Position numbers and translations under genes: made by a program. The notes beneath the pieces are model-generated. The model was not told the DNA's origin and did not search any database. It saw nothing but the letters and a program-made list of their open reading frames with translations. Positions 1 through 64,000 of a stretch of DNA of 64,000 nt are shown in pieces. Origin of the DNA: Nitrospirota bacterium. GTDB taxonomy: Bacteria > Nitrospirota > Thermodesulfovibrionia > Thermodesulfovibrionales > UBA6898. Positions within the stretch are counted from its first letter, which is position 1; every line of letters starts with the position of its first letter. The DNA is taken from assembly GCA_016235245.1 (NCBI GenBank), contig JACRLO010000015.1, forward strand, positions 1 through 64,000. Reading direction: 5' to 3'.

Positions 1-540
1 GAAGGTATCCATACCGTGGATAAGGGGCTGACGCTGGTGACTGACGTCAATGACGCTCTCAAGGATATCGTGGAGAGTTCAAAGGCGTCAACAGAAATGG
101 CGCGGGCGATTCAGCGCGGAACTGAGGAAGAGGCACTTGCGATCAAGCAGATTACGGATGCGGTCGAAAGAATGACTGAGCAGACGGAAACCATCTCCCG
201 GGCGATTCAGGAACAGACCAAGGGAAGCAGGTTTATCATTGAAGCCACGGATCGGGTGAAGGAACTTTCGCAGCAGGTGAAGAATGCTACGAGTGACCAG
301 AAGGACCGGAGCAGGCAGATAGCCGGTGTTATCGAAAACGTCACAACTCAGGCATTTCATATCGCTGAGGCGATCAGCAAGCAGAAGGACAACAGTGCCG
401 AAATGGTCAAGTCGATGGATAAGATCAAGAATACCACCGGCAAGCTGACCGGGTCTGCCAATGATATGAACGCTGTGGTGAGCGCGCTTAAGGAAGATGC
501 CTACAACCTCCTGCTTGAACTGAAGAAGTTCAAGGTTTAA
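1..540 (+). CDS. Methyl-accepting chemotaxis protein, C-terminal part (gene begins before the window)
   Basis: The reading frame is open from base 1 and ends at a TAA at 538-540, so only the last 179 codons are present. The protein is almost entirely alpha-helical heptads (repeated Ala/Ile/Gln/Thr positions such as [22 protein letters not shown]), as in the membrane-distal returning helix of a chemoreceptor signalling domain. The conserved hairpin tip that contacts CheA/CheW is not visible and would lie upstream. The role inferred is relaying ligand or redox signals to CheA. The C-terminus ([10 protein letters not shown]) has no NWETF-type CheR tether. The stop overlaps the convergent aat gene by 4 bp. 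A GTG at 16 could be mistaken for a start, but the frame continues upstream of it. Confidence 0.8.
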
Positions 541-1229
541 ACGGCAGGATCTTGTTTCCCTTTTCTCGGTGAGGGCGGCGGCGAAAGAGTTTTTTTCAGC
601 GCCATGAGAAACTCTTTGCGCGTAATCTCTCTTGCGCCCAGGCTTACGAGGTGTTCCGTTTTCACCTGACAGTCGATTAATCCGAACCCCTTCTGTTTCA
701 ACTGCTCAACAAACGTTACAAAGGCGACTTTTGACGCATTGCTTATCTTCGAGAACATCGACTCGCCGAAGAATATCCTGCCCATAATAATTCCATAGAG
801 CCCGCCTGCAAGTTCTCCGTCGTGCCATGCCTCAACAGAATGGGCGTGCCCTGAATGATGGAGCATGATGTAAGCATCCATCATTTCATCGGTGATCCAT
901 GTCCCTGACTGGCCTTTGCGGCAGCTTTCAGCACAGCATCGGATGACCTGCTCAAAGGCGGTGTTCATAGTGACGGAGAATATGCCTTTCTTAATACACT
1001 GCCGCAGGCTGCGTGAGATCTTCAGTTCCTGGGGGAAGAGTACAAGGCGGGGGTCTGGCGACCACCAGAGGATGGGAGAATCTTCAGAATACCAGGGGAA
1101 TATTCCCATGGAGTATGCCTTGAGCAGGCGCTCCCTGCTGAGGTCGCCACCGACGGCAAGCAGCCCGTCTTCCTCCGCATGTTCGGGAGAAGGAAAGGAT
1201 ATGGTGTCAGTCAGTAGAGCGATTGACAC
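537..1229 (-). CDS. aat: Leucyl/phenylalanyl-tRNA--protein transferase
   Basis: This enzyme transfers Leu or Phe from aminoacyl-tRNA to the N-terminus of proteins beginning with Arg or Lys, creating N-degrons for ClpS/ClpAP. The 230-residue protein shows the family hallmarks in order: [13 protein letters not shown] near residues 18-30, GIFPWY near 42-47, WWSPDPR, and [19 protein letters not shown] near the middle. The start is a GTG chosen because family members begin just before the [12 protein letters not shown] segment. No clear ribosome binding site precedes it, but a CATTAT -10-like hexamer lies 5 nt upstream. The gene lies 59 bp downstream of clpA on the same strand, so the enzyme making the N-degron, the adaptor reading it and the unfoldase form one functional cluster. 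Confidence 0.93.
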
Positions 1230-1288
1230 GGCAGATAATGAGGTGCAGATGCATATCAGTATTTCACGGCAAAATGCATTGACGCGAC

Positions 1289-3538
1289 TCAGGATTTATA
1301 ATCAAAGGTCAACGCGTCATCATGGACGCCGATCGCAACGGTCCCGCCTTTTCTGAGTCTGCCGAAGAGCACCTCATCCGAAAGGACATCCTTGATCTTT
1401 TCCTGGATAAGTCTTCCAAGCGGTCTGGCGCCATGAGCAGGATCGTGTCCCTTTGCAGCAAGCCAAGTTTGAGCTTCATCAGAGAGAAGTATGTGTATCT
1501 TCTTTTTCTTCATTGAACCTTTCAGCTCGGCCATGAACTTGTCGACGACCTTTTTCATAATCTCCAGAGTCAGCGACTTAAAGGTCAGTGTCGCGTCCAG
1601 TCGATTTCTGAATTCCGGGCTGAACAGGTTCGTAATGGCGTCCTTACCCTTCATTTCCCTGTCCTGCGACCTGTCACCAAAGCCGATCACCTGCCTGTCC
1701 ATATCCTTCGCTCCTGCATTGGAGGTCATGATAAGAATGATATTCCGGAAGTCGGCTTTTTTGCCGCTGTTGTCAGTCAGTGTTGCATAGTCCATGATCT
1801 GAAGGAGGATATTGAAAATGTCAGGATGCGCTTTCTCGATCTCATCAAGCAGAAGAACGGCGTAAGGGTGCTTCCTGATCTCATCCGTAAGCAGTCCTCC
1901 CTGGTCAAAGCCAACATATCCCGGAGGCGCTCCGATCAGACGGGAGACGGCATGTTTTTCCATATATTCTGACATGTCGAAGCGTATGAACTTGATGCCC
2001 ATGACCGCAGCCATCTGTTTTGAGACTTCTGTTTTACCGACTCCGGTGGGACCGAGAAAAAGGAATGATCCGACGGGCCTGCCGGGATTGCCCATGCCTG
2101 CACGGATCCTCTTGATGGAAGAAACCAGCAAGGCGATCGCCTGATCCTGGCCGAAGACTACCTTTTTCAGATCTTTATCAAGGGTCATGAGCTTCTTGAT
2201 ATCTGACTGAGAGACCGTCTGGGGAGGTATTTTTGCTATGTTAGCAACGATCTTTTCAACCTCTGCTGTGCCGATTGCATGGGTGCCGGCTTTCCCTGCA
2301 AGTCTTGAGAGCGCTCCTGCTTCGTCGATCACATCGATCGCCTTGTCAGGGAGATATTTGTCGTTGATAAATTTGGCAGAAAGTTCTGCCGCTGCCCTGA
2401 GCGCGCTTTGGCAGTAGCGTACATGGTGAAACTCCTCATAATAGGATTTCAGCCCTCCGAGGATGCTGATGGTCTCTTCCACAGACGGCTCCTGAATCTC
2501 CAACTTCTGAAAGCGGCGAGAGAGGGCTCGGTCTTTTTCAAAATAGTTCCTGTATTCTTCATAGGTACTGGCGCCGACGCAGCGCAGCCTGCCGGAATTG
2601 AGCACAGGCTTAAGGATGTTCGATGCGTCCATTGATCCGCCGCTTGTCGCTCCGGCGCCAACGATGGTATGGATTTCGTCAATAAAAAGGATTGCCTCGG
2701 GAATGCGCTCGAGCGCCTTGATCGTGGCCTTGAGCCTCGCTTCGAAATCACCGCGGTATTTTGTTCCTGCGATAAGTGAACCCATATCGAGAGAATAGAT
2801 GCTGCTTTTTTTCATCGCCTCAGGGACCATGCCCGACTGGATTTTCAGGGCCAGCCCTTCGACAACCGCTGTTTTGCCAACGCCCGGTTCGCCCACAAGA
2901 ATGACATTGTTCTTGCGCCTTCTGCAGAGGATCTGGACCATCCTTTCCAGTTCGGTTTTTCTGCCGACAAGCGGATCGATCTCACCGCTGTGAGCCTTCT
3001 CGACAAGGTTGACCGTATAGATGCCAAGAGGATCTTCAGAGGGCCGTTCCTTATGCCGCTCCTGGTCCCGATCTTCCTGCTCATGAGGCAGCGGCCCTTC
3101 TTTACGTATTTTTGCCATGCCGTGAGAAATATATTCCAGGACATCGAGACGCTGAATGCCTTCCTGATGAAGGATATGGACGGCATGCGAATCCTCTTCG
3201 AAAAAGATCGCCGAAAGAATATCTCCGGCGTCTGCCTCCTCTCTGCCGGCAGATTGCACATGCGTCAGCGCTGTCTGGATTACGCGCTGGAAGCCTATCG
3301 TCGGCCTGGGGTAGGGATTGCCTTTCGGAGCCGGCTTCCTGAACTCCTCCATGAAATATTCAGCAAGCGCCTTTTTGATGCTTGAAATGTTTCCGCCGCA
3401 GTTCTTTAGAACGTTTGCGCCGAGGTCGTCATGAAGGATCGCATACAGGATATGTTCCACCGTCAGATATTCATGGCGCTGGGACCGGGCGTCCTTGATG
3501 GTCGCCTCCATGATAAGTTCGAATTCCTTGTTGATCAT
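1289..3538 (-). CDS. clpA: ATP-dependent Clp protease ATP-binding subunit ClpA
   Basis: ClpA is a ring-forming AAA+ unfoldase that feeds substrates, including ClpS-delivered N-degron proteins, into ClpP. The protein is about 749 residues. It has an N-terminal double Clp repeat (start [19 protein letters not shown]), a first AAA module with Walker [14 protein letters not shown] and Walker B LFIDEIH, and a second with [13 protein letters not shown] and [10 protein letters not shown]. An IGF loop ([10 protein letters not shown]) should dock ClpP. There is no ClpB-type middle coiled coil, which separates it from ClpB/ClpC. The start at 3538 is used rather than the upstream in-frame codon because its ATG overlaps the clpS stop (ATGA), implying translational coupling. 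No clpP is present in this window. Confidence 0.95.
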
Positions 3539-3849
3539 TCCTTCTCCATTACGCATTTTAGCGGGAACTCATGCTCCCGCGCAATTTTGTGTACGGTGTC
3601 CAGCTTTGTTTCCGCGATTTCCCTCGTGTAGATACCTGCAAGTCCCCTGCCGCTTTTGTGAACATGAAGCATGATCCTTGTGGCCTCAACCACCGGCATA
3701 TGAAATATGGTTTCAAGGACATGAATAACAAAATCCATGGTCGTATAGTCGTCGTTAAGGAGGAATACGGCATACAGCGGGGGCTTTTTAGACTGCAGGT
3801 CAGCATCTTCCTGTGCGTCTTTTTCTCTTTGCGGATTGTGGATTGCCAT
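3535..3849 (-). CDS. clpS: ATP-dependent Clp protease adaptor ClpS
   Basis: ClpS binds N-degron residues (Leu, Phe, Tyr, Trp) and delivers the proteins to ClpA. From the chosen ATG at 3849 the product has 104 residues, the normal family size; about 49 upstream in-frame codons do not look like ClpS. The diagnostic segments are VFLLNDDYTTMDFV (the binding-pocket acidic pair) and MLHVHKSGRGLAGIYTREIAETK-like sequence near the C-terminus. The gene overlaps clpA by 4 bp. No Shine-Dalgarno sequence is evident; an extended -10 element lies 8 nt upstream of the ATG, so the message may be nearly leaderless. Confidence 0.93.
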   Translation of the reverse strand: MAIHNPQREKDAQEDADLQSKKPPLYAVFLLNDDYTTMDFVIHVLETIFHMPVVEATRIMLHVHKSGRGLAGIYTREIAETKLDTVHKIAREHEFPLKCVMEKE

Positions 3850-3857
3850 CTGCCGGT

Positions 3858-3866
3858 ATTTTATCA
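3858..3866 (-). promoter_or_regulatory. Putative extended -10 promoter of clpS
   Basis: Read on the minus strand the bases are TGA-TAAAAT, an extended -10 for a housekeeping sigma factor. Only 8 nt separate it from the clpS ATG, so transcription would begin at or within a few bases of the start codon. No convincing -35 was found. Assigned by pattern only. Confidence 0.45.
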
Positions 3867-4023
3867 CAGGACGAGCGTGTGATTCCCTGGAAATTGCCAT
3901 TGACATGACAGGATATGTGCCATAAGGCAGACGTGCATTGCCAGGGATGCCTGCAGTGAAAACAGAAATGCAAAAGGCAGAAAGGAACTGACGCATTCAT
4001 TTCGAAGCAATTTAAAGGTAATT

Positions 4024-4032
4024 TGTTATAAT
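4024..4032 (+). promoter_or_regulatory. Putative extended -10 promoter of the FG-GAP lipoprotein gene
   Basis: TGT-TATAAT is a perfect -10 with the TGn extension, located about 50 nt before the ATG at 4082. The -35 region is weak, as expected for extended -10 promoters. It fits divergent expression away from clpS. Confidence 0.5.
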
Positions 4033-4081
4033 ATTCATAACTCTACGCTTGCCGACCGGTGGCAGGGGGTTATCATTTACG

Positions 4082-5848
4082 ATGAAGAAGATCGCATCAC
4101 TTGTCATTATTCTTATGCTTTTTGCTTCCTGTATGCCTCATACGGAAGTGAAAGGGCTCCCTCAGGAAACAAGGATTATTCCGATACCCCCTCCAGAAAT
4201 AAAGCCCCAATCTATGCCTGTACCGAAGCGATATAAAACCGGTCTTGCCTGCGAGGAGAATACCTCTGTTGTGTTTAACCGCAGCGGCATCGAGATCCTG
4301 CCCTTTGTGAGACTTTCTTTTTTTGATATGGACAACGACGGCAGACAGGAATTAATTGCGGGTGCCAAGGACGGTTCACTAAGGCTATATAGGAGAGAGC
4401 GGTCCGGTCCCGATCAGAAGTGGGTCCTTGTCAGCGGCTATTTTGATGGGATTAAAGTAGGCGCCTTCTCTTCCCCTGCGGTTGCGGACATAGACCTTGA
4501 TGGAAAACCTGAGGTCGTGGTTGGTACTGGCGGTTTTTCTTCTGAATCAGGCAGGGTCATGATATTTAAGAATGCGGGAACATCTGATAAGCCGATATGG
4601 CAGAGAGTCGATATGCCGCTCATTGATGTGGGCGATGACGCAACGCCGGCTTTGATAGACGTAAATGGTGACCGGAAGCCCGACCTGATCGTTGGCAACT
4701 CCACAGGCGCCCTCATGTATTACCGCAATACCTCGATCCAGACAGCGGTATCTTTTACCCGGGAGCCTGACTTTTTCAGAGGTGTCAACGTCGGCATGTA
4801 CGGTATGCCTGCGACGACGATGAGCAATGGGAGGATTATCATTATTGCCGGTAACAGTATGGGTAAGCTTTACCTGCTCGAAAAAAAGAATGGGACTTCG
4901 TCATGGCAGAAGTCGGGCTTGAAGATGGAGTTCAGTAATTTTGCTGCCCCTGCGTTTATGCAGGACAGTGACGATCCTGTGCCAAACCTTGTTGTGTCGG
5001 ACGGAAACGGCCAGATACATTACTACAGGAACGCAAAGGCTGATTACCGGCACTGGGAGGAACTCAGCACCTTTTTTGCCGGTCGGCTCATGCCGGGCCC
5101 GGCCTGCTCACCGACGATGGCCGAGCTTGGCAGCAAATCCTGCATGGTTACGGGCAATATCAACGGCGAAATGAAACTCTTTGAGTTCCAGCCCCATGCA
5201 GAAGTTCTGCCTTGGGCGGAGAAGCCGAACTTCTTCAAGTCAATCAAGCTCTCGGGCTATGCGCGGGGCACGGTGGTCTCCTGGCGCGGACGGTATCTGC
5301 TTATAACAGGTCAGCAGGATGGATATGTTCGCGCATTTCTTAATACGGGATCCGAGGAAAATCCGGCATGGAACGAGCAGAAGAATTTTTTCAGGGGAGT
5401 GCCGAAAACCTTTCATGCCTCGCCAACGGTGTTTGATCTTGATGGCGATGGCATGTGGGAGCTGGTTGTGGGGGATGTTGACGGCAATGTGACAGCGTAC
5501 CGCATGGACACGGCGGAGTCTGACAAGCCTCACTGGACAAAGATCGAAGACGTTTTTTCTGAGGTCAAGACCGGTCGTTATGCCTCGCCGTCATTGGTGC
5601 GCGATGATGATCGGATCTTTCTCCTTGTTGGGCAACAGGATGGCGGCATACGTTTCTATTCAGCAAAAAGCGCAGGCAGAGGAATGCCGGTCTTTTCGCG
5701 TGAAGATTTTTTGAGCGGCCTGATGGTTAACAGCCACAGCGCCCCGTCAGTCTTCATGAATAAAGGCGTTATGGAGCTGTCTGTCGGCGACTACAACGGA
5801 AACCTTCGCCATTTCGCCTGCCGAAAGGATAGCGTCGAAGTGCAGTGA
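4082..5848 (+). CDS. FG-GAP/VCBS-repeat lipoprotein of unknown function
   Basis: The predicted product is a 588-residue secreted lipoprotein. The start at 4082 gives a clean signal peptide, MKKIASLVIILMLF, with lipobox FASC and lipidation Cys; an in-frame start 33 bp upstream would put charged residues before it. The mature part consists of about seven blade-like repeats with the pattern D-x-D-x-D-G followed by ELVVG and dGxxxxYxN, for example DMDNDGRQELIAG and DLDGDGMWELVVG. These match calcium-binding FG-GAP beta-propeller blades. Linkers repeatedly contain W plus F-x-x-V/G segments (PIWQRVD, PAWNEQKNFFRG, PHWTKIEDVF). A role in outer-membrane adhesion or polysaccharide binding is possible but unproven. 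The gene stands alone between the clp genes and copA. Confidence 0.75.
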   Translation: MKKIASLVIILMLFASCMPHTEVKGLPQETRIIPIPPPEIKPQSMPVPKRYKTGLACEENTSVVFNRSGIEILPFVRLSFFDMDNDGRQELIAGAKDGSLRLYRRERSGPDQKWVLVSGYFDGIKVGAFSSPAVADIDLDGKPEVVVGTGGFSSESGRVMIFKNAGTSDKPIWQRVDMPLIDVGDDATPALIDVNGDRKPDLIVGNSTGALMYYRNTSIQTAVSFTREPDFFRGVNVGMYGMPATTMSNGRIIIIAGNSMGKLYLLEKKNGTSSWQKSGLKMEFSNFAAPAFMQDSDDPVPNLVVSDGNGQIHYYRNAKADYRHWEELSTFFAGRLMPGPACSPTMAELGSKSCMVTGNINGEMKLFEFQPHAEVLPWAEKPNFFKSIKLSGYARGTVVSWRGRYLLITGQQDGYVRAFLNTGSEENPAWNEQKNFFRGVPKTFHASPTVFDLDGDGMWELVVGDVDGNVTAYRMDTAESDKPHWTKIEDVFSEVKTGRYASPSLVRDDDRIFLLVGQQDGGIRFYSAKSAGRGMPVFSREDFLSGLMVNSHSAPSVFMNKGVMELSVGDYNGNLRHFACRKDSVEVQ

Positions 5849-5942
5849 AACAGGGGATCTTCAGGTCTTTCTCTGGTTGCTGAAGCCTAACAGAGTTTTT
5901 CTTCCATCATCCTTTTGCTTCATATTTTGTTCACAACGCCGA

Positions 5943-5951
5943 TGGTATAAT
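5943..5951 (+). promoter_or_regulatory. Putative extended -10 promoter of copA
   Basis: TGG-TATAAT lies 19 nt before the copA ATG and is followed by a purine-rich ribosome binding region (gggaatcaagga). A good -35 is not apparent. No CueR-type dyad with 19-bp spacing was recognised, so copper regulation cannot be read from the sequence. Confidence 0.5.
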
Positions 5952-5970
5952 AAAAAAAGGGAATCAAGGA

Positions 5971-8424
5971 ATGACTGAGTCTACATTGAAAAAAATAGAC
6001 CTGCCGGTCACCGGCATGTCCTGCGCCTCGTGTGCCAGCCATATAGAAACTGCATTGGCTGAGCTGAGCGGCGTAGAGAGCTCATTGGTGAACTTTGCCG
6101 CGGAAACGGCAACCGTTGTTTATGACCCGTTAAGGCTCAAGCTGACTGATCTTACCAAAACGGTGATTGATCAGGGTTATGGTATTTCTGTTTCCCGCAT
6201 CACCTTGCCGATAAGAGGCATGACCTGTGCTGCCTGCGTGTCAGCGGTCGAAAATGTGCTCAGGGAGCTCGACGGCGTAATCTCTGCTTCTGTGAATTTT
6301 GCGATCGAAAAGGCGACAATCGAATATATTCCGTCACGTGTCAACATCAGGGACTTTAAAAAGGTTATCAAGGAGGCTGGATACGAGGTCGTTGAGGCCG
6401 AGCAGGGCGAAGACATTGTTGAGAAAGAGCAGAAGGAGCGGGAGAAGGCATACAAAGAGTTGAAGACAAAGGTGATCACCGGCGCAGTCCTCGCTGTCCC
6501 TCTTATGGTATTGATGCAGTGGAATCATATCGTCGGCCATGCTCTTCATATGCCGATGCAGCTCAATCACATGATACAGCTTCTTCTGGCAACCCCTGTG
6601 CAGTTCTGGATCGGACGGCAATTCTATGCAGGCGCCATTGCCGCTGCCCGGCACCGTACAACGAATATGAATACGCTGATCGCCATCGGCACTTCTTCCG
6701 CATATTTGTACAGTATTGTCGCCACCTTCTTGCCTGATCTCTTTGCCATCAAGGGATACACTGCCGAGGTTTATTTTGATACCTCTGCAACGATCATCGT
6801 TCTTATCCTCCTTGGCAGGCTCTTTGAGGCCCGTGCGAAAGGCCAGACTTCAGAGGCGATCAAGAAACTGATCGGCCTTCAGGCAAAGACCGCGCTGGTT
6901 ATAAAAGACGGCAAGGAGATGCATGTCCCGATAGAGGATGTTGAGATAGGTGATATTATCATTGTGCGTCCCGGAGAAAAGATACCGGTTGATGGTCTGA
7001 TCAGGGCGGGATATTCATCGGTCGACGAGTCTATGGTTACCGGCGAGTCGATCCCTGTTGAAAAAAATGCAGGGGACCTTGTTATCGGCGGTACAATCAA
7101 CAAGACGGGCACTTTCAGGTTTGAGGCCGTAAAGGTGAGCAAGGAGACCATGCTCTCCCATATTATCGAGATGGTCCAGTCAGCACAGGGATCCAAGCCG
7201 CCTATTGCGCGCCTGGCTGACGTTATAGCCTCCTATTTCGTTCCGGCGGTAATAGGCATCGCAACGCTGACCTTTGCGGTCTGGTATTTTTTCGGGCCGA
7301 GCCCAGCATTTACCTATGCTGTGCTGAACTTTATCGCAGTACTGATTATTGCCTGTCCCTGCTCCCTTGGCCTTGCAACACCGACATCCATTATGGTCGG
7401 CACAGGCAAGGGCGCAGAAAATGGCATTTTGATCAGAAGCGGCGAGGCCCTCGAAAAAGCCCACAAGATAACGGCGATTGTATTTGATAAAACCGGAACG
7501 CTCACCAAAGGACGGCCTGAGGTGACGGATATGATTGCGAGAGGCATGGACGAAAAAGACCTGCTATTTTATGCAGCATCAGCTGAGAAGGGCTCTGAGC
7601 ATCCGCTTGGCGAGTCGATCATTAAGAAGGCACAGGATACGGGCCTGACGATTGCAGACCCTGAGCAGTTTCAGGCCATCCCCGGTCATGGCATCAAGGC
7701 AAATATTCAGGGAAGGGCGGTGCTTCTTGGAAATCAGAAGTTTATGCAGGATGAGGGTGTTGATCTCACATCTTTGATAGCTGAATCCGACATGCTCTCT
7801 TTACAGGGAAAGACCCCGATGTTTATAGGGCTGGATAAGGTTGCCGCAGGAATCATTGCGGTTGCGGACACGCTCAGGGCGGAGTCTGTGGCTGCAGTCA
7901 AACAGCTCCAGGCTCTCGGGATTGAGGTAGTGATGATAACCGGCGACAATAAGCGCACCGGCGAAGCAATAGGCAGGCAGGCAGGTATAGACAGGGTGCT
8001 GGCAGAGGTGCTTCCCCAGGACAAGGCGGCTGAGGTGAAGAAACTCCAGACAGAGGGCAAAATTGTTGCGATGGTCGGAGACGGCATCAACGATGCTCCT
8101 GCACTTGCCCAGGCAGACGTTGGCATTGCGATCGGCACAGGCACAGACGTTGCGATGGAGGCTTCTGATATTACGCTCATAGCGGGCAACATCAGGGGAG
8201 TGGTCACGGCAATAGCTCTTTCAAAGGCAACCATGAGGAACATCAAGCAGAACCTTTTCTGGGCCTTTGCGTACAATGTTATTCTCATCCCTGTTGCAGC
8301 AGGCGTGCTCTTTCCCTTCTTCGGCATACTCCTGAACCCGATGCTTGCTGCAGGGGCCATGGGCTTTTCATCGGTCACGGTTGTGACGAATGCACTTAGA
8401 TTGAGACGGTTTAGGCCTGCGTAG
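5971..8424 (+). CDS. copA: Copper-translocating P1B-type ATPase CopA
   Basis: This inner-membrane pump exports Cu+ using ATP. In the 817-residue protein two heavy-metal-associated domains come first, with GMSCASC (Cys18, Cys21) and GMTCAAC (Cys86, Cys89). The transport Cys-Pro-Cys is at 462-464 in [15 protein letters not shown], the actuator loop TGES at 357-360 and the phosphorylated Asp506 in [13 protein letters not shown]. The hinge [20 protein letters not shown] lies near the C-terminus. About eight membrane helices are expected. CPC plus the double CxxC domains points to Cu+/Ag+ rather than zinc. The gene is monocistronic as far as can be seen; its stop lies 3 bp from the stop of the convergent ABC permease. 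No CopZ chaperone or regulator is adjacent. Confidence 0.95.
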
Positions 8425-8427
8425 GCG

Positions 8428-9183
8428 TTACTTCACAATCCTCTTCTTCATCATCCTGAATGGGTAGGGCGCGAGAGCAAGGGCAACAATTGCGAGCCAA
8501 AGAACATCCCATCCGATAGCAGCGACATGTCCTTGTGCCAGTGACCTGCAGATGTTCACCAGATGATAAAGCGGGATGAAGAAGGCGATCTTCGAAACAA
8601 GCGGGGGAAGGGTGTCTAAAGGGAAGAATATGCCGGAGAAGAGGAACATGGGCGTCATGAACAGGGTAAAGAAGTAGTTGAAGGAGTCGATGCCTGGCAC
8701 GACCGAGACAAAGATCAGCGATATCTCGGCAAAAATGAGCCCGCTTATGAAAAGAATCGGAAGCACCATAACAATTGCAGCGGAATCGACCAGCCCCAAC
8801 GCAGATATCACGATCATGATGATCGTGCCGTACAGAACGCTTTTTGCCGCCCCCCACATAAGTTCTCCTGCAACAAGATCGTAGATATTGACCGGCGTTG
8901 CAAGGATTGCGTCAAAGGTCTTCTGAAAGGTCATACGAACAAACGTGCCATACGAGCATTCATACACTGCTGCGAACATGGCCGATGAGGCGATCATGCC
9001 CGGTGCAATGAAGTTGATATACGGCACACCATGGATCTCTTTTACATAGGCCCCAAGCCCTAACCCCATCGCCCAGAGGTAGAGGATGGGCTCTGCGAAG
9101 TTCAGCGCGAGACTCGACTTGTATAGCTTGGTAAATACGGTGAAGTTTCTCTGCCAGACCCGGAAGGCCCGTCTGAGATTCAT
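8428..9183 (-). CDS. ABC-2 type transporter permease (NodJ-like)
   Basis: This 251-residue integral membrane protein has about six hydrophobic segments and belongs to the ABC-2 permease family. Features include the N-terminal RRAFRVWQRNFTVF segment, the loop FQKTFDAILATPVNIYDLVAGEL typical of NodJ/DrrB-type exporters, and SGIFFPLDTLPPLV before the last helices. Its ATG overlaps the stop of the upstream ATPase gene by 4 bp, so the two should form one exporter. The substrate is unknown. The cluster also holds dTDP-rhamnose genes, which makes a glycan or lipid cargo conceivable, but NodIJ-like systems also export drugs. Confidence 0.85.
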   Translation of the reverse strand: MNLRRAFRVWQRNFTVFTKLYKSSLALNFAEPILYLWAMGLGLGAYVKEIHGVPYINFIAPGMIASSAMFAAVYECSYGTFVRMTFQKTFDAILATPVNIYDLVAGELMWGAAKSVLYGTIIMIVISALGLVDSAAIVMVLPILFISGLIFAEISLIFVSVVPGIDSFNYFFTLFMTPMFLFSGIFFPLDTLPPLVSKIAFFIPLYHLVNICRSLAQGHVAAIGWDVLWLAIVALALAPYPFRMMKKRIVK

Positions 9184-9920
9184 ATGATCACCTCTCTGAG
9201 GTTCTTGCCGGTAAGGTTCAGGTAAACATCTTCTAGATTGCCGCCATATTTTTGTATGAGATCTGCCGGTCTCCCGGTTTCAATGATTCTGCCGTTATCC
9301 ATGATAGCAACCCTGTCGCAGACCTGTTGCGCTTCTTCCATATAGTGGGTCGTAAGTATGGTCGTCTTGCCCTCTGCTTTGAGATGGGCAAGATTGTTCC
9401 ATACAGCATGCCTGCTGTGCGGATCAAGGCCTACGGTCGGCTCGTCCATGATAAGCAGGTCAGGATTGTTCAGCAGTGCCCTGGCCAGCAGAAGTCTCCG
9501 CTTCATGCCTCCTGAAAGGCTTTTGATGTTCACGGCAGCCTTTTCCCTGAGTTCGACGAAATCGAGCAGTTCCCATGCGCGAGGCGCAGAAGTCTTCTTT
9601 GGGATGTCAAAATATCTGGCATAGACAATAAGGTTTTGGAACACGGACAGGTCAGGGTCAAGGTTGTCGTCCTGGGGCATAACACCGATGCGGGATTTGA
9701 TGACGCTCGGCTGTTTCGTAACATCAATGCCGAAGACCGTCACTCTGCCGGATGTGGGAGGCATGAAGCAGTAGATGATACTCATGGCCGTTGTCTTGCC
9801 TGCGCCATTGGGGCCTAAAAAACCGAAGCACTCCCCCTGCATGATCTCGAAACTGATGTTGTCAACAGCGCAGAGATTGCCGTAGTGTTTGACCAACTGT
9901 TCAGCGTTAACAAGAACCAT
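9180..9920 (-). CDS. ABC transporter ATP-binding protein (NodI-like)
   Basis: This is the nucleotide-binding subunit of an ABC-2 exporter. From ATG 9920 the product has 246 residues. It shows Walker A GPNGAGKTT, Q-loop MPQDDNLDPDLSV, signature LSGGMKRRLLLARAL, Walker B LLIMDEPTVGLDPHSR and the switch His in TTHYMEEAQ. The phrase YFDIPKKTSAPRAWELLDFVELREKA is typical of NodI/DrrA-type subunits. An upstream in-frame start would run into the preceding YdcF-like gene, so the internal ATG before VLVNAEQLVKHYG is preferred. It overlaps the permease gene by 4 bp. Confidence 0.9.
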   Translation of the reverse strand: MVLVNAEQLVKHYGNLCAVDNISFEIMQGECFGFLGPNGAGKTTAMSIIYCFMPPTSGRVTVFGIDVTKQPSVIKSRIGVMPQDDNLDPDLSVFQNLIVYARYFDIPKKTSAPRAWELLDFVELREKAAVNIKSLSGGMKRRLLLARALLNNPDLLIMDEPTVGLDPHSRHAVWNNLAHLKAEGKTTILTTHYMEEAQQVCDRVAIMDNGRIIETGRPADLIQKYGGNLEDVYLNLTGKNLREVII

Positions 9921-9931
9921 ACGTTTGGTAT

Positions 9932-10540
9932 CTATGCCTTTTCCTGGAGCCCGAAGAGCCAGAGCCAGACGTATTTGGAGAACTCGTTCAGCACTGCTGC
10001 CCTGTCGCGTCTTCTCTTCCACCAGTCGTTTACGTTGAACCAGCTTTCATCTGCAGGCGCACTGATGATTTTGAATTCACTGCCCAAAACGTTATTAAAA
10101 ATAAGCGCTGCCCTTCTGCTGTGGTAAGGGGAGGTAACAAGGATAATGGACTTAAAGCCGTTCTTTTTGAGGATCTCCTTTGTGTAAAGCGCATCCTCTT
10201 CAGTGGATCTTGATTTGTCCTCAAGGAGTATTTTTTTGCCGGGGATGCCAAGAGATTCGGCCTGCTCCTTCATAAGCGATGCCCAGGTATATTTCCATAC
10301 CAACGGGCCGCCGGCCATGATGATCCTGTCTTTTCGGGCCCATTCATCCTTGAAGAGCTTTATCCCGTAGAGGACGCGCTCTTCCTGCTCACCGGCAAGC
10401 ACAACGATCACATCAGCCGGTTTCATTTCGTCTTTCCTGATAAGCATCTCCGCTGCTTTCGTGAAAACAAATCCGTGGGTGAGGAAGATAATTCCGGCAA
10501 CGAACGCAATGAGAAAAAAGAGTTTCAATAACCGTATCAT
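9932..10540 (-). CDS. YdcF-family (DUF218) membrane-anchored protein
   Basis: The protein has about 202 residues from ATG 10540, which has an AGGCGG ribosome binding site; upstream in-frame codons are not conserved-looking. It has one N-terminal transmembrane helix (LLKLFFLIAFVAGIIFLTHG) followed by a DUF218 fold: ADVIVVLAGEQEERVLYGIKLF, SRSTEEDALYTKEIL and LVTSPYHSRRAALIF. Family members such as SanA/YdcF/ElyC act in envelope homeostasis, with ElyC linked to polyprenyl-phosphate carrier metabolism; the biochemical activity is poorly defined. Position between rhamnose-precursor genes and an exporter agrees with a cell-envelope role. Confidence 0.82.
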   Translation of the reverse strand: MIRLLKLFFLIAFVAGIIFLTHGFVFTKAAEMLIRKDEMKPADVIVVLAGEQEERVLYGIKLFKDEWARKDRIIMAGGPLVWKYTWASLMKEQAESLGIPGKKILLEDKSRSTEEDALYTKEILKKNGFKSIILVTSPYHSRRAALIFNNVLGSEFKIISAPADESWFNVNDWWKRRRDRAAVLNEFSKYVWLWLFGLQEKA

Positions 10541-10619
10541 CTTGACCGCCTGAAAGAAAAGGACCCGGGGTCTTGTTCCTCCTTCATCAAGCCGGGCTGT
10601 TGGACAGACCATATCAACA

Positions 10620-11453
10620 TCAGCGAGTCTCTTTTATGTAATGCTTCAGCGCCTCAGACCAGTGGCGAGGAGCAGAAATGCCCTCTAATCGCAGCATGGT
10701 ATTGTTCAGTGGAGATCGGGTCGGCCGCCTGGCAGGTCTTTTATACTCCTCGGAGGTGACAGGCATGATCGGTTTGTCAATACTGATAAGATCAGCGATC
10801 GTTATCGCAAACTCATGCCAGCTGCAGATACCTGAATTGGTAACATGATAGATGCCATAGCCCTTTCCGACGAGCTGTCTGATTGTGGCCGCAAGATCTT
10901 CCGTGAAGGTCGGGCTCCCAAACTGATCGTTTACGACCTGAAGAGAGTCTTTTTCAGCAAGGAGCCTTATTATCGTGTCTACAAAGTTCTTGCCATGAGG
11001 GCCATAGAGCCAGGAGGTACGGACAATATAATATCTGTTGGTAAGGGATGTGATGAACTGTTCTGCCATGAGCTTGGATCGCCCGTAGTGGCTCAGGGGG
11101 TTTGTCCTGTCCCACTCGTCGTATGCAGAGCTTTTTGTCCCGTCAAAGACGTAGTCAGAACTGATATGGATGATCGGGCAGTGGATCTCCTCGCAGGCAA
11201 TAGCCATGTTGCGAGCACCGATGCCGTTGACAAGATAAGCCTTCTCAGGGTCCGACTCGCAGGCATCTACATCAGTGAATGCGGCTGCATGAATCAGGAC
11301 GTCGGGCCTTGTCTCCCGTACAGCCTTAACGGCACCGTCAAGTTTTGTGATATCAAGGCCCGTGCGGGAAAAAGGAACAAGATGTATTTCGGTGAAAACC
11401 TTCTGTACTGCGTGACCGAGCATGCCGTCAGCACCGGTAAGCGCTACCTTCAT
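10620..11453 (-). CDS. rfbD: dTDP-4-dehydrorhamnose reductase
   Basis: This enzyme catalyses the last step to dTDP-L-rhamnose, the NAD(P)H reduction of dTDP-4-keto-L-rhamnose. The 277-residue protein is an extended SDR: GADGMLGHAV (nucleotide-binding Gly motif) at the N-terminus, SSDYVFDG, and catalytic YGRSK near residue 128. The substrate-binding tail includes RRPTRSPLNNTMLRLEGI, typical of RmlD. Its start overlaps the stop of rfbB by 4 bp (ATGA), so the two are translationally coupled. The gene is cytoplasmic and supplies rhamnose for surface polysaccharide. Confidence 0.93.
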   Translation of the reverse strand: MKVALTGADGMLGHAVQKVFTEIHLVPFSRTGLDITKLDGAVKAVRETRPDVLIHAAAFTDVDACESDPEKAYLVNGIGARNMAIACEEIHCPIIHISSDYVFDGTKSSAYDEWDRTNPLSHYGRSKLMAEQFITSLTNRYYIVRTSWLYGPHGKNFVDTIIRLLAEKDSLQVVNDQFGSPTFTEDLAATIRQLVGKGYGIYHVTNSGICSWHEFAITIADLISIDKPIMPVTSEEYKRPARRPTRSPLNNTMLRLEGISAPRHWSEALKHYIKETR

Positions 11454-12475
11454 CCGCTGAACCTTTCACCATACTGGGACGCATAGTATGAGAGATATTC
11501 ACCCGAGATGATACGGCGCCACCACGCTTCGTTGGCAAGATACCAGTCAACGGTTTCCGAGAGTCCCTGGTCGAAGCTCGTTTCATGTTTCCATCCGAGG
11601 GAAGTCTCTATTTTTGTCGGATCAATTGCGTATCTTCTGTCATGTCCGGGGCGGTCTTTTACATACGTGATGAGACTCAAGAGAGCTTCTTGGTCCGCTC
11701 CCGTTTTTTCGGCGATCAGTGCAAGCAGGCTCTTAATGATCTGAATATTCTGCAGCTCGTTCCTGCCCCCGATATTATAGATATCGCCTGCCTTTGCTCT
11801 GTGGAAAACGAGATCGATTGCCCTGCAATGATCAGTTACATGGATCCAGTCCCTGACATTCCGCCCATCGCCATATACCGGGATGCCTTTGCCCTGCAGC
11901 GCGCTTGAGATGACAAGAGGTATAAGTTTTTCAGGGAACTGGTAGGGACCGTAATTATTCGAGCAGCGCGTTATGATCAAATCCATGCCGAACGTCTCAT
12001 GATATGCCCGCACCAGCAGGTCTGACGACGCCTTGCTTGCAGCATAGGGACTGTTCGGCATGATCGGGGATTCTTCGGTAAAAAGCCCATTTTCGATCGA
12101 GCCATAGACCTCGTCTGTCGAAACATGGAGCATCCGGCAGTTGCGTTTCTTTGCAGCCTCAAGCAGACTCTGCGTGCCTAGTACGTTTGTGCGAAGAAAC
12201 GGGGAGGAATCGAGGATAGACCTGTCTACATGGCTCTCAGCGGCAAAGTGTATGATGGCATCGAATTCGAGGCTGTCGATAAAAAGATTGTCGCAGATAT
12301 CAGCCTTGAAAAAGGTATAGTTTGGGAGATCCTTGATGTCGGTAAGATTTTCGAGATTGCCCGCATAGGTCAGTTTGTCCAGGTTGGTGATCGTATGCTC
12401 GGGGTGCGTTGCAAGCATGTAGCGGATGAAGTTCGAGCCGATGAATCCGGCGCCGCCGGTGACCAGTATCTGCAT
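11450..12475 (-). CDS. rfbB: dTDP-glucose 4,6-dehydratase
   Basis: This enzyme converts dTDP-glucose to dTDP-4-keto-6-deoxyglucose with bound NAD+. The 341-residue extended SDR protein carries GGAGFIGSNFIRY, HFAAESHVDRSI, the catalytic STDEVYGS segment and YAASKAS, then RCSNNYGPYQFPEKLIPL. The stop-start junction with the upstream epimerase-like gene is TAATG (1-bp overlap) and with rfbD downstream is ATGA, so rfbC-like, rfbB and rfbD form a tight operon on the minus strand. The thymidylyltransferase gene rfbA that would supply the substrate is not in the window. Confidence 0.95.
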   Translation of the reverse strand: MQILVTGGAGFIGSNFIRYMLATHPEHTITNLDKLTYAGNLENLTDIKDLPNYTFFKADICDNLFIDSLEFDAIIHFAAESHVDRSILDSSPFLRTNVLGTQSLLEAAKKRNCRMLHVSTDEVYGSIENGLFTEESPIMPNSPYAASKASSDLLVRAYHETFGMDLIITRCSNNYGPYQFPEKLIPLVISSALQGKGIPVYGDGRNVRDWIHVTDHCRAIDLVFHRAKAGDIYNIGGRNELQNIQIIKSLLALIAEKTGADQEALLSLITYVKDRPGHDRRYAIDPTKIETSLGWKHETSFDQGLSETVDWYLANEAWWRRIISGEYLSYYASQYGERFSG

Positions 12476-12915
12476 TACTCAACCCTGAAAGGAGCGTCAG
12501 GATCACCCTCATATCTGATCTCGTCAACAGGCTGCATTTTGCCCTTGCCCTTGTAGAGCTTGTCCGGGAGGTTGAGTACAAGTCCCTCGCCATCTCCGAT
12601 ATTCTTATATGCGTGCACAACGTTTGGCGGCACAATTGCAATATGCGGTTTCCCCTCCGTCTCAAAGGTAATCTGCTTCTGATAGGTAGGAGAGTCCCTG
12701 CGATTATCCCACAGGTAAAGCCTGAAATTGCCGAAGAAACAGAAGTAATCCGACTGATCCCTGTGTTCATGCGGACCGCGGGAGACGCCAGGTTTTGTCA
12801 TGGAGATATACGACATAACAGGCCTGAAGTCGAGCTCATCATCGCGGTATATCTCTACAAGCCATCCGCGATCAGCGTGAAACTGATTCAATTCTTTAAT
12901 GATAACGCCTTCCAT
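12475..12915 (-). CDS. rfbC: dTDP-4-dehydrorhamnose 3,5-epimerase-like cupin
   Basis: This 146-residue RmlC-type cupin is shorter than the roughly 180-residue classical enzyme. Visible features are an N-terminal FHADRGWLVEIYRDDEL segment, the GVSRGPHEHRDQSDYFCFFG motif with the active-site His region, and IVPPNVVHAYKN. Its position as first gene of an rfbC-rfbB-rfbD operon supports a role in epimerising dTDP-4-keto-6-deoxyglucose. However, similar short cupins are WxcM/FdtA-type isomerases, so the exact reaction is not certain. No Shine-Dalgarno sequence is seen; a TGC-TATAAT element lies 8 nt upstream of the ATG. Confidence 0.75.
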   Translation of the reverse strand: MEGVIIKELNQFHADRGWLVEIYRDDELDFRPVMSYISMTKPGVSRGPHEHRDQSDYFCFFGNFRLYLWDNRRDSPTYQKQITFETEGKPHIAIVPPNVVHAYKNIGDGEGLVLNLPDKLYKGKGKMQPVDEIRYEGDPDAPFRVE

Positions 12916-12923
12916 GGTGCGCT

Positions 12924-12932
12924 ATTATAGCA
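12924..12932 (-). promoter_or_regulatory. Putative extended -10 promoter of the rfb operon
   Basis: On the minus strand the bases read TGC-TATAAT. Eight nt separate it from the first ATG, so the transcript would start within about 2 nt of the start codon. This is the clearest leaderless-type promoter in the window, because both the -10 and its TGn extension are perfect. Confidence 0.55.
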
Positions 12933-13028
12933 TTAATCCGTGCATGAGTTCGCCGAAATCAGGCGCCTGCTCCGGCTATGCCGGCAACAGCCGCTCGTAG
13001 ATAAGTGAACTCTTGTTTTTGGTCTTTT

Positions 13029-14654
13029 CTAGGCGCTGGCCTGCTCAGGACGGCCTTTAGAGGTGAACCTGAAATGTTCGACCGTACCTTTCAGGACCTC
13101 TGCCAACCTTGCCAGGTCAGTGGATGCCCTGGCTATCTGTTCAGTTCCTGAGGACATCTGCTGCGAGCCGACTGCAATTGACTGGATATCGCCGTTGACC
13201 TGTTCGGTCGTTGTAGACATCTCATCTGCGGCGGTCGCTATATGCTGAACCATGCCCTGAAGCTCTTCTACGCTGCTGACAATCCTTGCCAGTGCTGTTC
13301 CTGCCTGAGATGTGTATTGAACCCCCCGTCCTGCCTTTTCGGTGGCATTGTTCATGGCCGACACGGCATCCCGGATTTCACCCTGGATGGCCAGGATCAT
13401 GCCGCTGATTTCTCCCGTTGCAGCTGCAGTGCGTTCAGCCAGTTTTCTTACCTCATCAGCCACAACAGAAAAGCCTCGTCCATGTTCACCGGCACGGGCC
13501 GCTTCTATGGCAGCATTCAGGGCAAGCAGGTTTGTCTGATCGGCTATGTCGCTAATCACCGTGACGATTTCTCCTATCTGGCTCGAGCGCCCGCCAAGAG
13601 ACTCCATGAGACGCGATGATTCTTCGACCGTTGCCGCGATGCTCTTCACCTCTTCCACCGACCTGTTGACAATGCCTTGTCCGTCCCTGGCAAGTGAATT
13701 GGCCTCCGTTGCAGAAGATGCAATATTCGTTGCGTTCCTGGCGATATCTCCTACTGTCTGCGACATCTCGTCAGATGCCGTGGCGATCTGTTGTGTCCGG
13801 CAGGCCTGGTCAGCTATGCCGCGGCTGATCTGGTCGGATGTGGTGCTTAATTCTTCACTTCCTGAAGCCACGCTGATTGCGGAAGACTTTACTTCCGCAA
13901 CGATCTTCTTGAGACTGTCGAGCATATTTTTCATGGCCAGTAAAATACCGCTTTCCGTGCCGGTAGATGACAACTCCATCGTCAGATCGCCTTCGGAGAT
14001 TCGTCTGGCTATACCGGCGATCTGGGCAGGATCACCGCCGAGTTTGCTCAGGAGGTATTTCATAAGTAGGATGGATCCGGCAAGAGATGCTCCCAATATG
14101 ACGGCATATAGTGCCAGTGAAATATAGCGCATCTGTTTCTGTCTGGAGATCATTGCTTCAGCCTTCGCATCGACCATTTTTTTGACCTCTCCGCGGAAAT
14201 CGCTGAGGGCAGTCTGTGTCTCCGTCAAAAGAGGAGCCGTTTCCTCCTCGTAGATCTTTTTTGCAATATCCTGTCTTCCGTTCTTTACTGCCCCGATAAT
14301 CTTTGCTGCGGTAGCATGGAAGCGCTCATGGGGACTTTCTATTTTTTTGTACGACTGCTCAAGCCCCCTGGGTGGAATGAAGGCGAAATACCACTTGCCC
14401 AGATTGCACTGCCGGTGATCGAGCTTGCCCTGGAAATCCTTTCCGAAGAGGATCGTGCCAACCGCAAGGCCCTCTGCCCATTTATAGTGATCAATGATTC
14501 TTGGTGCAATGCTGCCCTGGATCTCGCGAAGCGCATTGGATTCGCTAATCTCCCTCATTGTCTCCTTGATCGAGATCTGTGCAAATGTTCCCAGCCCAAG
14601 CAAAATTACTGCAAGTGATCCTACGGCGATCTGCAACGTTGTTCTGAGTTTCAT
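13029..14654 (-). CDS. Methyl-accepting chemotaxis protein with CZB-like metal site in the periplasmic domain
   Basis: This is a 541-residue transmembrane chemoreceptor. TM1 is at about 7-26 and TM2 at about 177-197. Between them, the helical sensor domain carries [13 protein letters not shown] (His80, Cys83, Gly86-Lys-Trp) followed by His109 and His113, with an earlier His56. This is the arrangement of the chemoreceptor zinc-binding (CZB) motif. A HAMP domain follows TM2, then a signalling domain with the canonical hairpin segment [20 protein letters not shown]. The C-terminus has no CheR tether. An ATG with GGAGG nearby sets the start. The likely role is sensing zinc, or oxidants through the zinc site, and relaying it to CheA. 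Confidence 0.9.
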
Positions 14655-15033
14655 GACAGTTATCCCTCCTGGTGTCTATGTCAGACAGTGCGTGGTTCAC
14701 TTTTCGGAGAGGGCAAGGGCATGAGAGTCCAGGCAGTCCATATGCGGATGGATAAATGCCTGCTGAGCATTGAACAGGAATAGGATGCCTGGATTGATAC
14801 AAGAAAAAAAGCACACTCATCGGTGTCCCCTCCGTTTGAGAACCGCAGTGTCTGATAATTGGCCCAACGCAAAGGCCAGTCCCCTCAATCCCCTGCCACC
14901 CGTGGTCTTGAAATGCAAGCCACATGTGCACAATCAAAACTTAGCGCAAAGCGAAGGACTTGTCAATAACTATCTGAGATTTTGAATGAATCTGGCGGGG
15001 ATACCGTAGTCAATGGTAAATGAGGCAAGTTCT
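14655..15033 (-). other. Intergenic region with no recognisable gene
   Basis: Apart from the chemoreceptor ribosome binding site next to 14654, about 380 bases hold no coding-like frame, tRNA or classified riboswitch that I can recognise. A stretch around 14865-14890 superficially resembles a c-di-GMP riboswitch core but lacks the rest of the fold. Confidence 0.5.
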
Positions 15034-15040
15034 CAAAAAA

Positions 15041-15078
15041 TAAAAAACCCTGCCTGTTCGATACGAGGGCAGGGCTTT
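15041..15078 (-). terminator. Rho-independent terminator after the acyl-CoA dehydrogenase gene
   Basis: The stem CCCTGCC (15048-15054) pairs with GGCAGGG (15068-15074). Read on the minus strand the hairpin is followed by a run of T residues (complement of 15035-15047). It lies 17-50 bp beyond the dehydrogenase stop codon and ends the minus-strand operon. Confidence 0.85.
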
Positions 15079-15094
15079 TATGGTAAATAAATGA

Positions 15095-16255
15095 CTATTT
15101 GTTGTTTCTCGCGAATTCCTTGATAATCTCCTGACCGATGACATTGCGCTGAATCTGGTTCGTTCCTTCATAGATCTGGAGGATCTTGGCATCCCTCATC
15201 ATCTTTTCGACGGGGTACTCTTTCATGTATCCTGAGCCGCCCATGACCTGGACCGCATCCGTGGTGACCCTCATACCTACGTCTGTTGCAAAGCACTTGG
15301 CCATGGCAGATTCCTTGGACACATCCTTTGCTCCGCTGTCAACCAGTCTTGCAACTGAGTATACAAGAGACCTTGCCGCCTCGATGTCCATTGCCATATT
15401 CGCCAGCATGTGCTGCACTGCCTGGAAGCTGATGACCGGGTGGCCGAACTGGATCCTCTTGCGAGCATATTTTACCGCTTCTTCGTAGGCGCCCTGCGCA
15501 ACGCCAAGTCCCTGCGAGCCAACACCTGCGCGCGAACTGTCCAGGGTCTTCATCGCAACGATAAAGCCAATACCTTCTTTACCTATGATGTTCTCCTTCG
15601 GAATTCTGCAGTTGTCAAAAACAAGTTCGGTCGTTATGGACGCCCTGATACCCATCTTGTCCTCTTTCTTGCCGAAGGTGAAACCGGGCGTGCCTTTTTC
15701 GACAACAAAGGCCGAAGCGCCGCGGGGTCCTTTTGCCCTGTCGGTGATCGCTATGATCGTATAGACATCTGCTACGCTGCCGTTTGTGATCCATTGTTTG
15801 GTGCCGTTCAGAATATATTCATCGCCGTCAAGTTTTGCGGTTGTCTGAATGCCGCTCGCATCGCTGCCTGCATTTGCTTCGGTCAGACCGAAGGCAACGA
15901 GTTTCTTGCCTGCTGCAATGTCCGGAAGGTATTTTTTCTTCTGCGCATCAGTGCCGAAGAGAAGCAGCGGATAGGTGCCGAGAGCATTGGCGGCATATGA
16001 CGTTGAGACACCGACACAGGCGCGGGACAGTTCCTCAACACAGAGGCAGAGTTCAAGGCATCCCTTGCCGAGACCGCCGTATTCTTCAGGGATGAAGAGG
16101 CCGAAGAGGTCTGACTGAGCGAGCACCTTCATGATGTCCCAGGGGAATTCACCGGTCTCATCCAGATGGGCCCGAACAGGAACAATCTTTTCTTCGGCAA
16201 CCTGCCGGGCAAGATCCCGTATCATTACCTGCTCTTCAGTCAATAAATAATCCAT
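15095..16255 (-). CDS. Acyl-CoA dehydrogenase
   Basis: This FAD enzyme forms the alpha-beta double bond in acyl-CoA and passes electrons to ETF. The start at 16255 gives 386 residues, the usual short-chain ACAD length, and has a GGAGG ribosome binding site; 19 upstream codons are non-family. The protein has FGLTEANAGSDASG (FAD/substrate-binding loop), RKRIQFGHPVISFQAVQ, VQVMGGSGYMKEYPVEKMMRDAK-like sequence and the catalytic-Glu region IYEGTNQIQ. Chain length cannot be read directly; the sequence most resembles butyryl/short-branched-chain enzymes. No etfAB is in the window. It may be co-transcribed with the aldolase/AOR run, 95 bp upstream. Confidence 0.93.
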   Translation of the reverse strand: MDYLLTEEQVMIRDLARQVAEEKIVPVRAHLDETGEFPWDIMKVLAQSDLFGLFIPEEYGGLGKGCLELCLCVEELSRACVGVSTSYAANALGTYPLLLFGTDAQKKKYLPDIAAGKKLVAFGLTEANAGSDASGIQTTAKLDGDEYILNGTKQWITNGSVADVYTIIAITDRAKGPRGASAFVVEKGTPGFTFGKKEDKMGIRASITTELVFDNCRIPKENIIGKEGIGFIVAMKTLDSSRAGVGSQGLGVAQGAYEEAVKYARKRIQFGHPVISFQAVQHMLANMAMDIEAARSLVYSVARLVDSGAKDVSKESAMAKCFATDVGMRVTTDAVQVMGGSGYMKEYPVEKMMRDAKILQIYEGTNQIQRNVIGQEIIKEFARNNK

Positions 16256-16350
16256 AATCAATCCTCCAACGTAAATTCGCTGCAGAGTGCATATCAAAAT
16301 ATCAGCGGTCATTTTAACAGATACGGAAGGCTTTTTGGAAGAAAGAACTT

Positions 16351-17529
16351 TTAGATAAGTCCCTGAATTTTCTTCAAATATTCATGCATGCAGATATTTT
16401 CAGTGGATTGTATGAGTTCAAAGGCTGGACTGAAGGTATCGTCGCTGACAGAAAAGATGCCGTGCCCAAAGACAATAACTGCCCGACTGTCTTCCATCGC
16501 TTCAGGAACGGTTCTTACGAGGCCTGTCGGACCTGTACCGATTTCGCCTGATACGATTGGTATCCGCGATACTGCCCTCTGCTGCCTGCAGGAGCGATAG
16601 CAGGTTGAGATATCGCAGCCCTCTTTTCTGCAGGACATGGACATGATTACCGTGAATTTTGGGTGGCCATGGACAATGGCGCGTCTGCCCGTCTTTTTGT
16701 GGACGCTGATATGCGCGGAAAGCTCTGACGAAGCAGTTATTCCTGAGGAGGACGATCCGTCAAGAGGGACTGCGTCAATACAGGTTTCGAGCTCATCCAG
16801 GGAACTGCCCGTCTGGCTTATATAAATTGTGTTATTGAAAATGTAAGAGATATTGCCGAAATAGGAGTCGACGAGTTTTTGTCCAACAAGCTCCCTGCCC
16901 GTCAGTATGAGCTGCTGATATACCTCCTGCTCATTCCGGGGCGGGACAGATGGAATATCAGTGCCGGACCCAATTGCCACAGGTATTTTATCAACGATCT
17001 TTTGATATGCATTCAGCAGATTTCTGTTTTCAGGCGTCTTGCCAGTATTACGGTCTTCAAGATGGAACATGACATCTGAAAAAAACTTGACAAAAATCGA
17101 GAAGCAGACCGAGCTGAAAGAAACAAAGGCCTGTTCAGGGCTGACCGTGCCACAGGAGACAATGCCTCTGTTTCCGACAATGGCCGCCTTTCGTCTGGAA
17201 AGGGCGCGGCTGATCGCCACAGCAGAATGCACAGGGATGATAGGGATGTCATGGAGAAAGGTCCTTGTCTCGCAGTCTGTCGGCACCAGAGCGGATTTCT
17301 GATGATCTGCATAATAGGCAAGGATGCTCTTGTACGGCTCAGCAGGCTCTGCATAGAGCAGACTATTGATCTGCATGAGGTCAAAGACCCTAACCAGTTC
17401 AGGGTCGATATCAGTCAAAGACCTGTTTGAAGTCAGTTCTGCGTCGAGGCCGAGGAATGAAATACTGTTCTGTTGAGCCAGCCCCTGTCGGACGATTTTG
17501 TCTGCATATTTGGCAATAAGCTTTTTCAT
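16351..17529 (-). CDS. Tandem class II aldolase/adducin-like protein with a four-Cys insert
   Basis: This is a 392-residue protein. Residues about 205-390 form a full class II aldolase domain: GNISY, the catalytic-type Glu269 in SSE, zinc ligands His287 and His289 (VHGHP) and His356 (FGHG). Between the second and third zinc His is an unusual cluster Cys300, Cys305, Cys310 and Cys314. Residues about 95-150 (AAIVGNRGIVSCGTVSPEQAF) look like the second half of another class II aldolase domain in which the zinc His is replaced by Arg. This suggests an ancient duplication whose N-terminal copy has decayed. The substrate is unknown; relatives cleave sugar phosphates to aldehydes. The start lies 7 bp after the AOR stop, and an aldehyde product would suit that neighbour. 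Confidence 0.75.
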   Translation of the reverse strand: MKKLIAKYADKIVRQGLAQQNSISFLGLDAELTSNRSLTDIDPELVRVFDLMQINSLLYAEPAEPYKSILAYYADHQKSALVPTDCETRTFLHDIPIIPVHSAVAISRALSRRKAAIVGNRGIVSCGTVSPEQAFVSFSSVCFSIFVKFFSDVMFHLEDRNTGKTPENRNLLNAYQKIVDKIPVAIGSGTDIPSVPPRNEQEVYQQLILTGRELVGQKLVDSYFGNISYIFNNTIYISQTGSSLDELETCIDAVPLDGSSSSGITASSELSAHISVHKKTGRRAIVHGHPKFTVIMSMSCRKEGCDISTCYRSCRQQRAVSRIPIVSGEIGTGPTGLVRTVPEAMEDSRAVIVFGHGIFSVSDDTFSPAFELIQSTENICMHEYLKKIQGLI

Positions 17530-17536
17530 CGCTCTG

Positions 17537-19291
17537 CTACAGATACGCTCCCAATCCCAATCTCTCCATCAAGACACTTGTTGGTAATCCTTTCTCGTCA
17601 TATCCCCTGATCTTGTAGTAATTGCTTCGTGCACCCAGGAATTCCTTTCTGTCCAGCGGCCTCACTTTGATCTGCGCTGAAGAGGTGCCCTCCTCGGAAA
17701 AAAACCTCCCGGGAAGGTCGTCCTCAACGCCGGTGATATTGTTCAGGGAGTTCAGGTAGCGTTCGAGCACGTAAATGCGCTCGCCTGTCCTGAGTAAAGA
17801 CTGGGTATCATGGGCCTTGCCGGTTACCGCAGAGACCGCTTTTGCATATTCTTCAAGGGATGCAGCAAAGAAGACAAATTTGCAGGCAGTCAGTGAATCA
17901 ATGACTGCGTTCATGTCCTCGGCGATCTTGATGATCCGTGCCTTACCCTCAAAGGAGAAACGGTCCGTGGCAACGGGCTTTCTTAATATCTCGTGGCTGA
18001 TGGGGTAGGCACGCAGATGGCAGCCTCCACGGTTCGATGTTGCATACGCCAGTGCCATGCCGTATGCGCCGCGAGGGTCATAGGCCGGCAATTCAAGCCC
18101 TTTGACCGACATGCTTGCCTGCGGTTTTCCGACAGCCATGGCATAGTGACGCGAGCCGCGCGACAGCATTCTGCCCCGTTCGGTATTCATTTCTGCAATC
18201 TCCGTGATGAGCGCAAGAAGTTCACCAGAATTCAGTTCTATTCCTTCTGTCTCGGCAAAGCAGGAGATGGTTGCTGCTGTTGTGATCGTGTCGAGGCCGT
18301 AATCATTGCAGAGCCTGTTTGCTTCTATGATTGTCGCAGCGTCACTATTAGTATTCAGTGCGCCGAAGTGCGAAACCGTTTCGTATTCTGGCATTACTTC
18401 ACCCCTGCTGCCAATCTTCTTGCAGAGGATCGGACAGCCCATGCATCCGGTTTTTTTTGCGTCATAAAGACGCTTCAGGTTATAGCCCGAATAGGATGAG
18501 GACGCAGTATAGAAGGTCTGCCTGAAGTTGCTGGTGGGCTCCATCCTGCGGCTATGGATAAGGTCGACAAGTGCGGCGGTGCCGAACTCTGAAATGCCGA
18601 GCTCACCAAAGACTGCCTGGGATGCCCTGAGCAGCCGCATAATATCTTCCCGACTCTCTTTGACTGCAGCGGCGTCAAATATGTCGAACGAGCCGCTACC
18701 TTTTATGCGTATCGCCTTGAGCTTCTTGGCTCCCATGACTGCGCCGAGTCCGCCCCTGCCTGCGAGGTAGTGCCCGTCAAAAACAATCGATGAAAATGAA
18801 ACCTGATTTTCTCCAGCAATGCCGATTATGGCATCAGAACCCTTGCTTCCGAGCAGGGTCCGCGCGTCCTCTGCATTTTTCCCGGCAAGGTGACCGGCAT
18901 CAGCGATCACGACAGTCTGGTCATCGATCAGGACCATCGCCCATGTATCGGCCTTGCCGGTTATCTCGATGAAATCATAGCCGGCACGCTTTAGCTCTGT
19001 CCCGAACCTGCCGCCCACTGAGCAGTCAAATATGGTGCCGGTGAGGGGGGAACGCGATACGACGGAAGACCTGCCGGAGGTTGGTGTGTCTGTTGCCACG
19101 AGAGGACCTGATGCAAAAATAAGCGGCATCTCAGGAGCATCATAGTTCTGCACAATCCTTTTACCCAACAGTGCTACGCCAATACCCCGTCCTCCGATAT
19201 ACTGTTCAATGAGGTCGACCGGAGTATCAACGATTTCGGTCTTTTTTGCAGAAAGGTCGATTCTCAGGCTTTTGGACGCGTATCCGTACAT
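17537..19291 (-). CDS. Aldehyde:ferredoxin oxidoreductase family protein (tungsten/molybdopterin enzyme)
   Basis: AOR-family enzymes oxidise aldehydes to acids, or the reverse, using a tungstobispterin cofactor and one [4Fe-4S] cluster. The 584-residue protein has the N-terminal IGGRGIGVALLG pterin-binding region, GRSSVVSRSPLTGTIFDCSVGGRFG, and a cluster motif Cys283-x2-Cys286-x3-Cys290 with a distant Cys470. Family segments PEYET, DYGLDTITT and RGGCHLRAYP are also present, so all expected ligands are retained. The 4-Fe motif is CMGCPILC. It lies between pmbA (11 bp upstream) and the tandem aldolase (7 bp downstream). The substrate cannot be told from sequence; the protein may also be a benzoyl-CoA-reductase-type relative. 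Confidence 0.9.
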   Translation of the reverse strand: MYGYASKSLRIDLSAKKTEIVDTPVDLIEQYIGGRGIGVALLGKRIVQNYDAPEMPLIFASGPLVATDTPTSGRSSVVSRSPLTGTIFDCSVGGRFGTELKRAGYDFIEITGKADTWAMVLIDDQTVVIADAGHLAGKNAEDARTLLGSKGSDAIIGIAGENQVSFSSIVFDGHYLAGRGGLGAVMGAKKLKAIRIKGSGSFDIFDAAAVKESREDIMRLLRASQAVFGELGISEFGTAALVDLIHSRRMEPTSNFRQTFYTASSSYSGYNLKRLYDAKKTGCMGCPILCKKIGSRGEVMPEYETVSHFGALNTNSDAATIIEANRLCNDYGLDTITTAATISCFAETEGIELNSGELLALITEIAEMNTERGRMLSRGSRHYAMAVGKPQASMSVKGLELPAYDPRGAYGMALAYATSNRGGCHLRAYPISHEILRKPVATDRFSFEGKARIIKIAEDMNAVIDSLTACKFVFFAASLEEYAKAVSAVTGKAHDTQSLLRTGERIYVLERYLNSLNNITGVEDDLPGRFFSEEGTSSAQIKVRPLDRKEFLGARSNYYKIRGYDEKGLPTSVLMERLGLGAYL

Positions 19292-19302
19292 GGGTGGGCC
19301 GT

Positions 19303-20643
19303 TCAGGCGCTTACATCAATATCGGGGATGAGCAAACTTGGAGAGCCGAGACTTCCGTAAAATTTCATATCATCTCCCACGGCAGAGACCTTCCGGAAGA
19401 AGTCAAGAAGATTCCCCGATATAAGCGCTTCTTTAACCGGAAAGGCGACCTCTCCCTGTTCGATCCAGAGTCCGGTGACGCCGATCGAGAAATCGCCGGA
19501 AATAGGGTTTACCATGTGGATGCCCATGGCATCGACGACATAAAGCCCTCTGCCCATTGTCCTGAAAAGATCCTTTGCGGCAATGCGGTCAGCAGCAGTG
19601 GCAGGTTCGAGATACAGGTTCGTGACGCCCACTGAAGGCAGAGACGCATGACTGCCCCTGACCGCATTGCCGGTCGAGACGGTATTCCCTTTCCTTGCGG
19701 TATAGGTATTGAAGAGATAGGACTGCAGCATACCTTGCTGTATCAGCGGCTTTGACTGTGTGGCGACGCCCTCGTCGTCAAGAGGCTTGCTGCCGAGTCT
19801 GCCGGGAAGCAGGCCGCTGTCGATGATCGAGATCTTCGGGCTGATGACCAGTGTATTGAGTCTGTCTGCAAGCAGTGACCTGCCTTTTTGGACCGCATCA
19901 GAGGAAAGGGATGAAGCAAAGATGCCCAAGAAATCATTGGCAACGGAATGGTCAAGAATGACCGTAGTTTTCCCGCACTGTATCTTCCGTGATCCGAGCA
20001 GGCGGATGGCTGATCCCGCTGCTGTCCTGCCCACGTCCTCGAAGGAAATCTCTTTTAGAAAACGGGAGCCCATGTAGTCCCACCCTGTCTGGCTCTCTTT
20101 GCCGGACTCTGCAATAGCGGTCAGCTGCGCTGAACAAGAGGTCGACTGATATTGTGCCTTTACCCCGAGGGAACTTGCGATAATCGTCTCAGCAACGGTG
20201 AAGGATGTCGAGGGCTTTCTTACTCTTTTGATCCTGTGGTCCGCATTATATGCGGCGCGTTCGATCTGCATTGTCATGGAGATTGCATCGTCTTCCTTCA
20301 GATCGCGGATGGCAGCATCAAAAATATCGACTGTATTTGGCGACGACGGCGAAGGGAGACAGTGAAAGAGGTCTTTCTCAACTGAGCGGCATACATCCAT
20401 GGCGCGTGCAATTACCTGGTCAGCTTCGCTGATAGCCGTAGAAAATGAGAAGCCGAGACGGTTGTTTCTGATGACCCGCACGCTATAGCCTGAACTGAAA
20501 GAGGTAGAAAGAGATTCGACGGCCTGGTCTTTTATTTCAACGGCAATGTTCCGGTAAGACTTGCAGAATACCTCTGCCTGGTCAGCACCGCTTTTGAGTG
20601 CCCTGCCAAGAATATCCTCGGCAAAGCCGGGATCAGGACTCAT
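19303..20643 (-). CDS. pmbA: PmbA/TldE-like subunit of the TldD/TldE metalloprotease family
   Basis: TldD/TldE is a heterodimeric protease that processes modified peptides such as microcin B17 precursor and degrades CcdA. The product is 446 residues from ATG 20643, chosen because it overlaps queD compactly and starts right before the FAEDILGRALKSGADQAEVF helix. Visible family segments are SGYSVRVIRNNRLGFSFSTA, GSRKIQCGKTTVILD and the C-terminal GDFSIGVTGLWIEQGEVAFPVKEA-like region. There is no HExxxH zinc motif, so it matches the TldE/PmbA subunit, not TldD. No tldD is in the window. Why it sits between queD and AOR is unknown. Confidence 0.88.
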   Translation of the reverse strand: MSPDPGFAEDILGRALKSGADQAEVFCKSYRNIAVEIKDQAVESLSTSFSSGYSVRVIRNNRLGFSFSTAISEADQVIARAMDVCRSVEKDLFHCLPSPSSPNTVDIFDAAIRDLKEDDAISMTMQIERAAYNADHRIKRVRKPSTSFTVAETIIASSLGVKAQYQSTSCSAQLTAIAESGKESQTGWDYMGSRFLKEISFEDVGRTAAGSAIRLLGSRKIQCGKTTVILDHSVANDFLGIFASSLSSDAVQKGRSLLADRLNTLVISPKISIIDSGLLPGRLGSKPLDDEGVATQSKPLIQQGMLQSYLFNTYTARKGNTVSTGNAVRGSHASLPSVGVTNLYLEPATAADRIAAKDLFRTMGRGLYVVDAMGIHMVNPISGDFSIGVTGLWIEQGEVAFPVKEALISGNLLDFFRKVSAVGDDMKFYGSLGSPSLLIPDIDVSA

Positions 20644-21004
20644 AATAGGTGGCTGATGCCGTGTCCGACTCCCAGACCGAAACCGCAGAGACCCTGACGC
20701 GTTCATCGGTGATCTTCTTCTTCATGCTGTCAAAGATCCATTTCGCCATATTCTCTGACGAGGGGTTCTTCTCGGTGAAGGGAAAGATGTCGTTCAGATA
20801 TGCGTGGTCAAGAGGTGCTACCACTTCATTTGCCATTCTCTTGAGATCATGAAAATCTATGGCAAGATCAATTTCATTCAGAGTCTCGGCCATGACGCTG
20901 ACCTGTACCTTCCAGTTATGGCCGTGCATGTTCTCGCACTTGCCCTTATATTCTCTCAGCTGATGGGCTGCAGAAAAAGAAACTTCTACCGACAGTTCAA
21001 ACAT
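20633..21004 (-). CDS. queD: 6-carboxy-5,6,7,8-tetrahydropterin synthase
   Basis: QueD converts 7,8-dihydroneopterin triphosphate to 6-carboxytetrahydropterin for queuosine and other 7-deazapurines. The 123-residue protein has FSAAHQL (zinc His), the catalytic Cys in KGKCENMHGHNW with the HGH zinc pair, DFHDLKRM, and LDHAYLND with the catalytic Asp-His. C-terminal Glu in VSVWES completes the active site. The Cys in the GKC position favours QueD-type over mammalian-type PTPS. No queC, queE or queF is nearby. The gene follows hpt by 18 bp and its last bases overlap the pmbA start by 11 bp. Confidence 0.93.
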   Translation of the reverse strand: MFELSVEVSFSAAHQLREYKGKCENMHGHNWKVQVSVMAETLNEIDLAIDFHDLKRMANEVVAPLDHAYLNDIFPFTEKNPSSENMAKWIFDSMKKKITDERVRVSAVSVWESDTASATYYES

Positions 21005-21022
21005 TATAGTCCTCCGAAAAGT

Positions 21023-21544
21023 TCAGGTGGTTTTTTTGAATATGGATACGTAGGGAAGATTGCGGTATTGGTTGTCGTAGTCAAGGCCACAGCCCACGAC
21101 GAATTCGTTCGGTATTTCGAAGCCGACATAGTCCAGCGGCAGATCGACCTCTCTGCGTTCTTTTTTGTCGAGGAACGTGCAGATCCTGAGGCTGCGGGGC
21201 TCCCTGTTCAGGATACGCTCCCTGATGTAATTCATCGAGATGCCGGTGTCGATGATGTCCTCGATAAGCAGTACGTCCTTGTCGGCAAGCTCTTCCCTGA
21301 TATCATAATGCAGTTTTATCTCTCCGGAGGTTTCCGACTTCAGATAGCTTGATGCCACGATAAAATCGATCGTGAGCGGAGTCTGGATAAGTCTCACAAG
21401 ATCACTGAAAAAAATAAAGGCGCCCTTAAGGATGCCGACGGCCAGAAGGTTCTTGCCTTTATAATCGGCTGATATTCTTGCTGCGAGTTCCCTGTTTTTG
21501 CTCTGTATCTGTTCTACGGTAAGAAACGGTTTGCCAACGACCAT
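21023..21544 (-). CDS. hpt: Hypoxanthine phosphoribosyltransferase
   Basis: This purine salvage enzyme makes IMP (and GMP) from the base plus PRPP. From ATG 21544, which has a GGGAGG ribosome binding site, the protein has 173 residues, the standard length; six upstream codons in frame are not used. Motifs: GILKGAFIFFSDLVR, VASSYLKSETSGE, the PRPP loop VLLIEDIIDTGISM and DYVGFEIPNEFVVGCGLDYDNQYRNLPY-like C-terminal purine site with the hood. It is the promoter-proximal member of the hpt-queD-pmbA-AOR-aldolase run. Confidence 0.95.
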   Translation of the reverse strand: MVVGKPFLTVEQIQSKNRELAARISADYKGKNLLAVGILKGAFIFFSDLVRLIQTPLTIDFIVASSYLKSETSGEIKLHYDIREELADKDVLLIEDIIDTGISMNYIRERILNREPRSLRICTFLDKKERREVDLPLDYVGFEIPNEFVVGCGLDYDNQYRNLPYVSIFKKTT

Positions 21545-21763
21545 GAAAACCTCCCGCAACAATAAATAAGTGCAGCTATTTTAACGTTCCGGACTACTAT
21601 TCTACAACTAAAAGGGGTATCTGCCTCCAGCACTTGCTCTTTTATATTCATATTCATAAGATATTGGCATATATCCTATGAGGGATGAGATGCGCGCCCG
21701 GCTGATCGGCAGGGTGAGACATAATTATCGGCCTGGTAAATTTTCTGAGAGGATAGGTGATCG

Positions 21764-23914
21764 GTGAGGGATCACGGATTGCGGCTGAATAAACAGGATA
21801 TTTTTACCAGCGGCATGTATGGTAAGTGTGAACCGGCAGTCATGTATAAATTCATGATGCTGAACCTTATCCTTATTGTTGGAACGCCCTTTTTGCTTGT
21901 ATTTGGGATTCTCGATATATACCGCGGTCTTCAGCCTCTGGGTTATATCATTACGGCATCCGGTTTCCTCTGTGCCGCAACGTTTACCTTTCTCAGGAAA
22001 ACAAAGAACTTCATCTTCGGCAGCTATTTTCTTGTTTTTGTACTCTTCTGGACATTTCTCTATCTGCTGGCCACCGGCGGCAGTGGAAACTCGGGGATCT
22101 TATGGTATTACTCATTTCCACTCATCTCTCTTTTTCTGCTTGGCGCCCGAAAAGGCTCCCTTATCGTATTTACATCGCTTCTGTTTGCTGCGGTAATTCT
22201 TTTTTGGCCCGGCACTCCTTTTCTTAAGACAACCTATGTCAGCGAGATAAAAATACGATTTATTCCGAGTGTGCTAGTGCTCTGGATTATCACCTCTCTC
22301 TTTGAATATGTCATGTCCGCTGCCCTTAAGATCGAGATCCAGAATACGGAATTAAGAGAAGCGGTTGATGAACTCAGTAAGGCGAGGAAGGCCCTTATAT
22401 CAGAGAAGGAGAGACTTGCGGTGACGCTTCGTTCTATTGGAGAAGGTGTTATTGCTGCAGATATGAACGGACTGGTTGTTCTTATGAATACCGTTGCAGA
22501 AAAATTGACCGGATGGACTCAGGGGGAGGCAGCAGGCAGGTTTGTCGGGGATATTGTTCATGTCAATGACAGAGCGTCCGGGAAATCATGCGACATCTCA
22601 TTGACCGAGGTTTTTGAAAAAAAGACGATCGTGGCGGCCATGGAGCTCAGAGTCCTTGTGAACCGAAAAGGCATTGAGAGGATTATCTCTGACAGCGGCG
22701 CCCCCATTTTTGACAGAGACGGGCAAGTTGTCGGTGCTGTGCTTGTTTTCCGTGATGTTACGGATCAGGTCCGCATGGAAGAAGATCTGTACCGGACGGG
22801 GAAACTCGAGTCGGTCGGTCTGCTTGCCGGCGGAATTGCACACGATTTCAATAATATCCTGTCCGGCATTCTTGGCAACGCGGAGCTGGCCAAAATAACG
22901 GGCAGCAGGGGAGAGGATGCCGGTCCATTTCTGGAGAGGATTTTAAAGGCAACTCGTAGGGCTACGGCGCTTACCAATCAGTTGCTGACCTTTGCAAAGG
23001 GCGGAGAACCGATCATTAAAAGCATTACTCTTTCGAATCTGCTAAGGGAAAATGTGGAGTTTGCGCTGAGCGGCTCGCCGATAAAGGGCGATATCAGCAT
23101 CTCCGATACCCTATGGGCAGTCTACGCAGATCCGGGACAGATTGGTCAGGTAATAAGCAATCTGCTGATTAACGCCGCTCAGGCCTCCTCCGAGGGGGAC
23201 AGCATCAGGGTGACAGCGGCCAATATTACAGCCTTTGAGGGAGAGATTGCGGGCCTGGCACCTGGCCGTTACGTTGCCATCACGATTCAGGACCATGGGT
23301 CCGGCATTTCTCCAGAGAATATGGCGAAGATATTTGACCCTTATTTTACGACCAAGGACTATGGTACGGGTCTCGGCCTTACGATCTCATATTCGATTAT
23401 CAGAAAACATAATGGGCTTATCAAGCTGGAGTCCAGGCTTGGTGAGGGCACTACGTTTAACGTCTATCTGCCTGCATCATTTGAGGAAGTAGAGACAGAT
23501 GCTCCGCGGGCTATGATCTCTGCCGCCTCCTGCAAAGGAAAAATTCTGGTAGTTGATGATGAAGAGGACCTTAGGATAATTTTGTTTACTCTGCTTGAGG
23601 GCTGTGGATATGTGGTCTTGCCGGTGGCGGATGGTGAAGAAGCCCTTTCTGCCTATAAAGCTGCCATGGCAGCGTCAGAGCCATTTGATCTGGTCATAAC
23701 CGACCTTACCATTCCCGGCGGAATGGGGGGAAAAGAATTAGTTGAAAGACTGCTTGAGATTGATTCAAAGGCCAAGGTGATTGTCGCAAGCGGATATTCT
23801 CATGATCCGATTATGGCCCAGTTCGGGCGGCACGGCCTTAAAGGGGTCATCGAAAAGCCTTTTGAGTTCAGCACAATTACCGATATGATAGCCCGCGTGA
23901 TTGCGGGCGACTGA
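21764..23914 (+). CDS. Membrane hybrid sensor histidine kinase (MASE-like TM region, PAS, HisKA, HATPase, receiver)
   Basis: This 716-residue hybrid kinase starts at GTG 21764. Residues 27-185 contain about six hydrophobic segments with short loops, resembling a MASE-type integral sensor. They are followed by a short coiled coil (190-215), a PAS domain (about 215-335), HisKA with the phosphorylated His360 in GGIAHDFNNILSG, and HATPase with NLLINAA, DHGSGI and GTGLGLTIS (about 450-570). A receiver (about 594-712) has DDEED acidic pair, phospho-Asp647 in LVITD and Lys698 in EKPF. The HDFNN box is characteristic of kinases paired with NtrC-like or receiver outputs. No separate response regulator is adjacent. 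The broken SPFH gene begins 17 bp downstream. Confidence 0.92.
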   Translation: MRDHGLRLNKQDIFTSGMYGKCEPAVMYKFMMLNLILIVGTPFLLVFGILDIYRGLQPLGYIITASGFLCAATFTFLRKTKNFIFGSYFLVFVLFWTFLYLLATGGSGNSGILWYYSFPLISLFLLGARKGSLIVFTSLLFAAVILFWPGTPFLKTTYVSEIKIRFIPSVLVLWIITSLFEYVMSAALKIEIQNTELREAVDELSKARKALISEKERLAVTLRSIGEGVIAADMNGLVVLMNTVAEKLTGWTQGEAAGRFVGDIVHVNDRASGKSCDISLTEVFEKKTIVAAMELRVLVNRKGIERIISDSGAPIFDRDGQVVGAVLVFRDVTDQVRMEEDLYRTGKLESVGLLAGGIAHDFNNILSGILGNAELAKITGSRGEDAGPFLERILKATRRATALTNQLLTFAKGGEPIIKSITLSNLLRENVEFALSGSPIKGDISISDTLWAVYADPGQIGQVISNLLINAAQASSEGDSIRVTAANITAFEGEIAGLAPGRYVAITIQDHGSGISPENMAKIFDPYFTTKDYGTGLGLTISYSIIRKHNGLIKLESRLGEGTTFNVYLPASFEEVETDAPRAMISAASCKGKILVVDDEEDLRIILFTLLEGCGYVVLPVADGEEALSAYKAAMAASEPFDLVITDLTIPGGMGGKELVERLLEIDSKAKVIVASGYSHDPIMAQFGRHGLKGVIEKPFEFSTITDMIARVIAGD

Positions 23915-23930
23915 ACTACGTTGTCCCTAA

Positions 23931-24709
23931 AGGATATTGGTATCAAAGGTCGGTTCTATCGACAACCTTATCCTTCACGTTATTCACCCCATGATCGATT
24001 CCAGCTTCAGAAACCAGGCTTCTACAACGTCGGCCATGAACTTCATGCAGGACAGGCAGGAAGAGCAGACAAAAGCTGAAACAAGGGCAAGGCTGGAACT
24101 CGAACGGTACCATGTCGAATGCGTCTCGGTCCTTATCTGCCAGATCATGCTGCCGCAGGAGCTCATGGATACCCAGACCAAAAAGATTATCGCATCATGC
24201 TGCCGCAGGAGCTCATGGATACCCAGACCAAAAAGATTATCGCACAGCAGCAGACTACACAGTTTCAGGAAGAACAGAAGGCCCAGGTGACAAGAATAGA
24301 GATGGAAAAGACCAAGGCGACAGCTGATCAGCAGCCTGAACTTGTCCGGGCCGAGATTGCGGTTAAAGTTGCAGACCAGAAGAAAAGAGAGACCGTTACA
24401 CTCGCTGAAGGTAATGCTGAAAGCGCAAAACTGAAGGGTGAGGGTGATGCCAGGGCAATCGAGTCAATCGGTACTGCTACGGCAGAGGCGTATGAAAAGC
24501 AGAAGACAGCCATCGGGCCTCAGGCCATTATGGCTATCGAACTCGCAAAACATATCTCTACAGGCAAGATCAAGATAATGCCGGATATCCTAACTATTGG
24601 GAGCGGCGGTGCGGCTGACGGGCTTGCAGCAGTGCTTACACAGGCGATTGCACTCAGCGGCGTGAAGCTTGATCCTGCCGGCAAAGGTCTCAACGCGACG
24701 GATTCATAG
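23931..24709 (+). pseudogene. Remnant of an SPFH/band-7 (flotillin-like) gene: 5' end lost and frame broken by a 50-bp duplication
   Basis: Two overlapping reading frames encode parts of one protein. The first, from about 23931, gives an SPFH-like segment (HPMIDSSFRNQAS, AETRARLELERYHVECVSVL). The second continues after base 24195 with a long charged helix (QQQTTQFQEEQKAQ, KATADQQPELVRAEIAVKVA) and a C-terminal flotillin-type tail (AEGNAESAKLKGEGDARAIE). They are separated by a perfect 50-bp tandem duplication. Because 50 is not a multiple of 3, the frame shifts; deleting one copy restores one continuous reading frame. The membrane anchor and first part of the SPFH domain are also missing upstream, since a stop precedes 23931. 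Intact relatives form membrane microdomain scaffolds. An assembly error at the duplication is possible. Confidence 0.8.
24145..24244 (+). repeat. Perfect 50-bp tandem duplication (two copies)
   Basis: Bases 24145-24194 and 24195-24244 are identical over all 50 positions; each begins TCATGCTGCCGCAGG and ends AGATTATCGCA. The flanking bases differ, so the duplication is clean. Complete identity implies a recent event such as replication slippage, or an assembly artefact. It lies inside the SPFH remnant. Confidence 0.97.
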
Positions 24710-24786
24710 ATGTGCGAATCTCAATAAATGAGTCTGACTCCATAGACTATATTTTGATAAATTATTTCGGGAGGAGGTAACTTTTA

Positions 24787-24954
24787 ATGAAAATATCAGA
24801 ACCATCAATCCTTATACGCATTAGTCAAAAATACCAAGATGGAATGAGTGGACAGGCTCTGCTTGAGATAACCAGAGGCATATGGAAGGTTGGCACAAGA
24901 AGGGAAAAAGCTCAATATGCTTTTATCGTGAGGCAGAATGAAAGTCGAAGCTGA
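24787..24954 (+). pseudogene. Short reading frame, probably the N-terminal fragment of a larger gene
   Basis: A strong GGAGGAGG ribosome binding site precedes ATG 24787, and 55 codons follow. The first 48 residues (ILIRISQKYQDGMSGQALLE, then RGIWKVGTRREKAQYAFIV) look like the conserved N-terminus of a small bacterial domain found in proteins usually well over 100 residues long. After YAFIV the sequence becomes RQNESRS and stops, with no family-like continuation in any frame, so I read it as truncated. The 3' flank (24955-25000) includes an imperfect hairpin, GACGAGGTGCAACCTCCGTC, which may mark a repeat-mediated junction. A real 55-residue protein cannot be excluded. Confidence 0.5.
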
Positions 24955-25078
24955 ATTGTAGCGACGAGGTGCAACCTCCGTCCTAAAAAGTAGACCCTGG
25001 AAAATCGAGCTTTCTCTTAATATGACCTGTCCTCTCTATCGCCCGCCTGTCATCTTGACTTCTCCTTTCTTTCCGCGT

Positions 25079-25101
25079 TAAATAGAAACAGTTTCTATTT
25101 A
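25079..25101 (+). promoter_or_regulatory. Fur/Zur-type palindromic operator before the regulator gene
   Basis: Bases 25080-25089 (AAATAGAAAC) and 25091-25100 (GTTTCTATTT) are perfect inverted repeats around one central A; the outer T-A pair extends it to 23 bp. AT-rich 9-1-9-like palindromes are typical Fur-family sites. It ends 12 bp before the regulator's ATG and leads into znuACB, so autoregulation and control of the zinc operon are likely. Confidence 0.75.
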
Positions 25102-25113
25102 CGAAGGGGAGTC

Positions 25114-25554
25114 ATGAAACCTGATTTTCAGCCATTATTGAAGCGCCTCAGTCTGAAATCAACGCCGAAGAGGATTGCGCTATTAGAGATCCTCGATGAC
25201 GAAAAGGTGTACCTGAGTCCTGAGGCGATCTGGAAGAAGATGCAGAAGAGGTTCAAGAGTATCGGCCTTCCTACCGTGTATCGTATCCTCGAAGAACTGC
25301 ATGAAGGCAACATCATATCCCGCGTACTCCATCCTGACCGAAAGCTCTACTATTATCTCTGCAGGAATGAAGAACACCATCATCACTTTATCTGTGTTTC
25401 CTGCAGCAGGGTCGAGGACCTGCATTTCTGCGCTGAAAAGGAGATAGAAACTCTGGTGGTCAAAGGCATGAAGGGCAAGGTCCTTTCGCATATCCTCCAG
25501 ATTAACGGGCTCTGCAGCAGATGTCTGACTGAGAAGGTTCCGGCGCATGGCTAA
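25114..25554 (+). CDS. Fur-family transcriptional regulator, probably zinc-responsive (Zur-like)
   Basis: This 146-residue protein has the Fur winged-helix N-terminus (STPKRIALLEILDD, LPTVYRILEELHEGNIISR). Its dimerisation domain carries HHHHFICVSC, a His-rich metal site, plus two Cys pairs, CVSC and CSRC, for structural zinc. It starts at ATG 25114 after a GAAGGGGAG ribosome binding site. The gene overlaps znuA by 8 bp, and a perfect palindrome precedes it. This context, with a His-rich zinc-binding lipoprotein next, argues for Zur rather than Fur, PerR or Mur. The metal was assigned by neighbours, not by sequence alone. Confidence 0.88.
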   Translation: MKPDFQPLLKRLSLKSTPKRIALLEILDDEKVYLSPEAIWKKMQKRFKSIGLPTVYRILEELHEGNIISRVLHPDRKLYYYLCRNEEHHHHFICVSCSRVEDLHFCAEKEIETLVVKGMKGKVLSHILQINGLCSRCLTEKVPAHG

Positions 25555-26539
25555 GATTAGGTCACTACTGATTCTGATGGTTTTACTGACGCTCCCATTG
25601 TCGTTTGGTTGCTCCAGATCAAAGGATTCACAAAGCAAGGATCGATCCGGAAAACTTATTGTCATTGCTACCCTGTTTCCGCTTTATGATTTTGCAAGGA
25701 ACATAGCAGGGGACCGGGCTGAAGTGAAGCTTCTTTTGCCGCCCGGTGCAGAACCCCACAGCTTCGAGCTCAGGACAAGCGACATGGTAATGCTTAACCA
25801 TGCTGACATATTTATCTATACGAACAGATATATGGAGCCCTGGGCAGAGAAACTGCTGAAGGGAACAGAGTCCAAAGGCCTTACGGTTGTTGATGCAAGC
25901 AGCGGTGTAAGATTTATCGAAGGCAGCATTGACGGCGCTGAAGACGGAAAGCATGACCATCAGAGCAAGCCCGGACATAAGGAAGATTACAAAGAGCATG
26001 AGGTCCATGGGGCAGACCCGCATATATGGCTCGACTTCAGCAATGCCCAAAAGATGGTCGATACTATTGCAGTCGCCTTTATCGCAAAAGATCCTGTCAA
26101 CAGAGATATGTATCAAAAAAATGCAGAGGCCTATAAAGCCCGTCTCGAAGTTCTGGACAGGGCCTATCAAAAGGGGCTTGCTAACTGCCGAAAAAAGATT
26201 TTTATTAACGGAGGCCACTATACCTTCGGGTATCTTGCCAACCGATATGGGCTCAGATACAGGGCAACATACGGTTTTTCTCCTGATGCTGAGCCGACCG
26301 CAAGGAACCTTGCGGATATAAGCAAAACGCTCCGCAAAGAGGGGCTGAGGCACCTTTTTTATGAGGAACTCCTCAGCCCGAGGATTGCCGATACGATCGC
26401 AAAGGAGACCGGTGCATCACTTCTGAAGCTCCATGGGGCCCATAATATTTCGAAGGAAGAGTTCAATGCAAACAGGACATTTATTGAGCTGATGGAAAGG
26501 AATCTTGCTAATCTGCAGGCAGGTCTTCAATGCCGTTAA
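25547..26539 (+). CDS. znuA: Zinc ABC transporter substrate-binding lipoprotein
   Basis: This is the extracytoplasmic metal-binding component of a cluster A-I ABC importer. The 330-residue protein has a lipoprotein signal ending LSFGC (Cys22). Metal ligands expected of the fold are seen at His71 (PGAEPHSFE) and His159 (ADPHIWLD), with further His in GGHYTFGYLANRYGL. A His/Asp/Lys-rich loop lies at about 136-155 (KHDHQSKPGHKEDYKEHEVH), the hallmark of zinc-specific ZnuA proteins. The gene overlaps its regulator by 8 bp and znuC by 10 bp. Confidence 0.92.
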   Translation: MAKIRSLLILMVLLTLPLSFGCSRSKDSQSKDRSGKLIVIATLFPLYDFARNIAGDRAEVKLLLPPGAEPHSFELRTSDMVMLNHADIFIYTNRYMEPWAEKLLKGTESKGLTVVDASSGVRFIEGSIDGAEDGKHDHQSKPGHKEDYKEHEVHGADPHIWLDFSNAQKMVDTIAVAFIAKDPVNRDMYQKNAEAYKARLEVLDRAYQKGLANCRKKIFINGGHYTFGYLANRYGLRYRATYGFSPDAEPTARNLADISKTLRKEGLRHLFYEELLSPRIADTIAKETGASLLKLHGAHNISKEEFNANRTFIELMERNLANLQAGLQCR

Positions 26540-27273
26540 CTATAGTCGAGGCCAGGGACCTCAGTGTTGCATTTGACGGGCGACAGGTGCTGTCCGGCGT
26601 GAACTTCAGTATCCTGCAGGGCGATTACATCGGGCTTGTCGGCCCGAATGGATCAGGCAAGTCAACGCTTATCAAATGCATGCTCGGCCTGATCAAGTCT
26701 TCTCACGGAGATATTTCTCTTTTTGGTTCAGCACCACTTGAAATGAAGAGCCGTGAGCGGATCGGGTATCTGCCGCAGAGGATGGAGTTTTTCAACCCAC
26801 GTTTTCCTACGACCGTGACCGAGGTGATCTCACAGGGAATGATCGCCAACAAAAGGGCAGGGAAAAAGTCAGGTGGTGAAGAGATAGAAAAAGTGATAGA
26901 GCTCTTTGACCTGAGATTTCTCAGGAACAGGCTGATCGGGGAGCTTTCGGGAGGCCAGCAGCAGCGGGTCTTTATTGCGAGGGCACTTGCGAACGCACCG
27001 GAATTTCTTATCCTTGATGAGCCTACCAGTGCGCTTGACCCTGAAGTGAGGGAAAGTTTTTTCGAGCTGCTCCACGATCTGAATCAGAAGAAGAAGGTCA
27101 CGATCGTTCTGGTTACGCACGATATCGGCGGCGTTGGCCAGTACGCAACAAAGCTGATGTACCTCGATAAAAGGGTGATCTTCTTTGGCGGGTTTGATGA
27201 GTTCTGCCTTTCAGAGAACATGGCGAGTTTTTTTGGCTCTGCTTCGCAGCATATTATCTGCCATAAACATTGA
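26530..27273 (+). CDS. znuC: Zinc ABC transporter ATP-binding protein
   Basis: This 247-residue ATPase energises zinc import. It carries Walker A GPNGSGKST, signature LSGGQQQRVFIARALA, Walker B FLILDEPTSALDPE and switch His in VTHDIGGV. The insert QRMEFFNPRFPTTVTEVI is typical of the metal ABC ATPases (ZnuC/MntB type). It overlaps znuA by 10 bp and lies 14 bp before znuB, so it is part of the same transcript. Confidence 0.92.
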   Translation: MPLTIVEARDLSVAFDGRQVLSGVNFSILQGDYIGLVGPNGSGKSTLIKCMLGLIKSSHGDISLFGSAPLEMKSRERIGYLPQRMEFFNPRFPTTVTEVISQGMIANKRAGKKSGGEEIEKVIELFDLRFLRNRLIGELSGGQQQRVFIARALANAPEFLILDEPTSALDPEVRESFFELLHDLNQKKKVTIVLVTHDIGGVGQYATKLMYLDKRVIFFGGFDEFCLSENMASFFGSASQHIICHKH

Positions 27274-27287
27274 CGAAAAGGATGTAA

Positions 27288-28112
27288 ATGGATTTTATTG
27301 AGTTTTTAGACTACGGGTTCATACAGCGGGCGCTTATTGCCGGTTCTCTCATATCCGTGCTCTGCGCTGTGCTTGGCGTGGTCCTTGTGCTGCGGAGACT
27401 CTCGATGATCGGCGACGGCCTTTCCCATGTCACCTTTGGCGGTGTCGCCCTTGCCATGGCACTGAACTTCTATCCCCTTGCGGTTTCATTGCCGATCGTC
27501 GTGGTAAGCTCCTTCGGCATACTCAAGATGATGGAAAAGGCTCGGGTATTCGGGGATGCTGCCATTGCGGTTGTCTCATCGATCGGCATAGCAATCGGGA
27601 TATTGCTTGCCAGCATTTCCGGAGGATTTAATGTCGATCTCTTCAGCTATCTGTTTGGCAATATCCTTTCGATCAGCACGTTTGAGGTTGCCGCAGCAGT
27701 GCTCATATCTCTATCCGTGCTTGCAGCCATCTCTTTCTTCTTTGATGAGATATTTTCGATCACCTTTGATGAGGATTTTGCGCGAGCCTCAGGCATCCCG
27801 GTTGACCGCATCAATGCGGTGCTGATGGTTCTGACTGCGGTTACGGTTGTGCTTACCATGAAGGTTGTTGGCATTATGCTCACCTCTGCGCTTCTTGTCA
27901 TACCTGCCGTGACCGCTTTTCAGAATGCACGGGGGTTCAGGAATGCGATCATCATTGCATCAATCTCCTCGTTCCTTTCCCTTGTGTCCGGTGTGTTTAT
28001 CTCCTTTACCCTGAACCTGCCTGCAGGCGCTACCATTGTGATGGTCAACGTCTTTCTTCTGTGCGGCTCCTTTCTTTTCAGGCATTTTTTCGGCAGTCAT
28101 GCTGCAGAATAG
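27288..28112 (+). CDS. znuB: Zinc ABC transporter permease
   Basis: This 274-residue membrane protein of the ABC-3 family has about eight hydrophobic helices. Family segments include LRRLSMIGDGLSHVTFGGVAL near the N-terminus, DLFSYLFGNILSIS, and FDEDFARASGIPV between the middle helices. GIMLTSALLVIPAVTA lies in the C-terminal half. It completes a ZnuACB importer with the two upstream genes. The same family also transports manganese and iron, but the His-rich loop in the binding protein supports zinc. Confidence 0.92.
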   Translation: MDFIEFLDYGFIQRALIAGSLISVLCAVLGVVLVLRRLSMIGDGLSHVTFGGVALAMALNFYPLAVSLPIVVVSSFGILKMMEKARVFGDAAIAVVSSIGIAIGILLASISGGFNVDLFSYLFGNILSISTFEVAAAVLISLSVLAAISFFFDEIFSITFDEDFARASGIPVDRINAVLMVLTAVTVVLTMKVVGIMLTSALLVIPAVTAFQNARGFRNAIIIASISSFLSLVSGVFISFTLNLPAGATIVMVNVFLLCGSFLFRHFFGSHAAE

Positions 28113-28131
28113 TACAGCTGCTCAATAGACC

Positions 28132-29343
28132 ATGGAACATTCCGGCAGATTTTCTGCCTTCTCATTCAGGGACTTCAGACTCTTCTGGTTCGGACAGATA
28201 ATATCCCTGTCCGGCAGCTGGATGCAGACGGTTGCACAGGGCTGGCTGGTGTACAGCCTCACAAAATCACCACTTCATCTCGGCATGGTCGCTGCGGCAA
28301 ATGCCCTGCCGATACTGCTTTTCTCGCTTTTTGGAGGTCTGATTGCAGACCGCTACCCAAAGCGTAATCTGCTTCTTCTCACGCAGGCGCTTTCGATCAT
28401 ACCTGCAGTAATTCTCGGCTATCTCGTGAGCCACAATATAGCGACTGTCTGGCATGTTGCAGCATTGGCTGCATTTCTGGGAACGATCAATGCACTTGAT
28501 ATTCCGGTGCGCCAGTCTTTTCTTGCAGAGATGGTCGGAAAAGGCCATATTGCAAATGCCATTGCCCTTAACTCGGCGGCCTTTAACGGAGCGCGCATAA
28601 TCGGCCCGGTGATCGCCGGTATTGCGATAGCCTACCTGGGCATTCCGGCATGTTTTTATCTGAATGCCCTGAGCTTTGTTGCCGTCATCATCGCATTGTA
28701 CCGTATCGAGGCCAGGGGCGAGATCAGAGGAAGATCAGAGGGGATGCTCAGGGACTTTAAGAGAGGGGTTGTCTTTATCGGAGGAAACAAAGAGATGAAG
28801 CACGTCTTTCTGCTGATCGCTGTTTTCAGCGTAATAGGCCTGCCCTATATCAGCCTTCTTCCGATCTTTGCTGGCGAGGTATTCCATGCAGGCCCAAAGG
28901 GGCTTGGATTTCTGGTCGGCGCATCCGGCATCGGGGCCTTCACGGCAGCCCTTCTTATTGCCGCGCGCAGGGATATAAGGGACAAGCCGCGCTTTATGTC
29001 TTTTGCTGCGCTTACGTTTTCCGCAGCGCTTTTTCTCTTTTCTCTGTCCAGCACATTCTGGCTGTCGCTGCTGATTATTATGGCTGCAGGCTGGGGTATG
29101 GTGAGCTATCTGGCTGTTGCCAACAGCGTTATTCAGATAACGGTTCCTGATGAACTCAGGGGGCGGGTCATGTCCATCTATTCGCTCGTATTTTTGGGCA
29201 CCGTCCCTATTGGCAATGCGATCATGGGAGTCGCTGCCGACTATTTCGGTACGCCGCATGCAGTTTCTGTATCAGGTCTTATCTGTCTGTTCGCTGCGTC
29301 CTTTTTTGCGAAACGATATCTGAAGCAGCGCATTACGATATAA
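28132..29343 (+). CDS. MFS transporter, EntS/MFS_3-type
   Basis: This 403-residue protein has twelve predicted membrane helices. It shows the N-terminal FRLFWFGQIISLSGSWMQTVAQGWL signature of the EntS-like MFS group, the A-motif loop GGLIADRYPKRNLLL, and GTINALDIPVRQSFLAEMVG. The C-terminal PDELRGRVMSIYSLVFLG matches the same group, which includes enterobactin exporters and drug pumps. It lies 19 bp after znuB, probably in the zinc operon, so export of a metallophore or relief of metal stress is conceivable, but the substrate is unknown. The stop codon is embedded in the putative -10 hexamer of tsaB. Confidence 0.87.
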   Translation: MEHSGRFSAFSFRDFRLFWFGQIISLSGSWMQTVAQGWLVYSLTKSPLHLGMVAAANALPILLFSLFGGLIADRYPKRNLLLLTQALSIIPAVILGYLVSHNIATVWHVAALAAFLGTINALDIPVRQSFLAEMVGKGHIANAIALNSAAFNGARIIGPVIAGIAIAYLGIPACFYLNALSFVAVIIALYRIEARGEIRGRSEGMLRDFKRGVVFIGGNKEMKHVFLLIAVFSVIGLPYISLLPIFAGEVFHAGPKGLGFLVGASGIGAFTAALLIAARRDIRDKPRFMSFAALTFSAALFLFSLSSTFWLSLLIIMAAGWGMVSYLAVANSVIQITVPDELRGRVMSIYSLVFLGTVPIGNAIMGVAADYFGTPHAVSVSGLICLFAASFFAKRYLKQRITI

Positions 29344-29344
29344 T
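29339..29344 (+). promoter_or_regulatory. Putative -10 element for tsaB
   Basis: TATAAT overlaps the MFS stop codon and ends 6 nt before the tsaB ATG. If used, it would give a leaderless tsaB-rimI transcript independent of the zinc operon. No Shine-Dalgarno sequence is seen upstream of the ATG. Confidence 0.35.
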
Positions 29345-29350
29345 ACCGGT

Positions 29351-30037
29351 ATGAAAATTCTTGCCATTGAAACATCGACCATGCTCGGCGGCGTTGCCAT
29401 AGCTGATGAAAAGGGCCTTATTGCAGAGACGAGGCTGAATGTTAAGTCCACACACTCTGAGCGGCTGATGGCGACCATTGATGAGCAGCTGAGACAATCT
29501 GAGCTGGCGCTTTGCGATATTGATGTCTTTGCGGTCGCCTCTGGTCCTGGTTCATTCACCGGCCTGAGGATAGGTCTCAGCACGGCCAAGGGACTCTGCT
29601 ATGCAACGGGCAGACCACTGGTATTGGTTCCAACGCTCGATGCCTATGCACGCAGTTTCCCCTTCTCCAGGCATCCTGTCTGCGTTATGCTTGATGCGCG
29701 CAGGGGCGAGGTATATGCTGCGGTTTACCAGTGGAGCGGCGGTTTCGTAAAACTCCTTGATGAGGTCTCTGCGGCCCCGGAAGACCTGTTCAGAGATGTT
29801 GACAGCCCGGTTATTCTTGCGGGCGAGGGGGCACTGGTCTATCGTGACAGACTTCTTGCATTACTCGGAGACAGGGCACTGTTTGCTCCTCTCATACATA
29901 TGGTGCCGTCTCCGGCCAATGTTGCATTGCTCGGCCTTGAAAAGGCAGTTCAGGGCGCATTCACTGATGCATCGGCTGCTGAGCCTTTTTATATCAGGAA
30001 GTCAGAGGCTGAGGTAAAATGGCTACAAAAACGCTGA
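29351..30037 (+). CDS. tsaB: tRNA threonylcarbamoyladenosine biosynthesis protein TsaB
   Basis: TsaB is the ASKHA-fold partner that holds TsaD in the t6A synthesis complex for ANN-decoding tRNAs. The 228-residue length is normal. Motifs: MKILAIETSTMLGGVAI, the THSERLMATIDEQL helix, VASGPGSFTGLRIGLSTAKGL and MLDARRGEVYAAVY. It lies between the MFS exporter and rimI, whose ATG falls inside the last 19 bp of tsaB; the tsaB-rimI pair is common in bacteria. Confidence 0.94.
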   Translation: MKILAIETSTMLGGVAIADEKGLIAETRLNVKSTHSERLMATIDEQLRQSELALCDIDVFAVASGPGSFTGLRIGLSTAKGLCYATGRPLVLVPTLDAYARSFPFSRHPVCVMLDARRGEVYAAVYQWSGGFVKLLDEVSAAPEDLFRDVDSPVILAGEGALVYRDRLLALLGDRALFAPLIHMVPSPANVALLGLEKAVQGAFTDASAAEPFYIRKSEAEVKWLQKR

Positions 30038-30486
30038 TGGATGTCCTGATCCGTGACCTCAGACCTGAGGATGTTCCGGAAGTGCTTGCAATAGAAAGGA
30101 GTTCTTTCAGCACACCCTGGTCAGAGATCCTTTTCATGAATGAAATTTTCAAGCCCAGGTCTCTGCCAAAGGCGGCTGCAATCGGAGATATGATCGTTGG
30201 CTACATCTGCGCTAACTATCTTCTTGAGGAGGGACATATCCTGAATGTTACCGTTCATCCCGACTTTCGCAAGCAGGGCATTGCATCCCGGCTGGTCCAT
30301 TCTATGCTCGATCTGCTTTGGGAAGAGGGCTGCCGCGCGATCTTTCTCGAAGTGAGACAATCTAACACGGCTGCGCTCCGGATGTATGAGAAAGCGGGAT
30401 TCGGCAGGATCTCGACGAGAAAAGCCTATTATACGCTGCCGGTTGAGGATGCGGTGATCATGTCGCTGCGGACAGAAGAACCCTGA
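30019..30486 (+). CDS. rimI: Ribosomal-protein-alanine N-acetyltransferase RimI
   Basis: This GNAT acetyltransferase acts on the N-terminus of ribosomal protein S18. The 155-residue protein has the N-terminal IERSSFSTPWSEILFMNE segment typical of RimI, the acetyl-CoA loop VHPDFRKQGIASRLVHSML, and EVRQSNTAALRMYEKAGF. The C-terminal YYTLPVEDAVIMSL holds the general-acid Tyr region. The first in-frame ATG is used and overlaps tsaB by 19 bp. An in-frame second Met (residue 7) would also give a family-like start. Confidence 0.92.
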   Translation: MATKTLMDVLIRDLRPEDVPEVLAIERSSFSTPWSEILFMNEIFKPRSLPKAAAIGDMIVGYICANYLLEEGHILNVTVHPDFRKQGIASRLVHSMLDLLWEEGCRAIFLEVRQSNTAALRMYEKAGFGRISTRKAYYTLPVEDAVIMSLRTEEP

Positions 30487-30494
30487 GTATTCTA

Positions 30495-31688
30495 TCAGGA
30501 TGTCAGGGTATTTCTTTTTGCCTTTTTCTTCGATGAGCTGTCAATATCGAGGATGGTAATATCCTCGGTATACGACTTGGTTCTATAGCTCGTTACATGA
30601 CCTAATTTTGTGACAATATCATTGAGCCGGAAGCAGCTCTCCTCAAGGGCTCCCAGATATTTCGTAGAATCCGTCAAAGTGCCGAGCTCATCGGCAAGCA
30701 GTGATACGGCACCCACAATAACCTGGAGCGGCTGCCTGAGTTCGTGAGCTGCTCCGCTTGCAAGTTTCACTACGGCATCAAGTTTTTCTGCGGTCACATC
30801 CTTGAATACGAGAACTTCCCATATATCGTTTTTGTCACTGAACTCAATAAAGGTAGAGTGAGTTGATATGGTTCTGCCTGCGATCTCAATTTCTTTGGGT
30901 TCTTCAAGAAAGCGCTTCACCTTGTTGTATGCAGGACAATCAACGCAGGGTGTGTGAGAACACGTTTTCCGGCCGCAGGCGAAGATCCAGCACCTGCAGA
31001 ATCCTGAACCATTGAGGGGGCAGGCCTCTTCTGAACTGCAGCGGTTAATCTCCCAGCAGAAGGGACCCCTATAGGACTTATCCACACGGAATACCGCCTG
31101 TCTCAGGTGATGGTTTAAGGAAAGCGACAATACATTTTTGCCTTTCAGGTCGTCGTTGACGTCGAGCATACAGGAAAGTGCCTTATTGTAGAGGGTTACC
31201 GTGCCTGAGTTGTCCAGGAAGATAATTCCCTCCCGGATGTTGTTCAGCACGGCCTCAAGTTTCCGCGTCTTTTCGATGAGGCGTTTGTCATTTTCGATGC
31301 GGCTGGTGACATCCTCAAAGAGTTCAACTGCGCCGATCACATCGCCTTTTTCGTCAAGAAGCGGCGAAGTGGATATTTCGACCGGTATGGTATGGCCGTC
31401 CTTATGGCGCAGATAGACGATTTCGGGTCCGAAAGACGATCGGCTTACGATCGTGCCTGAAAGCGGACACCTGCCCATGCAGAGATTATTGCCCGTCTGG
31501 TCACAATGGTTCAGCAAGTTGTCATGACAGAATTTACCGATAACATCCTCGCTCGTAAAGCCGGTTATTGCCTCTGCCTTCTTATTCCAGATCGCGATTC
31601 TTCTGTCCTTGTCCGTGACATAGATACCCTCATTTGCCGAGTTGATGATCTTGAGGAGATAGTTTTTTTGCTGAAAGGTCCTATGCAT
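30495..31688 (-). CDS. PAS-PAS sensor with two-CW Cys insert and HisKA domain but no ATPase domain
   Basis: This product has 397 residues from ATG 31688, which overlaps the amrS stop by 8 bp; an in-frame start 93 bp upstream would lie deep in amrS. PAS1 covers about 10-130 and contains a Cys-x-Gly-Arg-Cys loop (CHDNLLNHC...CMGRC). PAS2 starts near 145 and contains a two-CW-like insert (Cys211-Trp, Cys217, Cys223, Cys231, Cys233-Trp, with more Cys to 251). A HisKA helix pair follows with His315 in GAAHELRQP. The protein stops at 397 after a Lys-rich tail; no N, G1 or G2 box of a histidine kinase ATPase exists downstream in any frame. It cannot autophosphorylate alone. The convergent rimI stop is 8 bp away. 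Confidence 0.8.
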   Translation of the reverse strand: MHRTFQQKNYLLKIINSANEGIYVTDKDRRIAIWNKKAEAITGFTSEDVIGKFCHDNLLNHCDQTGNNLCMGRCPLSGTIVSRSSFGPEIVYLRHKDGHTIPVEISTSPLLDEKGDVIGAVELFEDVTSRIENDKRLIEKTRKLEAVLNNIREGIIFLDNSGTVTLYNKALSCMLDVNDDLKGKNVLSLSLNHHLRQAVFRVDKSYRGPFCWEINRCSSEEACPLNGSGFCRCWIFACGRKTCSHTPCVDCPAYNKVKRFLEEPKEIEIAGRTISTHSTFIEFSDKNDIWEVLVFKDVTAEKLDAVVKLASGAAHELRQPLQVIVGAVSLLADELGTLTDSTKYLGALEESCFRLNDIVTKLGHVTSYRTKSYTEDITILDIDSSSKKKAKRNTLTS

Positions 31689-32709
31689 TGTATGGGTGAT
31701 CTCCCCAGATGCCGTTGATTTTTGCCTTGCATTGCGGACATTGTTCTGCCGTAAGATGGTTTTCGAGTATCCGGTATCCAACGCGCTTTATGAGCAGGCT
31801 TCTGCATGAGGGGCAGTAGGTGTTCTCCCCCCCCTCACCAGGCACATTTCCCTCATAAACGTATTTCAGGCCTGCCCTGAATCCGATATCCCTTGCCTTG
31901 CGAAGAGTATCAACAGGCGTCCGGGGCTTATCCATCAGCTTATAGGTAGGATGGAACTGGCTTACATGCCAGGGTATGACCGGATCGACCGATGCGATGA
32001 ACTCTGCAATGGCTGTGAGATCGGCATCAGAGTCATTGAGTTCAGGGATGATGAGAGTCGTCACCTCAATCCAGACCCCCAGTTCTTTCATGAGTCTGAT
32101 GGTCTCCTGTACAGGCTGGAGTCTTGCCCCGCAGATAGTGCGGTAAAAGGTATCGCTGCCTTTCAGGTCAATGTTATTGGCGTCAAGAAATGGTGCTATC
32201 AGCCTTGTTGCTTCGGAGCCGGTATATCCGTTGGATACAAAGACATTTCTGATGCCTTTTGTCCTGGCAAATTGCGCGCAGTCATAGGCGAACTCAAAGA
32301 AGATCGTCGGCTCGGTGTAGGTGTAGGAGATGCTTTTGCAGCCCTCTGAGACAGCTGCATTTACGATATCTTCAGGGGTCACATCCCGCCCCGGTATGGC
32401 GAACTTCTCTTCAGGGCGAAATTGGGATATTTCGTAATTCTGGCAGTGCTGGCATCTGAAATTACAGCCGACCGTGGCGATGGAAAGAGATGTCGTACCG
32501 GGGAGAAAATGGAAAAGCGGTTTTTTTTCAATAGGGTCAATGTTCATTGAGATGACTTTGCCGTACACAAGACTGTAGAGCGTTCCCTGTCGATTTTCCC
32601 GGACCGCGCACAACCCCCTCTTGTCATTATGGATGAGGCAGTTATGACTGCAGAGATGACAGGCTACATCATCCCCGTCCCGTTTTTCATACATCATGGC
32701 TTCTTTCAT
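31681..32709 (-). CDS. amrS: AmrS-type radical SAM enzyme (AmmeMemoRadiSam family)
   Basis: This is a 342-residue radical SAM protein related to PFL-activating enzymes. It begins with a Cys-rich segment (CHLCSHNCLI, RGLCAVRENRQG), then PIEKKPLFHFLPGT and the SAM-cluster motif CNFRCQHC with NYEISQ following. Family segments YTYTEPTIFFEFAYD and NIDLKG are present. The C-terminal zinc-ribbon-like CPSCRSLL ... CPQCKAKING is seen. The function in vivo is unresolved; Amr proteins occur with AmrA and AmrB, neither of which is here. The downstream gene starts within its last 8 bp. Confidence 0.92.
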   Translation of the reverse strand: MKEAMMYEKRDGDDVACHLCSHNCLIHNDKRGLCAVRENRQGTLYSLVYGKVISMNIDPIEKKPLFHFLPGTTSLSIATVGCNFRCQHCQNYEISQFRPEEKFAIPGRDVTPEDIVNAAVSEGCKSISYTYTEPTIFFEFAYDCAQFARTKGIRNVFVSNGYTGSEATRLIAPFLDANNIDLKGSDTFYRTICGARLQPVQETIRLMKELGVWIEVTTLIIPELNDSDADLTAIAEFIASVDPVIPWHVSQFHPTYKLMDKPRTPVDTLRKARDIGFRAGLKYVYEGNVPGEGGENTYCPSCRSLLIKRVGYRILENHLTAEQCPQCKAKINGIWGDHPYNA

Positions 32710-32796
32710 GACTTCATTATATCAGGTATCAGCAAGATGTAACCCCTTTTTATTAAACAATATTGATCTCTAATTGACTTAGAAACGTCCTTCTTT

Positions 32797-32808
32797 TTAG
32801 TATACTAA
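32797..32808 (+). promoter_or_regulatory. 12-bp perfect palindrome over the fmdB -10 region
   Basis: TTAGTATACTAA is its own reverse complement and contains a -10-like TATACT, 29 bp before the fmdB start. A regulatory dyad for the small FmdB gene is possible. A convincing -35 at 17-bp spacing is absent, so this is weak evidence. Confidence 0.35.
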
Positions 32809-32837
32809 TGTATGAAATTAAGTAACAGGAGGTAACA

Positions 32838-33044
32838 ATGCCTATTTATGAATATGACTGTTTGGACTGCAGAGAGAGATTTTCTTTTCTGCAGAGTATA
32901 ACATCTGGAAAGAATGAGACAAAATGTCCGAAATGCGGATCTGCTAACGTGAAGAAGTTGATGTCGTCATTTTGTTGTTCGTCAGGATCGGGCAACGGCC
33001 TTTCCTCCTCTATGCCTTCAGGCGGATTTAGCGGCGGAGGTTGA
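32838..33044 (+). CDS. FmdB-family zinc ribbon protein
   Basis: This 68-residue protein starts at ATG 32838 after an AGGAGG ribosome binding site. It has the FmdB-type N-terminus [11 protein letters not shown] and a second pair CPKCGS, giving a four-Cys zinc ribbon (positions 8, 11, 30 and 33 approximately). It ends in a flexible Gly/Ser tail containing a CC pair. FmdB proteins are named for a gene next to formamidase and are proposed regulators or accessory proteins; function is unproven. It stands alone between amrS (divergent) and a receiver gene. Confidence 0.85.
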
Positions 33045-33110
33045 GGTGTTTCTTCCTGCTGAGCCGTTGGTTCAGCCCTGTTCCGGATAGTCACGAACTG
33101 ATAAAAAGTC

Positions 33111-33139
33111 TTGACAATTTCAGCACTTAGCACTAAAAT
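33111..33139 (+). promoter_or_regulatory. Sigma-70-type promoter of the receiver gene, inside an inverted repeat
   Basis: TTGACA (33111-33116) and TAAAAT (33134-33139) are separated by 17 bp, a near-consensus promoter. The -35 arm TTGACAATTT and the sequence AAATTTGTCAA (33136-33146) are inverted with one bulged base, so a dimeric repressor or a hairpin could cover both promoter boxes. Confidence 0.7.
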
Positions 33140-33169
33140 TTGTCAAAATACTTTAAATTGAGGTGAAGA

Positions 33170-34162
33170 ATGGCTCGCAAGCTATTACTCGCGGATGACA
33201 GTATAACCATACAGAAGGTTGTGGAGCTCGTCCTCGCTGAGGAAGATTTTGAGATAAAGTCCGTGAGTAATGGTGAGGACGCGCTGAATCTGATCGAAGG
33301 CTTCAAACCGGACATTGTACTTGCTGATATAGAGATGCCCAAAGTGAACGGGTATCAACTTTGCGACAAGATTAAAAAGAATCCTGCTACCGCTCATATC
33401 CCTGTCATTCTCCTTGCCGGAGCGTTTGAACCGATTGACGAAGAGCTCGCATCCCAGATCAAAGCTGACGATTCTGTGATTAAGCCCTTTGAATCACAGG
33501 AGCTGATCAGCAAGATCAATTCAGTTCTGACCATGGGGTCTGCCGGTGAAGAAGAGTTTCTTGCTGCTGAAGAGAGCGATGCAGTAACAGGTGAAGATGT
33601 CTTTGTTCTTGCGGAAGATGCCGAAGAGGTGGTAGCGGTTGCCGAAGCTGAAGATGATCTATGGTCTATGGAAGAGGTTCCGGAAATCACTGAAGCGCTC
33701 AGTGCAGAGTCAGAAGAAGAGACCTTTGAAATTGCGGAGGAGGCTGTGTTTCCCGAAATTGAAGAAGCTCCTGCCCGGCCTGCGTCTGTTGCAGCGGCTA
33801 TCGAGGTGCCTGAGCCTCGGGTCGTCAGGGAAGTCGTGATGCCGGAAGTGGTTCTGCCCTCAAAAGAGGAGATGCTGGCTGTCTTTGAAAAGACGGTGAA
33901 TTCGAGCGTAACCGCTTTCCTGTCAAACCTTGATATCAAGGGAGTAATCCTGGAATCGCTTACACCGGCCATGAAAGAATCGGTTGAAAAGGTCCTCTGG
34001 GAGATAGCTCCGGAGCTTGCCGAGAAGCTGCTTAAAGAAGTTCTCCAGGGCTCAATTGCCTCTCTTACCGGTCAGGTGGAAAAGGTTATCTGGGAGACTG
34101 TTCCTGATCTGGCAACTACCATGATCTCGAAGGAGATCGAGAAGATTAAGTCTGAATTTTAG
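33170..34162 (+). CDS. Response regulator with acidic linker and PopZ-like C-terminal helices
   Basis: This 330-residue protein has no DNA-binding domain. Residues 1-120 are a receiver (LLADDSITIQKVVELVL; phospho-Asp in PDIVLADIEMP; Lys in VIKPFES). Residues about 125-240 are a low-complexity Glu/Asp/Ala/Val linker. The C-terminal 90 residues contain two similar helices, VEKVLWEIAPELAEKLLKE and VEKVIWETVPDLATTMISKE, about 38 residues apart, like those in response regulators of deltaproteobacteria and in PopZ-type polar hub proteins. An ancestral link to polar organisation is a guess. It has its own promoter and is followed by an intrinsic terminator. Confidence 0.82.
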   Translation: MARKLLLADDSITIQKVVELVLAEEDFEIKSVSNGEDALNLIEGFKPDIVLADIEMPKVNGYQLCDKIKKNPATAHIPVILLAGAFEPIDEELASQIKADDSVIKPFESQELISKINSVLTMGSAGEEEFLAAEESDAVTGEDVFVLAEDAEEVVAVAEAEDDLWSMEEVPEITEALSAESEEETFEIAEEAVFPEIEEAPARPASVAAAIEVPEPRVVREVVMPEVVLPSKEEMLAVFEKTVNSSVTAFLSNLDIKGVILESLTPAMKESVEKVLWEIAPELAEKLLKEVLQGSIASLTGQVEKVIWETVPDLATTMISKEIEKIKSEF

Positions 34163-34186
34163 GTTTCATAATTTATACAGAAAGGG

Positions 34187-34222
34187 CGGGGAAGCGGCAA
34201 AACCGAATCCCCGTTTTTCTTT
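34187..34222 (+). terminator. Intrinsic terminator between the receiver gene and valS
   Basis: CGGGGA (34187-34192) pairs with TCCCCG (34208-34213), with an inner CGG/CCG pair, followed by TTTTTCTTT. It ends only 3 nt before the valS ATG, so its transcript would end at the valS start. Confidence 0.75.
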
Positions 34223-34225
34223 GGC

Positions 34226-36880
34226 ATGGCAGAATTAGATAAGAGTTATAACCCCGAAATAACAGAAAAGAAATGGTATGAGTTCTGGACAGGCAGGAAC
34301 CTGTTCACTGCTGACCCGAACGCGCCCGGTGAGCCCTTTACGATCGTTATCCCGCCCCCCAATGTTACGGGGACGCTTCATATGGGTCACGCGCTGAATG
34401 CGACCCTGCAGGATATTCTGATCCGCTGGAAACGGATGAGCGGGTACAATGTCCTTTGGGTGCCGGGTATGGACCATGCCGGGATAGCTACGCAGAACGT
34501 CGTCGAGCGCCAAATGGCATCGGAGAAGATCGACCGCCATCAGCTGGGCAGGGATGTATTCATCGAGCGGGTCTGGACATGGAAGGGTGAATACGGCGGC
34601 AGGATTATTAATCAGCTTAAGCGGCTCGGTTCTTCCTGTGACTGGTCACGCGAGCGCTTCACTCTTGATACAGGCCTTTCAAAGGCTGTTGTCGAAGTCT
34701 TTGTTACCCTTTATGAGCAGGGGCTTATCTACCGTGACAACCGGCTGATTAACTGGTGTCCCAGGTGTCATACCGCGCTTTCCGATATTGAGGTGGAGCA
34801 CGAGGATGTTGACGGCAAACTGACTCATATCAAGTATCCCTTTACTGACAAAAGCGGCCATGTAATTGTTGCTACCACACGACCTGAGACCATGTTGGGC
34901 GACACGGCAGTTGCGGTGAATCCGGAAGATGAGCGATACCAGCATCTGATCGGCAGGACCATTGACCTTCCGCTTACGGACAGGAAGATACCAATTATTG
35001 CTGATGCTTCAGTCGACCCGGCTTTCGGAACCGGTGCCGTGAAGGTGACGCCTTCTCATGATTTTAATGACGAGGCCACGGCAAAGAGGCAGTCGCCAGT
35101 GCTCCCCTTTATCACGGTCATTGCGCTTAATGGGACCATGACCGCAGAAGCGGGGAAGAAGTATGCGGGAATGGACCGGTATGCCTGCAGGAAGGCGGTC
35201 ATTAAAGATCTTCTTGAAATGGATCTGATCGAAAAGCAGGACCCATACACGCATGCCATCAGTCAGTGCTATCGCTGCAAAACGGTCATCGAGCCGCTGC
35301 CTGCTCTTCAGTGGTATGTGAAGGTAGCCCCCCTTGCGGAAAAGGCGATGGATGCGGTTCGGACCGGCAAGACGAATTTTGTGCCCAAGTCCTGGGAGAA
35401 TACCTATTTTGCCTGGATGGAGAATATCAGGGACTGGTGCATTTCTCGCCAGATCTGGTGGGGCCACAGGATCCCTGCCTGGCACTGCGATTGCGGTGAA
35501 GTGATGGTCAGCCGCAGAGAGCCTGAACAATGCGGTAAATGCGGCAATATCCGGCTCAAACAGGATGATGATGTCCTTGATACCTGGTTTTCTTCGGCGC
35601 TCTGGCCGTTCTCGACGCTGGGCTGGCCTGACGAAACCCCGGAACTGAAGAAATATTATCCGACGGCGGTGTTGGTTACCGGATTTGATATCATCTTCTT
35701 CTGGGTTGCTCGCATGATGATGATGGGAATTCATTTCATGAAAGAGGTGCCGTTCAGGGATGTGTACATTCATGCCCTTGTCAGAGATGCAAGCGGCCAG
35801 AAAATGTCGAAATCAAAGGGCAATGTGATCGATCCTCTGCTCATGATGGACAAATACGGCACTGATGCGTTCCGGTTCACGCTTGCGGTCTTTGCTGCCC
35901 AGGGACGTGACGTTAAGTTCTCGGAGGAACGGGTTGAGGGGTACCGCCACTTTGTGAATAAGCTCTGGAATGCTTCACGGTTCATCCTCGCAAACACTGA
36001 AGGCAGCAGGAAACCGGCAGTTGCTGATATGGCGCATCTTGATGTCGGCAGCAGATGGATCGTCTCCAGACTTTCTGCTGCAGCGGGCGACGTGCATAGG
36101 GCGCTTGAGGAATACCGCTTCAATGATGCGGCTGGCAGCATGTACTCGTTTGTCTGGCATGAACTCTGCGACTGGTACATCGAAATGGTAAAGCCGGTGC
36201 TCTACGGCGAAGACGGAGATAAAGAAGCGGTAAAAGAGTGCCTCCTGTATATCCTCGAAAGTACGATCAGGCTGCTCCATCCGTTCATGCCCTTTGTCAC
36301 GGAAGAGATCTGGCAGACTATGCCTCATGAAGGAGAGAGTATCGTAACGGCCCCGTATCCCCGGGACATCCCCCGTGATATTTCTGCTGAGGAGCAGATG
36401 GAAGTTATCATGGAGACGGTCATGGCGATCAGGACTATCAGGGGTGAGCTTAACATATCTCCGTCCGTTGAACTGAGGGCGATCGTAAAGACCCATGCTG
36501 ACCATACAAAAGATATTCTTGCAGATAATATGCTCTTTTTGAAGAAACTGAGCCGTGCTGATATTCAGAAGATTGGCGCTGATGTCGAAAAACCGAAGGG
36601 TTCTTCTGTAGCGGTCAGGACCCATGTCGAAGTATATGTTCCTCTTGAGGGATTGCTTGATCTTGACATCGAGATAGAACGCATCAAAAAAGAAATGGAA
36701 AAGCTGCAGGAGACGGCGGCCTTCCTTGGTAAAAAACTGAACAATGAAGACTTTGTCGGCAGGGCCCCGAAAGAGATCGTTGCAAAAGAAAGAGAAAAAT
36801 ACGACGATTGTATAAGAAGGATGGACCGCGTTAAGGAAAATCTGCAGAAAATGCTGGACCTTAAGGGAACAGAGGCATAA
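34226..36880 (+). CDS. valS: Valine--tRNA ligase
   Basis: This class I aminoacyl-tRNA synthetase charges tRNA-Val and edits mischarged Thr. The 884-residue protein has NVTGTLHMGHALN (HIGH motif) near residue 44, a CP1 editing domain with ATTRPETMLGDTAVAVNP, the WCISRQIWWGHRIPAW segment, MSKSKGN (KMSKS) and a C-terminal coiled coil with ERIKKEMEKLQ. The start MAELDKSYNPEITEKKWYEFW agrees with family N-termini. No Shine-Dalgarno sequence precedes it, only the T-run of a terminator. The stop overlaps the nadC start (TAATG). Confidence 0.96.
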   Translation: MAELDKSYNPEITEKKWYEFWTGRNLFTADPNAPGEPFTIVIPPPNVTGTLHMGHALNATLQDILIRWKRMSGYNVLWVPGMDHAGIATQNVVERQMASEKIDRHQLGRDVFIERVWTWKGEYGGRIINQLKRLGSSCDWSRERFTLDTGLSKAVVEVFVTLYEQGLIYRDNRLINWCPRCHTALSDIEVEHEDVDGKLTHIKYPFTDKSGHVIVATTRPETMLGDTAVAVNPEDERYQHLIGRTIDLPLTDRKIPIIADASVDPAFGTGAVKVTPSHDFNDEATAKRQSPVLPFITVIALNGTMTAEAGKKYAGMDRYACRKAVIKDLLEMDLIEKQDPYTHAISQCYRCKTVIEPLPALQWYVKVAPLAEKAMDAVRTGKTNFVPKSWENTYFAWMENIRDWCISRQIWWGHRIPAWHCDCGEVMVSRREPEQCGKCGNIRLKQDDDVLDTWFSSALWPFSTLGWPDETPELKKYYPTAVLVTGFDIIFFWVARMMMMGIHFMKEVPFRDVYIHALVRDASGQKMSKSKGNVIDPLLMMDKYGTDAFRFTLAVFAAQGRDVKFSEERVEGYRHFVNKLWNASRFILANTEGSRKPAVADMAHLDVGSRWIVSRLSAAAGDVHRALEEYRFNDAAGSMYSFVWHELCDWYIEMVKPVLYGEDGDKEAVKECLLYILESTIRLLHPFMPFVTEEIWQTMPHEGESIVTAPYPRDIPRDISAEEQMEVIMETVMAIRTIRGELNISPSVELRAIVKTHADHTKDILADNMLFLKKLSRADIQKIGADVEKPKGSSVAVRTHVEVYVPLEGLLDLDIEIERIKKEMEKLQETAAFLGKKLNNEDFVGRAPKEIVAKEREKYDDCIRRMDRVKENLQKMLDLKGTEA

Positions 36881-37713
36881 TGGATTTGCCGGCAAGTGTC
36901 ACCCAACTTCTGCGGCATGCGATCGAAGAGGACATCGGTCACGGTGACATAACGTCGTCTCTTATTATCCCAAAGGAAAGTGAGGCCCGGGCTCTCTTTA
37001 TTGCAAAGGGAAACTTTGTGCTTGCAGGCTTTCCGTTCAGTCGGGAAGTGTTTCATATTCTTGACAAGACCGTATCGTTTAAAACATTCCACGCAGAGGG
37101 TGCAAAGGTCATCAGGGGCGATGTATTGGGCGAAGTTGCCGGAAAAACGAGGCTGCTTCTTGCGGGTGAGCGGACGAGTCTGAATATCCTTCAACATCTT
37201 TCCGGAATAGCTACCCTGACAGCCCAGTTTGTTGAGGCTGTTGCAGGAACTAAAGCGAAGATCCTTGACACCAGGAAAACGACCCCCTGCCACCGGTTCA
37301 TGGAAAAGTATGCCGTCCGCATGGGCGGCGGTGTAAACCATCGGTATGGACTATTTGACGGTATATTGATCAAGGACAATCACATCGAAGCGGTCGGGGG
37401 GATAAAAGAAGCGGTCAGCCTGGCAAAGGCGGGTCATCACCTGGCAAGGATCGAGGTGGAGGTCGAGAACTTCAGAGACCTTGAGGAGGCGCTTGAGGCA
37501 AAGGCTGACATCATTATGCTTGACAATATGTCTATAGCTGACATGACCGAGGCGGTGAGGATTGTCAATGGCCGGGTTGCGCTTGAGGCCTCGGGAAATG
37601 TCACTCTCGACAATGTCCGTGAGATTGCTGAAACTGGCGTTGATATGATATCTGTCGGTGCCCTGACCCATTCCGTGACCGCTGCAGACATCAGCCTCAA
37701 GATAGTCCAGTAG
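36880..37713 (+). CDS. nadC: Quinolinate phosphoribosyltransferase (nicotinate-nucleotide pyrophosphorylase, carboxylating)
   Basis: NadC makes nicotinate mononucleotide from quinolinate and PRPP. The 277-residue protein has EEDIGHGDITS, RTSLNILQHLSGIAT, the ILDTRKTTPCHRFMEKYAV active-site segment and IKDNHIEAVGG. Phosphate-binding VEVENFRDLEEAL, IIMLDNMS and LEASGNVTLDN also appear. The gene overlaps valS by 1 bp, implying coupled translation; nadA lies about 16 kb further on. nadB is not present. Confidence 0.95.
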   Translation: MDLPASVTQLLRHAIEEDIGHGDITSSLIIPKESEARALFIAKGNFVLAGFPFSREVFHILDKTVSFKTFHAEGAKVIRGDVLGEVAGKTRLLLAGERTSLNILQHLSGIATLTAQFVEAVAGTKAKILDTRKTTPCHRFMEKYAVRMGGGVNHRYGLFDGILIKDNHIEAVGGIKEAVSLAKAGHHLARIEVEVENFRDLEEALEAKADIIMLDNMSIADMTEAVRIVNGRVALEASGNVTLDNVREIAETGVDMISVGALTHSVTAADISLKIVQ

Positions 37714-37819
37714 TTATCCTGAGATCCCGTGATTTTTTTCTTGCATTCCTGTTTATTTTGCACTAATGTCATCTCATATGATGCCCTTATAAATATAAAT
37801 ACTAGGAAAGGTGGTATGT

Positions 37820-38005
37820 ATGACGCTGAAAGAGGTTAAGGAGAGGGCCATGAATTATGATATCAAGGCTGGCAAGATGAAAAAAGACGAGCTTGTCAGG
37901 GCTATCCAGAGAGCAGAGGGCAATTTCGACTGCTTTGGGACTGCTGTATCAGGTGACTGTTCTCAGGAGGATTGTCTCTGGCGCAAGGACTGCCTGAGCT
38001 GTTGA
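37820..38005 (+). CDS. Small SAP-domain/Cys-rich protein
   Basis: From ATG 37820, with an AGGAAAGGTGG ribosome binding region, the product has 61 residues; an in-frame GTG three codons earlier is less likely. The first half is a SAP-like helix-turn-helix (TLKEVKERAMNYDIKAGKMK, then KDELVRAIQRAEG). The second half carries five Cys (38, 47, 52, 58, 61) around FDCFGTA, GDCSQEDCLW and CLSC. The combination of a SAP-like helix with a compact Cys cluster suggests nucleic-acid binding with a metal site. It has no obvious operon partner. Confidence 0.7.
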   Translation: MTLKEVKERAMNYDIKAGKMKKDELVRAIQRAEGNFDCFGTAVSGDCSQEDCLWRKDCLSC

Positions 38006-38176
38006 AAGGGTACACAAGGCACTTCCCCTTTAAGCTCCTTCGCAGTTTCCTCTGTCCTTATTCGCCGTGAATCCCTTTATCTGGGCTAGCTATACCGGAG
38101 TGCAGGGATCTTTGCCGCCATCGCTTTTCAGATCTTCCGCATACTCCTGACGGAATGTCGCTTTCAATTGTACACA

Positions 38177-38185
38177 TGATATAAT
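38177..38185 (+). promoter_or_regulatory. Putative extended -10 promoter of the galT-glgA operon
   Basis: TGA-TATAAT is a perfect extended -10 ending 74 nt before the galT ATG. A standard -35 is lacking. It would drive galT, glgA and the signalling genes that follow them with 4-bp overlaps. Confidence 0.45.
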
Positions 38186-38259
38186 AACCGAAATCAAAAC
38201 GCATGAAATGGGGGGAAGATTATCTTTTTTCTCCTTTCGTTGCAATAATCGGAGGATAT

Positions 38260-39255
38260 ATGCCTGAACTGAGAAAAGATCCCATTGTAGGAAGATGGGT
38301 GATTATATCGATCGAGCGGGGGAAAAGACCGACGGATTTTCTTTCTGCATCGCAGAGAAAAAAAGGCGGCTTCTGTCCCTTTTGTCCGGGGAATGAATAT
38401 ACGACACCGCCGGAAATAATGGCCTTCAGGCCGCCTAATTCCGCGGCCAACAGCCCTGACTGGACACTGCGCGTTATGCCCAACAAATTTCCTGCCCTGC
38501 AGATTTACGGCGACCTGAACAAGTCAGGCGAAGGTATTTTTGACAAGATGAATGGTGTTGGCGCCCATGAGGTCATTGTTGAAACACCCGACCACAACCT
38601 TTCCCTTGCGACCATGTCGCAGAAGGCAGTTGAGGATGTACTCTGGGCAGCGTTTCTCAGACTGTCCGACCTGAAGAAGGACCAGCGCTTCAAATATGGC
38701 CTGGTCTTCAAAAACGAGGGAGAGGTTGCCGGAGCATCTCTTGAGCATACTCATACGCAGCTTATCGCGCTTCCTATCGTACCGAAACTGGTCAAGGAAG
38801 AGCTTGATGCGGCTCGTCAACACTACGAGTTCAAGGAGCGGTGCATCTTTTGCGATGTTATCAGTCAGGAACTTGCAGATGGCAAACGGGTCATCTACGA
38901 AAATGCCAAATATGTGGCGCTTGCTCCTTTTGCTCCCCGTGCACCTTTTGAGACATGGATTCTGCCGAAGCGGCATGAGTCGACATTCAGTCCGGCTGAA
39001 AAGAACTATAGCGATCTGGCTGAGATCCTCCAGCGCATTCTGCGCCAGATGGACAGGATTCTGGATGCGCCGCCCTATAATTTTGTTATCCATACCTCGC
39101 CGTTTTATGATGAGGTGAATGACTATTACCACTGGCATATAGAACTGGTGCCGAAGCTTACAAAAATTGCGGGATTTGAGTGGGGATCAGGCTTCTATAT
39201 TAATCCGACACCGCCTGAGGAGTCTGCCAAGTTCATGCGCGAGGCCAGGATTTGA
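38260..39255 (+). CDS. galT: Galactose-1-phosphate uridylyltransferase
   Basis: This enzyme exchanges UMP between UDP-glucose and galactose-1-phosphate, or acts as a related nucleotidyl transferase. The start at 38260 has a GGAGG ribosome binding site and gives 331 residues; codons upstream are not family-like. Motifs: RKDPIVGRWVII, zinc ligands CPFCPGNE, EHTHTQLIAL (HxHxQ catalytic region), CIFCDVI and YYHWHIELVPKLTKIAGFEWG. The glgA start overlaps its stop by 4 bp. Prokaryotic short forms of this kind may work on ADP-glucose or glucose-1-phosphate; substrate preference is inferred only. Confidence 0.88.
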   Translation: MPELRKDPIVGRWVIISIERGKRPTDFLSASQRKKGGFCPFCPGNEYTTPPEIMAFRPPNSAANSPDWTLRVMPNKFPALQIYGDLNKSGEGIFDKMNGVGAHEVIVETPDHNLSLATMSQKAVEDVLWAAFLRLSDLKKDQRFKYGLVFKNEGEVAGASLEHTHTQLIALPIVPKLVKEELDAARQHYEFKERCIFCDVISQELADGKRVIYENAKYVALAPFAPRAPFETWILPKRHESTFSPAEKNYSDLAEILQRILRQMDRILDAPPYNFVIHTSPFYDEVNDYYHWHIELVPKLTKIAGFEWGSGFYINPTPPEESAKFMREARI

Positions 39256-40703
39256 ATATTCTGATCGCATGCAGTGAGGCAGTACCGTATGCAAAGACCG
39301 GAGGGCTCGCTGATGTGACGGGCGCTCTTGTCCGTGAGTTCCGCAGGAAAAAGCATAAGGCCTCACTGATCCTTCCCCTGTATAAGACTATCAGGGAGAA
39401 GTTCAGACTGCATAAAACAGGGAAAACGATCAGGGTTCCTATGGGCAATTTTGCCCTTGAAGGCACTATCTATATGGCAGGGAAGGGTACTGTGCCTGAT
39501 GCATACTTTATCGAGTGCAATCAGCTCTTTGACAGACCCGAACTCTATGGAACTGCTTATGGCGAGTATGGGGATAATGCCGTCAGATTTATTTTCTTTT
39601 GCCGCGCGGTTCTTGAAGCCTGCATTGTGCTGGATATTCATCCTGACATTATCCACTGCAACGACTGGCAGAGCGGACTGATACCGGTATATCTCAAAAG
39701 CCTTTACGCCCATCACCGGCAGTTCAGCGCGACCGCAACGCTCTTCACGGTACATAACCTCGGGTATCAGGGCAATTATGAGCCTGCCAATGTGCCTTTT
39801 ACCGGTCTGGGGTGGGACTATTTTGTGCCGGAGCGGCTTGAGTTTTTCGGTACGCTCAGCTTTATGAAAGCAGGGCTGCTGTATGCTGATCTGCTCAATA
39901 CGGTAAGTGAAACCTATGGTCGGGAGATCCTTGATCCCGAACACGGATGCAGCATGGACGGACTGCTTACGAAAAGAAGAGAGGATCTGTTCGGCATCAT
40001 TAACGGAATTGATACTCAGGAATGGGACCCGCAGAAGGATACATTTCTCCCCTCAACATACAGCGCAAAGGAGCTCAGGGGCAAGAGCCTCTGCAGAGAA
40101 GAACTGATCAGGCTTGCAGGGTTTGAAAACAGGAAGGCCCCTGTTGTCAGTATCGTCAGCAGGCTTTCTTCTCAGAAGGGGCTTGACATAGTCCTCGATG
40201 CTATCGATGAACTTGTCCACCTTGGTGCGAATCTCGTGGTGCTGGGCAGGGGCGAGGAACTCTACCAGTCTGCACTGAAAGGCAAGGCTGAAGAGCACCG
40301 GGGAAAGGTCTATCTGCGCATCGGCTTTGAAGAGCCGTTGGCCCATGTTATCTACGGCGGATCTGATTTTTTTCTTATGCCATCGCGGTATGAACCATGC
40401 GGCTTGGGCCAGTTGATCGCCATGAAATACGGAACTGTTCCGATTGCCCGAAAGACCGGTGGCCTTGCAGATACCATTGATGACTACGATCATCTTGTTG
40501 GCAGGGGAACGGGATTTCTTTTTGAGGAATACGCATCACAAGCATTGCTTTCAGCCGCAAAAAGAGCGTTCTGCGTTTATACTGACAGAAAAAAGATGCA
40601 GGCGTTGATCTGCCAGGCGATGGAGAAGAATTTTACCTGGGAGACGGCTGCCACAGGATATCTTGACCTGTACCGTAAGGCAGGGAAAAAGCGATATACA
40701 TGA
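39252..40703 (+). CDS. glgA: Glycogen synthase (ADP-glucose type)
   Basis: This GT5 glucosyltransferase extends alpha-1,4-glucan from ADP-glucose. The 483-residue protein has the donor-binding KTGGLAD near the N-terminus, HCNDWQSGLIP, HNLGYQGNYEPANV, LLNTVSETYGREI and the acceptor/donor loop RYEPCGLGQLIAMKYGTVPIA. The second KTGGLADTI is also present. It starts with TTG at 39252 because the family N-terminus MNILIACSEAVPYAKTGG begins there and the TGA of galT overlaps it. The downstream kinase ATG overlaps its stop by 4 bp. Confidence 0.94.
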   Translation: MNILIACSEAVPYAKTGGLADVTGALVREFRRKKHKASLILPLYKTIREKFRLHKTGKTIRVPMGNFALEGTIYMAGKGTVPDAYFIECNQLFDRPELYGTAYGEYGDNAVRFIFFCRAVLEACIVLDIHPDIIHCNDWQSGLIPVYLKSLYAHHRQFSATATLFTVHNLGYQGNYEPANVPFTGLGWDYFVPERLEFFGTLSFMKAGLLYADLLNTVSETYGREILDPEHGCSMDGLLTKRREDLFGIINGIDTQEWDPQKDTFLPSTYSAKELRGKSLCREELIRLAGFENRKAPVVSIVSRLSSQKGLDIVLDAIDELVHLGANLVVLGRGEELYQSALKGKAEEHRGKVYLRIGFEEPLAHVIYGGSDFFLMPSRYEPCGLGQLIAMKYGTVPIARKTGGLADTIDDYDHLVGRGTGFLFEEYASQALLSAAKRAFCVYTDRKKMQALICQAMEKNFTWETAATGYLDLYRKAGKKRYT

Positions 40704-43700
40704 CACTTAGAACCAGAATCACCTTTATGCTCTCTGTTTTTCTTATTCTGATCGCAATTCTCGGGACCGGAACGATCCTGATTTTTGAGAACCTGAGCAG
40801 GCATATGGGCACGCTCAGTGTTGCGAGCGCAGAAAGCAAATTAATCAGCGATCTTGAGCGCAATATATCTGATTTTGTCGAAGATGTGAGAGATTGGGGC
40901 ATTACCGGAGAGGCGCGGTTCAGGAGGCAATTCACGAACCGGCTTTCTGACGTATACAGGAATTTGGGGGTTCTCAGCGTTCAGTCCGGGCATAAGGCTG
41001 ATATTGATATTCTTTCTGAAAAATTCTACGTTGTTCTTGGATATGCGAGAATTATTATGGATAAACGGGACCCTGCCGGAGATCATGAGGTTGCAGTACT
41101 AATCCGCAAAATTGAAAGCCTTACCCTCGAAATAGTCTCTGCTATCGATACGATTCAGGAATCCTCGGTAAAAGCAGTTTCGAACGTTGCCCTTTCAGGC
41201 GAGAAAACCAGGAGGAGGATGATTACCTACCATCTTTCCCTGATCGGCTTGACTTCAATAATCTCCTTTATCCTGATTATCAGTATTCGCAGGGCTATTG
41301 CGTCCCCATTTAATGAGCTGCTCAAGGCAACGGAAAAGATCAGTGCCGGTGACCTCTCTTACCGCATCCGGATGGAACGCTCTGATGAATTCGGCGTTGT
41401 CGCGGCGCGATTTGACGATATGGTGACTGACCTTGAAGCGTCGAGCAGGAAGTTGGGGCGCAAGCTCAACGAAACAGAGCTGCTTCTGGACATTGCCCGC
41501 ATCGCCGGCAGTACGCTTGACAGAAAGACCGCCTTTGTTGAAATGGCCGGGATACTTGCCGGGAAGCTTAACTATGGCATCTGTTCCATTTACATGAGAC
41601 ACGTTGAGCGTAAGGCATTTCTGCTTGATGCGTCGAACGATCCCGCAGAGGGTGAAAAGAGATTTCGGATCTCAACAGAGAACCGCCTGTTTCAAAAGAT
41701 CATATCCTCGCTTGAACCGGTCATCTTTAAAGCGGGGGACTTCAGCGTTGATGGTGAAGACCTTTTTGGGGAGAAGGGAGAAAGCGGACTTGCCATGCCT
41801 ATAACGCGTGAAAACAGCTGTGTCGGCATGATTGTTATCAGGAACCGGCAGGAACATGTGTTTTCTGATGATGAGATCAGCACGCTCAGGATCGTCTCTC
41901 ATACCATTGGTTCGGTTTTCCGGAATTCCGAACTGTATGATGCCGCTCGAAACCAGATTTTGAAGATGACGGTGCTTTTTGACCTGAGCCGGGCGATAAC
42001 ATCACTCCTTGATTCCGGTCAGCTTCTGAAGAAGATCACGGAAGAGATGTCACGCCTTGTCTCTTCACGCGGCTGTATCATTCGCCTGTTAGAGGAGAAC
42101 AAATTAAAGATCAGGGCTTCCTACGGCCTTCAGAAGGAGCTTGAACCTCAGCTTGAGCTGTCCCTCGGAGAAGGCATCGCAGGATGGGTCGCACAGCACA
42201 ATGAGTCGATGCTTGTTGAAGATACCAAGAATATTGCGGCGAACATGAAGACCCCCGGGATTGATATCAAGACCGTCATATGCGTTCCGTTGATCGTGGG
42301 ACAGACCGTGATTGGTACGCTCAGCCTCTATGATAAGCTGGACAGCCAGGGAAAACCGATCCCTTTTGCTGCCGATGACCTGAACACGGTCGAGGGTTTT
42401 GCCTCCATCTCATCGATTGCCATAGAGAAAGCCAGGATTTATGAGACTGAAATCAGCAGGCAGAAGCAGGCACTTGATGAAAAGAAGCGCCTCAATATTC
42501 TTTTTGATAGTGTCCAGGGCGGTATCATTACCCTGGACAGAAACTTTATGATCACCTCTGCCAACAAATTCGTCGAGGAATGGATGGGACTCTCCAACCC
42601 TGACCTGATAGGAAAGGACAGTCTCGCAATTTTTCATGACAGGATCGGTATCTGCCCCCACTGCGCCGCCAAGGCGACCTTTGAGACGGGAGAGATCAAT
42701 ACGATAACCCAATCGCGGGGTGTCAATTATGCAGAACTGACCGCCTATCCGATCATGAACGAACAGGGAGAAATTGCTGAAGCGGTGGTCTTCATTCTGG
42801 ACATTACCGAGAGGATCCTGTATCAGGAGGAGACCCTCAGCCTGTACCGCGAAGTGATCCAGACCAAGGACTATCTTGAGAGCATTATCGATAACTCTGC
42901 CGATGCCATCGTGACCAGTGACCTTGCCGGCATCGTAACGTCATGGAACCTTGGCGCCGAGAGGACCTTCGGATTTGTTGAACACGAGGTGAAGGGAAAG
43001 TTTCTTCCTTTTGTCCCTGATTTTCTGCTTGAAAAGGAAAAAGAGCATATCGACAGACTCAAGAAAGGTGAAGTGCTCAAGGATATTGAAACGCTTCGAA
43101 AAAAGATGGACGGTTCCATTATCGAGGTAAGCCTCACCCTTTCTCCGATCAAAGACGCAGCAGGCGAGGTGATCGGCATCTGCGGTATATCGAGGGATAT
43201 CTCTGAAAAGAAGCGGGTTGAAAAGGAACTGATCAGGAGGAATCAGGAGATGTCACGGCTCTTCTTCATCTCTGCGGCCATGCGCAGCACGCTGGAGCTT
43301 GACAAGCTTCTCAGGATGGTACTGACTGCGGTTACCATGAGCGACGGTATGGGATTCAACCGGGCGATACTTTTTCTGGTAGATGACGAGCGGGAAGTAC
43401 TCAAGGGTGTTATGGGAGTGGGCCCTGCGACGCCTGAGGAGGCCTGGAAGGTCTGGGATGATCTTTCCCTCAGGCACAAGACGCTTGACAACATCATGCA
43501 GGATATTATTTCGAACCCTGTCCATAGGGACTCTTTTTTGGAGCGTCTTACCGTAGGTATTGAGTTATCCCTCAACGAAAATACGATACTGACGAAGTCA
43601 GTAAAGGAAAAGCTGCCATTCAACGTGCTTGACGTGCGACAGGAAGCGCTTTCGGACGCCGTGCTTATTCAGCAGCTTGGTACGCAGGCATATGCCGTGG

Positions 43701-44893
43701 TCCCGCTCATCGCCCGTGACAAGGTCATCGGTCTGATCTGGGTGGACAATTATTTTAACCGTAAAGCGGTTACCGACGAGGACATGCAATTCCTCGCAAG
43801 TTTTTCAAACCAGATTGCGTCTGCCATTGAGAGTGCGCGCCTGTATGAGCAGATGACCATGGCTGAGCAGCAGCTCGAGAATATCTTTGAATCCATGTCT
43901 GACATGGTCTATTTTAACAGCAGCGACTATGTCGTAAAGAGGGTGAACAAGGCAGTCATAAACAGACTCGGACTTTCTTCAGAGCAGATACTCGGCAAAA
44001 AATGCTACGAACTGTTTCATGGGACAAGCGAGCCTCTGGGGAAGTGCCCCCATCACAAGACCGTCAACACCATGAAGGCCTACGTTGAAGAGCTCGATGA
44101 GCCCCATCTGGGCGGCACATTCCTCACCTCAAGTTCTCCGATATTTGATACGAGCGGAGAGTTTATCGGCTCTGTGCATGTCGTCCGTGATATTACCGAA
44201 CTGAAGCAGCTGCAGGAAAAAGTGGGTATGTCCGAAAAAATGGCTGCGCTGGGCGAAGTTGCTGCCAAAGTTGCCCATGAGATCAGGAATCCGCTTGTTT
44301 CCGTCGGCGGGTTTGCAAAGCGTCTTGAGAAGAAGCTTGACGGGAATCTCAAAGAGTATGCCGGGATCATTGTAAAAGAAGTATCCCGGCTTGAAGGCAT
44401 TCTCAGGGAGATCCTCGGTTTTGTAAAAGAGGTGAGGCTTGCCCGTGAGCTGGTGGGCATGAACGATATTGTTGATGATATTATTCAGCTTATGCAGTCT
44501 GATATGAGTGAGCGCGGGATCAGCCTGCAGAGGGAATACCAGGCTGTGCCTGAGATATTTATTGATCCCAACAGGATAAAAGAAGCGATTGTGAACATTA
44601 TCACCAATGCAATGCAGGCCCTTCAGGGCACGGGTACGATTACGGTGAGAACCTACGTTAGAGAGGGCAGCGTAGTCCTTGAGGTTCGCGATACAGGAAA
44701 GGGTATTCCTGCGGCAGAGATTAACTCTATTTTCAACCCTTTCTTTACAACCAAATCGTCCGGCACGGGCCTCGGACTGGCGATAACACACCGGATTATA
44801 CAGGAGCATGACGGACAAATTGAGGTCGAGAGCGAAGTTGATAAAGGCACAGTCTTCAGAATATCTATACCGATAAAGGAGAAACAAACATGA
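40700..44893 (+). CDS. Large membrane sensor histidine kinase: HAMP, three GAF, three PAS, HisKA, HATPase
   Basis: This is a 1397-residue kinase. TM1 is at about 8-28 and TM2 at about 179-199, flanking a helical periplasmic sensor. Then come HAMP (about 197-250), GAF1 (265-415), GAF2 (430-585), PAS1 (596-705, with CPHCAAK), PAS2 (722-838), GAF3 (855-1045) and PAS3 (1060-1168, with KKCYELFHG and GKCPHH). HisKA has His1193 in KVAHEIRNP. HATPase spans about 1290-1392 with NIITNAMQAL, DTGKGIPAAE and GTGLGLAIT. All catalytic boxes are present. The gene overlaps glgA and the next receiver gene by 4 bp each, so it is translationally coupled to both. The PAS Cys pairs could hold redox cofactors. Confidence 0.93.
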   Translation: MTLRTRITFMLSVFLILIAILGTGTILIFENLSRHMGTLSVASAESKLISDLERNISDFVEDVRDWGITGEARFRRQFTNRLSDVYRNLGVLSVQSGHKADIDILSEKFYVVLGYARIIMDKRDPAGDHEVAVLIRKIESLTLEIVSAIDTIQESSVKAVSNVALSGEKTRRRMITYHLSLIGLTSIISFILIISIRRAIASPFNELLKATEKISAGDLSYRIRMERSDEFGVVAARFDDMVTDLEASSRKLGRKLNETELLLDIARIAGSTLDRKTAFVEMAGILAGKLNYGICSIYMRHVERKAFLLDASNDPAEGEKRFRISTENRLFQKIISSLEPVIFKAGDFSVDGEDLFGEKGESGLAMPITRENSCVGMIVIRNRQEHVFSDDEISTLRIVSHTIGSVFRNSELYDAARNQILKMTVLFDLSRAITSLLDSGQLLKKITEEMSRLVSSRGCIIRLLEENKLKIRASYGLQKELEPQLELSLGEGIAGWVAQHNESMLVEDTKNIAANMKTPGIDIKTVICVPLIVGQTVIGTLSLYDKLDSQGKPIPFAADDLNTVEGFASISSIAIEKARIYETEISRQKQALDEKKRLNILFDSVQGGIITLDRNFMITSANKFVEEWMGLSNPDLIGKDSLAIFHDRIGICPHCAAKATFETGEINTITQSRGVNYAELTAYPIMNEQGEIAEAVVFILDITERILYQEETLSLYREVIQTKDYLESIIDNSADAIVTSDLAGIVTSWNLGAERTFGFVEHEVKGKFLPFVPDFLLEKEKEHIDRLKKGEVLKDIETLRKKMDGSIIEVSLTLSPIKDAAGEVIGICGISRDISEKKRVEKELIRRNQEMSRLFFISAAMRSTLELDKLLRMVLTAVTMSDGMGFNRAILFLVDDEREVLKGVMGVGPATPEEAWKVWDDLSLRHKTLDNIMQDIISNPVHRDSFLERLTVGIELSLNENTILTKSVKEKLPFNVLDVRQEALSDAVLIQQLGTQAYAVVPLIARDKVIGLIWVDNYFNRKAVTDEDMQFLASFSNQIASAIESARLYEQMTMAEQQLENIFESMSDMVYFNSSDYVVKRVNKAVINRLGLSSEQILGKKCYELFHGTSEPLGKCPHHKTVNTMKAYVEELDEPHLGGTFLTSSSPIFDTSGEFIGSVHVVRDITELKQLQEKVGMSEKMAALGEVAAKVAHEIRNPLVSVGGFAKRLEKKLDGNLKEYAGIIVKEVSRLEGILREILGFVKEVRLARELVGMNDIVDDIIQLMQSDMSERGISLQREYQAVPEIFIDPNRIKEAIVNIITNAMQALQGTGTITVRTYVREGSVVLEVRDTGKGIPAAEINSIFNPFFTTKSSGTGLGLAITHRIIQEHDGQIEVESEVDKGTVFRISIPIKEKQT

Positions 44894-45240
44894 AAATTCT
44901 CATTGTTGATGATGACCTGAGCATCCTTAGGCTCTACCAGGAAGAGCTGGAAGAGGAGGGATATCAGATTGTTACTGCAGCAACCGGCAAGGAGGGGCTG
45001 TCAAAGTTCGAAGCCGAAGACTTTGATCTGGTGTCGCTGGACATTCATCTCCCTGATATTGACGGCATCAAGCTGCTCAGACAAATGAAAGAGAAGAAAC
45101 CGAGAATGCCGATTATTATGTCGACGGCCTATGACTACCGCGATGATTTTTCGGTCTGGGCGTCAGAAGCATATCTCGTGAAGTCTGCTGACCTTAGCGA
45201 GATGAAGGCAACGATCAAGAAACTTGCAGGAAAGGAATAA
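44890..45240 (+). CDS. Single-domain response regulator
   Basis: This 116-residue protein contains a receiver domain only. It shows the acidic pair in LIVDDDLSI, phospho-Asp in LVSLDIHLP, Thr in IIMSTAYDY and a Lys in VKSADLSE. No output domain follows. The ATG overlaps the stop of the large kinase by 4 bp, so the two are a cognate pair; the phosphoryl group could pass to a further protein or act by protein binding. The methyltransferase gene follows 5 bp later. Confidence 0.9.
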   Translation: MKILIVDDDLSILRLYQEELEEEGYQIVTAATGKEGLSKFEAEDFDLVSLDIHLPDIDGIKLLRQMKEKKPRMPIIMSTAYDYRDDFSVWASEAYLVKSADLSEMKATIKKLAGKE

Positions 45241-45245
45241 CGTCA

Positions 45246-46442
45246 TTGATTTTAAGACCAACACTGCCGGCATACGGCGGATACACCATAGCGAGGGAAG
45301 AGAAGGTCATTCTGATCAAAGGAGCTGTCCCGGGTGAACTCGTTGACGTGAATATTGATGAAAGAAAACGTGACTATATGCTTGCGACGGTCACCCAGGT
45401 AATAGAACCGTCAGAGTTCAGAGTCGAGCCGAACTGCCCTGTCTTTGGTATCTGTGGCGGGTGTCATCTGCAGTTTATCGCCTATGAGAAACAGGTGGGC
45501 ATGAAAGAGGAGGTCCTGGTAGATTCACTGACAAGACTTGGTGGCATCGAGGTTCAGCTTTCGCCGTCACTGACCGGTGAGCAGTGGCATTACCGCCATA
45601 GAGCCCAATTCAAAGTTTCCCGGGAGGGGACGATCGGTTTCTTCAGGGAGTCGTCGAGAGATGTGGTAGTATTTGATTCCTGTCCCCTCATGATCGGTCG
45701 CATCAACGAACTGCTTCAGCGGATCAGGGAGAATAATCTTGCTTCCGGCCTCAAAGAGATTCATCTTTCGGTAGGGGATTCTGCCGCTGTCCTGCTGAAG
45801 GGAGACCTGGCAGACGTTGAACGGACCGAAGCCTTCAGGGAAGCAGGAATTGCGAGCATCGCGGTTAACAACAGCCTTATTGAAGGCTCCGGCACGGTTG
45901 CGTTTGATTTGAACGGCTTGAACTATACGTTATCTCCGTGGACTTTTTTCCAGGCGCACTGGAGCCTTAACCTGAAAGTGGCTGAGTATATTACGGGGCT
46001 GACTGCTCCGCTGGAAGTGAAAAAAGTGCTGGACCTGTATGCCGGAGCAGGAAACTTTTCGCTGCCCCTCTCCCGGTATGCAGAAGAGGTAGTGCTGGTA
46101 GAGGAGAACCCTTTTGCGGTTGAAGACGGAACCCGGAACCTGAAACTCAATGCGCTGAAGAACTGTAAATTCGTAAAATCCTCGGCTGAAAAATACCGGA
46201 TTCAGAAAAAATTTGATTTGATCATACTTGATCCTCCGCGGCCCGGCCTGACATCTGAAGTTGTAAAAAAAATACTTGAGACTCCGGCAGATACCATCGT
46301 CTATATTTCTTGCAATCCTTCAACGCTTGCAAGGGATTTGAAAAAGCTGAAAGTAGCGTATGAAATTCAGTCCGTGCAGATGATCGATTTTTTCCCGAAT
46401 ACCTTTCATATAGAGGCTGCAGCCTTTTTAAGGCGAAAATGA
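45246..46442 (+). CDS. 23S rRNA (uracil-5-)-methyltransferase, RlmD/TrmA family
   Basis: This SAM-dependent RNA m5U methyltransferase has 398 residues and starts at TTG 45246 after AAGGAATAA. It has a TRAM-like N-terminus (GGYTIAREEKVILIKGAVPGE), the [4Fe-4S] motif CPVFGICGGCHLQ plus a later Cys in FDSCPLM. The SAM region is DLYAGAGNFSLPL, followed by the DPPRPG loop and the catalytic Cys in YISCNPSTLARDL. The FeS ligands favour the RlmC/RlmD type over TrmA. It completes the galT-glgA-kinase-regulator run; this is probably hitch-hiking rather than a functional link. Confidence 0.88.
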   Translation: MILRPTLPAYGGYTIAREEKVILIKGAVPGELVDVNIDERKRDYMLATVTQVIEPSEFRVEPNCPVFGICGGCHLQFIAYEKQVGMKEEVLVDSLTRLGGIEVQLSPSLTGEQWHYRHRAQFKVSREGTIGFFRESSRDVVVFDSCPLMIGRINELLQRIRENNLASGLKEIHLSVGDSAAVLLKGDLADVERTEAFREAGIASIAVNNSLIEGSGTVAFDLNGLNYTLSPWTFFQAHWSLNLKVAEYITGLTAPLEVKKVLDLYAGAGNFSLPLSRYAEEVVLVEENPFAVEDGTRNLKLNALKNCKFVKSSAEKYRIQKKFDLIILDPPRPGLTSEVVKKILETPADTIVYISCNPSTLARDLKKLKVAYEIQSVQMIDFFPNTFHIEAAAFLRRK

Positions 46443-46489
46443 AGTAGTGCCCTGTTCATAATCGACATGCGGAAGGAGTTGCCATCAGC

Positions 46490-46975
46490 GTGATAAATGA
46501 ACCAGCCGGTCTTGAAGAAATCCGGGAGGTGGTCCTCGCTGTTAATGATCTTGCTGCACAGGCTCACAAAGAGCTTTATGCTTTTGAGGCCAGCCGCTAT
46601 CGTATAAGCGGGACGGATCTTTTTGCTTCGCTCCTTTCCGTTTTCGAAAAAGGCGCTGACCGTCTCCATATCGTAGCGGATTGGGAGAATCTCCTCAGGA
46701 TTGCTCTCTGGTCACCCGGGAAGCCTCCCCTGTTCGATGTCTTAAGCCTGCTGAAAAAGTCCGGCGCTGCGGAGGCGGAACTGCAGCCCTTCGGGAAGGC
46801 GGAAATCAGCGACCTTCTCCCCTGGCTCTATTACGGCCGGAAATTTGATATTCTGCGGCGTCTCTGCCATGCAGCCAGGTCAAAGGCTGAAGCTAAGGCC
46901 AACAGAAAAGGGATGCACGTTTACTGTCATCTCGTTTCGGATGAAAGCCGGTGCATCATCGCCAGCAGTCTTTGA
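46490..46975 (+). CDS. Hypothetical protein, 161 residues
   Basis: I do not recognise this protein. The chosen start is GTG 46490, preceded by GGAAGGAG 14 nt upstream. It has no signal peptide or membrane segment. The sequence is helix-rich and includes DLFASLLSVFEKGADRLHIVADW, LLRIALWSPGKPPLFDVL and a basic tract RSKAEAKANRKGMHVY. It is located 47 bp after the rRNA methyltransferase and 95 bp before the receiver-GGDEF gene. Codon usage looks like its neighbours, so it is probably real. Confidence 0.6.
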   Translation: MINEPAGLEEIREVVLAVNDLAAQAHKELYAFEASRYRISGTDLFASLLSVFEKGADRLHIVADWENLLRIALWSPGKPPLFDVLSLLKKSGAAEAELQPFGKAEISDLLPWLYYGRKFDILRRLCHAARSKAEAKANRKGMHVYCHLVSDESRCIIASSL

Positions 46976-47070
46976 AGATGTTGACAAGCCCCGTGCGGGC
47001 TGCCAAAAGAGCTTGAATATCTTTTTTTCAATTGTTATGCTTAAACGGACTCAGGGGAGGATCTCTATCG

Positions 47071-48027
47071 GTGGCAAAAGCAAAAGTCTTACTTGTTGAA
47101 GATGATCCCATACAGGCCTCAGCCACAAAGGATATCCTCCTGAAGGTAGGATATGAGGTTCTTTGGGCCGAAGACGGGATCAATGCCATTAAGCTGGTGA
47201 AGTCGGAAAAACCTGACATCATTCTTCTGGATGTGATTCTGCCCGGTATGGACGGCTATGAGGTCTGCCGGTGGCTGAAGCTTGATGAAAGCAGTAAAGG
47301 TATACCGGTAATTATGCTTACGGTCAAGAAGGAGCTTTCTGACAAGATCTCCGGGCTGCAGATCGGCGCTGACGATTACCTTCCCAAGCCATACAACGAG
47401 CTTGAACTCAATGCCCGCATTTATGCCTCACTCAGGACAAAGGCGCTTCAGGATGAGCTGAAACTGAAGAATAAACAGCTCGAGGACCTGCTTGACCGGG
47501 TCAATTACATGGCGATCACGGACGCACTTACCGGTCTGTACAACAGACGGCGTTTTCGCGATGTGCTGGTCAGCGAATTTGAACGCGCGAAACGGTATGG
47601 CACGCCGTTTTCGCTTATCATGCTGGACATCGATCATTTCAAGAAGATCAATGACACGTTTGGCCATGATGTGGGAGACGCGGTGTTAAAAGAAGTCTCG
47701 GGCATACTGCTGAAGAGCATCAGGGACATTGATACTGCATCCCGTTATGGCGGCGAGGAGTTTATGGTCATTCTTCCGAATACGGATAAAGTTAATGCCC
47801 GGGTTGTTGCCGAACGGATGCGGCAGGAGATAGAGCGTCATGATTTTGCCGAACTGGACCGAAAGATTTCTGTAAGCATCGGTATTTCAGGAATGCCTGA
47901 TGCCAAGGTCGAGCATGAAGACAGACTGATCCGCTGTGCAGACTTTGCCATGTACCGCGCAAAGCAGCTCGGCAGAAACCGAACGGTTACTGCCGAGGCT
48001 CTTGAACTTGAATACGTAAAAGAATAG
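47071..48027 (+). CDS. Receiver-GGDEF diguanylate cyclase (PleD-like)
   Basis: This product makes c-di-GMP under control of phosphorylation. From GTG 47071, which has a GGAGG ribosome binding site, it has 318 residues. The receiver shows VEDD, phospho-Asp in IILLDVILPGMDG and Lys in YLPKPYNE. A short coiled coil follows, then GGDEF with TDALTGLYNRRRF, DIDHFKKINDTFGH and the active-site RYGGEEF. The product-inhibition site RDID lies 5 residues before GGEEF, so feedback inhibition is expected. The start at 47032 in frame is less likely. No cognate kinase is adjacent. Confidence 0.92.
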   Translation: MAKAKVLLVEDDPIQASATKDILLKVGYEVLWAEDGINAIKLVKSEKPDIILLDVILPGMDGYEVCRWLKLDESSKGIPVIMLTVKKELSDKISGLQIGADDYLPKPYNELELNARIYASLRTKALQDELKLKNKQLEDLLDRVNYMAITDALTGLYNRRRFRDVLVSEFERAKRYGTPFSLIMLDIDHFKKINDTFGHDVGDAVLKEVSGILLKSIRDIDTASRYGGEEFMVILPNTDKVNARVVAERMRQEIERHDFAELDRKISVSIGISGMPDAKVEHEDRLIRCADFAMYRAKQLGRNRTVTAEALELEYVKE

Positions 48028-48121
48028 CTCTTCCGGTATTGTCTTTTGTTGTTTTAACCCCGCCTGTGTTTAATACGTAAATTCAGATGCGATATACGGC
48101 TCGTCAGGGAGGAAGAGGCTT

Positions 48122-50053
48122 GTGAAAAAAGGAATATATATCGAAAATACGCCGCTTGAAAAGGCTCTGCAGATTTGGCAGGATACACTGTCTGACCATA
48201 GTGCAGGACCGCTGCCTGACGAAACAGTCCCTGTTCACGAAGCTCTCGGACGGCTGACTGCCGAGGCTGTTTTTGCCCTGGTTTCTTCCCCTTTTTATCA
48301 TTCTTCTGCAATGGACGGATTTGCCGTAAGATTCAGCGATACGTTTGGAGCGTCCGAAACTGAACCGAAAAGCCTTTTTATACCGGACGATGCAAGGTAT
48401 GTCGATACCGGAGACCCGATTCCCGAGGGTTTCAATGCTGTCATCATGATCGAAGAAGTGAACCGTATTATGAAGGACGGTCGGGATTCGATCGAGGTCA
48501 TCAGTCCGACAACCCCCTGGCAGCATGTCAGGGTGATTGGCGAAGACATCGTAATTACCGAACTTATCCTCACCGACGGCCACCGGATTCGACCTATTGA
48601 CATCGGCGCAATGCTGTCGGGTGGCCATACGGAGGTCAAGGTCCGAAGAAGGCCGAAGGTAGCTGTTATTCCGACAGGGTCAGAGCTTGTTGAGCCGGGT
48701 GAGCCTCTTAAAAAGGGTAATATTATTGAATTTAATTCCCGCATACTGTCATCGCTGGTCGAGGAGTGGGGAGGTAAACCGATTCGGTTCGGTCCGGTTG
48801 CTGATGATATTGACCAGATAACGGAAACGCTCAGAAAAGCCTGTGAGCTCTATGACGTTATTGTGATTAATGCCGGTTCCTCTGCTGGCTCAGAGGATTT
48901 TACCGCACGTGCCATCTCATCACTTGGCACGGTTCTTCTGCATGGTGTCAACATAAAACCGGGCAAGCCTGTTATCCTGGGCTGGGTTATGGGCAAACCC
49001 GTAATCGGCCTGCCTGGATATCCGGTTGCCGCATATCTGACATTCAATCTGTTCGGCAAAATAGTCATCCATGCCTTGCAGGGTATAGACGTACCGACAA
49101 TCGAGGTGATGAAGGCAAAGCTGTCGCGGCAGGTCTCCTCTTCGCTCGGCCAGGAAGAATTCCTCAGGGTAAAGCTCGGCCGGGTAGGTGAGAACCTCAT
49201 TGCAACACCGGTAAGCAGGGGTGCGGGTATTCTGATGTCTCTGGTTCGGGCTGACGGCTTTGTGAGGATTCCTGCCATGTCTGAAGGATGCGGCGCAGGG
49301 ACTGAAGTAGTCGTCGAGATGCTGCGGGGAAAGGATGAGATCGACAATACCATCGTATGCATCGGCAGTCACGACAATGCCCTTGATCTGCTTTCAAATC
49401 AGCTTAGGAAGGCGTATCCCAAATTTTCACTTTCGTCCGCTCATGTGGGCTCCATGGGAGGTCTTATAGCGCTGAAGAAAGGGGAGGCCCATATTGCCGG
49501 TACGCACATGCTTGATGAGACAACGGGGCAATATAATGTTTCTTTTTTGCAGAAGTATCTGAAGGACAATAAAATGCTCCTTATCAATCTTGTGTACAGG
49601 GAGCAGGGCTTCATGGTAATAAGGGGCAATCCTAAGAATATCAGAGATTTTGGCGACCTCTTGCGGGACGATGTCTGTTTTATCAACCGGCAGGGAGGGT
49701 CCGGCACCCGACTTCTGACAGACAAGCATCTGAAAGAAAAGGGAATTTCTCCGGGGCTGATAAAGGGGTATGACCGTGAGGAATATACGCATATGGGAGT
49801 CGCATCTGCAGTCCTTACCGGCATTGCTGACACCGGCATGGGCATACTGGCTGCTGCCAATGCGCTGGGGCTGGATTTCATACCCGTTGCAAAGGAGCGA
49901 TACGATCTGGCTATTCCAAAGGACTTTGTCCCGATGGAGCAGATAACTGCGATGCTCGATATTATCAGAAACGATACGGCATTCAGGGTGTCGGTCGAAA
50001 AGCTCGGGGGATATGACGTCTCGGATATGGGAACAATAATGTATGAGTCTTAG
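48122..50053 (+). CDS. MoeA-type molybdopterin molybdenumtransferase fused to a PBP-like domain
   Basis: This 643-residue fusion starts at GTG 48122 after AGGGAGGAAGAGG. The MoeA part (about 1-405) has SSAMDGFAVR, the VIGEDI loop, IPTGSELVEPGEP, INAGSSAGSEDF and IKPGKPVILGWVMGKPVIGLPGYPV-type active-site sequence. It inserts Mo or W into pterin. Residues about 415-635 form a COG1910-type periplasmic-binding-protein-like domain with AGTHMLDETTGQYN, NRQGGSGTRLL and DTGMGILAAANALG. That domain may sense molybdate, tungstate or a small ligand. The following ASKHA gene overlaps by 11 bp. An AOR-type W/Mo enzyme is encoded elsewhere in the window. Confidence 0.88.
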   Translation: MKKGIYIENTPLEKALQIWQDTLSDHSAGPLPDETVPVHEALGRLTAEAVFALVSSPFYHSSAMDGFAVRFSDTFGASETEPKSLFIPDDARYVDTGDPIPEGFNAVIMIEEVNRIMKDGRDSIEVISPTTPWQHVRVIGEDIVITELILTDGHRIRPIDIGAMLSGGHTEVKVRRRPKVAVIPTGSELVEPGEPLKKGNIIEFNSRILSSLVEEWGGKPIRFGPVADDIDQITETLRKACELYDVIVINAGSSAGSEDFTARAISSLGTVLLHGVNIKPGKPVILGWVMGKPVIGLPGYPVAAYLTFNLFGKIVIHALQGIDVPTIEVMKAKLSRQVSSSLGQEEFLRVKLGRVGENLIATPVSRGAGILMSLVRADGFVRIPAMSEGCGAGTEVVVEMLRGKDEIDNTIVCIGSHDNALDLLSNQLRKAYPKFSLSSAHVGSMGGLIALKKGEAHIAGTHMLDETTGQYNVSFLQKYLKDNKMLLINLVYREQGFMVIRGNPKNIRDFGDLLRDDVCFINRQGGSGTRLLTDKHLKEKGISPGLIKGYDREEYTHMGVASAVLTGIADTGMGILAAANALGLDFIPVAKERYDLAIPKDFVPMEQITAMLDIIRNDTAFRVSVEKLGGYDVSDMGTIMYES

Positions 50054-51539
50054 GCCGCTTGCGTTTGCCCTTGCCCTTGAGCTTCAGCGTCCCTCACCTG
50101 AAGATAAGGCTGCCGATGCCGAGCGGCTGATAGAGGCGCTTGCTAGATTGGGACTCTCCCCTGTATCTATCCCTCTTCCTGTTCTCCGAAGACTTCCTGA
50201 AAAACTAAGGGAAAACGATTTTTCCGTGACGGTAGTAATGGGACGCGACGGTTACGGGTACAGGGTAATTGATATTAACCCGGGGAAAATATACGGCATT
50301 GCGCTTGATCTTGGAACCACTACGCTGGAATGTGCACTCTTTGAGCTGGACACGCAAAAAAGGATTGATGTATCAGAAAGAGAGAACCCTCAGATAGGTT
50401 TTGGAGCAGATGTGCTGACCCGTGTTCAGATGGCAATGACAGGGAAAGGCGCAGACCTGACTGCATTATTGAGAGACGGCGTAAACAGCCTTATTCTGGA
50501 CATTTGTACGAAGCAGGGCATTCAGAGAAGAGATGTTTATGCAATGACCGTTGCCGGAAACACCATTATGTCCCATTTCTTTCTCGGACTTGACGTGAGG
50601 AACATCCCCATTACGCCCAATACACCTGCCAATAGCAGCGCCATTTTTTGTTCGTCAGGTGAAATCAACATTATGATTCATCCCGATGCAATGGTCTACA
50701 TCCTTCCCAATGCGGGCAGTTATGTCGGTGGTGATATCATAAGCGGCATACTATATACGGAACTCCATGAACAGGAAGACCCTGTCCTTTTTATGGACGT
50801 CGGCACAAATGTGGAGATTACGCTCGGCTGCAGAGACTGGATCATGGTCGGCGCCGGAGCGGCCGGTCCGGCGCTTGAAGGCGGGGTGGCTGATATGGGG
50901 AAGAAGGCAGAGAGTGGTACGATCAACCGTGTGGAGATAGATCGTGCTTCCCAAACACCGAAACTGTCCGTTATCGGCGGCGGAGTTCCGGAGGGCATTT
51001 GCGGATCAGGGCTTATAGACCTCGTTTCCGAACTCTACGCCTCAGGAATTATTGATCAGGCCGGCAAGTTCAACAGGGCGGGAAAAGGAGTTGTTATCAA
51101 GGACGGGGTGCCGGCCTATCGGCTGTATAAGTCGCCGGAGCGGGAGCTGACTTTTACCCAGCACGAGCTTCAGAATTTTCTTCGATCCAAAGCTGCCCTG
51201 TTCGCTTTTCTGTATGTGTTCCTCAGACTGGTCGGCATGCGGATCGGTGATATCGGGAAGATCTATATTTCCGGTGCCCTGGGATGCGGCATTAATATCG
51301 AAAGTGCGGTGAATATCGGCATGCTCCCTGATATTCAGAGGGATAACATTGCGCTTATTGGCAATTCCTCACTGAAAGGTGCTTCCATGATTCTCATTGA
51401 CAGTTCGAAGATAGAAGCGATTGAACAGATCCGGTCCCTGATAACCTATCGGGAGATGAGTGAGGACCCGGACCTTCTGAATGTGTTGCAGGGTGCACTC
51501 TTTATCCCTCATACGAATCCGGAGATGCTCAGGGTATAG
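50043..51539 (+). CDS. RACo-like ASKHA ATPase (DUF4445) lacking the ferredoxin domain
   Basis: Reductive activators of corrinoid proteins use a [2Fe-2S] domain, linker and ASKHA-type ATPase domain to reactivate Co(II) corrinoids. This 498-residue protein begins directly at the linker (LRPLAFALALELQRPSPEDKAADAERL). It then has the ATPase motifs IALDLGTTTLECALF, MTVAGNTIMSHFFLG, VLFMDVGTNVEITLG, GAGAAGPALEGG and GLIDLVSELYASGIID. There is no N-terminal CxxxxCxxC ferredoxin domain. It overlaps the MoeA-PBP gene by 11 bp. The partner enzyme is unknown; no corrinoid protein or methyltransferase is nearby. Confidence 0.85.
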   Translation: MSLRPLAFALALELQRPSPEDKAADAERLIEALARLGLSPVSIPLPVLRRLPEKLRENDFSVTVVMGRDGYGYRVIDINPGKIYGIALDLGTTTLECALFELDTQKRIDVSERENPQIGFGADVLTRVQMAMTGKGADLTALLRDGVNSLILDICTKQGIQRRDVYAMTVAGNTIMSHFFLGLDVRNIPITPNTPANSSAIFCSSGEINIMIHPDAMVYILPNAGSYVGGDIISGILYTELHEQEDPVLFMDVGTNVEITLGCRDWIMVGAGAAGPALEGGVADMGKKAESGTINRVEIDRASQTPKLSVIGGGVPEGICGSGLIDLVSELYASGIIDQAGKFNRAGKGVVIKDGVPAYRLYKSPERELTFTQHELQNFLRSKAALFAFLYVFLRLVGMRIGDIGKIYISGALGCGINIESAVNIGMLPDIQRDNIALIGNSSLKGASMILIDSSKIEAIEQIRSLITYREMSEDPDLLNVLQGALFIPHTNPEMLRV

Positions 51540-52062
51540 GATAGACTTTATTTCTGATTTCAATCTGCTGTACGTAGTGTCTGAATTCGTGCTCAAAGTG
51601 ACTGCTGAAGATGCCTTTTTCCAACTGCTCTTTGATCCTTTTTATCTGCCAAAACCTTACCTCGTCGATTTCGGTTCTATTGAAACGGATTTCTTCATCG
51701 CAGCTGCAGCTGAATGTGCTTACCCGTTCAGACTCGCGATGATTCCTGAAGAGATACCGGTAGAGGAACTGTAGATCGTGCGGCACGATGCCAAGTTCTT
51801 CCCTCATTTCGCGCACTGCGGCAGCATGGATCTCCTCACCGGGATTGACATGTCCTCCGACCGACGTATCCCATCTGCCTGGAGCGATATCCTTGTTCAT
51901 CGAGCGTTTTTGAAGCAGCAGGTCTCCCTGCCTGTTAAAGACCATAACATGGACTACGCGGTGAATAAGGGAGGGATCGCGATGCACTTCTGAGCGCGTT
52001 GCAAGACCAATTACCCGGTCGTTCGTATCAAGAACTTCGAAGATCTCCTCATCTGAAGTCAT
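51529..52062 (-). CDS. Nudix hydrolase (IDI-like)
   Basis: This 177-residue Nudix protein has the box GGHVNPGEEIHAAAVREMREELGI, which matches G-x5-E-x7-REUXEEXGU. The N-terminal EIFEVLDTNDRVIGLATRSEVHRD and LLLQKRSMNKDIAPGRWDTS are typical of the isopentenyl-diphosphate-isomerase-like Nudix group. These act on nucleoside or other diphosphates; the precise substrate is unclear. Its stop overlaps the convergent ASKHA gene by 11 bp, and the receiver-PilZ gene begins 1 bp upstream. Confidence 0.87.
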   Translation of the reverse strand: MTSDEEIFEVLDTNDRVIGLATRSEVHRDPSLIHRVVHVMVFNRQGDLLLQKRSMNKDIAPGRWDTSVGGHVNPGEEIHAAAVREMREELGIVPHDLQFLYRYLFRNHRESERVSTFSCSCDEEIRFNRTEIDEVRFWQIKRIKEQLEKGIFSSHFEHEFRHYVQQIEIRNKVYPIP

Positions 52063-52063
52063 A

Positions 52064-52747
52064 TCAGGCTAGTTGTTCTGTCCGATTGGCAATAAAGGTA
52101 TCAATGCCGTTTTTGTATTCGGGATCTAGATAGCGGAAACGAACGCCGTAGCGCAATGTATCGGCACTATGGTCTGTCCGCATGACCTCAGCGTCCGTTA
52201 CGATTTTTCCAACGCCGGGAAGGAAAAAGGAACAGGACAACAGATTGCCCTTTTCAAGCCTCTTGTCTGTCTCGATCATGATTCCCGTGGAACTGATATC
52301 ATGGGAAGAGCAGAAGAATGGTTCATGGTCCAGACTGCCTTTGATCGATATGCTGATGAGAACCCGGCAGCCTTGTCTTAGCGGAATAGCCAGGAATTTA
52401 GTAACCTGTTCTGTCAGCTGGCCGGAATGAAATGGTTTTGTGATATGGGCATTTGCGCCGCAGTGCGTGGCGCGCGCTACGCAGTCAGGATTGTTGCTAC
52501 AGGTCATAATGATCGATACCTGCCGGAGGTCCGGGTCTTTCCGTATCAGGGAGCAGAGTTTATCTCCGCCCATGTCAGGGAGGTCAAGAGATATGACCAT
52601 GAGGTCTACCTGATGCGCCTTATGCAGCGACAGAGCCTCGTGACCTGTCGATGCGGTAAATATCTGAAAACTCACCCTGTTGAGGACAGTCTTTCCTCGT
52701 TCGTGCATTTCCTCCAGATTGTCTACGATAAGAATCTTATGTTTCAT
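52064..52747 (-). CDS. Degenerate receiver-PilZ protein
   Basis: This 227-residue protein has a receiver-like N-terminal domain (about 1-120) and a PilZ-like C-terminal domain (about 125-222). In the receiver the phospho-Asp position is Ser: DLMVISLDLPDMGG, where other family members have D in place of that S. The Thr and Lys switch residues (IIMTCSN, ITKPFHS) remain, and the first acidic pair is VDN. The PilZ domain has the DxSxxG motif (SHDISSTGIMIET) but a weak RxxxR. It may be a constitutive or protein-binding c-di-GMP effector. It is adjacent to the Nudix gene. Confidence 0.8.
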   Translation of the reverse strand: MKHKILIVDNLEEMHERGKTVLNRVSFQIFTASTGHEALSLHKAHQVDLMVISLDLPDMGGDKLCSLIRKDPDLRQVSIIMTCSNNPDCVARATHCGANAHITKPFHSGQLTEQVTKFLAIPLRQGCRVLISISIKGSLDHEPFFCSSHDISSTGIMIETDKRLEKGNLLSCSFFLPGVGKIVTDAEVMRTDHSADTLRYGVRFRYLDPEYKNGIDTFIANRTEQLA

Positions 52748-52866
52748 GTCGTAATTTTAGCATGAAAACGCTGCGATTTTTCCGATTACGATGCGCAAAA
52801 CAGTTAAAGTGAATATAATACAATTTCCCGTAACCCACTGATAAAGCATACAATAGGGCCGAAATA

Positions 52867-52895
52867 TTGACTCGCTATAGTATCCGTGCTAACAT
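52867..52895 (+). promoter_or_regulatory. Sigma-70-type promoter of the lytic transglycosylase gene
   Basis: TTGACT (52867-52872) and TAACAT (52890-52895) are 17 bp apart. The -10 ends 6 nt before the ATG at 52902, so transcription would start at about the start codon, giving a leaderless message; no Shine-Dalgarno sequence is present. Confidence 0.55.
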
Positions 52896-52901
52896 GTATC
52901 T

Positions 52902-53618
52902 ATGCGTAAAATAGTAATGGTTGTCTGTTGTCTTTTTTTTGCTGTAGCAACGGTTTCCGCTGATATCTACAAATACGTAGATGAAAACGGCGTTGTCTGC
53001 TTCACGGATGCGCCGTACGGGAAAAAGCCTCAGCAGGTCAGCAGCGACAGGACAAGTGACAAAAAAGCGGCGAAGGCAGAGCAGCCGGCAGCTGCTATTG
53101 CATTCCCCAGGGATTATTCGCAGTATATCCACAAGGCTGCCTCAAAATATGCGCTTGAGCCTGAACTGATCAAGGCCGTGATAAAGACAGAGTCCAACGG
53201 CAACCATAGGGCTATTTCCCGGAAAGGTGCAAAAGGGCTTATGCAGCTCATGCCGTCGACCGCAAGAGATATGAACGTTTCCAATCCTTTTGACCCTGAG
53301 GAGAATATCGAAGGGGGAACCAGATACCTGAAATATCTCCTTGAGCGCTTCAATGGGAATATGACTCTTGCGCTTGCTGCGTATAATTCCGGTCCCGGCA
53401 CGGTTGAAAAATATGGGAATGTGCCTCCAATCGATGAGACCCGTCAATATGTGAAAAGGATATTTAATCTGTACAATGGCAGAAAGAGTTATACGTTTGC
53501 CGATGCGAGCGTTGCTCCCCGCGAGAAAATAGCCCCTATTTACAAAGTGGTTCTTGAAGATGGCACGGTCCTCTTCACAAACGCTACACTCGAAAAGAAT
53601 AATAAGACCAGGATGTAA
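52902..53618 (+). CDS. Lytic transglycosylase with DUF4124 domain
   Basis: This 238-residue periplasmic enzyme cleaves peptidoglycan glycan strands. Residues 1-20 form a signal peptide (MVVCCLFFAVATVSA). A DUF4124 domain follows (ADIYKYVDENGVVCFTDAPYG), then an SLT domain at about 75-190 with the catalytic Glu in IKTESNGNHRAISRKGAKG, LMQLMPSTARDM, and AYNSGPGTVEKYG. It ends with a second DUF4124-like segment, YKVVLEDGTVLFTNATLEK. The nadA ATG follows the stop directly with no gap. Confidence 0.92.
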   Translation: MRKIVMVVCCLFFAVATVSADIYKYVDENGVVCFTDAPYGKKPQQVSSDRTSDKKAAKAEQPAAAIAFPRDYSQYIHKAASKYALEPELIKAVIKTESNGNHRAISRKGAKGLMQLMPSTARDMNVSNPFDPEENIEGGTRYLKYLLERFNGNMTLALAAYNSGPGTVEKYGNVPPIDETRQYVKRIFNLYNGRKSYTFADASVAPREKIAPIYKVVLEDGTVLFTNATLEKNNKTRM

Positions 53619-54605
53619 ATGACGCCAGATCTCTCCGCCCTTCGGGATCAGATTCTGAGGTTCAAGCAGGAAAAGCGCGCAATAATTCTGGCCCATAACT
53701 ATCAGCGGGACGAGGTTCAGGAGGTCGCTGATTTTGTCGGTGACTCCCTTGAACTTTCCCGTATCGCGGCAACACAGGAATGCGAAATGATCGTATTTTG
53801 CGGCGTCCATTTCATGGCCGAGAGCGCTTCGATACTTTCGCCTGACAAGACCGTTCTCTTACCCGAGATTGATGCCGGCTGTCCTATGGCAGATATGATC
53901 AGCGTCGATGCGCCGCGGCCTGTGAGGAAGAGCTTCCCCGGTTTTGATAATCCTCCTGCGTATGTCTATCCCCCTGAGTTTACGCTGAAAGAGATGAAGA
54001 AGGCGAATCCCGGCGTTCCGGTTGTCGCTTATGTGAATACTACTGCTGAGGTCAAGGCAGAAAGCGATATCTGCTGCACGTCAGCCAATGTCGTGAAGGT
54101 CATTGACTCTCTGCCGGGTGATACCGTTATCTGTGTTCCGGACAAGAATCTTTCGATGTGGGCGGCACGGAACTCGAATAAAAAGGTCATTGCGTGGGAC
54201 GGTTACTGCAATGTGCATGAGCGTGTTACGGTAAGGGATATCCAGGAGGCACGGTCACAGCACCCGCAGGCAGTTATCATGGCGCATCCTGAGTGCCCTA
54301 TCGGGGTGCTTGAGATCGCCGATCATGTTACCAGCACATCGGGCATGATCAGGTTTGCTCATACCTCTTCGGCAAAAGTGTTTGTTGTGGGCACCGAGAT
54401 CGGCCTCATGTTCAGGCTTAGAAAAGAAAATCCCGACAAGACCTTTTATGCACTCAGGAAGGACATGATATGTCCGAACATGAAGAAAACCACACTCCAG
54501 AGTGTTCTGCGGGCCTTCCAGAATGAAACGTATGTCGTTAAAGTGCCGGAAGAGATTCGTATCAGGGCAAAAAAGGCGCTCGACAGGATGCTCGAAGTTT
54601 CCTAG
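53619..54605 (+). CDS. nadA: Quinolinate synthase A
   Basis: NadA condenses iminoaspartate with DHAP to quinolinate using a [4Fe-4S] cluster. The 328-residue protein has ILAHNYQRDEVQEVADFVGDSL, VFCGVHFMAESA, GCPMADM, WDGYCNVHE and HPECPIGV. Likely cluster ligands are Cys88, Cys172 and Cys285 (MICPNMKKT). It immediately follows the transglycosylase gene; no ribosome binding site is seen between them, so reinitiation at the TAAATG junction is possible. nadC is elsewhere in the window and nadB is missing. Confidence 0.95.
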   Translation: MTPDLSALRDQILRFKQEKRAIILAHNYQRDEVQEVADFVGDSLELSRIAATQECEMIVFCGVHFMAESASILSPDKTVLLPEIDAGCPMADMISVDAPRPVRKSFPGFDNPPAYVYPPEFTLKEMKKANPGVPVVAYVNTTAEVKAESDICCTSANVVKVIDSLPGDTVICVPDKNLSMWAARNSNKKVIAWDGYCNVHERVTVRDIQEARSQHPQAVIMAHPECPIGVLEIADHVTSTSGMIRFAHTSSAKVFVVGTEIGLMFRLRKENPDKTFYALRKDMICPNMKKTTLQSVLRAFQNETYVVKVPEEIRIRAKKALDRMLEVS

Positions 54606-54654
54606 GCTGATTGAATACACGCGTATCCCCGACAAATAACCCCGAACAGATACA

Positions 54655-55800
54655 ATGAATCCCCTTGAACAGAAGATTGCGGAACGGATAAGGAGAGAAG
54701 GGCCCATTACCTTTGAGTCTTTCATGGCTATGGCCCTCTATGACCCTGAATTCGGCTATTATGTTTCCCGGGGGCAGCGGATTGGCAGAGAAGGGGATTT
54801 CTACACCAGCTCCCATCTTCACCCCGTATTCGGTGCAATGATCGGCAAACAGATCAGGGAGATGTGGGAATGTATCGGTTCTCCCGAGGGGTTTACAATT
54901 ATTGAGATGGGCGCAGGAGAAGGATATGTCTGCAAGGATATGCTCGATTATCTGGCACGTTTGGGGAGTGAGGAACAGGGAACCGGGGGCGGTTTTTTCC
55001 AAACGCTGCGGTATGTTATTGTGGAGAGAAACGAACTTCAGCGTAAACGTCAGCAGGAGCTGCTGAGTATATATAAGGAAAAGATTGCGTGGATTTCAGC
55101 TGTCAGGGAAGCGGGGACGATCAGGGGCTGCATATTTTCGAACGAGCTCCTTGACGCTTTCCCTGTTCATCTCCTGAGGATGGAGGGCCGGCTCAAAGAG
55201 GTCTATCTCAGCCATGACGGCACCAGTTTTCATGAGCAGACCGGAGAGCTCTCGACAGATGATATCGACAACTATTTCAGTGATACCGGGATCGCGATCG
55301 AGACCGGATATACCACGGAAGTGAATCTGCGCATCCGCGGCTGGCTGCAGGATATCAGCGCTGTTTTGGAAAAAGGGTTTGTCTTTACGATTGACTACGG
55401 CCATCCGGCAGAAGAATATTATAGCGATGACAGGAACAGGGGTACGCTTCTTTGCTATCACAACCATGAGGTTAGCGAAGACCCCTATATACATATCGGC
55501 GACCAGGATATGACCAGCCACGTGAACTTCTCATCAGTCAGGCGCTGGGGGGAAGAGGCAGGATTGAAGCCCCTGGGCTACTGCAGTCAGGGTGCGTTTT
55601 TTCTTGCCATGGGTATCGATCAGGAGATTGCAAAACTCGCCGAGACTTCAGCTGATTATCTTATTGAATTGAGCCGCATCAAAACACTCTTTCTTCCTCA
55701 GGGTATGGGTGAATCGCACAAGGTGCTCATACAATACAAGGGCGATGGGACTCCTGCGCTGCGGGCATTTTCTATAAGGAACCAGCTGCGGTTCCTGTAA
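54655..55800 (+). CDS. SAM-dependent methyltransferase, MidA/NDUFAF7 family
   Basis: This 381-residue protein of the DUF185 group matches family size. Motifs: RIRREGPITFESFMAMALYDPEFGYYV, DFYTSSHLHPVFGAMIGKQI, the SAM loop IIEMGAGEGYVCKDML and the later VFTIDYGHPAEEYY plus GDQDMTSHVNFSSV. The eukaryotic homologue methylates an arginine in complex I subunit NDUFS2; bacterial targets are unknown. Its 3' end overlaps the convergent isomerase gene by 29 bp. Confidence 0.9.
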   Translation: MNPLEQKIAERIRREGPITFESFMAMALYDPEFGYYVSRGQRIGREGDFYTSSHLHPVFGAMIGKQIREMWECIGSPEGFTIIEMGAGEGYVCKDMLDYLARLGSEEQGTGGGFFQTLRYVIVERNELQRKRQQELLSIYKEKIAWISAVREAGTIRGCIFSNELLDAFPVHLLRMEGRLKEVYLSHDGTSFHEQTGELSTDDIDNYFSDTGIAIETGYTTEVNLRIRGWLQDISAVLEKGFVFTIDYGHPAEEYYSDDRNRGTLLCYHNHEVSEDPYIHIGDQDMTSHVNFSSVRRWGEEAGLKPLGYCSQGAFFLAMGIDQEIAKLAETSADYLIELSRIKTLFLPQGMGESHKVLIQYKGDGTPALRAFSIRNQLRFL

Positions 55801-56548
55801 ATCGGGCGATATTTTCCATTGATCGCATCACCTTATCCGGTGAATGTGCTTCAATGGTATATATACAGTCCCTGTTTTTCAGCAGATGGAAGAACTTGCC
55901 GAAATCAAATGTCCCCTCGCCAACCGGAAGGTGCTGGTCTGATGACTTGTCATTGTCATGAAGATGAAGTTCGATGATATGCGGGTTCAATGCCGCCAAC
56001 CAGTCTTCAAGCCTGACCTTTGAGAAGAGATTGCAATGGCCGGTATCGAAACAGATGCCGAAGTTCTCAGCGTTCATATGCTCCATAAGCATCTTCAGGT
56101 TTGACGGCTCGTCCTCGAAAATGTTCTCAATTGCCAGCGCAACGCCGATATCAAGGGCTCTTTTGTTGAGCGGCTGCCAGGTAAGAAGGCTCATTTCGAG
56201 CCACCAGTCCTGCTTCAGAGCATACCGCCATTTCTCATATCCTGAATGGCAGACGACCGCTTTTGGTCGCAATATCTCTGCGACATCGAGTATATGATTA
56301 AGTCTCGTCATGGTGGATTTCCTGACGAGAGAATCAACTGCGCCTGGCGAAAGGTCCATGAAAGGTGCATGAAACGACAGCGATGGGTTGTGGTCAAGAA
56401 GTTTTTTTGCCTTCCGGACATCGCCCAGGGTTATGGAATCAAGTACATCACCGGTAAAGTATAGCTCTAGATTCAGCGATTTTTCCCTGATAAGATCAAG
56501 ATGCTCGGTCAGTCTGTTGAAAGGGACGTGAACGTGAGGAGAGATCAC
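55772..56548 (-). CDS. Sugar phosphate isomerase/epimerase-like TIM-barrel protein
   Basis: This 258-residue xylose-isomerase-like TIM barrel starts at GTG 56548, overlapping the FmdB stop (GTGA). Features: [61 protein letters not shown] and [26 protein letters not shown]-like metal-binding sequence. The Glu, Asp, His set suits a divalent metal site. The substrate is unknown; endonuclease IV-type proteins share the fold. It is translationally coupled to the FmdB gene upstream. Confidence 0.83.
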
Positions 56549-56925
56549 TCTTTGGACTTCTGTGCTGTCTTAGGCTCAGATTTTGACTCTTTCTTTGTCT
56601 CTGTCCCTGCAGCGTTTTCCGTTTTTTCCTTCTTTGTCTCTTTCCCTGTTGTACTGTCGGTCTTTTCTTTCTTTGTCTCTTTCTGTGCGGTGCTGTCTGC
56701 TTTTTCCTTCTTATCTGCGACTTCATTTGCGCTGCTCTTGCGGTTCTTGTCAGCATAGTCAGTCACGTACCAGCCTGAGCCTTTCAGGACAAACGAAGTG
56801 CTCGAAATCAACTTCTTCAGCCTGCCGCCGCATTTCTCACAGACAGTCAGAGGCTTTGCAGTGATTTTCTGCATGACCTCATGTTCTATTCCGCACTTCT
56901 CGCATTTGTACTCATAAATCGGCAT
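56545..56925 (-). CDS. FmdB-family zinc ribbon with 13-residue Lys/Glu/Thr repeats
   Basis: This 126-residue protein starts at ATG 56925 with GGAGG upstream. The first 50 residues are an FmdB ribbon: [12 protein letters not shown], then [13 protein letters not shown], with SGWYVTDY following. Residues 72-110 are three tandem 13-residue repeats of the type [13 protein letters not shown], followed by a partial fourth, giving a long charged tail ending KSKE. The tail may be disordered. The following isomerase gene overlaps its stop. Function unknown. Confidence 0.85.
56596..56712 (-). repeat. Three 39-bp tandem repeats in the FmdB gene tail
   Basis: Three in-frame 39-bp units encode 13 residues each ([39 protein letters not shown]). 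The unit length is a multiple of 3, so copy number could vary without breaking the frame. Confidence 0.85.
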
Positions 56926-57019
56926 ACTCCAATACCTCCAATGCTAAGCTAACTATATAATATAACTGAATAATTGTGCTGGGGTCAACGAATCGGCACA
57001 CCCTCGTTGATTGTTTGGG

Positions 57020-57025
57020 TATAAT
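57020..57025 (+). promoter_or_regulatory. Putative -10 element of coaE
   Basis: A perfect TATAAT ends 5 nt before the coaE ATG at 57031. There is no Shine-Dalgarno sequence and no clear -35. Transcription from it would begin at the start codon. Confidence 0.45.
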
Positions 57026-57030
57026 GAATC

Positions 57031-57627
57031 ATGTTTGTCGTGGCACTTACGGGAAATTTCGGCATGGGGAAGAGCTCAGTGGCGTCACTGTTCAGGGAAT
57101 GCGGTGCCTATACGCTTGACTGTGATGCGATTGTCGCAGACCTTCTCCAAAGAAAGGCGGTCATTGACAAGATCAGCATGCTGCTTGGCCCCGAGGTTCT
57201 GAACCTTGACCACAAGCTTAATAAGAGTGTTGTTGCTGATATTATTTTTCAGAGTAATACAGCACGAAGAAGAATCGAGGCATTGCTGCACCCGCTGGTC
57301 TTTAAGGCGATGGAAGCCTCAATAAAGAAGCTCAGGGGGGATAATTGTCTGGTGATCGTAGAAGTACCCCTGCTTTTTGAGTCCGGTTTTCAAAAACGGT
57401 TCAACAGGACCATCACTGTGTACACAAACCAGAAGACTTCCCTTGCCCGGCTTAAGGAAAAAGGCGTTTCCCGTAAGGCTGCTCTGGCAAGACTGCATGC
57501 CCAGTTGGACATACGCCAGAAGAAGCGTCTTGCTGATTATGTAATTGATAACAATGGAACGAGGCGGCAAACTTTGGTTCAGGTAAGGAAGATCTATAAG
57601 GCTCTGAGGGACGATAATACTCCGTAG
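57031..57627 (+). CDS. coaE: Dephospho-CoA kinase
   Basis: CoaE performs the last step in CoA synthesis, phosphorylating the 3'-hydroxyl of dephospho-CoA. The 198-residue protein has an atypical P-loop GNFGMGKSS, DCDAIVADLLQ, the lid region LEALLHPLVF-like RRIEALLHPLVF, and VEVPLLFESGFQKRF. C-terminal sequence ADYVIDNNGTRRQTLVQV is normal for the family. No ribosome binding site is visible. Confidence 0.93.
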   Translation: MFVVALTGNFGMGKSSVASLFRECGAYTLDCDAIVADLLQRKAVIDKISMLLGPEVLNLDHKLNKSVVADIIFQSNTARRRIEALLHPLVFKAMEASIKKLRGDNCLVIVEVPLLFESGFQKRFNRTITVYTNQKTSLARLKEKGVSRKAALARLHAQLDIRQKKRLADYVIDNNGTRRQTLVQVRKIYKALRDDNTP

Positions 57628-57787
57628 TCTGCATATGTAGTTGCCTTTGCGGTACCCGCTTCTATCACCTGGTATTCCGTTTTACCTCCAGATGCCTTTT
57701 TGCCTGGTAGTCTTTTCTGATCAATGACAAATTATCTCTTTTGTGGTCATATGTATGATCTGTATCAGTATCAGCGTTATTAAAAAC

Positions 57788-57796
57788 TGCTATACT
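57788..57796 (+). promoter_or_regulatory. Putative extended -10 promoter of the haem-type sensor gene
   Basis: TGC-TATACT is an extended -10 with one mismatch, 14 nt before the ATG at 57811. No Shine-Dalgarno sequence is seen in the short leader it would give. Confidence 0.4.
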
Positions 57797-57810
57797 TTGA
57801 GTATATCGCT

Positions 57811-60093
57811 ATGTCAAAACAGGGCAAATTAATCGCTAGCTATGCATGGGGGGCAGCTGTAATCTGGTCACTTATTATGTCTGGATTACTGTACAGTGAT
57901 CAAGTCAACCATAAGCGGCAGATGCAGGAACTGGCAAAAGGTGAGGCAGCGTCTGCTTTCGAGAAAGACCTTATATACAGACGATGGAATACGTCACATG
58001 GCGGAGTTTATGTGCCGGTCACGCAAAATACCCCTCCTAACCCCCACCTTGCCAACATTCCTGAGCGCGATCTCACCACCACTACGGGAAAGAAACTGAC
58101 TCTTATGAACCCGGCATATATGACGAGACAGGCGCATGAAATTGCCGCAAGGGAAAACGGTGTTCTCGGCCATATTACGAGCCTTAACCCTATCCGGCCT
58201 GAAAATGAGGCTGACTCGTGGGAAAAGGCTGCTCTTCAGGATTTTGAGCGCGGGACAACAGAGCATTCCTCTGAAGAACTGATAAATGGCCGGAAATATT
58301 TACGGTATATGCGGCCGCTTAAGACAGAGAAAGCCTGTCTTAAATGCCATGCCGTTCAGGGATACAAAGAAGGGGATGTCAGGGGCGGCATCAGCATCTC
58401 ATTGCCGATGGAGCCTTATCTGAAGGTCGATATGGCAGTCTTTCGTTCACGTCTTGCAACCTATGGTTTTCTCTGGCTGATCGGCCTTGTTCTGATAGGA
58501 ACCGGTGCAAAACAGCTCATAGGGCAGACGACAAAAATACGTGAACAGGAAAAAGTCAAAGAAGAGGCAATCAGGAATGCGAAAGAAGAATGGGAGCGCA
58601 CCTTCGATGCAATAACGGATCCGATTATGATCCTTGACACAAACTTCAAAATAATTAAGGCCAACAAGTCAACTGCAGACAGACTGGGCGTATCGGTAAA
58701 GGAGGCAGAGGGGTTGACATGCTATGAAGCTGTGCATGGCACTAAGCAGCCACCGGCATCTTGTCCCCATGTGAAATTGATATCAGATGGGAAGTTTCAT
58801 GCCGAAGAGATCACCGAGTCAAGACTTGGGGGTTGCTTTCATGTTACGGTCTCCCCCATCTGCAGTAATGACGGGACGTTATACGGATCAGTCCATTCCG
58901 CGCGTGACATAACCGAACTTAAGAAGGCTGAAGAGCTTGGAAGGAAACACTCGAAAGACCTCGAAAAACTGCTTTTCATCTCCCGTGAGGTTACACTGAC
59001 TTCCGATATCAGAGGATTATACCGAATATTTGTATCTGCAGCGAAAGAGCTTCTTGCCTTTGATTTTTCATCTTTAATGCTTCTTTCAGACGATAAGACC
59101 GTATTGACTGTTGCAGACTGTCTCGGATTTCCGGAAACGATAATTGGGAATTTCAGTCTGGTGGAAGGGCAAGGGCTATCCACCTATGTAGTTAGGACGA
59201 AACAGTTCGGGACAGTGCATGACTTCCAGCAGGAAACCAGATTTGAGGTGCCGTCCCTTGTCATTGAGCTGGGTATCCGGTCGGCGGTTGCAGTGCCGAT
59301 GATGGTAAAGGATGATATCATAGGCGTACTTATCGGACATACAAAGAGACTCAGGGAATTCTCGCAGAGGGAAATCGACATGTTTCAACATATCGCCAAT
59401 CAGGCGGCCATAGCCGTCCGAAATGTTATGACCACGCGTATGCTGATGAAGAGCGAGAAGAAGATTCAGGATATAGCATCTTCTTTGGGCGAAGGGCTCT
59501 ACTCTCTGGATAATGAAGGGTATGTTACCTACATGAATCCAGAGGCAGAGAAACTGCTTGGCTGGACCATGCAGGAACTTTGCGACAGAAATATCCATGA
59601 CGTTGTGCATAACTGCAGTTCGGACGGGACTCCTCTGTCGTTTAAGGAATGTCCAATACATAAAGTCATCAGCACAGGCAGGCGGTTCATATCGAGCGAT
59701 GAAATCTTTATTCGGAAAGACGGAGCGTCATTCCCTGTCTCGATTATTTCAGCTCCCCTGATGGAAGAAGGAATGGTTGTTGCATCAATTACGGCCTTTC
59801 GCGATATCAGTGAGAGAAAGCAGATAGAGAAGGAGAGAGAAACGCTGATTGACGAGCTCCAAAAGGCACTTGCCGAGATCAGAACGTTGCAAGGCATTCT
59901 GCCTATATGTTCGTATTGCAAGAAGATCAGGGACGACAAGGGTGCATGGACGCAGATGGAACTCTATATCAGCAAACGCACGGATGCCCAATTCAGTCAC
60001 GGTATCTGCAGCGAATGCGCAAGAAAGGAGTTCCCTCAGTTTTTTAAGGAGCCCGGGAGCCAGGATGACTCCCCTTCCGCGCAACGTGCATAA
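57811..60093 (+). CDS. Membrane sensor: DUF3365 haem-type domain, PAS, GAF, PAS and CxxC tail, no kinase
   Basis: This 760-residue protein has TM1 at about 8-28 and TM2 at about 213-232. Between them a periplasmic DUF3365 (Tll0287-like) domain carries a c-type haem motif CLKCH (176-180). The cytoplasmic part has a coiled coil, PAS1 (about 258-370, with Cys304 in TCYEAVHG and CPHV), GAF (about 385-540), PAS2 (about 550-670). It ends in a Zn-type region with CSYC (700-703) and CSEC (733-736). That tail, ILPICSYCKKIRDDKGAW, recurs in proteins of related bacteria and is of unknown function. There is no HisKA, HATPase, GGDEF or EAL, so output is presumably by protein interaction. Confidence 0.85.
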   Translation: MSKQGKLIASYAWGAAVIWSLIMSGLLYSDQVNHKRQMQELAKGEAASAFEKDLIYRRWNTSHGGVYVPVTQNTPPNPHLANIPERDLTTTTGKKLTLMNPAYMTRQAHEIAARENGVLGHITSLNPIRPENEADSWEKAALQDFERGTTEHSSEELINGRKYLRYMRPLKTEKACLKCHAVQGYKEGDVRGGISISLPMEPYLKVDMAVFRSRLATYGFLWLIGLVLIGTGAKQLIGQTTKIREQEKVKEEAIRNAKEEWERTFDAITDPIMILDTNFKIIKANKSTADRLGVSVKEAEGLTCYEAVHGTKQPPASCPHVKLISDGKFHAEEITESRLGGCFHVTVSPICSNDGTLYGSVHSARDITELKKAEELGRKHSKDLEKLLFISREVTLTSDIRGLYRIFVSAAKELLAFDFSSLMLLSDDKTVLTVADCLGFPETIIGNFSLVEGQGLSTYVVRTKQFGTVHDFQQETRFEVPSLVIELGIRSAVAVPMMVKDDIIGVLIGHTKRLREFSQREIDMFQHIANQAAIAVRNVMTTRMLMKSEKKIQDIASSLGEGLYSLDNEGYVTYMNPEAEKLLGWTMQELCDRNIHDVVHNCSSDGTPLSFKECPIHKVISTGRRFISSDEIFIRKDGASFPVSIISAPLMEEGMVVASITAFRDISERKQIEKERETLIDELQKALAEIRTLQGILPICSYCKKIRDDKGAWTQMELYISKRTDAQFSHGICSECARKEFPQFFKEPGSQDDSPSAQRA

Positions 60094-60155
60094 TTGCATT
60101 AACGCAGCCTGAGGAAGAAGCGTTTCAATGATCCCCACCCATCAGAAAAGGCGGG

Positions 60156-62060
60156 TCAGTAAGGGGCAGCGTCGATCCTGATTTCGATGTCTCTTGTATT
60201 TTTGAATCGTGATACCACCGCTCGTGCTGCAGCATGCAGGACCTTTCTTTCAGCGTGTTTGAGCAGGAACGAGTGCTCGATCCCTTTTCTTGTCTTTTTC
60301 TCCGTCGGTCCGAGGATCTCAACCGGTTCTTTTGATTCTCTGATGATCTTCATGATCTTGTCTGCAAGCTCTGCATTTCCATAGACCAGGATGTTTAGCA
60401 TCTTTGAATAGGGCGGAAACTGCAGCGCCGCCCTCATCGCAAGTTCTTCTGTAACGAACGCCTCATAATTATTGTCTCGCAGATGCCGGAACATCGGGTC
60501 CTGGGGAAAGCGCGTCTGGACGATGACCTCGCCTTTTGCTGACACAAGATCACGAACTGCGACTATCTCCTGATATGTCTTTTCACGTGCCCGAAAATCC
60601 GGAATATTGAGACTGTTGTCAACATTGAGAAGCGCAGCCAGAGAAAAACTATTATTGGGGTTGAGGCGTTTTGTCAGCATCTTTGTGCCTACAATGATCC
60701 GGGCATCATCAGTGGCGATGTTTTTCAAAAGACCCTCTATTTCTGTTTTTTTGCCCGCACTGTCACTGTCAAAGCGCAGGGGATCGATATTGAAAAGATC
60801 CCTGAGATCTTCTTCGATCCTCTGTGTCCCGGCCCCAAGCTGTTCAATATTGGGACTGCTGCATTTGGAGCATACATCAGGAACAGAAAGAGATTTGGCG
60901 CAGTAGTGACATGCAAGGAGGTTCCTGTCTTTATGAAGCACCAGGGGAATGCCGCAGTCAGGGCATGATGCCGTATTGTTACAGTCTGCGCAGTGAAGAA
61001 ATGTTGAATGACCCCTTCTGTTGATGATGAAGAGTATCCGTCCATTCTTCTGCAGAACCCGGCGAGCCCTGTCGATTACCGTATCGGAGAGATAAGCGCG
61101 GCGTTTTTTTCCGAACCGCAGGTCGGCGAGCCTTATCGCCGGCGTCGGTGCTGTTGTCTTCAGCCTGATGAGATTATATTTGCCGGATTGAGCGTTGAAC
61201 CATGAATCCATTGACGGCGACGGTGACATGAGTAGTACGGGAACCCCTTCCAGGTAACCCCTCATGACTGCGGTGTCCCGGACATTGAGCCTGATCCCTT
61301 CCTCAGACTTATGCGAAGACGAATGTTCATCGATCACCATGATAAGCGACAGTTCTTTCACGGGGGCGAAGAGTGCCATTCGGGTGCCGATAATAATGTC
61401 ATGTTTCCCGGTTATAATGCTGTCGATGCTCTCTGAACGCCTGCCGGCTGCCATGTCGCTGTGAAGAATGCAGGCCCTTTCTCCGTATTCGGCCCTGATT
61501 GCCTGGTAGAACAGCTCTGCCTGGGAGATCTCCGGGAAGAGGACAATAACACTGCTGCGCGACCGGAGCATGGATGCTGCGGCAGAGTATTCATGGATAA
61601 CCGTAGGGGTAAACAGGAGCGATGTCTGGTAATGCTTTTGGCCGACAGCAGCCTGAAGTTCAGACAGGTCACCCTCCGGAAGGTCGATCAACGGCGCCAT
61701 TTCAGCGGAAGTCGGCTCATCGGTATTCCTGCGCTTTGTTTTTTTGAAGATTTCCCTTGGGAATGACTGTTTCAGGACTAGGCCCTCAGGAGCAAGGAAG
61801 TATTCTGACATCCATGCAATCAGTTTGAGCGCGGCAGCGCTGTAGACCGGCGTGCTGCCGTGGATCTCTGTGATATCCTTAAGACGTCCGGCAGGAGGAA
61901 TGGTATTTATTCTATAAATGAGACCCTTTGCCATACTCTTCTTGAGCGGTGCGGAAACGATCATGCCCGGCTTAGCCAGAAGTTCCAGGCTTTCAGGGCA
62001 GCGGTATGTGAGAGGCCCCAGGTTAATGGGGAATATGATGTCAAAGCATGGTATGCTCAC
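60156..62060 (-). CDS. priA: PriA-like primosomal protein N' with erased ATPase motifs
   Basis: PriA reloads the replisome at stalled forks. This 634-residue protein has the N-terminal fork-binding region, the eight-Cys zinc region (Cys357, 360, 366, 369, 384, 387, 397, 400), GAGTQRIEEDL, and DFRAREKTYQEI near the C-terminus. However, the Walker A site reads LLFTPTVIHE where GVTGSGKTE is expected; the DEEH box reads IDEH; and the motif VI GRAGR is replaced by AVRDLVSA. ATP hydrolysis is therefore unlikely. A non-helicase PriA is known from Actinobacteria. The start is GTG 62060; no ribosome binding site is visible. The gene ends 62 bp from the convergent sensor gene. Confidence 0.9.
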   Translation of the reverse strand: MSIPCFDIIFPINLGPLTYRCPESLELLAKPGMIVSAPLKKSMAKGLIYRINTIPPAGRLKDITEIHGSTPVYSAAALKLIAWMSEYFLAPEGLVLKQSFPREIFKKTKRRNTDEPTSAEMAPLIDLPEGDLSELQAAVGQKHYQTSLLFTPTVIHEYSAAASMLRSRSSVIVLFPEISQAELFYQAIRAEYGERACILHSDMAAGRRSESIDSIITGKHDIIIGTRMALFAPVKELSLIMVIDEHSSSHKSEEGIRLNVRDTAVMRGYLEGVPVLLMSPSPSMDSWFNAQSGKYNLIRLKTTAPTPAIRLADLRFGKKRRAYLSDTVIDRARRVLQKNGRILFIINRRGHSTFLHCADCNNTASCPDCGIPLVLHKDRNLLACHYCAKSLSVPDVCSKCSSPNIEQLGAGTQRIEEDLRDLFNIDPLRFDSDSAGKKTEIEGLLKNIATDDARIIVGTKMLTKRLNPNNSFSLAALLNVDNSLNIPDFRAREKTYQEIVAVRDLVSAKGEVIVQTRFPQDPMFRHLRDNNYEAFVTEELAMRAALQFPPYSKMLNILVYGNAELADKIMKIIRESKEPVEILGPTEKKTRKGIEHSFLLKHAERKVLHAAARAVVSRFKNTRDIEIRIDAAPY

Positions 62061-62098
62061 TATTCAGCCTGCATGCATGGTGCTTGCAGCGACGACTG

Positions 62099-62416
62099 TT
62101 ATGCCTTGATAAAAGAGCAGCAATAGTCGCTGACGGTCTTCACTTTCATGGTGAATTTCGAATTTGCAGGGACCTCGAAGGATTCTCCTCCCCTGATCGT
62201 CTGCCATGAATTCTGGTTGGGTAAGAGCAGGTCAAGTTCGCCTGAAAGGATCTCCATGATCTCTCTGTCTCCCGTATTGAACTCATACTCGCCGGGCAGC
62301 ATAACGCCAAGGGTCTTCTTCTCGCCATTCTGGAATATGACTGTCCTGCTCGTTACGCCGCCATTAAAATAAATGTTCGCTTTTTTTACGATTGTTACAT
62401 CCTTGAATTCAGACAT
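62099..62416 (-). CDS. ppnP: Pyrimidine/purine nucleoside phosphorylase
   Basis: This 105-residue cupin (DUF1255) phosphorylises several nucleosides in its characterised E. coli homologue. Visible family segments are [40 protein letters not shown] and [26 protein letters not shown] is the typical C-terminal core. The start at ATG 62416 has a GAGGTG ribosome binding site. The gene sits 38 bp upstream of priA, same strand. Confidence 0.92.
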
Positions 62417-62510
62417 AGAGACACCTCACATGGATAAAATTGTATGTCAGCAGCGCAGACAGGACGTATCTTAGCAGATGCGGAATAAGTGAGTAAATCA
62501 GGGCAGATGA

Positions 62511-62550
62511 AAAAGAAGAAGCTCCCTATTTTGCAGGAGCTTCTTCTTTT
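62511..62550 (-). terminator. Intrinsic terminator after the cold-shock gene
   Basis: A 15-bp perfect stem (AAAAGAAGAAGCTCC, 62511-62525, with GGAGCTTCTTCTTTT, 62536-62550) encloses a 10-nt loop. The A and T ends make it usable on both strands, but it lies 6 bp beyond the csp stop. Confidence 0.85.
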
Positions 62551-62556
62551 CAATAA

Positions 62557-62757
62557 TCAGGCTTTCTCTACGTTGACAGCCTTGAGGCCTTTCGGGCCCT
62601 TCTCGGTTTCAAAGCTCACTGAATCACCTTCGGCAAGTGACTTGAAGCCATTGCCGGCGATGGATGAGTAGTGCACAAAAACATCAGTGCCGTCTTCACT
62701 GGTGATGAAGCCGAAGCCTTTTGACTCGTTGAACCACTTCACTGTTCCCTTAGCCAT
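62557..62757 (-). CDS. Cold-shock domain protein
   Basis: This 66-residue CspA-type protein binds single-stranded RNA and DNA. It has [18 protein letters not shown] with RNP1, DVFVHYSSI (RNP2) and [17 protein letters not shown]. The start at ATG 62757 is preferred over the ATG at 62763 because GGAGG is then 7 nt upstream rather than 1. The 5' leader contains a strong intrinsic terminator about 50 nt upstream, and a promoter lies further up, suggesting post-initiation control. A terminator also follows the gene. Confidence 0.93.
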
Positions 62758-62805
62758 GTTCATCCCTCCTTACCTATAGACTAAAGTCTCAGGAAGCGCA
62801 GCCAA

Positions 62806-62841
62806 TAAAAAAAGCCACAAAGCTAAAAGTCTTTGTGGCTT
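62806..62841 (-). terminator. Intrinsic terminator in the leader of the cold-shock gene
   Basis: An 11-bp perfect stem (AAGCCACAAAG, 62812-62822, with CTTTGTGGCTT, 62831-62841) has an 8-nt loop. On the minus strand it is followed by TTTTTTT (complement of 62807-62813). It is located 55-84 nt upstream of the csp ATG and downstream of a minus-strand promoter, so it is an attenuator or the end of a small RNA. Confidence 0.8.
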
Positions 62842-62879
62842 CCGGTTCATATACAAAAACTTCTGAAACTTCAGGTGTA

Positions 62880-62909
62880 ATAATCTCATGAGTAATAATG
62901 AAAAGTCAA
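62880..62909 (-). promoter_or_regulatory. Sigma-70-type promoter for the cold-shock leader
   Basis: On the minus strand, TTGACT (complement of 62904-62909) and GATTAT (complement of 62880-62885) are 18 bp apart. Transcripts would pass through the leader terminator at 62806-62841 before reaching the csp gene. Confidence 0.55.
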
Positions 62910-62954
62910 TTCCCTTTTTGCTCTACATCCTGAAAGTAATTAGTCGCTGCATCA

Positions 62955-62963
62955 TGGTATAAT
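62955..62963 (+). promoter_or_regulatory. Putative extended -10 promoter for the small basic protein and lemA genes
   Basis: TGG-TATAAT is a perfect extended -10, 28 nt before the ATG at 62992, which has a GGGGGAGG ribosome binding site. A -35 was not recognised. It is divergent from the cold-shock promoter. Confidence 0.5.
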
Positions 62964-62991
62964 TATTGATATTTTTTTGGGGGAGGTTGAT

Positions 62992-63240
62992 ATGGCAAAA
63001 CGCGCAGGCGCATATAGAAGTGAGAAGAGAAAAAAAGAAGTGAAAAGGCAAAAGAAGCAGGAAGAGAAGAGATTGAGGCGGAGCGGCCTTCTTAAGCCAT
63101 CAGGAGAGAATGAGAATCCTGAAGGGATCGATCCTGATGCTGTTCTTTCCGGTGAAGCCGGTGAAGGGCAAGAGGAGGGACATGAAGAGGAAGAGACGGA
63201 AGAAACTGAGGTAGATAAGGCGGAAGAAACAAGCGCATAG
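62992..63240 (+). CDS. Small charged protein of unknown function
   Basis: I do not recognise this 82-residue protein. It has a very basic N-terminal half (MAKRAGAYRSEKRKKEVKRQ, then KKQEEKRLRRSG) and a very acidic C-terminal half (EEGHEEEETEETEVDKAEE), with no hydrophobic core, so it is likely disordered or nucleic-acid binding. ATG 62992 was chosen for its GGGAGG ribosome binding site. It lies 9 bp before lemA in the same orientation. Confidence 0.75.
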   Translation: MAKRAGAYRSEKRKKEVKRQKKQEEKRLRRSGLLKPSGENENPEGIDPDAVLSGEAGEGQEEGHEEEETEETEVDKAEETSA

Positions 63241-63249
63241 GCGGCATAT

Positions 63250-63807
63250 ATGATCATTGTCTGGCTTTTCGCCGGGTTTTTTCTGCTAGTAGTACTCTGG
63301 GGTATCTGCATTTTCAACAGGCTTGTCACCGCAAAAAATGACGTAAAAAATGCCTGGGGTCAGATAGATGTGCAGCTAAAACGCAGATATGATCTTATCC
63401 CGAATCTTGTCGCTGCTGTCAGAGGGTATCTGACGCATGAAAAACAGGTGATCGAAAATGTCGTGGCTGCACGGGTAAAGGCCTTATCAACGGCGAAGGT
63501 GAAAGACAGGGCTGCTGCCGAAAACGGTCTCTCTCTTGAATTAAAGGGCCTTTTTGCCGTTATGGAAGCCTATCCTGACTTGAAGGCCAATCAGAATGTC
63601 ATGCAGCTTCAGGAAGAGCTTGTATCAACCGAAAATCGTATAGCCTTTGCCCGCCAGCTTTATAATGACCTCGTGGCTAACTACCTGACGCGGCTTGAGG
63701 TCTTCCCGGATGCCCTGATCGCTTCTGCCTTTGCATTCCTTCCCTTCGAATATTTCTCTGCAGAGCCGCGTGACAGAGAGCTGCCGAGAGTCTCTGCAGA
63801 GAAATAA
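63250..63807 (+). CDS. lemA: LemA family protein
   Basis: This 185-residue protein has a single N-terminal membrane helix (VWLFAGFFLLVVLWGICIF) and a cytoplasmic helical bundle. Motifs LVTAKNDVKNAWGQIDVQLKRR, DLIPNLVAAVRGYLTHE and LVSTENRIAFARQLYNDLV are typical of LemA. Function is poorly defined; LemA genes often precede M48-type membrane proteases, as here. It follows the small charged protein by 9 bp. Confidence 0.93.
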   Translation: MIIVWLFAGFFLLVVLWGICIFNRLVTAKNDVKNAWGQIDVQLKRRYDLIPNLVAAVRGYLTHEKQVIENVVAARVKALSTAKVKDRAAAENGLSLELKGLFAVMEAYPDLKANQNVMQLQEELVSTENRIAFARQLYNDLVANYLTRLEVFPDALIASAFAFLPFEYFSAEPRDRELPRVSAEK

Positions 63808-63835
63808 AATCCAAATGGCGGGATTACCTTAGCCC

Positions 63836-64000
63836 ATGCCGATCACTTTTATTGATATCGAACGAGAGAAAAGTTCGAAAATAGCCTTTCTTTTTATTTT
63901 CCTGATCGTTCTCTATTTTTTTGTGACCCTTTCTCTCTTTCTTGGCATATCCGTCTTCTTCTTTCCTTTGCTGCTCAGGCAAGGGCACATTTTCGGTCTT
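63836..64000 (+). CDS. Start of a membrane protein, probably an M48-family (HtpX-like) peptidase; continues past the window
   Basis: ATG 63836 opens 55 codons that reach the end of the window without a stop. The N-terminus MPITFIDIEREKSSKIAF is followed by two hydrophobic stretches (LFIFLIVLYFFVTLSLFL and ISVFFFPLLL). Location 28 bp after lemA and the layout agree with the frequent LemA-M48 protease pair, but the HExxH motif would be outside the window, so the call depends on context. Confidence 0.6.
   Translation, partial: MPITFIDIEREKSSKIAFLFIFLIVLYFFVTLSLFLGISVFFFPLLLRQGHIFGL

Follow-up and report, generated by a model that had tools for sequence, protein, structure and literature searches.

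On the reverse strand of the window, by which is meant the whole 64,000-nucleotide stretch of Nitrospirota DNA analysed here, positions 60156-62060 carry an intact reading frame of 634 amino acids with a GTG start, encoding the sole copy in its genome of PriA, the protein responsible for restarting DNA replication that has stalled. The product is recognised by the full-length PriA family model TIGR00595 (357 bits, cut-off 230), does not attain the stricter cut-offs of PRK05580 (at least 763), and scores 412 bits with the general PriA models of NCBIfam versus 166 bits with the actinobacterial ones. Its domain order is that of E. coli PriA: 3' DNA-binding domain (3'BD), helicase lobe 1, cysteine-rich region, lobe 2 and C-terminal domain. 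The 3'BD is retained at 61758-62024 on the reverse strand (aa 13-101; Pfam PF17764 PriA_3primeBD, 54.2 bits, cut-off 22.7), as is the cysteine-rich region at 60861-60992 on the same strand (PF18319 Zn_ribbon_PriA, 36.5 bits, cut-off 26), with all eight zinc cysteines in place (C357, C360, C366, C369, C384, C387, C397 and C400), and the C-terminal domain at 60162-60413, again on the reverse strand (aa 550-633), is divergent but recognisable, with 22.1 bits against the PF18074 cut-off of 26.9. The initial annotation, made from the sequence alone, had described the eight cysteines and the general architecture as retained, and these matches bear it out. It had also proposed looking for a second PriA; a search of the 3.25-Mb, 96%-complete genome with the priA model returned none, the remaining TIGR00595 matches being Mfd, RecG and UvrB.

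The nearest named relative, at 75% identity, belongs to a separate assembly, a groundwater Nitrospirae MAG (locus L002). In the window, ppnP (pyrimidine/purine nucleoside phosphorylase; 62099-62416, reverse strand) precedes priA by 38 bp in the same orientation, and this gene order is repeated in L002, where ppnP occupies positions 3622-3939, so that the two genes possibly form one operon. A LemA-like protein is encoded on the forward strand at 63250-63807, its sole NCBIfam match being the magnetosome protein MamQ at 80.9 bits (cut-off 250), and this gene too is found near priA in L002. On the other side of priA, the forward strand at 57811-60093 encodes a sensor-like protein combining a Tll0287-like domain that contains a CxxCH haem motif with PAS and GAF domains and a C-terminal cysteine-rich tail (CSYCKK...CSEC), in which no kinase or cyclase domain was recognised.

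The motor motifs were read by alignment to E. coli PriA (L098), after which residues such as K230 are numbered. At the former Walker A or motif I (61584-61610, all motif coordinates being on the reverse strand), TPTVIHEYS (aa 151-159) stands in place of GVTGSGKTE, the P-loop lysine K230 having become E157. The former motif II (61323-61334) reads IDEH (aa 243-246) instead of DEEH, its third-position glutamate (E322) being retained both here and in 91 of 91 relatives, and the former motif III (61212-61229) reads MSPSPS (aa 278-283) where E. coli has GSATPA. At the former motif V (60666-60689; GTKMLTKR, aa 458-465) the E. coli sequence GTQMLAKGH is matched by GTKMLTKRL, in which the GT stays and the Q and KG are gone, and at the former motif VI (60537-60560) AVRDLVSA (aa 501-508) replaces VAGRAGR, with a deletion. 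The Q-motif glutamine (Q203) is missing as well. The erasure of three motifs had been noted in the initial annotation, all three replacements of which are correct, although the extent of the loss was understated, since the Q-motif glutamine, motif III and motif V have gone too.

Across the group to which the window's PriA belongs, the residues lost are Q203, G227, G229, K230, T231, D320, E321, T358, Q540, K544, G545, Q580, G583, R584, G586 and R587, which, going by the alignment to the E. coli protein, are exactly those for ATP. Near-invariant are the eight cysteines together with Y18, E322, R338, P359, E572, R625 and P631-P632; R338 adjoins an aromatic-rich loop, and the DFR after motif V is also retained. 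The set that marks an active helicase (Walker A GxTGSGKT, DEEH, GSATP, the KG of motif V and GRAGR) is absent from the window and from the 91 sequences of the group, and the window's PriA has two features of a pseudohelicase like that of Deinococcus radiodurans: motifs I and II have lost their catalytic residues, and the scaffold is conserved under selection. The stretch between the 3'BD and motif I is also short, about 47 residues compared with 119 in E. coli, whose wild-type PriA has helicase activity and a complete winged-helix linker. The same shortness is seen in five of six intact relatives of the same class and is therefore unlinked to the loss of the motor, so loss of the winged helix was rejected as its cause. 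A structure prediction reached a pLDDT of 33, too low to be of use, and was set aside.

The condition is shared by the whole order to which the genome belongs. PriA is present in 140 of its 149 genomes, nearly always as one match and with no stops in the frames listed, and four of the nine genomes without a match are under or near 80% complete. The sample comprised 91 distinct PriA sequences, namely 90 loci from 13 families of the order plus L002; all 91 lack both a P-loop at motif I and DEEH, whereas GKT and DE[EQ] occur in all 31 intact Nitrospirota controls sampled, a difference that makes the motif loss more than chance. A P-loop-like GEFPRGKT in one of the sequences (L074, residue 61) proved to lie in the 3'BD and not at motif I. 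All eight cysteines are complete in 90 of the 90 order loci, and all motifs are complete in f14, f15 and f16, three families that share the class but lie outside the order. The P-loop lysine position is occupied by glutamate in 75 of the 90 order sequences, and a recurring string, F-L-x-H-A-P-S-x-x-x-E, replaces the P-loop order-wide (E. coli positions 220-232, window aa 147-159), as though the former P-loop site were newly constrained. The residues for ATP binding and hydrolysis were replaced a single time, in the common ancestor of the order.

A single sequence from a metagenome-type assembly with several motifs missing would give the impression of decay, or of an error of sequencing or assembly in that genome. 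Yet identical positions are lost in all 91 sequences, including the 75%-identical relative from another assembly, the frames are open, the eight cysteines are kept, and dN/dS is about 0.16 against the two nearest relatives (dN 0.14-0.15, dS 0.91). Because the loss is order-wide, purifying selection acts on the gene, and the zinc and structural residues are retained, decay is excluded, and the probability left to decay or error taken together is negligible. The initial annotation had argued for selection rather than decay and had named an intact Walker A in close relatives, or sequencing errors at the motifs, as what would overturn it; the former was found in 0 of 91 sequences, and the latter is rejected by the recurrence of the same loss throughout the order. 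Constraint is not even along the protein, dN/dS being about 0.17 in lobe 1, about 0.09-0.11 in lobe 2 and about 0.16 in the zinc region. Mean identity in the lobes is 0.35-0.37 within the motor-dead order compared with 0.51 among intact PriAs, whereas the corresponding values are 0.38 and 0.32 for the 3'BD and 0.40 and 0.45 for the zinc region. The motor is thus partly relaxed and the scaffold held, the 3'BD being as well conserved as in intact PriAs and the zinc region almost as well, and full constraint covers only part of the motor fold.

A second motor-dead group occurs in another class of the phylum, where it comprises an order containing large, Nitrospira-like genomes (families f24, f27, f35 and f36) along with f32, f37 and f38 of the same class, and where the same residues are lost as in the window's order. 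Its loci include L121, L202-L207 (f32), L173-L176 (f36), L208 (f37) and L209 (f38). PriA is intact in families f28-f31, f33, f34, f39 and f40 of that class and in most families elsewhere in the phylum. In f36, f37 and f38 the DEE can still be read, Walker A and GRAGR having disappeared, a pattern suggesting that motif II erodes late. One f32 genome (G358; 95% complete, 2% contamination) holds two differing motor-dead PriA copies, L204 and L205, by duplication or contamination.

The number of losses was addressed by trees, every one obtained by quick search, the main one comprising 70 sequences from which the motif columns had been removed. This tree requires two changes of state: the window's order is recovered as a single branch with an SH-aLRT of 100 and groups with its intact class-mates at 99, and the second motor-dead group forms a branch of its own with an SH-aLRT of 90. 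Two changes are again needed when the second class is sampled more densely; f37 is weakly placed in that tree, so that a third loss is possible, and f37 and f38 may have lost the motor separately. By gene tree and taxonomy, then, the two losses fall on separate branches. The contrary reading, in which one motor-dead state was common to all these Nitrospirota, the motor being regained later or the state passed on horizontally, or was acquired from Actinobacteria or Deinococcota, draws on the marginal rejection of a one-clade tree: constraining all motor-dead sequences into one clade costs 37 log-likelihood units at a borderline AU p of 0.042, a result that agrees with the taxonomy, and placing an actinobacterial sequence inside the clade is statistically allowed (p 0.245). 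It has to contend, however, with the intact families f14-f16 in the one class and the eight intact families in the other, with the two changes in the gene tree and the grouping of the order with its intact class-mates at SH-aLRT 99-100%, with replacement sequences that differ between the groups (K230 is replaced by E in the window's order and mostly by R or a gap in the second), and, as regards an actinobacterial source, with the NCBIfam preference for the general models. A common origin is accordingly considered quite improbable.

Pseudohelicase forms of PriA have precedents. In Deinococcus radiodurans, PriA has been demonstrated experimentally to be a pseudohelicase with unmeasurable ATPase activity and negligible unwinding, which is roughly equal to E. 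coli PriA in binding single-stranded DNA and forks, and which forms a complex with DnaB (PMC4504706). Walker A and B are unconserved and the DNA-binding parts conserved in this protein, the trait is phylum-wide, and no clear priB or dnaT is present (PMC4504706). The window's PriA resembles it in having lost the Walker motifs and kept the DNA-binding parts, and DciA occurs in control genomes of the Deinococcus phylum; the two differ in that the Walker A change in D. radiodurans is described mainly as replacement of the GKT lysine by arginine (PMC4504706), whereas here the overwriting extends to motifs I, II, III, V and VI, and in that the pseudohelicase state of the deinococcal protein, from another phylum, is shown by assay and that of the window's protein is predicted from sequence. 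The actinobacterial PriA has been described as a smaller, very divergent putative orthologue (PMC1193525). That of Tsukamurella (L194) lacks the helicase motifs and keeps the eight cysteines, as does the window's PriA, but belongs to a different NCBIfam group (PRK14873), scoring 914 bits with actinobacterial and 156 with general models, and it is far more divergent, its branch of 4.57 being too long for the tree to place. The initial annotation had cited Actinobacteria as a precedent and suggested an independent case. Tsukamurella supports the former, although Actinobacteria are not the sole precedent, D. radiodurans having been shown to be another (PMC4504706). The suggestion of independence is upheld by the intact state of the nearest outgroup families of the same class, by a gene tree that nests the motor-dead order with them, and by the difference in NCBIfam group from Tsukamurella. 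No report of a PriA pseudohelicase in Nitrospirota was found in the open-licence literature; PriA pseudohelicases are thus already known, shown in Deinococcus-Thermus and present in Actinobacteria, and the Nitrospirota case is new as far as could be found.

The partners of PriA in E. coli are PriB, PriC, DnaT and DnaC. Of this restart set, neither PriC (no PF07445 match) nor DnaC was found in the window's genome, in which a PF01695 search recognised no DnaC or DnaI: the matches above cut-off, examined as DnaC/DnaI candidates, proved to be DnaA and an SRP54-type, FlhF-like flagellar GTPase, and two more fell below it. DnaB and DciA are both present, and DciA occurs in 110 of 118 genomes of the phylum and in 80 of the 80 good ones. 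It is found in both motor-dead groups, in the earlier-reported motor-dead phyla among the control genomes, and in lineages with intact PriA too, and on account of the last it permits rather than explains the loss.

The window's gene very probably encodes a PriA pseudohelicase that acts as an ATP-independent fork-recognition platform reloading DnaB, most likely with DciA. We infer the absent ATPase, the fork binding and the partnership with DnaB and DciA from the residues lost and kept and by analogy with studied PriA proteins. A fork platform is indicated because the parts that form the pore and serve loading in E. coli are retained, D. radiodurans provides a precedent, and DnaB and DciA are present without PriC, DnaC or DnaI. 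In E. coli, fork binding shifts the zinc region and leads to a single-stranded DNA pore framed by the zinc region, lobe 2 and the C-terminal domain (PMC10175261). PriA K230A serves in DnaB-loading assays (PMC10175261), and cells with the ATPase-dead priA300 retain the PriA/PriB pathway in vivo (PMC9713433). The Nitrospirota protein would likewise recognise abandoned forks and D-loops, its 3'BD sitting on the leading 3' end, with the fork and the lagging-strand single-stranded DNA gripped by the helicase lobes together with the zinc region and the C-terminal domain, and would offer DnaB an ATP-independent landing platform, with DciA the most likely loader. Lacking lagging-strand peeling of its own, it would leave that step to another helicase or nuclease, or alternatively be limited to forks at which a lagging-strand gap is already there.

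Reassignment of PriA to a structural DNA-binding or regulatory job outside replication restart would fit the lower conservation of the helicase lobes relative to intact PriAs and the lineage-specific F-L-x-H-A-P-S-x-x-x-E string that sits where the P-loop was. We regard it as improbable, given that this is the sole PriA of its genome and near-universal in the order, that it retains the 3'BD, the zinc region and the signatures of the lobes, and that in D. radiodurans a pseudohelicase examined biochemically still binds both forks and DnaB (PMC4504706). Within the preferred reading of a fork platform, a more speculative extension, which we think rather unlikely, is that two Nitrospirota lineages independently turned PriA into a dedicated ATP-independent DnaB-loading platform for DciA, the P-loop of the window's order being rebuilt as a conserved partner-binding surface, for example for DciA, DnaB or SSB.

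Conservation of the helicase motifs has been taken as a sign that unwinding is advantageous, though E. coli cells survive with an ATPase-dead PriA (PMC4504706). With at least two more independent losses to add, and a scaffold kept under purifying selection, fork recognition and DnaB reloading would be indispensable and unwinding dispensable over the very long term, which suggests that of PriA's two tasks it is unwinding that can be spared. The motor-dead groups offer natural, order-wide material for asking what takes over the unwinding step. A UvrD/Rep/PcrA-type helicase as a common replacement was rejected, the number of strong matches in 44 genomes (1-4 in the window's order, 0-2 in the other motor-dead group and 1-6 with intact PriA) having no association with motor-dead PriA. 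In six genomes of the second motor-dead order (G197, G156, G249, G282, G201 and G244), where, unlike in the window's order, the canonical PcrA-like protein of about 780 bits or more is absent, only a weaker UvrD-like protein is present, scoring about 426-457 bits.
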